This document shows, in pieces, positions 1-19,021 of a stretch of 19,021 nucleotides of DNA. The stretch lies in contig JAAVHU010000035.1 in assembly GCA_014799585.1 (NCBI GenBank), forward strand, positions 1 through 19,021. Direction: 5' to 3'. The notes under the pieces were generated by a model. The model was not told where the DNA came from and did no database searches. It was given only the letters and a program-made list of their open reading frames with translations. This stretch comes from Clostridiales bacterium (lineage in GTDB: Bacteria > Bacillota > Clostridia > Oscillospirales > Acutalibacteraceae). The position numbers and the translations under genes are program-made. The first letter of the stretch is position 1. Every line of letters starts with the position of its first letter.

Positions 1-1
1 A

Positions 2-91
2 CTCAATCATAATGCAGTTGTTTTATCATCATATAAAAACGGCAAAAAGATAGCCGAAGGCAAACCTGCTGAAAAGCAAGTGCTTATATAA
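2..91 (+). CDS. C-terminal end of a CDS cut by the window edge
   Basis: An open frame enters from the left edge and runs 29 codons to TAA. The visible tail is hydrophilic and lysine-rich (it contains SSYKNGKKIAEGK and ends KQVLI). Two bases after the stop a perfect palindrome followed by T residues forms an intrinsic terminator, which is what one expects after a real plus-strand gene. The fragment is too short to assign to a family; the NGK-turn followed by a beta-strand pattern is the kind seen at the end of extracellular repeat proteins, but that is only a guess. Confidence 0.45.
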   Translation, partial: LNHNAVVLSSYKNGKKIAEGKPAEKQVLI

Positions 92-92
92 A

Positions 93-125
93 AACAAAAA
101 GGTATCCGTACGGATACCTTTTTTA
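93..125 (+). terminator. Intrinsic terminator, palindromic and probably bidirectional
   Basis: A perfect inverted repeat with arms AAAAAGGTATCCG and CGGATACCTTTTT around TA is flanked by A residues on the left and T residues on the right. It follows the plus-strand stop at 91. It can also act in reverse, where it would sit just after the tRNA-Pro-like fragment at 130-147, in the position that the functional tRNA terminator has relative to the intact tRNA. Confidence 0.8.
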
Positions 126-129
126 TATA

Positions 130-147
130 GTCGAGGTGACAAGATTC
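130..147 (-). repeat. 18-bp duplicate of the tRNA-Pro 3' end
   Basis: The 18 bases here are identical to 289-306, which are the T-arm 3' strand and acceptor 3' strand of the tRNA-Pro gene plus part of its CCA. No anticodon arm or D-arm follows, so this is not a second tRNA. Such 3'-end duplicates are typical of attachment sites made by tyrosine-recombinase elements that integrate in tRNA genes, but a decayed tandem tRNA copy would look the same. Confidence 0.7.
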
Positions 148-161
148 TCCTCTCAACTATC

Positions 162-182
162 GAAAGGTACACTGTACCTTTC
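162..182. repeat. Perfect inverted repeat, 9-bp arms
   Basis: GAAAGGTAC and GTACCTTTC are separated by three bases. The repeat lies between the duplicated tRNA 3' end and the intact tRNA, in DNA without coding potential. It has no T-tract, so it is not an obvious terminator. It could be a recombinase binding site or chance. Confidence 0.5.
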
Positions 183-248
183 TCCTAAATTTTCCAAGCA
201 TCAAACTGCACGAAAAATTTAGAGTTTCGTTTCTCATCTTGTTATTAT

Positions 249-286
249 AAAAAAACAAAGCATCCAAAAATGGATACTTTGTTTTT
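249..286 (-). terminator. Intrinsic terminator of tRNA-Pro
   Basis: On the minus strand, directly after the encoded CCA, a 12-bp stem (ACAAAG-TATCCA pairing with TGGATGCTTTGT, with one U-G pair) is followed by seven T residues. The wobble pair works only in the minus-strand RNA (in the other direction it would be A-C), so this terminator belongs to the tRNA. Confidence 0.85.
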
Positions 287-363
287 TGGTCGAGGTGACA
301 AGATTCGAACTTGCGACCCCCACGTCCCGAACGTGGTGCTCTACCAAACTGAGCCACACCTCG
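287..363 (-). tRNA. tRNA-Pro (anticodon CGG), CCA encoded
   Basis: On the minus strand the gene folds into a full cloverleaf. The acceptor stem is CGAGGTG with CACCTCG, the D stem GCTC with GAGC, the anticodon stem CCACG with CGTGG around the loop TTCGGGA, and the T stem GCAAG with CTTGT around TTCGAAT. The discriminator is A, followed by CCA in the DNA. Loop position 34-36 is CGG, which reads the proline codon CCG. A terminator follows immediately, so it is transcribed alone. Confidence 0.96.
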
Positions 364-469
364 ATAACTTTAGCAGAAATATTATTACATATTTTTTGCA
401 ATTTTGCAATAGTTATTTTTATTTTATTAAACAAAATAATTTTGCCAATACTAATTAAGAGGTGATACT
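364..469. other. AT-rich divergent intergenic region
   Basis: This stretch separates the minus-strand tRNA-Pro from the plus-strand small CDS and must hold both promoters. On the minus strand TTGCAA is followed after 17 bases by AATAAT, a weak sigma-A-like pair that suits the tRNA. No clear consensus pair was found on the plus strand. A tandem TTTTGCAATTTTGCAAT motif is visible around 397-413. Confidence 0.35.
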
Positions 470-658
470 ATGAGCCAAAATGATTTACCGCTTAGTTTCG
501 GCAATGCTCTTACAAAGAATGAAAACGCAAAAAAACAGTTTGAAATGCTTTCTGATCATCAAAAACAGGCTGTTATAAACAAAACAAGAAAAATTAATTC
601 AAGCTATGAAATGGACTGCTTTATTGATTATTTTTCAAATGGCTCGCTTAATATATAA
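470..658 (+). CDS. Small conserved hypothetical protein (62 aa)
   Basis: A 62-residue ORF with a good ribosome binding site (AGAGGTG) seven bases or so before ATG, closed by a strong intrinsic terminator right after its stop. The protein has no signal peptide or membrane segment. Its layout, a short GFGNAL-like start, then LSDHQKQAVINKTRKI, then an EMDCFIDYF motif, resembles short uncharacterised Firmicutes proteins with an 'LS..EKQ.VI..(A/T)..I.S..EM..(Y/F)(V/I)' pattern. I recall that pattern from family knowledge and could not check it. It forms a monocistronic unit between tRNA-Pro and the convergent lysozyme gene. Function unknown. Confidence 0.75.
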   Translation: MSQNDLPLSFGNALTKNENAKKQFEMLSDHQKQAVINKTRKINSSYEMDCFIDYFSNGSLNI

Positions 659-685
659 GGCACAGGAAATCCTGTGCCTTTTTTT
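657..685 (+). terminator. Intrinsic terminator after the small CDS
   Basis: AAGGCACAGGA and TCCTGTGCCTT form an 11-bp stem with a two-base loop, followed by a run of seven T. It starts at the stop codon of the small CDS. The GH25 lysozyme gene ends convergently at 690; on that strand the T-tract is poor, so the main direction is plus. Confidence 0.9.
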
Positions 686-689
686 GAAC

Positions 690-1751
690 TTATTTTATGC
701 CGCCGTGATAATCCACAAAACCGCATTTTTGAATATTCGTACCCTCAATATAATATCGAACAAGATACATATCGTCTATCTTGCCAAGGCAGTCTGCAGT
801 ACTATACGGAAAAATACTGCCAACAGACAATCGCTTTGCCGTATCTGCATACACCACTTCCGGTGTATATCCATTTTTCCACAGCCTTTTTTCAACAGGA
901 GCATCTTTTACGCCGCCTTTGTATTTAACAAAGCCTGCTTTATGCTTTTTCGTGCCATCCAAATCATAAACAACAATAAGTGCATCGCCGACTTTACCAT
1001 AGCATAACCCACTTGAATACGCAAAAATTGTGCCTACTTTTTCTTTCAAATCACTTCTTTTATACACAATTTCTTTTGTATAGCCATTCTGCCATTTAAC
1101 AGGCTTTGGGAATTTATCATCAATCGGTTTTTCAGGCTCTTCACCGCCTGAGCTTACCTCTTTGAAAAGATTGCGGTACATATAATCTGTATCCACATTT
1201 CCGCTGATACCATCTACCCTGCCGACAGAGGAATTCTGCCACATATCATATTCGCCCTTATACTTATCTGTTCCGCTTGTATAATCGGCTATCCAGCTTG
1301 TATAACGCTTTTTAAGATCTTTATCAAGATAATGATCATACCAGTTTCTGTTTGCATAAACACCTGCCCAATAGCCGTGCTTTTCAATAACAGAATTGAA
1401 GGCTCTTACGATTGCAGAAAGCTTTGCTCTGCCAAGATTTGCAATACTCTTATCTTCCATATCGCAGTAAACAGGCAAATTAAGCGTTTTTCCCTTAAGC
1501 CTTTCAACTGCCCATTCAGCACCCTCACGAGCCGTTTTTTCACTGTTTGAATAGATATAAACATACACACCGATTTTAACGCCTGCTCTTCTTGCGGAAC
1601 GATAATATTCCTCAAATTTTTCATCAAGCGTACTGTTGTTTTTATTACCAACCCAGCCCAACCGCAGGATTGCAAAATCAACATTTTTTGAAAGCCTATC
1701 CCAATCAATTGAACCGTTAAATTCGGATAAATCAACTCCGAAATAAGACAT
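690..1751 (-). CDS. GH25 lysozyme (muramidase) with two C-terminal repeats
   Basis: A 353-residue protein. Residues about 1-197 are a glycoside hydrolase family 25 domain, which cleaves the MurNAc-GlcNAc bond of peptidoglycan. Visible catalytic-site residues are D7 in GVDLSEFNG, D97 and E99 in LPVYCDMED (the DxE pair), and D187 in NVDTDYMY. A short proline/glutamate linker (about 201-217) leads to two homologous repeats of about 65 residues (218-282 and 289-353), each with W.NGYT.E.VY, a GxIF.Y segment and a final GF(V)x(Y)xGG(V/I)K; these are probably cell-wall-binding SH3-like units. The start was moved to ATG at 1751 because AAGGTGGT lies nine bases upstream; a longer frame to 1787 has no such site. 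There is no signal peptide, as in phage endolysins, so it may need a holin, lysis or a non-classical route. No other phage genes are seen. Confidence 0.9.
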   Translation of the reverse strand: MSYFGVDLSEFNGSIDWDRLSKNVDFAILRLGWVGNKNNSTLDEKFEEYYRSARRAGVKIGVYVYIYSNSEKTAREGAEWAVERLKGKTLNLPVYCDMEDKSIANLGRAKLSAIVRAFNSVIEKHGYWAGVYANRNWYDHYLDKDLKKRYTSWIADYTSGTDKYKGEYDMWQNSSVGRVDGISGNVDTDYMYRNLFKEVSSGGEEPEKPIDDKFPKPVKWQNGYTKEIVYKRSDLKEKVGTIFAYSSGLCYGKVGDALIVVYDLDGTKKHKAGFVKYKGGVKDAPVEKRLWKNGYTPEVVYADTAKRLSVGSIFPYSTADCLGKIDDMYLVRYYIEGTNIQKCGFVDYHGGIK

Positions 1752-1838
1752 AATCTGCACCACCTTAAAACTAATAATGCCAAACAATCAATATTTACGC
1801 CCTATTTCAGAATATGAAAATATTTAATTTTTTGATAC

Positions 1839-2519
1839 TTAGAATAAATCAATAATAGATTTTAAATCTTCAAAACAATAATCTGCATTTTCGTTAAATC
1901 CTTTATGTACAAGTATCGTTGTAAATCCCGCATGATTACCACCGATAATATCTGCATTAACACTATCACCAACCATATAGTATTCATCCGCATTTGGATA
2001 TAAATTTTTAGCAATTTCAAAAATTTCTTTTCTTGGCTTATCATATCCCTCAACAGCTGAAATCACGTAATCATCAAAGAAATCATAAATATCAAGTGCT
2101 TTTAGAATATCACATAAATCGGGATAATTATTTGATAAAATGACATTTTTTACACCCATATCTTTAAGTTTTTCAAGTGTATTGCAAGTATCTGAATAAA
2201 GCAGATAATTTTCTTTTCGTTTGATAAAATCTCTTATCTTGGCTGTTGCCTGTTCAGCTATATTTTGGGAAACATCAAGACTTATATAGCAATTATAAAA
2301 ATAGTCATTCATATACTGCCACCATTTTTCATTTGTAAAAGCAGTATAATCTTTTTCAGGTGTATGCCAAGTAAATCCTGTTGCCATACAGGTTCTTATT
2401 TCATTGAATGTAACAGTTGTGTTACTGCAAACAGATTTCAATGCATTATAAACACTGTTGCTCCACAATGAATTTGAATATACGAGCGTTCCGTCAAAAT
2501 CCCAAAATATAACTTCCAT
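1839..2519 (-). CDS. HAD-superfamily hydrolase (subfamily IA phosphatase)
   Basis: A 226-residue protein with all four HAD motifs: D7 and D9 in DFDGTL (nucleophile and acid/base), S129 in VILSNN, K161 in YDKPRKEIF, and D185/D190 in MVGDSVNADIIGG. A helical cap lies at about 15-100, so the substrate is likely a small phosphorylated metabolite. The start chosen is ATG at 2519, with GGAG six to seven bases upstream; the frame extends to 2543 but without a site. The upstream EamA gene ends only 10 bases away, so this is the last gene of the five-gene operon beginning at 6263. The exact substrate cannot be inferred. Confidence 0.88.
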   Translation of the reverse strand: MEVIFWDFDGTLVYSNSLWSNSVYNALKSVCSNTTVTFNEIRTCMATGFTWHTPEKDYTAFTNEKWWQYMNDYFYNCYISLDVSQNIAEQATAKIRDFIKRKENYLLYSDTCNTLEKLKDMGVKNVILSNNYPDLCDILKALDIYDFFDDYVISAVEGYDKPRKEIFEIAKNLYPNADEYYMVGDSVNADIIGGNHAGFTTILVHKGFNENADYCFEDLKSIIDLF

Positions 2520-2529
2520 ATTTATTCTC

Positions 2530-3468
2530 CTATGACTTGTCAAATTTTATATTCACAACAACAATGCCGACACAAACAAGAAGCAGTGCCAAAAGATTTT
2601 TTAAGCTGAAAGCTTCTGCCGTTTCGCCAAGGAAAATTGCAGAAAGGATAACGCCGAAAACAGGGTTCATAAGCCCGATTACAGATATTTTTGAAACAGG
2701 ATTATGCTTTAAAAGAATACCCCAAATTGTATAAGCCGCTGCCGAAATAAAGGCAAGATACAAAATCATCAAAACACCTTTTACCCCGCCAACCTGTGTT
2801 ATTCTTCCGCCTGCTGCAAAGCCGAACAACATCATAAAAGCTCCGCCGAAAAGGAACTGCCAGCCCGATAGCATAACCGTACCTGACTTATCGGAAAACT
2901 TTTTAATCAAAACACTTGAAACAGAATAGGCAAGCGAAGAAAGAATCATAAAGCCCTCACCATTAAAGGCAAAGCCACCGCCGAAGCCATCTGCCGAAAG
3001 GTTGATAACAACAATGCCAACAAAACCCACAACAGCACCGATTGCTTTTTGAGCCGTTAACTTTTCAATTCTAAAAACAAGAGTTGAAACAAGAATAGAA
3101 AAGAACACATTAACGGCAATCAAAATGCTGGATTTAACCCCGCTTGTATGCGCAAGCCCGATATAAAACAAGGTGTATTGCAGTATCGTTTGAAAGAGTG
3201 ACAAAAGAGCCACTTTGCCGAATTCTGTTTTTCCCTTTGGATAAAGCACCCGTTTCTGCATCAGAGAGCCAACAAGGATAACCATTGCACCTGCAAGAAA
3301 AAATCTTATGCCCGCAAAAAGAATTTGAGAATAGCTATCCTCCGCCCCTATATCAAACAGTTTATAGCCAACCTTTATGGACGGAAAGGCGGAACCCCAA
3401 AGAAAGCAGCAAAAGAGCGCAAACGGAATACAAATATATAATTTTGAAAGTTTTGATTTATTTTCCAT
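2530..3468 (-). CDS. EamA-family (DMT) transporter
   Basis: A 312-residue integral membrane protein with about ten hydrophobic helices in two EamA repeats (roughly residues 12-157 and 171-307), the layout of drug/metabolite transporter permeases. FLWGSAFPSIKVG at the first helix and ALLLVCVGIVVVNI at the last are typical of the family. The EamA/RhaT superfamily exports or imports small solutes such as amino acids, sugars and nucleosides. Its ATG overlaps the TAA of the alcohol dehydrogenase gene by one base (TAATG), which suggests translational coupling; it probably moves the pathway's substrate or product. Confidence 0.92.
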   Translation of the reverse strand: MENKSKLSKLYICIPFALFCCFLWGSAFPSIKVGYKLFDIGAEDSYSQILFAGIRFFLAGAMVILVGSLMQKRVLYPKGKTEFGKVALLSLFQTILQYTLFYIGLAHTSGVKSSILIAVNVFFSILVSTLVFRIEKLTAQKAIGAVVGFVGIVVINLSADGFGGGFAFNGEGFMILSSLAYSVSSVLIKKFSDKSGTVMLSGWQFLFGGAFMMLFGFAAGGRITQVGGVKGVLMILYLAFISAAAYTIWGILLKHNPVSKISVIGLMNPVFGVILSAIFLGETAEAFSLKNLLALLLVCVGIVVVNIKFDKS

Positions 3469-4559
3469 TACTCTATTCTGAATACCCTTTTATAAATTTC
3501 TGTTACATCTTCGGAAGAAAGCGTGGTTGGATTATTAAGCAATCTATCAACATTAACGCTCTTCGCAAAAGAAAGCACGGCCTCTTTATCTGCATTTGGT
3601 GTATAAAGTTCAAATTCATCAATCAGATTTCTGAAAATGACCACACCGTCTTTTGCGTTTCTTCCTCCAAGCAAAACGCCGATTTCATCAAGAGTATGAA
3701 GCACAAAATCTCTTCCTCTTGAATCATTAACCTTTTCATTATGCGCATTCATATAATCCCAGATTTCCGCAAGGTTTACGGAAACGGAATGACCGTGCGC
3801 TGTACCGCAGTTTATCGTTATGTTATAGCACATTGCGTGAGCAGAGGTGGTTGCGGTTATATTGATAGCCTTTCCCGCATAGTAAGATGCCATAAGCATA
3901 CCCCTGTTTGCAGAAGTTTCATTCGCAATATAGCCTTCTTTATTTTCAACAAAAAGGCGGATTGCTTTTTCTGCATACTCTCTGCTTTCAGCATTGCTTT
4001 TAACATTCCAATAGCTTTCTATTGCGTGGCAAAGCGCATCCATACAGGTGCATCTGCGCTGATAAGGCGGAACCGTTTTTAAAAACTCTTCATCAAGAAT
4101 AACAAAATCAGGCAGAAAATCATCGTGTGTAATGGAATGCTTTTCATTTTCATTTACATAAAAAATGGAATATCTTGTTGCCTCTGAGCCTGTGCCTGAG
4201 GTTGTTGGAATTGCAAGAAATTTAATATTATTCGCTTTCATAGGCACTGTTAAAGCTGTTTTAACATCATTTGTTACAAGCAGCTTTATCATTTTTGCAG
4301 AATCAAGCGGAGAGCCGCCGCCTGCTCCAATCATAAAATCGCAGTTATTCTTTTTAAAAAGTTCAGCAGCAGAAACCATATCCTCAAATCTTGGATTCGG
4401 TCTTATTTTATCCCACACTGTTAAATCATATTTTTCCTTAAGATACTGATATGCTTTTGTGGTTTTGAAGCTGCTGCCACAACAAAGAAAAGGCTTCTTG
4501 AAACAAGAAACCTTTTCCAAAGCATTCAGATTATCTAATATCAAGCCCTTAGTCTGCAT
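3468..4559 (-). CDS. Iron-containing (group III) alcohol dehydrogenase
   Basis: A NAD(P)-dependent metal alcohol dehydrogenase of 363 residues when started at ATG 4559. GGGSPLDSAK at 80-89 is the nucleotide-binding signature. D174, H178, H241 and H255 fit the Fe2+ ligands; their spacing (4, 63, 14) equals that of E. coli FucO (D196, H200, H263, H277, from memory). PTTSGTGSEAT (119-128) and CMDALCHAIESYW are family signatures. Three in-frame ATGs (4586, 4574, 4559) overlap the end of iolB; 4559 was chosen because the fold starts there, but no candidate has a strong ribosome binding site. It lies between IolB-like and EamA genes. The likely role is reduction of an aldehyde/ketone, or oxidation of an alcohol, in the same pathway. 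Substrate unknown. Confidence 0.9.
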   Translation of the reverse strand: MQTKGLILDNLNALEKVSCFKKPFLCCGSSFKTTKAYQYLKEKYDLTVWDKIRPNPRFEDMVSAAELFKKNNCDFMIGAGGGSPLDSAKMIKLLVTNDVKTALTVPMKANNIKFLAIPTTSGTGSEATRYSIFYVNENEKHSITHDDFLPDFVILDEEFLKTVPPYQRRCTCMDALCHAIESYWNVKSNAESREYAEKAIRLFVENKEGYIANETSANRGMLMASYYAGKAINITATTSAHAMCYNITINCGTAHGHSVSVNLAEIWDYMNAHNEKVNDSRGRDFVLHTLDEIGVLLGGRNAKDGVVIFRNLIDEFELYTPNADKEAVLSFAKSVNVDRLLNNPTTLSSEDVTEIYKRVFRIE

Positions 4560-5322
4560 TTGCAAGCCACTCATATTCAGGAACATAAATTCTTGTTTTA
4601 TCCCAAGGATCGCCGTCTAAATGGCGGATAAGCCAAACATAATACATTTCATAGCCCGGTGCTGTAACCTGCTGATGCGCATTCCCGCCTCTTATACAAA
4701 GGCAGGAGCCATTTTCTGTTTTATATGGTGTATCTCCCTCAAAACCTGCACCAAAGCCCTCAGGATGATCAAACTGATAATAATAAAGCTCAGGCTGAGG
4801 ATGATGATGAGGCGGATAAGAAGACCATCTGCCCGGCTGATTAAATACTTCGCCCATAACCATATTTGAATATGGAGCATTATCCAAATCAAACATTGTT
4901 GAAACAATTCTATGACCTGTTCCGTTCCACTGACCTTTTCCGAATTCCTGATAAAGGCAGTTTTCAGGATTATAGAAAACAGGATCCCAAGTTTTATCAT
5001 TATCTGTTTTCTGAACAAGCACTTCTGATTCTTCAAGTGCAGTTATAACAGCCTTAACCTCTTTTGGAAAATGAACTGCATATGGCTTTTTCTCAAAAGG
5101 ATTTGCACGCTGGCAATCCTCATCAATACTATCAGCAACCTTAAAATTAACCTTGCCTGAAAGAAGAAGCACTGCACATTCATTATCCTTTTCAAGAATT
5201 TCAAGAGCTTCGCCCTTTTTAAGTTTTTTAACATAGATATCCATAAGCATATCTGCATTAACACCATTCATTTCGCAAAGAACTTTTTTGCCGTTTTCAT
5301 CATATTCCGGTTTAAACAACAT
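4549..5322 (-). CDS. iolB: IolB/KduI-family sugar-acid isomerase (5-deoxy-glucuronate isomerase-like)
   Basis: A 257-residue double-cupin protein of the KduI/IolB family. IolB converts 5-deoxy-D-glucuronate to 2-deoxy-5-keto-D-gluconate in myo-inositol catabolism. The segment RWSSYPPHHHPQPELYYYQF carries H172, H174 and E178, and GGNAHQQ carries H216; together they match the HxH...E...H metal site of the family. ATG 5322 is the start: GGAG lies ten bases upstream, while the TTG at 5331 sits too close to it. The alpha/beta hydrolase stop is five bases upstream. No iolA, C, D, E or G lies in the window, so the physiological substrate may differ; the symbol is by family likeness only. Confidence 0.85.
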   Translation of the reverse strand: MLFKPEYDENGKKVLCEMNGVNADMLMDIYVKKLKKGEALEILEKDNECAVLLLSGKVNFKVADSIDEDCQRANPFEKKPYAVHFPKEVKAVITALEESEVLVQKTDNDKTWDPVFYNPENCLYQEFGKGQWNGTGHRIVSTMFDLDNAPYSNMVMGEVFNQPGRWSSYPPHHHPQPELYYYQFDHPEGFGAGFEGDTPYKTENGSCLCIRGGNAHQQVTAPGYEMYYVWLIRHLDGDPWDKTRIYVPEYEWLANAD

Positions 5323-5327
5323 CTTTA

Positions 5328-6263
5328 TCAATCTCCTAAAACATTATTTTCAACAAATCTGAGAATATCTGCATATACCTCGTCTTTATTTATTTCATTT
5401 AAAATTTCGTGTCTGCCGCCCTCATAAAGTTTAAGCTGAGCCTTTGAATGACCGCTTTCAACAAGCTTTGAATGAACTTCTTTGAGTCCCTCTCCAAAAT
5501 TACCAACAGGATCCATATCTCCGCTGATAACAAGAATTGGTATATCCTTTGGAACTTTAGAATACCATTCAACACTGTTTGCATTTATATTGAGCTTAAC
5601 CAAATCATTCATTCCCTGAACAGAGAATAAAAATCCGCAATACTCATCTGCTATATATTGATCAACAATTGCCGAATCACGAGTAAGCCAGTCAAACGGC
5701 GTTCTGCCCTCAAACTTTTTGTTATATGAGCCAAAGGTAAGTTTATCAATAAACTTGGATTTATGCTTTGCACCCTGAATTTTAGCAAGACCAGCAGACA
5801 AAATATCGCCTGCTGCGGCAGCAGGGTTTGAACCGCCCGTACCCATATATATAGCACCCGAAAAGCCTGCATCTGCATACCAAGCGGTAAAACACCTTGT
5901 AATAAAAGAGCCCATTGAATGCCCCATTGCAACAATCTTTTTATCAGGATAAGCCGCCTTTGCCCTGTCAAACGTTGTTTTTAAATCTTTAACAAGGAAC
6001 TTATAGCCGTTCTTTTCACCAAAATAACCCATTTCCTCAGCATTCTGATTGGATTTTCCGTGATTTGCCATATCGTGCATAAAAACAGCAATGCCGTTTG
6101 AAGTGAGAAATTCAATAAAATCATGGTATCTTTCCTGATGCTCAGCCATTCCGTGATGAAGCACGATAACTGCTTTAACATCATCATTATCCGGTGTATA
6201 TTCACAGCCGTGAATCGTGCATACACCTGTTGCCGATTTAAAATTATACGCTTTAACTTTCAT
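5328..6263 (-). CDS. Alpha/beta hydrolase, monoacylglycerol lipase-like
   Basis: A 311-residue cytosolic serine hydrolase of the Hydrolase_4 (serine aminopeptidase S33/lysophospholipase) type. The oxyanion motif HHGMAEH is at 36-42, the nucleophile elbow GHSMG puts S116 at the centre, the acid is D251 in ISGDMDPVG, and the base is H285 in EGGRHEI. An insert at about 140-215 is the lid region. There is no signal peptide. ATG 6263 follows AAGGGGTG closely. It is the first gene of the operon running to 1839 and so may release an ester-bound or acylated substrate for the enzymes encoded behind it; that is inference. Confidence 0.92.
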   Translation of the reverse strand: MKVKAYNFKSATGVCTIHGCEYTPDNDDVKAVIVLHHGMAEHQERYHDFIEFLTSNGIAVFMHDMANHGKSNQNAEEMGYFGEKNGYKFLVKDLKTTFDRAKAAYPDKKIVAMGHSMGSFITRCFTAWYADAGFSGAIYMGTGGSNPAAAAGDILSAGLAKIQGAKHKSKFIDKLTFGSYNKKFEGRTPFDWLTRDSAIVDQYIADEYCGFLFSVQGMNDLVKLNINANSVEWYSKVPKDIPILVISGDMDPVGNFGEGLKEVHSKLVESGHSKAQLKLYEGGRHEILNEINKDEVYADILRFVENNVLGD

Positions 6264-6317
6264 AAAAACACCCCTTAAATTTTTACACTTGTATAATTAT
6301 TATTTAACTTGATTGTA

Positions 6318-7187
6318 TCATATAACACCGCTGAAATCAAACGGCGGAATATATTTATCATCTGCCGAAGAAAGCTCCTGAATAAATATCTTTTCAAGGC
6401 CCTTTGACAAAGCATAATCAACAACCTTATCATATTCACGCTTTGTAATTGTTCGGTTTATCTCTTTATAATCTTCAAGATTTGTGCAAGGCACATATTG
6501 TGCCATAAGGCTTAAATAAGCATTTTCAAAATTATCCGAAACATAATCTATAATTTCAAGCGAAGAATTCGTATTTTGCGGCAGAATAAGATGGCGGATA
6601 ATCATGCCTTTTTTCATCATACCATCATCAAACATTGCATTTCCTGTTTGCCTGTACATCTCAGCAAGCGCCTTTTTAACCGTTTCGGGATAGTCAGATG
6701 CACTGCTGTATCTTAACGCTTTATCATTTCTGATATACTTAAAATCGGGCAGATAAATATCCACAAGGCCGTCAAGTATTTTAAGCGTTTCCACGCTTTC
6801 ATATCCGCTTGAATTATAAACAATCGGCACAGGACTTTTCCAGACTTTCAGCACATCAGCTATCATCGTTGCATAATGTGTTGGATTAACAAGATTGATA
6901 TTTTCAGCACCCTGCGATACAAGGTTTTCAAATATTCCTATCAGCCTTTCACGGCTTACTTCAACGCCTTTATTATCCCTGCTGATTTCATAATTCTGGC
7001 AATATACACATTTTAAATTGCATCCGCTGAAAAACACTGCTCCGCTGCCGTTTTTTCCGCTTATGCAAGGCTCTTCCCAAAAATGCAGAGCCGCCCTTGC
7101 AATTTCAAACTTTTCAGAGGTTCTGCAAAATCCGTTTGCATTTTCTCGTTCAACATTACATTTTCTTGGACAAATACTGCAAATCAT
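6318..7187 (-). CDS. Radical SAM protein, PflX/PflA-like (COG1313 type)
   Basis: A 289-residue radical S-adenosylmethionine enzyme. C56, C60 and C63 in FFSGCNLKCVYCQN bind the [4Fe-4S] cluster that cleaves SAM. An N-terminal cysteine group (C3, C6, C10, C21: CSICPRKCN...GFC) is characteristic of the PflX branch, which is annotated as a putative pyruvate formate-lyase activating enzyme but has no proven glycyl radical partner. No glycyl radical enzyme gene is in the window. Its ATG overlaps the rsmI stop by four bases (ATGA), so it is co-translated with trmN6 and rsmI. Confidence 0.9.
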   Translation of the reverse strand: MICSICPRKCNVERENANGFCRTSEKFEIARAALHFWEEPCISGKNGSGAVFFSGCNLKCVYCQNYEISRDNKGVEVSRERLIGIFENLVSQGAENINLVNPTHYATMIADVLKVWKSPVPIVYNSSGYESVETLKILDGLVDIYLPDFKYIRNDKALRYSSASDYPETVKKALAEMYRQTGNAMFDDGMMKKGMIIRHLILPQNTNSSLEIIDYVSDNFENAYLSLMAQYVPCTNLEDYKEINRTITKREYDKVVDYALSKGLEKIFIQELSSADDKYIPPFDFSGVI

Positions 7188-8005
7188 AACAATGCCTTAT
7201 ATATATCGCCTTTTTTAAACGGCGTTTTGGAAGCAATTTCTTTAGCAGCCATATTCATACTTAAGCCTTTTTCAACAAGCTCTTTTGCCTGCAAAACAGC
7301 ATCTTCAAGCGTTATTTCAGCAGCTTTTTCTTCCTTTTTGCCCTCTATGATAAGCACAATCTCTCCCCTAAGAGAGCCGTTTCCATAAAGCGCATTTGCT
7401 TCCTTAAGCGTTGTATTGATAACCTCTTCGTGAATTTTTGTTATTTCACGAACTATGGCAAGCCTCCTATCACCGAGCGTTGCATATAAATCCTTTAAAG
7501 TATTTGAAAGCTTATGCGGAGCTTCATAAAAAATAATTGTTCTTTTTTCGTCTTTTATCTCTTCAAGATGCTCAAAGCGGGATTTTTTTGAAACGCTTAA
7601 AAACCCTTCAAAGGTAAATCTTCCTGTTTCCATTCCCGATATTGCAAGTGCAGTTGCAAAAGCGGTTGGCCCCGGAACAGAAACAACCTGTATGCCAAGT
7701 TCGTGGCAAAGAGCAACCAAATCCTCTCCCGGATCTGAAATGGCGGGCATACCCGCATCTGTTACGATTGCGCAATCCTCGCCCTGTTGAATACGAGCAC
7801 AGATGATTTCGCCGCGTTCACGTTTATTATGTTCATAATAGCTTACCATTTCTTTCTTTATTCCGAAATGATTAAGCAGTTTTAAGGTTACTCTTGTATC
7901 CTCAGCAGCAATAAAATCAACTGCTTCAAGCGTATTAACAGCACGCGGAGAGAAATCAGACAGATTGCCTATCGGCGTGCCTACAACAAATAATTTTCCA
8001 CTCAT
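7184..8005 (-). CDS. rsmI: 16S rRNA (cytidine1402-2'-O)-methyltransferase
   Basis: RsmI uses SAM to 2'-O-methylate C1402 in the decoding centre of 16S rRNA. The 273-residue length is standard. Signatures of the tetrapyrrole-methylase fold are seen: VVGTPIGNLSD (7-17), AAEDTRVT, DAGMPAISDPG (83-93) and VPGPTAFATALAISG. The C-terminal small helical domain ends with TPFKKGDIYKALL, as in Firmicutes homologs (YabC/YraL type). It overlaps trmN6 by four bases upstream and the radical SAM gene by four bases downstream. Confidence 0.97.
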   Translation of the reverse strand: MSGKLFVVGTPIGNLSDFSPRAVNTLEAVDFIAAEDTRVTLKLLNHFGIKKEMVSYYEHNKRERGEIICARIQQGEDCAIVTDAGMPAISDPGEDLVALCHELGIQVVSVPGPTAFATALAISGMETGRFTFEGFLSVSKKSRFEHLEEIKDEKRTIIFYEAPHKLSNTLKDLYATLGDRRLAIVREITKIHEEVINTTLKEANALYGNGSLRGEIVLIIEGKKEEKAAEITLEDAVLQAKELVEKGLSMNMAAKEIASKTPFKKGDIYKALL

Positions 8006-8733
8006 TTATCATACCCATCGGCAAAAGAGCCGTAAACTTCTAACATTTCATCCGTAAATTTTCCGTTTTCTTTTTTGATTGAAAGCGTTGGTTCAACTCT
8101 TAAAAACGGCTTTGAATTTTTCTTTCCCTCAATGAGAAACAAAAACGGCTCTTCCCCGTTTTTATCCACAACAAAGCGAAGCCTTTTCGGCTCTAAGCTG
8201 TAATCTCTCATTATGCTTATTGCATCAACAAGCCTTTCAGGGCGGTGGCACATACAAAATCTGCCGCCGTATTTCAGAAGGTAAGCCGCCGCTTTCACTG
8301 CATCTTCAATATTGCAGCAAACCTCGTGGCGGGCAATTTTTGCACTTTCTCCAAGTGACTCAATTCCTGTTCCAACCGGCTTATATGGAGGATTCATAGT
8401 TACAAGCGTAAAACTTTCAGCCGTAAAATGCTCATTAATTTCACGCAAATCGCAAAGATGCGGAATAAGCCTTTCCTCAAATTCGTTATGCTCAATACTG
8501 CACTTCACCTGTTCATAAGCATTTTCCTGAATATCAAGGCAGTGAACCGTTTTTGGATATTCCTTTCTCAGCCACAAAAGGGGGATAATGCCGCACCCTG
8601 TTCCCATATCTATTGCAATATCCTTTGCTTTCGGCTTTGCGAAATAGGAAAGAAGTAATGCGTCTGTTCCAAAGGTATGCTCCCTGCTTGTTGCAATATG
8701 AACTTCATCTGATAGTCTTTCAAAAATATACAT
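8002..8733 (-). CDS. trmN6: tRNA1(Val) adenine-N6 methyltransferase family protein (YabB-like)
   Basis: A 243-residue Rossmann-fold SAM methyltransferase. IDMGTGCGIIPL (41-52) is motif I, CLDIQE contains the acidic motif II residue, and NPPY (114-117) is the catalytic motif of N6-adenine methyltransferases. Family knowledge: TrmN6 methylates A37 of tRNA(Val). In Bacillus the homolog yabB is encoded close to the rsmI homolog yabC, the arrangement seen here. AGGA lies about eight bases before ATG 8733. Which tRNA is modified in this organism is not shown. Confidence 0.9.
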   Translation of the reverse strand: MYIFERLSDEVHIATSREHTFGTDALLLSYFAKPKAKDIAIDMGTGCGIIPLLWLRKEYPKTVHCLDIQENAYEQVKCSIEHNEFEERLIPHLCDLREINEHFTAESFTLVTMNPPYKPVGTGIESLGESAKIARHEVCCNIEDAVKAAAYLLKYGGRFCMCHRPERLVDAISIMRDYSLEPKRLRFVVDKNGEEPFLFLIEGKKNSKPFLRVEPTLSIKKENGKFTDEMLEVYGSFADGYDK

Positions 8734-8741
8734 ATGTTTTC

Positions 8742-8912
8742 CTAAATTTTATTCGTCATCAGACGAAATAATTTTTTACACACTTCTTTCGGTGGTAATC
8801 TTCTTAATGCGTTTTCACACCAAATCACGACTCTATCAAATGCTCCACCGGAGCATTTTCCTAAAAATCTTGCGATTTTTAGAGAGCCGTCTGTATTAAA
8901 ACTATTCGTCAT
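8742..8912 (-). CDS. Possible 56-aa ORF inside the lepA-tail repeat element
   Basis: This frame starts with an ATG that overlaps the lepA stop codon and runs 56 codons to TAG. It contains [28 protein letters not shown] and a terminal FRLMTN that is also encoded at its start, because the ends are an 18-19-bp duplication. It is basic, with no recognised domain. There is no ribosome binding site, though lepA termination could allow reinitiation. It could equally be non-coding sequence of a mobile repeat. Confidence 0.22.
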
Positions 8913-8921
8913 CAGACGAAA
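8750..8921. repeat. Direct repeat of the lepA 3' end flanking a 134-bp hairpin-rich segment
   Basis: The 19 bases at 8750-8768 are repeated exactly at 8903-8921, a period of 153 bases. The right copy encodes the last residues of LepA (SSDDE, then TAG); the left copy encodes the same SSDDE followed by TAA. The segment between contains two perfect hairpins: 8838-8858 (AAATGCTCC/GGAGCATTT) and 8861-8882 (CTAAAAATC/GATTTTTAG). It looks like insertion of a small element into the end of lepA with target duplication, or an expanded repeat. Confidence 0.75.
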
Positions 8922-8933
8922 GTTTTAATACAG
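8891..8933 (-). other. Long hairpin spanning the lepA stop codon
   Basis: CTGTATTAAAACT (8891-8903) and AGTTTTAATACAG (8921-8933) are perfectly inverted. Inside them TTCGTC and GACGAA pair around ATCA. The result is a 19-bp stem with a single bulged base that covers the last six lepA codons and the stop. There is no T-tract directly behind it, so it is an mRNA 3' stem or part of a mobile palindrome rather than a classical terminator. Confidence 0.7.
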
Positions 8934-10719
8934 CCATAAATGCTTCCTGCGGCACTTCTACTGAGCCGAACTGACGCATACGCTTTTTACCCTCTTTTTG
9001 CTTTTCAAGAAGCTTTTTCTTTCGTGTAACGTCACCGCCGTAACACTTTGCAAGCACATCTTTACGAAGCGCTTTAACCGTTTCTCTTGCAATAACCTTA
9101 CCGCCGATTGCAACCTGAATCGGAATTTCAAAAAGATGACGCGGAATATGTTCTTTCAGTTTTTCAGCAATTTTTCTTGCTCTCGGATATGCCTTATCTG
9201 TGTGAATAATAAACGAAAGCGCATCTATAATATCACCGTTGAGCATTACATCCACCTTAACAAGTTTGCTCTGTCTGTAATCTGCAACTTCATAATCAAA
9301 GGAAGCATAGCCCCTTGTTCGTGATTTAAGTGCATCAAAGAAATCATAAATAATTTCATTCAACGGAAGCTCATAATTGATATCCACTCTTTCAGGCGTG
9401 ATATAATTCATTGTTTTGAAAATGCCTCTTCTGTCCTGACACATATCCATAACCGTGCCAACAAATTCACTTGGCGCATAAATATGCGCATCACAGAACG
9501 GTTCTTCGCAGTAATCAATATTTGCAGGATCGGGATAATTGGTTGGATTATCAATTTCCATCATTGTGCCGTCAGACATATGAATTTTATAAACAACACT
9601 CGGAACGGTAGTTACAAGGTCTAAATTATATTCTCTTTCAAGCCTTTCCTGAATAATCTCAAGATGAAGCAAGCCCAGGAAACCACAGCGGAAACCAAAG
9701 CCGAGTGCACCTGAGGTTTCAGGCTCATAAGAAAGAGAAGCGTCATTAAGCTGCAGCTTTTCAAGTGCATCACGAAGTGCCTCATAGTCAGCACCATCTG
9801 CAGGATAAACACCGCAGAATACCATAGGATTAACCTTTCTGTATCCCGGCAGAGCTTCGGGTGCAGGATTTTCAGCAGTAGTAACCGTATCACCAACAAG
9901 TGCATCGTGAACCGTTTTGATAGAAGCTGTTATATAGCCAACCTCACCTGAGGTTAATTCGTTTGCCTTTTCCATAGAGGTTGCACGCATATATCCAACC
10001 TCAACAACAGTAAATTCTGCTCCTGTGGACATCATTCGCATTGTGTCGCCCGCTTTGATTTTACCTTCCATAACACGAACGTAAACGATAACGCCTCTGT
10101 ATGAATCATAGATAGAATCAAAAATCAATGCTTTAAGCGGTTTATCATCATCTGCCTGCGGAGGACGGATTTCATTAACGATATATTCAAGCACATCGCC
10201 CACATTTTCACCTGTTTTAGCTGAAACCCTTGGTGCTTCAAGGCAAGGAATACCAACAACATCTTCAACCTCATTGGCAACTCTTTCGGGATCTGCCGCA
10301 GGTAAATCTATTTTATTTATAACAGGAAGAATATCAAGATCGTGATCAAGAGCAAGATACGTGTTTGCAAGCGTCTGCGCCTCAACACCCTGTGAGGCAT
10401 CAACAATAAGGATTGCACCCTCGCAGGCAGCAAGAGAACGTGAAACCTCATAATTAAAGTCAACATGACCCGGAGTATCTATAAGATTGAAAACATAATT
10501 CTCTCCGTTTTTTGCAGTGTAATCAAGTTTTACCGCGTGTGCTTTTATTGTAATTCCACGTTCACGCTCTAAATCCATATCATCAAGAATCTGAGCCTGC
10601 ATATCTCTTTTTTCAACAGACTGTGTAAGCTCCAAAAGTCTGTCTGCAAGCGTTGATTTGCCGTGATCTATATGTGCAATAATTGAAAAATTTCTGATGT
10701 TATTTTTGTTAACAGCCAA
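8902..10719 (-). CDS. lepA: Elongation factor 4 (LepA), back-translocating GTPase
   Basis: A 605-residue translational GTPase that acts on the ribosome, where it is linked to back-translocation and 30S biogenesis. The G motifs are AHIDHGKS (15-22), [21 protein letters not shown] and SAKTGENV. The C-terminal domain contains the family-specific run around [20 protein letters not shown] that reaches the peptidyl-transferase centre. The start is TTG at 10719, eight bases after a strong GGAGG; no ATG is better placed. A consensus promoter lies just upstream at 10763-10791. The last codons lie in a hairpin and in a direct repeat (see 8750-8921). Confidence 0.98.
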
Positions 10720-10762
10720 GTGTGCTTCCTCCGTTATATAACTAATTTATATATTATTCTTT

Positions 10763-10791
10763 ATTATATTAAATAAAGGCAAAAAAATCAA
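10763..10791 (-). promoter_or_regulatory. Sigma-A promoter of lepA
   Basis: TTGATT (10786-10791) and TATAAT (10763-10768) are separated by exactly 17 bases on the minus strand. The predicted start is about 37 bases before the lepA TTG codon. The promoter separates lepA from the preceding minus-strand unit, which ends at the hairpin 10804-10825. Confidence 0.85.
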
Positions 10792-10803
10792 GACAAAGCA
10801 AAA

Positions 10804-10825
10804 CCGCACTCTTTACCAAGTGCGG
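10804..10825 (-). terminator. Probable terminator of the rlmD-to-hypothetical unit
   Basis: On the minus strand CCGCACT and AGTGCGG form a stem around a loop that contains the stop codon of the hypothetical gene, followed by TTTTGCTTTG. The U-tract is short, so efficiency may be modest. Confidence 0.6.
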
Positions 10826-11331
10826 CGGCTAAAAACGTCATTCCAATCCCCATTAAACGCTTTCAAATCAAAATGCTTTTCTTCTCGTTTTCCATACGAA
10901 ATCCACACTTGATTTATACGTTCCGAAGGCATTTCAACAGGATTTCCGTCTGCATCTGTAATTGCCCAAAAAATTCTTTCTGCCTCAACCCAAGTGGTAT
11001 ATTGTTTTATTTCTTCTAAATGCTCTTTGCTCTGCTTTCCCCAACTATCATCACTAAGCCATATAACAGAATTGTTTTCAAGAAGCAATGCTACACTTCC
11101 TATCAATTCAAAATCATAATCTCTGTTTGTGTCTATATGCATATTGTGTATATGAGAAAACCGCAAAAGCACCCCTTAGTCCATAGTATCATATCTCAAA
11201 AATATTTCCACTAAGTCTTTTTCAGTGATATATTCAATTCTTTCAAGTGTAAAATCATGAAAAACCCAATTACTTTCTAAAAAGTTTTCAATGCCTTTTT
11301 CAGTTTTTTCAACTTCATACCAAACAGCCAT
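10813..11331 (-). pseudogene. Hypothetical gene split by an in-frame TAA
   Basis: The first part starts at ATG 11331 behind a strong AGGAGTGAT site and runs 51 codons (MAVWYEVEKTEKGIENFLES...) to TAA at 11176-11178. The same frame continues directly for a further 119 codons from GTG 11172 (or TTG 11166) to TAA at 10813. Joined, the two parts make one cytosolic protein of about 171 residues plus the interrupted codon. It is acidic, Trp-rich (WLSDDSW, TTWVEAERIFWAITDADGNPVEMP) and has no membrane segment. I recognise no named domain, although the joined layout resembles short uncharacterised gut-Clostridia proteins. A single base change (for example GAA to TAA) would explain it. Alternatives are reinitiation as two proteins, readthrough, or a sequencing error. 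It is the last gene of the rlmD unit. Confidence 0.7.
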
Positions 11332-11359
11332 AATATCACTCCTAAAAAACTAACTTACT

Positions 11360-11950
11360 TTAACATTTTATTTCCTCTTTAGAATTTATAATTGCACAAG
11401 CATATGTATCAAGCGGCAAATCTAACAACTGCATTATTCTGAGTTCATCAAGTGCATCAAAGAGGGCATTATGTGTTTCAAAATAACTATAATCACCTGT
11501 TAACATTCTCATCATCGGCTCAACGCCGAAATTACGCTTCAATCTGCCAGTTTTACAGCATTCGGCATTCAATGGGATTTTAGAATTATACTGCTTATAT
11601 GCCGCAACCTTTATGATATCGTACCACTTAAACCCTGATAATTCATTAAGATGCCCGTAATCAAACTTTGCATTATACGCAAAAATGGACTGCACACTAT
11701 TCTTATCAAAAAGACCAAGCAAATCATTTATTGCTTCATCACGATTACATTCAATGGCAGGCGGATTTCCGTTTATCTGCAACACAGATGAAAACATTCC
11801 GCCAATCATACATTCCTGCGTAAGAATATAATATTTCGTGGCAACAGGCTCAAAGGTTTCACAATCTGCAACAACAACACCGATAGACATAACTTCATCG
11901 CACCAATTTGTTTCCGTATCTATAACAGCAAAAGTTTTCATATTCTCCAT
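11360..11950 (-). CDS. DnaQ-like 3'-5' exonuclease (DEDDh type)
   Basis: A 196-residue exonuclease-domain protein. Exo I is AVIDTETNW with D and E, Exo II is IFAYNAKFDYGHL with the conserved FD, and Exo III is THNALFDALDELRIM with H and D; together they form the DEDDh metal site. It consists of the domain alone, as in small stand-alone exonucleases (RNase T/epsilon-like), and may trim DNA or RNA ends. A second ATG three codons inside (11941) is also possible. It starts 14 bases after the acyltransferase stop and is part of that unit. Confidence 0.88.
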   Translation of the reverse strand: MENMKTFAVIDTETNWCDEVMSIGVVVADCETFEPVATKYYILTQECMIGGMFSSVLQINGNPPAIECNRDEAINDLLGLFDKNSVQSIFAYNAKFDYGHLNELSGFKWYDIIKVAAYKQYNSKIPLNAECCKTGRLKRNFGVEPMMRMLTGDYSYFETHNALFDALDELRIMQLLDLPLDTYACAIINSKEEIKC

Positions 11951-11964
11951 ATTGTAATTATCCC

Positions 11965-13089
11965 TTAATGCTTCCTACTGTTCAGATTTTTCGAACTTTT
12001 ATTGAAGATTCTGCTAATGCTGTCTTCTATCCAGATACAGCAACGCTTAATTTTAAATAAATCAAAAAAGAAAATACGTACTCGGTCTACCAAAGAGCCA
12101 CCAAACCAAATCAACACGGCTGTGCCTAAAACAGCTAAAACCATCAACCATGCCGGCAAATTCAAATAGACAGTAAATGTTCCTGTTATCAATTTTTCAC
12201 GAATCAAAGGTTCTTCATGCAATAAATACACACCAAAGGATGCAGGTGCAAAGAATTTTATAAATTTAACCATTTGCGGTTTTATCTTAATATTCAAGAA
12301 AAACATAAACAAAAACAATGCACAAAAAACAATGGTAGGAGAAGTATAACGAATTAAAAAGGTTGAGTCTATTTTATTAGGCGATGAACTATCCTGAACT
12401 AAATCCATAATAAGTTTTACGCCCCAACTAATCAATACACACAAGAAATATCCCAACAGATTTTTCCAATTTTTCATATTATCCCATAAGCCGTATCTTC
12501 TGATATATGCTCCCACAAGATACATAATTACCAGCCAAAGGAAAGTGTATCCCCTGTCAAGGCGTGCTATATCCGCACGGAAAGCGGTTGGAAGAAAAGA
12601 GCAAACTATAAAGGTTACAAACAGGAGCTTCTGCATTGTTACCTTATCAAATTTATCTAATACAAGATTTAAAAACGGAATAAAGAAAAACATACAAAAA
12701 TATGCTCTTACATACCAATACGGGCCAAGTGCGAAAGAGAAAAACGCTTGTTTCACAGTGTCTGAAATATCTAATTTACCCGGTCTTAATATAGCGTATA
12801 ATATGCTTACAGATGCAATATAGAAAAACACCTGCAAATATACCATCATAAGATTCGTATATCTGTTTTTTGCACCATAACATACATAGCCTGAAATAAG
12901 AGCATAACAGTTTACCGCACAAAATGCAGCAGCTTCTAAAAACCATATAAGCTCATATTTTATGGAAAGAAATTCAGAGCCTCCAAGAAGCCCGCCGTGC
13001 CCCAAAACATGCAACACAGGAACCATAATCATACATACGATTCTTAATAAATCAATACCATAATTCCTTTTCATAGCTGTTTTTTCCAT
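11965..13089 (-). CDS. Acyltransferase family 3 membrane protein
   Basis: A 374-residue polytopic membrane protein with about ten helices. GIDLLRIVCMIMVPVLHV in the first helix carries the family-typical R and H residues, and FGVYLLHEEPLI near residue 290 is the closing motif of acyltransferase-3 (OafA/WecH type) enzymes. Such proteins move acetyl or other acyl groups onto exported sugars or cell-wall polymers. The start was set at ATG 13089 because AAAGG lies nine bases upstream; the ATG at 13098 abuts that site. It follows rlmD after 40 bases. The acceptor is unknown. Confidence 0.9.
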   Translation of the reverse strand: MEKTAMKRNYGIDLLRIVCMIMVPVLHVLGHGGLLGGSEFLSIKYELIWFLEAAAFCAVNCYALISGYVCYGAKNRYTNLMMVYLQVFFYIASVSILYAILRPGKLDISDTVKQAFFSFALGPYWYVRAYFCMFFFIPFLNLVLDKFDKVTMQKLLFVTFIVCSFLPTAFRADIARLDRGYTFLWLVIMYLVGAYIRRYGLWDNMKNWKNLLGYFLCVLISWGVKLIMDLVQDSSSPNKIDSTFLIRYTSPTIVFCALFLFMFFLNIKIKPQMVKFIKFFAPASFGVYLLHEEPLIREKLITGTFTVYLNLPAWLMVLAVLGTAVLIWFGGSLVDRVRIFFFDLFKIKRCCIWIEDSISRIFNKSSKNLNSRKH

Positions 13090-13129
13090 ATTCAACATCC
13101 TTTCTCAATTCATAACTTACATGCAAAAA

Positions 13130-14488
13130 TTATTCCTTAACAATTTCTGCTACACATTCAACATGAGGTGTGCGGGGGAACATATCTACGGCTGTAAGGT
13201 TTTTAAGAACATAGCCTTTTTCATTCAAAACTGCAAGATCACGCGCAAGGGTTGCACTATCGCACGAAACATAAACAATACGCTTTGCACCCATATTCTC
13301 AATAACATCAAACAGCTCTTTCTGACAGCCCTTTCGCGGTGGATCAACAATTACCAAATCAGGCTTTAAGCCCATTTTTTCAACTTCCTTTGCACCTTCA
13401 AACGCATCTGCACAGATAAAATCAGCATTATCCACATCGTTTAATTTTGCGTTTTCCTTTGCATTTTCGATTGCAGACGGCACAATTTCAATACCAACAA
13501 GATTTTTGCACTTATCGGCAAGCGTAAGCCCGATTGTGCCTGCTCCGCAATACATATCAACAACAGTTTCACTGCCCTGCAAATCTGCATATTCAGCAAC
13601 AAGAGAATACAGCTTTTCACATTGATTATGATTTACCTGATAAAAACTTTGAGGAGAAATAACAAATTTCTTGCCAAGCAGAATATCTGTTATTTTATCA
13701 CTGCCCCATATTGTTTTAGTCTTATCACCTAAGATAACATTTGTATTTTCTCTGTTGATATTTATAACAACGCTTTTAAGATTTTCAAATGCATTTTGAA
13801 GCGCACAAACAAGATAATCCTTATCAGGAATATCATTTCCGTTAATCACGGCACAAGCCATAATCTCGCCTGTGCCAAAGGCTTTACGAAAATAAATATG
13901 CCTTAAAAGACCTTTTCCTGTTCGCTCATCAAACGAGGTTATACTATTTTTTGCAACCCATTTTTCAAAGGCTTCAATGCCCTTTTCAAACTCAGCAGGC
14001 TGCAAAAGACAATCCCTGCACGGAATAATCCTGTGGCTTTTATAAGCATAAAAGCCTGCTGTTAAACTGCTGTTTTCTATGCAAACAGGATACTGTGCCT
14101 TATTGCGATAATGATTAATTTCACCAGCACCAACAATTTTTTCAACCTTAAAATCAATATGCCCGATTCGGCTGACTGCATCCTGCACTCTTGAAAGCTT
14201 ACATTTAAGCTCTTCATCATAGGTCATATCACGAAACGAACAGCCGCCGCACTTTTTTGAAACAGAGCAATCACTTTCAATTCTTTGAGGGGACGGCTCT
14301 AAAATTTCATCAATAATGCCTATTGCATAATTTTTAGAAACCTTAATAATATGTGCGGTTATTTTATCTTCGGGAACAGTGCCGCGAACAAAAACAGCAA
14401 AGCCGTTGTATCTGCCTATTCCGCTTCCCTCTGAGGTTACAGCATCTATATATAATTCAATTTTATCATTTTTTTGAATATTCAACAT
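13130..14488 (-). CDS. rlmD: 23S rRNA (uracil-5)-methyltransferase, RlmD/RlmCD family
   Basis: A 452-residue TrmA/RumA-type enzyme that makes m5U in 23S rRNA; in Gram-positives one RlmCD may modify both U747 and U1939. An N-terminal TRAM domain occupies about 5-62. Cysteines C74, C80 and C83 (DCSVSKKCGGC) with C157 or C160 bind a [4Fe-4S] cluster. VVDMYCGAGTIGL (308-320) binds SAM, DPPRKGC is at 381-387, and C408 in VYVSCDS is the catalytic nucleophile. A GGTGA site precedes ATG 14488. It leads the unit rlmD, acyltransferase, exonuclease, split hypothetical. Confidence 0.95.
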   Translation of the reverse strand: MLNIQKNDKIELYIDAVTSEGSGIGRYNGFAVFVRGTVPEDKITAHIIKVSKNYAIGIIDEILEPSPQRIESDCSVSKKCGGCSFRDMTYDEELKCKLSRVQDAVSRIGHIDFKVEKIVGAGEINHYRNKAQYPVCIENSSLTAGFYAYKSHRIIPCRDCLLQPAEFEKGIEAFEKWVAKNSITSFDERTGKGLLRHIYFRKAFGTGEIMACAVINGNDIPDKDYLVCALQNAFENLKSVVININRENTNVILGDKTKTIWGSDKITDILLGKKFVISPQSFYQVNHNQCEKLYSLVAEYADLQGSETVVDMYCGAGTIGLTLADKCKNLVGIEIVPSAIENAKENAKLNDVDNADFICADAFEGAKEVEKMGLKPDLVIVDPPRKGCQKELFDVIENMGAKRIVYVSCDSATLARDLAVLNEKGYVLKNLTAVDMFPRTPHVECVAEIVKE

Positions 14489-14501
14489 AAATCACCATTA
14501 A

Positions 14502-14530
14502 TATAATAGCATATGTAATTTTAAATATAA
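14502..14530 (-). promoter_or_regulatory. Weak candidate promoter of rlmD
   Basis: On the minus strand TATTAT lies about 17 bases behind TTTATA, just upstream of the rlmD ribosome binding site. The -35 box matches only four of six consensus bases, so this is tentative, but a promoter is expected here because the ATPase terminator lies directly upstream. Confidence 0.35.
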
Positions 14531-14551
14531 AGAAATTTTTTTTAGGCAAAC

Positions 14552-14580
14552 AAAAAGCCTTCCCATTAAAGGGAAGGCTT
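14552..14580 (-). terminator. Intrinsic terminator of the ATPase gene
   Basis: AAGCCTTCCC and GGGAAGGCTT form a perfect 10-bp stem with a six-base loop, followed on the minus strand by TTTTTG. It starts 13 bases after the stop codon of the P-type ATPase. Confidence 0.92.
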
Positions 14581-14592
14581 AATTATAAGATT

Positions 14593-17292
14593 TTATTTTT
14601 CAACTTTTCTCTGAATTGCTTTAACAATTTCAACAATAGGAATAACAGAAAGTGCAAGCACCATTGAAACTGCATATTCAGCAAGTGAAATAGGAGCAAA
14701 ATCAAATAAGTTTGAAAGGAACGGAACATAGATAACAGCTGTTGAAAGAATTAAGCTAAGCACCATTGCACCAATCAAATACATATTCATACTGCCCATT
14801 TTGAAGATAGATGTTCTTCTTGAACGCATATTGAAGGAATGGAAAATTTCAGCCATTGAAAGCGTTAAGAATGCCATTGTCATACCATTCTGGTGAATGA
14901 ACGTAGAAGCACCTGCTTCTTTAAGGAAGCTCCAGAATGTCATACCGCTCTGATTTAAAAGAGCATTGCCCTCAGGTGTCATAATCAAACCAAGCACATA
15001 AGCCGCAAGTGTTACAATCGTTACCATAATACCCTGCCAAGCAACATCAATGCCCATACCGTTTGCAAATATGCCGTCCTTACTGCTTCTTGGTGCACGC
15101 TGCATAATGTTGTTCTCACCCTTTTCCATACCAAGAGCAAGTGCAGGGAAACAGTCTGTTATAAGATTTATCCAAAGAAGATGAACAGGCTCAAGAACGA
15201 TTGCACCAAAGAGTGTTGCAAAGAAAATGGTTAAAACTTCTGAAAGATTTGAGGAAAGCAGGAACTGAATGGATTTACGGATATTATCGTAAATTCTTCT
15301 GCCCTCTTCAATTGCAGAAACGATTGTTGCAAAGTTATCATCAGCAAGCACCATATCAGCAACATTTTTTGTTACATCTGTACCTGTTATACCCATACCG
15401 ATACCGATATCAGCACTCTTGATGGACGGCGCATCATTAACACCGTCACCCGTCATAGCGGTAACCATACCCTTGCTTCGCCAAGCCTTAACAATTCTAA
15501 CCTTATGCTCAGGCTGAACACGGGCATAAACGCTGTATTTTTCAATGCTTTCATTCAGTTCTTCATCAGAAATACTATTAAGCTCGGCACCTGTAATTGC
15601 ACCGCTTGCATCTTCAACAATACCAAGCTGTTTTGCAATAGCAACAGCAGTATCCTTATGGTCACCTGTAATCATAACAGGACGGATACCTGCACTTCTG
15701 CATTCTGCAATAGCATCCACAACCTCAGGGCGAACAGGATCTATCATACCTGCAAGACCAAGATAGCAAAGCTCTTGTTCAAGGAAATCAGCCTCTTCGC
15801 TTTCAGGAATTTCATCATAAGATTTCATTGCAACGCAAAGCACACGAAGTGCCTGATCTGCCATTTCCTTATTCAGAGCAAGAATGTCTTTTCTTATCTC
15901 GTCAGTCATATCAACCTTTTTGCCGTCAATATATGCTTTTGTGCAATGGTCAAGCACAACATCTGGCGCACCCTTTGTATACTGAACAAAGCCTTTTTTT
16001 ACAGACGAATGAACGGTTGACATCATTTTTCTCATAGAGTCAAACGGAGCTTCGGCAACTCTTGGGAAATCTTCAACAAGTGTTGATTTCGGCATTTCAA
16101 GTTTGTTTGCCCATTCAACAAGTGCAGCTTCCGTTGGTTCACCTTTAACCACACCGTCCTCTATTGTTGCATCAGAGCAAAGAGCCATTGCCTGCGCGAT
16201 CAGCTTTTCATTATCACCCTTGAAATCAACAACTGTCATTTTATTCTGCGTTAATGTGCCTGTTTTATCAGAGCAGATAACCTGCGTACAGCCAAGTGTT
16301 TCAACAGCAGTAAGCTTTCTGATAACAGCATTTCGCTTACTCATTTTTGTTACACCGATTGAAAGAACGATGGTAACAACAGCGGCAAGTCCCTCAGGAA
16401 TTGCGGCAACAGCAAGGGAAACAGCAACCATAAATGTGCCGAGCATACCCTCAAAGGTTACGCCTGCTCCTGTAACGGCATTGCGGATAACATCAAGTGC
16501 AAAGATAAATACACAGATTCCGAGAACAAGGAATGAAAGTATCTTTGAAAGTTGATTGAGTTTAATCTGAAGCGGTGTATCACCGTCTTTAGAATCATTC
16601 AGTGCATCAGCAATTTTGCCCATTTCGGTATCCATACCTGTTGCAACAACAACAGCCTTACCTCTGCCGTAAACAACATTTGAACCCATATAGCACATGT
16701 TTTTTCTGTCCCCAAGCGGAACATCATCAGAACTCTCAGGGTCAATAACATCAACAATTTTATTAACAGGAACAGATTCACCTGTTAAAGCGGCTTCTTC
16801 AATTTTCATAGAAGCACATTCGATAATTCGGCAATCAGCAGGCACACTGTCTCCCGCTTCAAGCACAATAATATCACCTGTTACCAAATCTTCTGAATGA
16901 ACAGTTTCTAATTTTCCGTTTCGGATTACATGGCTTGTTGCGGCGGCAATTTCCTGCAGGGCTTCAATCGCTTTTTCAGCCTTGGATTCCTGAGCAACAC
17001 CAAGAATTGCATTCAGAATAACAACAAACATAATGATGAAAACATCAGACGGAAATTCCTTGTTATAAACCGAAGTGATTGCTGAAATAACGGCAGCAAT
17101 AATCAGAATGATAATCATAGGATCCACAAGTTGCATAATGAAGCGGTGGAAAAGGCTTTCCTTTTTGCCCTCTTCCAATTTGTTTTTGCCGTTTTGTTCA
17201 AGGCGGGTTTTCGCCTCGTCTGAAGAAAGACCGTTTGCAGAGGTGTTATTTTCCTTAATAACCTCTTCAATCGAATTCAAATATTCCTTCAT
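14593..17292 (-). CDS. P-type Ca2+-transporting ATPase (type IIA/PMCA-SERCA-like)
   Basis: An 899-residue membrane pump that exports Ca2+ (and possibly Mn2+) with ATP. Order of parts: N-terminal cation-ATPase segment, M1-M2, actuator with TGES (170-173), M3-M4 with VAAIPEGL (E300), phosphorylation motif CSDKTGTLTQNK (D342), nucleotide domain with KGAPD, hinge TGDGVNDAPS, and M5-M10. M5 carries SSNLSEVL (N and E) and M6 INLITD (N and D), matching Ca2+-site II residues of SERCA. Length is normal. AAGGGG lies before ATG 17292. The leader has a consensus promoter, an RNA fold and a terminator (17323-17506), so expression is probably ligand-controlled. A riboswitch of the yybP-ykoY class would argue for Mn2+ as inducer or substrate. 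Confidence 0.96.
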   Translation of the reverse strand: MKEYLNSIEEVIKENNTSANGLSSDEAKTRLEQNGKNKLEEGKKESLFHRFIMQLVDPMIIILIIAAVISAITSVYNKEFPSDVFIIMFVVILNAILGVAQESKAEKAIEALQEIAAATSHVIRNGKLETVHSEDLVTGDIIVLEAGDSVPADCRIIECASMKIEEAALTGESVPVNKIVDVIDPESSDDVPLGDRKNMCYMGSNVVYGRGKAVVVATGMDTEMGKIADALNDSKDGDTPLQIKLNQLSKILSFLVLGICVFIFALDVIRNAVTGAGVTFEGMLGTFMVAVSLAVAAIPEGLAAVVTIVLSIGVTKMSKRNAVIRKLTAVETLGCTQVICSDKTGTLTQNKMTVVDFKGDNEKLIAQAMALCSDATIEDGVVKGEPTEAALVEWANKLEMPKSTLVEDFPRVAEAPFDSMRKMMSTVHSSVKKGFVQYTKGAPDVVLDHCTKAYIDGKKVDMTDEIRKDILALNKEMADQALRVLCVAMKSYDEIPESEEADFLEQELCYLGLAGMIDPVRPEVVDAIAECRSAGIRPVMITGDHKDTAVAIAKQLGIVEDASGAITGAELNSISDEELNESIEKYSVYARVQPEHKVRIVKAWRSKGMVTAMTGDGVNDAPSIKSADIGIGMGITGTDVTKNVADMVLADDNFATIVSAIEEGRRIYDNIRKSIQFLLSSNLSEVLTIFFATLFGAIVLEPVHLLWINLITDCFPALALGMEKGENNIMQRAPRSSKDGIFANGMGIDVAWQGIMVTIVTLAAYVLGLIMTPEGNALLNQSGMTFWSFLKEAGASTFIHQNGMTMAFLTLSMAEIFHSFNMRSRRTSIFKMGSMNMYLIGAMVLSLILSTAVIYVPFLSNLFDFAPISLAEYAVSMVLALSVIPIVEIVKAIQRKVEK

Positions 17293-17332
17293 ATTTTAAA
17301 CCCCTTTCATAAAAAAGATTTTAATACTATAT

Positions 17333-17374
17333 ACAAAAAAGACTCATATATAGTATTTCTACTACATACGAGTC
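17333..17374 (-). terminator. Leader terminator (attenuator) before the ATPase
   Basis: On the minus strand GACTCGTATGTAGTA pairs along all 15 positions with TACTATATATGAGTC (two G-U pairs) around a GAAA loop, followed by TTTTTTGT. It lies inside the 5' leader, 40 bases before the ATPase start codon, so read-through must be allowed for expression. The 3' arm can also pair with TATATAGTATT just downstream (17323-17333), an 11-bp alternative. Confidence 0.92.
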
Positions 17375-17395
17375 TCATTCTTTAAAACTAAACCA

Positions 17396-17471
17396 GCCTA
17401 TAACTTTTCTGCCAAGGCACGATGTTGACTTAGTTCGTGCTTATCAACACGGAATTACTCCCTCATAAGGT
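17396..17471 (-). ncRNA. Candidate yybP-ykoY (Mn2+) riboswitch aptamer
   Basis: The transcript predicted to start near 17471 begins ACCUUAUGAGGGAGUAA and later holds GUCAACAUCG and GGCAGAAAAG before UUAUAGG. CCUUAUGA can pair with UUAUAGG (one bulge) to enclose the region. GGGAGUA after P1, an internal GUCAACA, and GGCA.GA before the P1 3' strand agree with what I recall of yybP-ykoY RNAs, which often precede cation ATPases. An alternative fold is an H-type pseudoknot, UGUUGA/UCAACA with GCACGA/UCGUGC. The class is not certain; that it is a structured regulatory leader is well supported by the terminator behind it. Confidence 0.6.
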
Positions 17472-17477
17472 ATTTTG

Positions 17478-17506
17478 ATTATACCATATTTTAACAAAAA
17501 TGTCAA
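17478..17506 (-). promoter_or_regulatory. Consensus sigma-A promoter of the ATPase leader
   Basis: TTGACA (17501-17506) and TATAAT (17478-17483), both perfect, are separated by 17 bases on the minus strand. The predicted start is near 17471, giving a leader of about 180 bases before the ATPase ATG. The promoter lies immediately after the stop of the XRE gene (17518). Confidence 0.93.
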
Positions 17507-17517
17507 TTTCGTAAATC

Positions 17518-17871
17518 TTAAAAAATAATTAATTTTTCGCTATTGAAACATTTTCCTAATTTTTCTTGAAATCTATATAAGCCTATAAATTTGTAAAAAT
17601 GAAATTGATCATAATCAAGAGCAAAATCATAAAAATCATATGAATCATCAACGAATTTTTCCATAGGAATATCAAAAGCCTTTGAAAAACGAAATAAAAA
17701 TTGCAAAGACGGCTCTGTAATATCCTGCTCATATTCTTTCAATAGACTTGCTTCAATACCGAAATATTTGCTCATTTCTTCAAGTGAAAGATTAGAAAAT
17801 GTTCTGCAATAAGCCATTTTACCGCCTACTGATGTTTTTTCTTCACATTCCTCAATATCTTCAACAGCCAT
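17518..17871 (-). CDS. Small XRE-type helix-turn-helix regulator
   Basis: A 117-residue soluble protein. The segment SNLSLEEMSKYFGIEASLLKEYEQDITEPSLQFLFRFSKAFDIPMEKFV (about 26-74) has the pattern of an XRE/Cro-C1 HTH domain: the LSLEEMS helix, the YFGIEASLLKEYE recognition region, then the PSLQFLFRFSKAFDIP closing helices. The N-terminus is acidic. The C-terminal 40 residues are rich in Tyr, Phe and Asp (DFYDFALDYDQFHFYKF), without a known domain. ATG 17871 was chosen: AAGGAG lies seven bases upstream, while the frame extending to 17943 crosses a terminator hairpin. Its leader (17888-18047) is an unusual structured RNA. It could regulate the ATPase gene beside it or its own leader; no operator can be named. 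Confidence 0.8.
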   Translation of the reverse strand: MAVEDIEECEEKTSVGGKMAYCRTFSNLSLEEMSKYFGIEASLLKEYEQDITEPSLQFLFRFSKAFDIPMEKFVDDSYDFYDFALDYDQFHFYKFIGLYRFQEKLGKCFNSEKLIIF

Positions 17872-17887
17872 CATTCTTCTCCTTAAA

Positions 17888-17914
17888 TTAAAAAATGCGC
17901 AGCCGAAGCTACGC
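17888..17914 (-). terminator. UUCG-capped terminator just before the XRE start
   Basis: GCGTAGC and GCTGCGC make a 7-bp stem (one U-G pair) closed by a TTCG tetraloop, then ATTTTTTAA. The T-tract ends four bases before the AAGGAG of the XRE gene. It either ends a small RNA or works as an attenuator for the regulator. Confidence 0.88.
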
Positions 17915-18047
17915 AATAAAACGCTTGCTCCAACTGTCGCCAAACAATCTAAATATGGAAACCATATAACAAAATATTACAGAGCTAAGCGTTTTTAACA
18001 AAACGCTCTCTGTTATATAGTTTCTCTATTTAATTAGATTATTTGGC
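17888..18047 (-). ncRNA. Candidate structured RNA or leader, 5' end at the closing stem
   Basis: On the minus strand GCCAAAUAAUCUAA (18047-18034) pairs with UUAGAUUGUUUGGC (17952-17939) over 14 positions with one U-G. Inside, GAAACUAUAUAAC pairs with GUUAUAUGGUUUC (one U-G), then ACAGAG with CUCUGU, then AGCGUUUU with AAAACGCU around GUUA. All wobbles favour the minus-strand RNA. The promoter at 18054-18082 places +1 at G18047, the first base of the closing stem. A separate terminator hairpin ends it at about 17888. AGCGUUUU occurs again at 17925-17918 and could compete for AAAACGCU. I do not recognise a known class. Confidence 0.7.
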
Positions 18048-18053
18048 AAACCT

Positions 18054-18082
18054 ATAATAACATATCTAAAATTTTACGTCAA
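18054..18082 (-). promoter_or_regulatory. Sigma-A promoter of the structured RNA/XRE gene
   Basis: TTGACG (18077-18082) and TATTAT (18054-18059) are 17 bases apart on the minus strand, each one mismatch from consensus. With the usual seven-base step the start falls on G18047. Confidence 0.85.
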
Positions 18083-18092
18083 TAAAAACAAT

Positions 18093-18114
18093 GGCTCCCT
18101 CTGACGAGGGAGGC
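18093..18114. repeat. GC-rich palindrome, probable fragment of an interspersed repeat
   Basis: GGCTCCCTC and GAGGGAGGC flank TGAC (8 of 9 pairs). The GCTCCCTCTGACGAGGGAG motif resembles a repeat that I recall in many intergenic regions of gut Clostridia. Only this part is present, joined directly to the aldolase terminator. It has no T-tract of its own. Confidence 0.5.
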
Positions 18115-18115
18115 A

Positions 18116-18145
18116 AATAAAAAGCCTTTCCGTTGGAAAGGCTTT
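18116..18145 (-). terminator. Intrinsic terminator of the aldolase-like gene
   Basis: AAAGCCTTTCC and GGAAAGGCTTT form a perfect 11-bp stem with a three-base loop, followed on the minus strand by TTATTT. It lies 12 bases after the stop codon at 18158. Confidence 0.92.
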
Positions 18146-18157
18146 AATCATTCATAT

Positions 18158-19021
18158 TTATTTTTTATCAATCTGCTTTGAATATTTAGCAAGATAAACA
18201 GTTCTCATAAGGAAACATTCCATTTTAGGAACATAATGTGCTCTATTAAAAATGCTTACATCAACAACAGCAGCACAACCCTTATCCATAATAATTTCAA
18301 GAGCCTGCATATCGCCGTCACTATTACCTGTTACAAGAGCACCATTGCCCTGAATAAGAACAGCATTTCTGCCCTTGATAGCCTTTGCGATATTCTTTGC
18401 ACAATCATCTGTATCGCCATCAATCCAAGGACTGCATTTTACATCAAGACCAACGATCTGAGCAAAATCATCAATCATAGGAATCATAGGCTCGCCTGTG
18501 CAGGAAACAGCAATAACATCAGGTGTTGCCAAATGCTTAATCATTGAGCATTTTTCCTGAAGATAAATTTCTCTGTGAATTTTAGCACATTTAGGTGCAA
18601 TGCCGTTAATACCAAGGCCTGTTTCAATATCAACATCAACTGTTGTATCACCAACAGTAAGTGTAAACATATTTTCATTTCTTACAGATGAGCCAAGATC
18701 ACAGATAGCTTCAGGCATTTCACCTGATTCTTTCTTTCTGAGGAAATAATTTCTCTTATCATCATCAGAATATGATTTTGCCCAAGAATGACGCATATAG
18801 TTATCCTTGATTACTCTTTCACAGCACTTTTCAAGTGTTTCGGCAATATCGAAAGCCTCATCATAGGATTTACCCATGCAAAGTGTGCCGTGGTGCATAA
18901 GCATAATCGCATAGCAATCCGGATTAAGAACAATGCAGTTTTCTACCTTTTTGCGAAGTGAATTTGTTGTTGACATAGCGTAATCAGCAGTTGGCACTCT
19001 TTCACCAAGAACATCCTTATA
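18158..19021 (-). CDS. Two-domain class II aldolase/adducin-family protein (5' end beyond the window)
   Basis: The frame is open to the right edge (codons YKDVLGERVP precede the first possible GTG start at 18997), so the N-terminus is missing; 287 residues are visible. Visible residues 1-75 are the C-terminal half of a class II aldolase domain, with the Zn-ligand motif MLMHHGTLCMG (H43/H44) and the helix KSYDEAFDIAETLEKC. After a linker, about 145-287 form a second, related domain (LATPDVIAVSCTGEP, RNAVLIQGNGALVTGNSDGDMQALEII). There the HHG is replaced by QGNG, so it probably does not bind zinc and may be structural. Class II aldolases cleave sugar phosphates such as fuculose-1-phosphate to DHAP and an aldehyde. 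The exact substrate is unknown. A terminator follows the gene. Confidence 0.85.
   Translation of the reverse strand, partial: YKDVLGERVPTADYAMSTTNSLRKKVENCIVLNPDCYAIMLMHHGTLCMGKSYDEAFDIAETLEKCCERVIKDNYMRHSWAKSYSDDDKRNYFLRKKESGEMPEAICDLGSSVRNENMFTLTVGDTTVDVDIETGLGINGIAPKCAKIHREIYLQEKCSMIKHLATPDVIAVSCTGEPMIPMIDDFAQIVGLDVKCSPWIDGDTDDCAKNIAKAIKGRNAVLIQGNGALVTGNSDGDMQALEIIMDKGCAAVVDVSIFNRAHYVPKMECFLMRTVYLAKYSKQIDKK

Follow-up and report, generated by a model that had tools for sequence, protein, structure and literature searches.

A structured leader between a promoter and an XRE-type gene

The window, the whole stretch of 19,021 nucleotides analysed here, raises the question of what a long structured RNA does between a promoter and the gene of a small XRE-type regulator. 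The initial annotation described an unrecognised RNA, either a small RNA with its own terminator or a regulator-linked attenuator. Its layout holds on the minus strand in all coordinates: a near-consensus promoter with a 17-base spacer places the predicted +1 on G18047, the base that opens a 14-bp closing helix around nested helices and a GUUA loop (Table 1). The RNA runs along the minus strand from 18047 to 17891. After the closing stem P1 come GAC, strand T, the UUCG hairpin, U6, AAGGAG and the ATG of the XRE ORF, so that the terminator (hairpin plus U6 at 17915-17890) and the ribosome binding site (RBS) lie where they had been read.

Table 1. Features of the window locus and the basis on which each is assigned.
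Feature	Position	Strand	Basis
-35 element TTGACG	18077-18082	-	read from sequence; spacing checked family-wide
-10 element TATTAT	18054-18059	-	17-nt spacer, 6 nt ahead of predicted +1
RNA body	17939-18047	-	folds; P1 compensatory changes
P1 closing stem, 14 bp	18047-18034/17952-17939	-	fold
P2 helix	18029-18027/17955-17953	-	fold
P3 helix	18024-18008/17974-17958	-	fold
P4 helix, 8-bp hairpin	18007-18000/17995-17988	-	fold
GUUA loop of P4	17999-17996	-	fold
5' internal loop region	18027-18033	-	conserved AAUA motif at 18030-18027
Strand B AAAACGCUUAGCUC	17982-17995	-	P4 3' arm and 3' bulge; pseudoknot 5' strand
Strand T GGAGCAAGCGUUUU	17918-17931	-	pseudoknot 3' strand; overlaps antiterminator 5' arm
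Antiterminator 5' arm CAGUUGGAGC	17927-17936	-	pairs with 17909-17900 (GCUUCGGCUG)
Intrinsic terminator hairpin UGCGUAGC-UUCG-GCUGCGCA	17896-17915	-	sequence and fold
Terminator U-tract (U6)	17890-17895	-	read from sequence
Shine-Dalgarno AAGGAG	17879-17884	-	read from sequence
Downstream gene, 118-aa XRE-type regulator	17518-17874	-	Pfam HTH_3, E 1.4e-6

The window RNA folds at -63.6 kcal/mol, compared with -32.3 kcal/mol (sd 3.9) for 200 dinucleotide shuffles, none of which is as good (z -8.0). The statement that all mismatches of the palindrome are U-G pairs stands for the helices, in which 4 of the 42 pairs are G-U and the remainder Watson-Crick; it does not cover the whole body, which also contains a small internal loop, a TTAA loop and a 13-nt 3' bulge between helices.

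The RNA is unrecognised in that no Rfam 15 family reaches its gathering threshold for the unit in 61 sources (the window and three sets of 20 loci), where the scan returns only tRNAs and one Gut-1 RNA away from the unit. A permissive scan of 17880-18150 gives a best E of 0.076, at 19.2 bits against a cutoff of 80.4. The Gut-1 RNA (Rfam RF01706) lies near one unit, at L016:2511-2586. No description of the element was found in the covered portions of the main texts searched, including PMC8040213, PMC11109978 and PMC8632094.

Distribution and copy number of the family

The RNA is a multi-copy family of gut Clostridia and not a lone small RNA. A covariance model built from 41 units, 40 of them from the genus, matches 65 of 80 genus genomes, and a second model built from 105 order and class rows likewise matches 65 of 80. 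By covariance model, the unit is present in 35 of 100 genomes at the family level, in 81 of 245 at the order level (20 labelled families) and in 74 of 291 at the class level, including 18 further labelled families. The window's own genome is the sole match in two phylum samples (1/249 and 1/398), which include some same-class genomes without a match. In these many-genome searches weak matches fall to strict filters, and E-values are only approximate. When 60 relatives were searched at the DNA level, 53 genomes gave matches at E<=1, a loose cutoff that takes in chance matches. The strong matches mostly cover the 3' 59 nt of the unit, with 15 matches in one genome, and the matched loci, when read, prove to be complete, each with a promoter, a stem and a tail, and in most cases an RBS.

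Within the window's own genome (1.03 Mb, 67.6% complete) there are three strong copies, in the window and on contigs C7 and C3. The 34 named records with the exact tail pattern are titled Oscillospiraceae, Ruminococcaceae, Eubacterium or 'Clostridia', plus one Bacteroides, and 21 of the titles name a ruminant host. One unit lies in a record titled 'Bacteroides sp.' (L118, JAMPEQ010000004.1), a title that is probably wrong.

The richest case examined in detail is the genome G096, with 34 model matches, of which 30 distinct non-overlapping units are confirmed in the 22 stretches examined. Such numbers per genome, the palindromic shape, the position of some copies at contig ends or near runs of N, as is often the case for repeats, and the occurrence of some G096 copies along with related downstream genes would fit a mobile, dispersed palindrome of the MITE or REP kind in which a promoter and a terminator happen to lie. 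The initial annotation had raised this reading, and the many loci it envisaged do exist; their character is nevertheless un-MITE-like. Among the 30 G096 units the similarity of the upstream flanks does not exceed that of shuffled sequence (median 0.53 vs 0.55, maximum 0.72), the first 45 nt of the units are 0.62 alike (shuffled 0.53) against 0.84 for the functional tail, and no sharp boundary of likeness appears. The stems diverge by compensation, the wobbles are strand-specific, and the unit occurs in 20 labelled families within the order. With unrelated flanks in G096, compensated stems and an RBS and ORF usually behind the unit, the dispersed MITE was rejected as highly improbable.

Two sets of units serve for the counts below. 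The first comprises 104 units: 71 from the window and the genus, one from another family of the order (L022) and 32 from named records. Its search pattern required P1 to end canonically and to have 8 or more pairs, and it captures just 11 of the 30 G096 units; the set is incomplete and leans to canonical P1. The second comprises 102 distinct order and class units, from 105 model matches with three duplicates, and its model contains P1 and the terminator. Because selection used P1, the P1 counts of both sets lean towards P1; the pseudoknot is a selection criterion in neither set and part of neither model. Two units are common to both. Some genomes contribute several units, which are then non-independent, and the permutation tests ignore relatedness. 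From the first set, 8 of 104 units without a parsed terminator were dropped to give 96, and 8 of these without a parsed loop to give 88; from the second, 2 of 102 with a short P1 were dropped, leaving 100 for the P1 and pseudoknot counts. A MAFFT alignment analysed with RNAalifold recovers P1 and part of the terminator only, the terminator being incomplete because MAFFT misaligns variable stems, and it was set aside for single-sequence folds and anchors.

Promoter geometry, closing stem and conserved unpaired sequence

A promoter at a near-fixed distance belongs to the unit. The conserved spacing that had been proposed as support is found in both sets: a 17-nt spacer with a 6-nt gap between the -10 element and the first stem base occurs in 83 of 104 first-set units and in 83 of 102 order and class units, 13 more of the latter having a 7-nt gap. 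A promoter score of at least 9 is reached by 93% of first-set units, compared with 1.6% of random upstream places. The geometry is not invariant; in G096 the spacer is 18 nt in 16 of the 30 units and 17 nt in 10, both with the 6-nt gap.

Single-sequence folds of most units share a common plan, consisting of P1 (mostly 12-22 bp), an asymmetric 5' loop, variable P2 and P3 helices, a 3' bulge of ~10-18 nt and the P4 hairpin; a few units fold otherwise. The homologs carry the compensatory changes that the initial annotation had asked for. Among 100 order and class units, P1 pair 3 is CG in 51, GC in 35, AT in 9 and TA in 5, and pair 10 is AT in 55, TA in 24, CG in 11 and GC in 8, with 2 mismatches. 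Over P1 pairs 1-12 of 202 distinct units there are 105 G-U, 0 A-C and 15 other mismatches, in a count for which the stem finder let G-U through and not A-C. Less bias attaches to pairs 9-12, which in 104 units show 5 G-U, 0 A-C and 2 other mismatches. The wobbles are thus G-U and never A-C, which marks the minus-strand transcript, as had been argued from the window.

Two unpaired segments are conserved. AAUA occurs within the 5' loop region in 79% of the 96 first-set units and 71% of the 100 order and class units, whereas the mirrored opposite arm has it in 26% and 23%. A run that is mostly U-N-UUU comes after strand B, although the window's own bulge departs from this family consensus of a U-rich bulge. 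The AAUA loop and the U-rich bulge are likely candidate contact sites for a signal. Since the stem between them varies in length among units, a single rigid pocket formed by both is unlikely. A U-A-U triplex of the two U-runs with an A-run was also considered, and dropped by reasoning on strand polarity.

A covarying pseudoknot between strands B and T

The initial annotation had pointed out a second copy of AGCGUUUU at 17925-17918 that could displace an inner helix. The copy is real and is part of strand T of a conserved, covarying pseudoknot with strand B. In the order and class units, a B-T duplex of -12 kcal/mol or better forms in 99 of 100, compared with 30% when the inner region is shuffled, and cognate strands pair better than permuted ones (z -10.7, 0 of 5000 permutations as good). 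The 96 first-set units give the same picture (z -10.5, 0 of 5000). A looser test at the order level, with 52 rows reduced to 47 after 3 skipped rows and 2 duplicates, finds a duplex of -11.8 kcal/mol or better in 47 of 47 units, with a cognate-versus-permuted z of -8.0.

The covariation is confined to some of the pairs. With a pairing-blind anchor in the first set, one pseudoknot pair is GC in 61 units and AT in 29, and is paired in 93 of 96 where 73.9 are expected. Of the 8 positions counted, 1, 3 and 5 lie above every permutation, 0 and 2 are nearly always pairable with any partner, and 4, 6 and 7 do not outperform permuted pairs. The T base that follows GGAG meets its B partner as C-G in 24, U-A in 20 and U-G in 6 of the parsed class units, 30 of 96 first-set and 39 of 100 order and class units not being parsed in this test and in that of antiterminator covariation.

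Predicted competition between antiterminator and terminator

In predicted folds, the fate of the terminator mostly follows the state of strand T. When T is free, an antiterminator is predicted and the terminator lost in 80 of the 88 parsed first-set units, the terminator being kept in 8; when T is blocked, the terminator folds in 84 of 88. Both outcomes are predicted in 76 of 88 units. The switching that the initial annotation considered possible through the second AGCGUUUU would take the form of exclusive pairings. For the window RNA, the prediction for the free 3' end is the antiterminator rather than the terminator, which corrects the first reading. The looser order-level test gives an antiterminator with loss of the terminator in 30 of 47 units when T is free, and a kept terminator in 17.

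There is little independent covariation of the antiterminator in the first set, where the cognate energy is -10.3 kcal/mol against -10.0 for permuted strands and 2 of 2000 permutations are as good. Covariation in the class is modest: the antiterminator is pairable in 60 of 61 parsed units, with 39 of 100 not parsed (Fisher p 0.009). When the energies of the two states are compared, P4 plus antiterminator comes out ahead by 7.4 kcal/mol for the window unit and by a median of 5.4 kcal/mol across the first set, before any pseudoknot penalty. This balance is crude, since the duplex could reach into the terminator arm, and as modelled the computed energies do not decide the winning state.

The predicted start on the first paired base recalls another role. 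Pairing of the first base of an RNA generally protects 5' ends, and the unit could on that ground be a structured leader that does not switch and merely stabilises mRNA 5' ends. A conserved intrinsic terminator between the leader and the RBS, together with conservation of the mutually exclusive pairings, makes such a purely protective leader very hard to credit.

With its family, strand, promoter geometry, covariation in P1 and in the pseudoknot, exclusive pairings and RBS/ORF adjacency all computed, the unit is probably a cis-acting transcription attenuator in a 5' leader, riboswitch-like in its predicted design. We infer real regulation of termination, its OFF/ON direction and a signal, in the following manner. 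RNA polymerase would start on the base that opens the closing stem. The body would then fold into P1, P2, P3 and P4, strand B being divided between P4 and the single-stranded 3' bulge. Because part of B lies in P4, this helix cannot coexist with the full pseudoknot. Once strand T emerges, two outcomes would compete. In the first, T pairs with B in a putative pseudoknot of ~12-14 bp, for which the bulge may act as a toehold and P4 would be invaded; T would then be unavailable, the UUCG terminator would form and the gene would be OFF. In the second, B would be held back and T would pair with the 5' arm and loop of the terminator as an antiterminator, allowing transcription to run on into the RBS and the gene (ON).

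The signal would likely act at the conserved unpaired AAUA loop and U-rich bulge. A small molecule is a plausible candidate for it and a protein a possible one; co-transcriptional kinetics or temperature would be an unlikely trigger, and another RNA a more unlikely one still. Because promoter, switch and terminator make up one small cassette, the signal can be sought directly with reporters.

Genes behind the unit

In 64 of the 92 first-set units, the terminator is followed within 60 nt by a Shine-Dalgarno sequence and the start of an ORF of at least 40 aa. Of 177 other intrinsic terminators in this DNA, 13 show such adjacency, as do 7% of 3000 random positions. Within 70 nt, 63 of 102 order and class units have an RBS and ORF, a set with no control of its own.

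These counts bear on the small-RNA half of the initial annotation. The units could be stand-alone small RNA genes, with a constitutive terminator, an RNA of ~160 nt acting in trans and neighbouring ORFs that are incidental. The units bring a promoter and a terminator with them, the predicted +1 falls on a closed stem, and 28 of 92 have no RBS and ORF within 60 nt. Tandem arrays of complete same-strand units are a further point in favour: four units in G008 (L028, C60), several pairs in G096, and three units each in G099 (L111, C2) and G679 (L260, C138), with an own promoter and terminator on every unit looked at and no ORF found between the units of the G008 array. These arrays are the main feature that an attenuator leaves unexplained, and they sustain the idea of small RNA genes. 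Incidental neighbours are difficult to reconcile with the adjacency of 64/92 against 13/177, which speaks against a placement independent of the genes behind, although 28 of the 92 units would still qualify. Strand T is, moreover, complementary both to B and to the terminator, whereas a constitutive terminator needs neither, and one XRE gene family keeps the unit at 8 of 10 loci. Free-standing small RNA genes are therefore unlikely.

The attenuator fits better, although its link to XRE regulators, as initially annotated, is not specific, and the unit precedes many unrelated genes. Matches to the XRE protein occur at 10 loci in 5 of 80 genus genomes, the window included; the unit lies upstream on the same strand at 8 of them, the window among the 8, with runs of N between unit and gene at one (G015). 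The genome of the window has one further XRE homolog (L270, G000:C23), with no detected unit ahead of the gene.

The downstream genes include BspA-type leucine-rich repeat (LRR) proteins, lipoproteins and small regulators. By an own heuristic, the N terminus is hydrophobic and signal-like in 34 of the 55 first-set proteins encoded downstream that reach 100 aa, compared with 108 of 362 background ORFs. In a Pfam search restricted to units with an adjacent ORF and to proteins cut at 300 aa, LRR_5 (BspA) is matched by 11 of 63 first-set and 9 of 63 order and class proteins, PIN7 by 5 of 63 first-set proteins and a MazE/AbrB-like domain by 5 of 63 order and class proteins; LytTR, M23, CHAP and others are matched singly. 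These genes suggest control of bacterial surface display. A PADLOC search of first-set proteins for an association with defence returns only weak matches (KwaA in 5 of 63, best 1.5e-5, and HTH-type matches). Among viral contigs, a scan found three stretches, in which the model detected no unit.

Two small protein families recur beside the unit. The PIN7 family lies repeatedly directly behind it (L002, L020, L040, L046 and L148, and also C7 of the window's own genome), and a family of 91-95 aa accompanies it in G096 (L078, L079, L085, L086 and L089).

Comparison with known systems

Riboswitches such as preQ1, SAM-II, fluoride and c-di-GMP-II combine pseudoknot aptamers with intrinsic terminators. 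The unit resembles them in its 5' leader position, the predicted choice between a pseudoknot and an antiterminator/terminator pair, the U-tract and the gene directly behind, and it resembles second-messenger riboswitches in its many copies with surface genes. Unlike the pseudoknot riboswitches, it has no Rfam match and holds its promoter inside the conserved unit, with the predicted +1 on the closing stem; its pseudoknot is made through the bulge strand of a long, sequence-variable hairpin.

Plasmid attenuators of the pT181/pIP501 type are controlled by antisense RNA. They too let competing long helices decide termination, but in the unit the two competing strands are both in cis and covary. 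6S RNA is a long hairpin with an internal bulge and closed ends, ~160-200 nt in length, features and size that the unit shares; the unit differs in being multi-copy, in its leader position and in its pseudoknot and probable attenuator, and the sources scanned give no 6S or other Rfam match to the unit. MITE and REP palindromes are likewise dispersed and multi-copy, but do not share the unit's compensatory divergence, promoter, RBS/ORF context and, in one genome, unrelated upstream flanks.

We tentatively suggest that the unit could be a new class of signal-sensing leader RNA, perhaps best described as a probable signalling-molecule riboswitch with its own promoter. It would coordinate surface-protein, lipoprotein and small regulatory genes as one regulon in many clostridial families, reaching 30 or more copies in a single genome and forming tandem arrays. 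A gut RNA of many copies without an Rfam match would open a whole regulon to study.

A longer variant of ~190-235 nt (L180-L191) keeps P1, strand T, the terminator and the pseudoknot and adds an extra hairpin. Its pseudoknot strand apparently lies in the P4 loop and 3' arm, and the invading strand would, it appears, enter from the opposite side.
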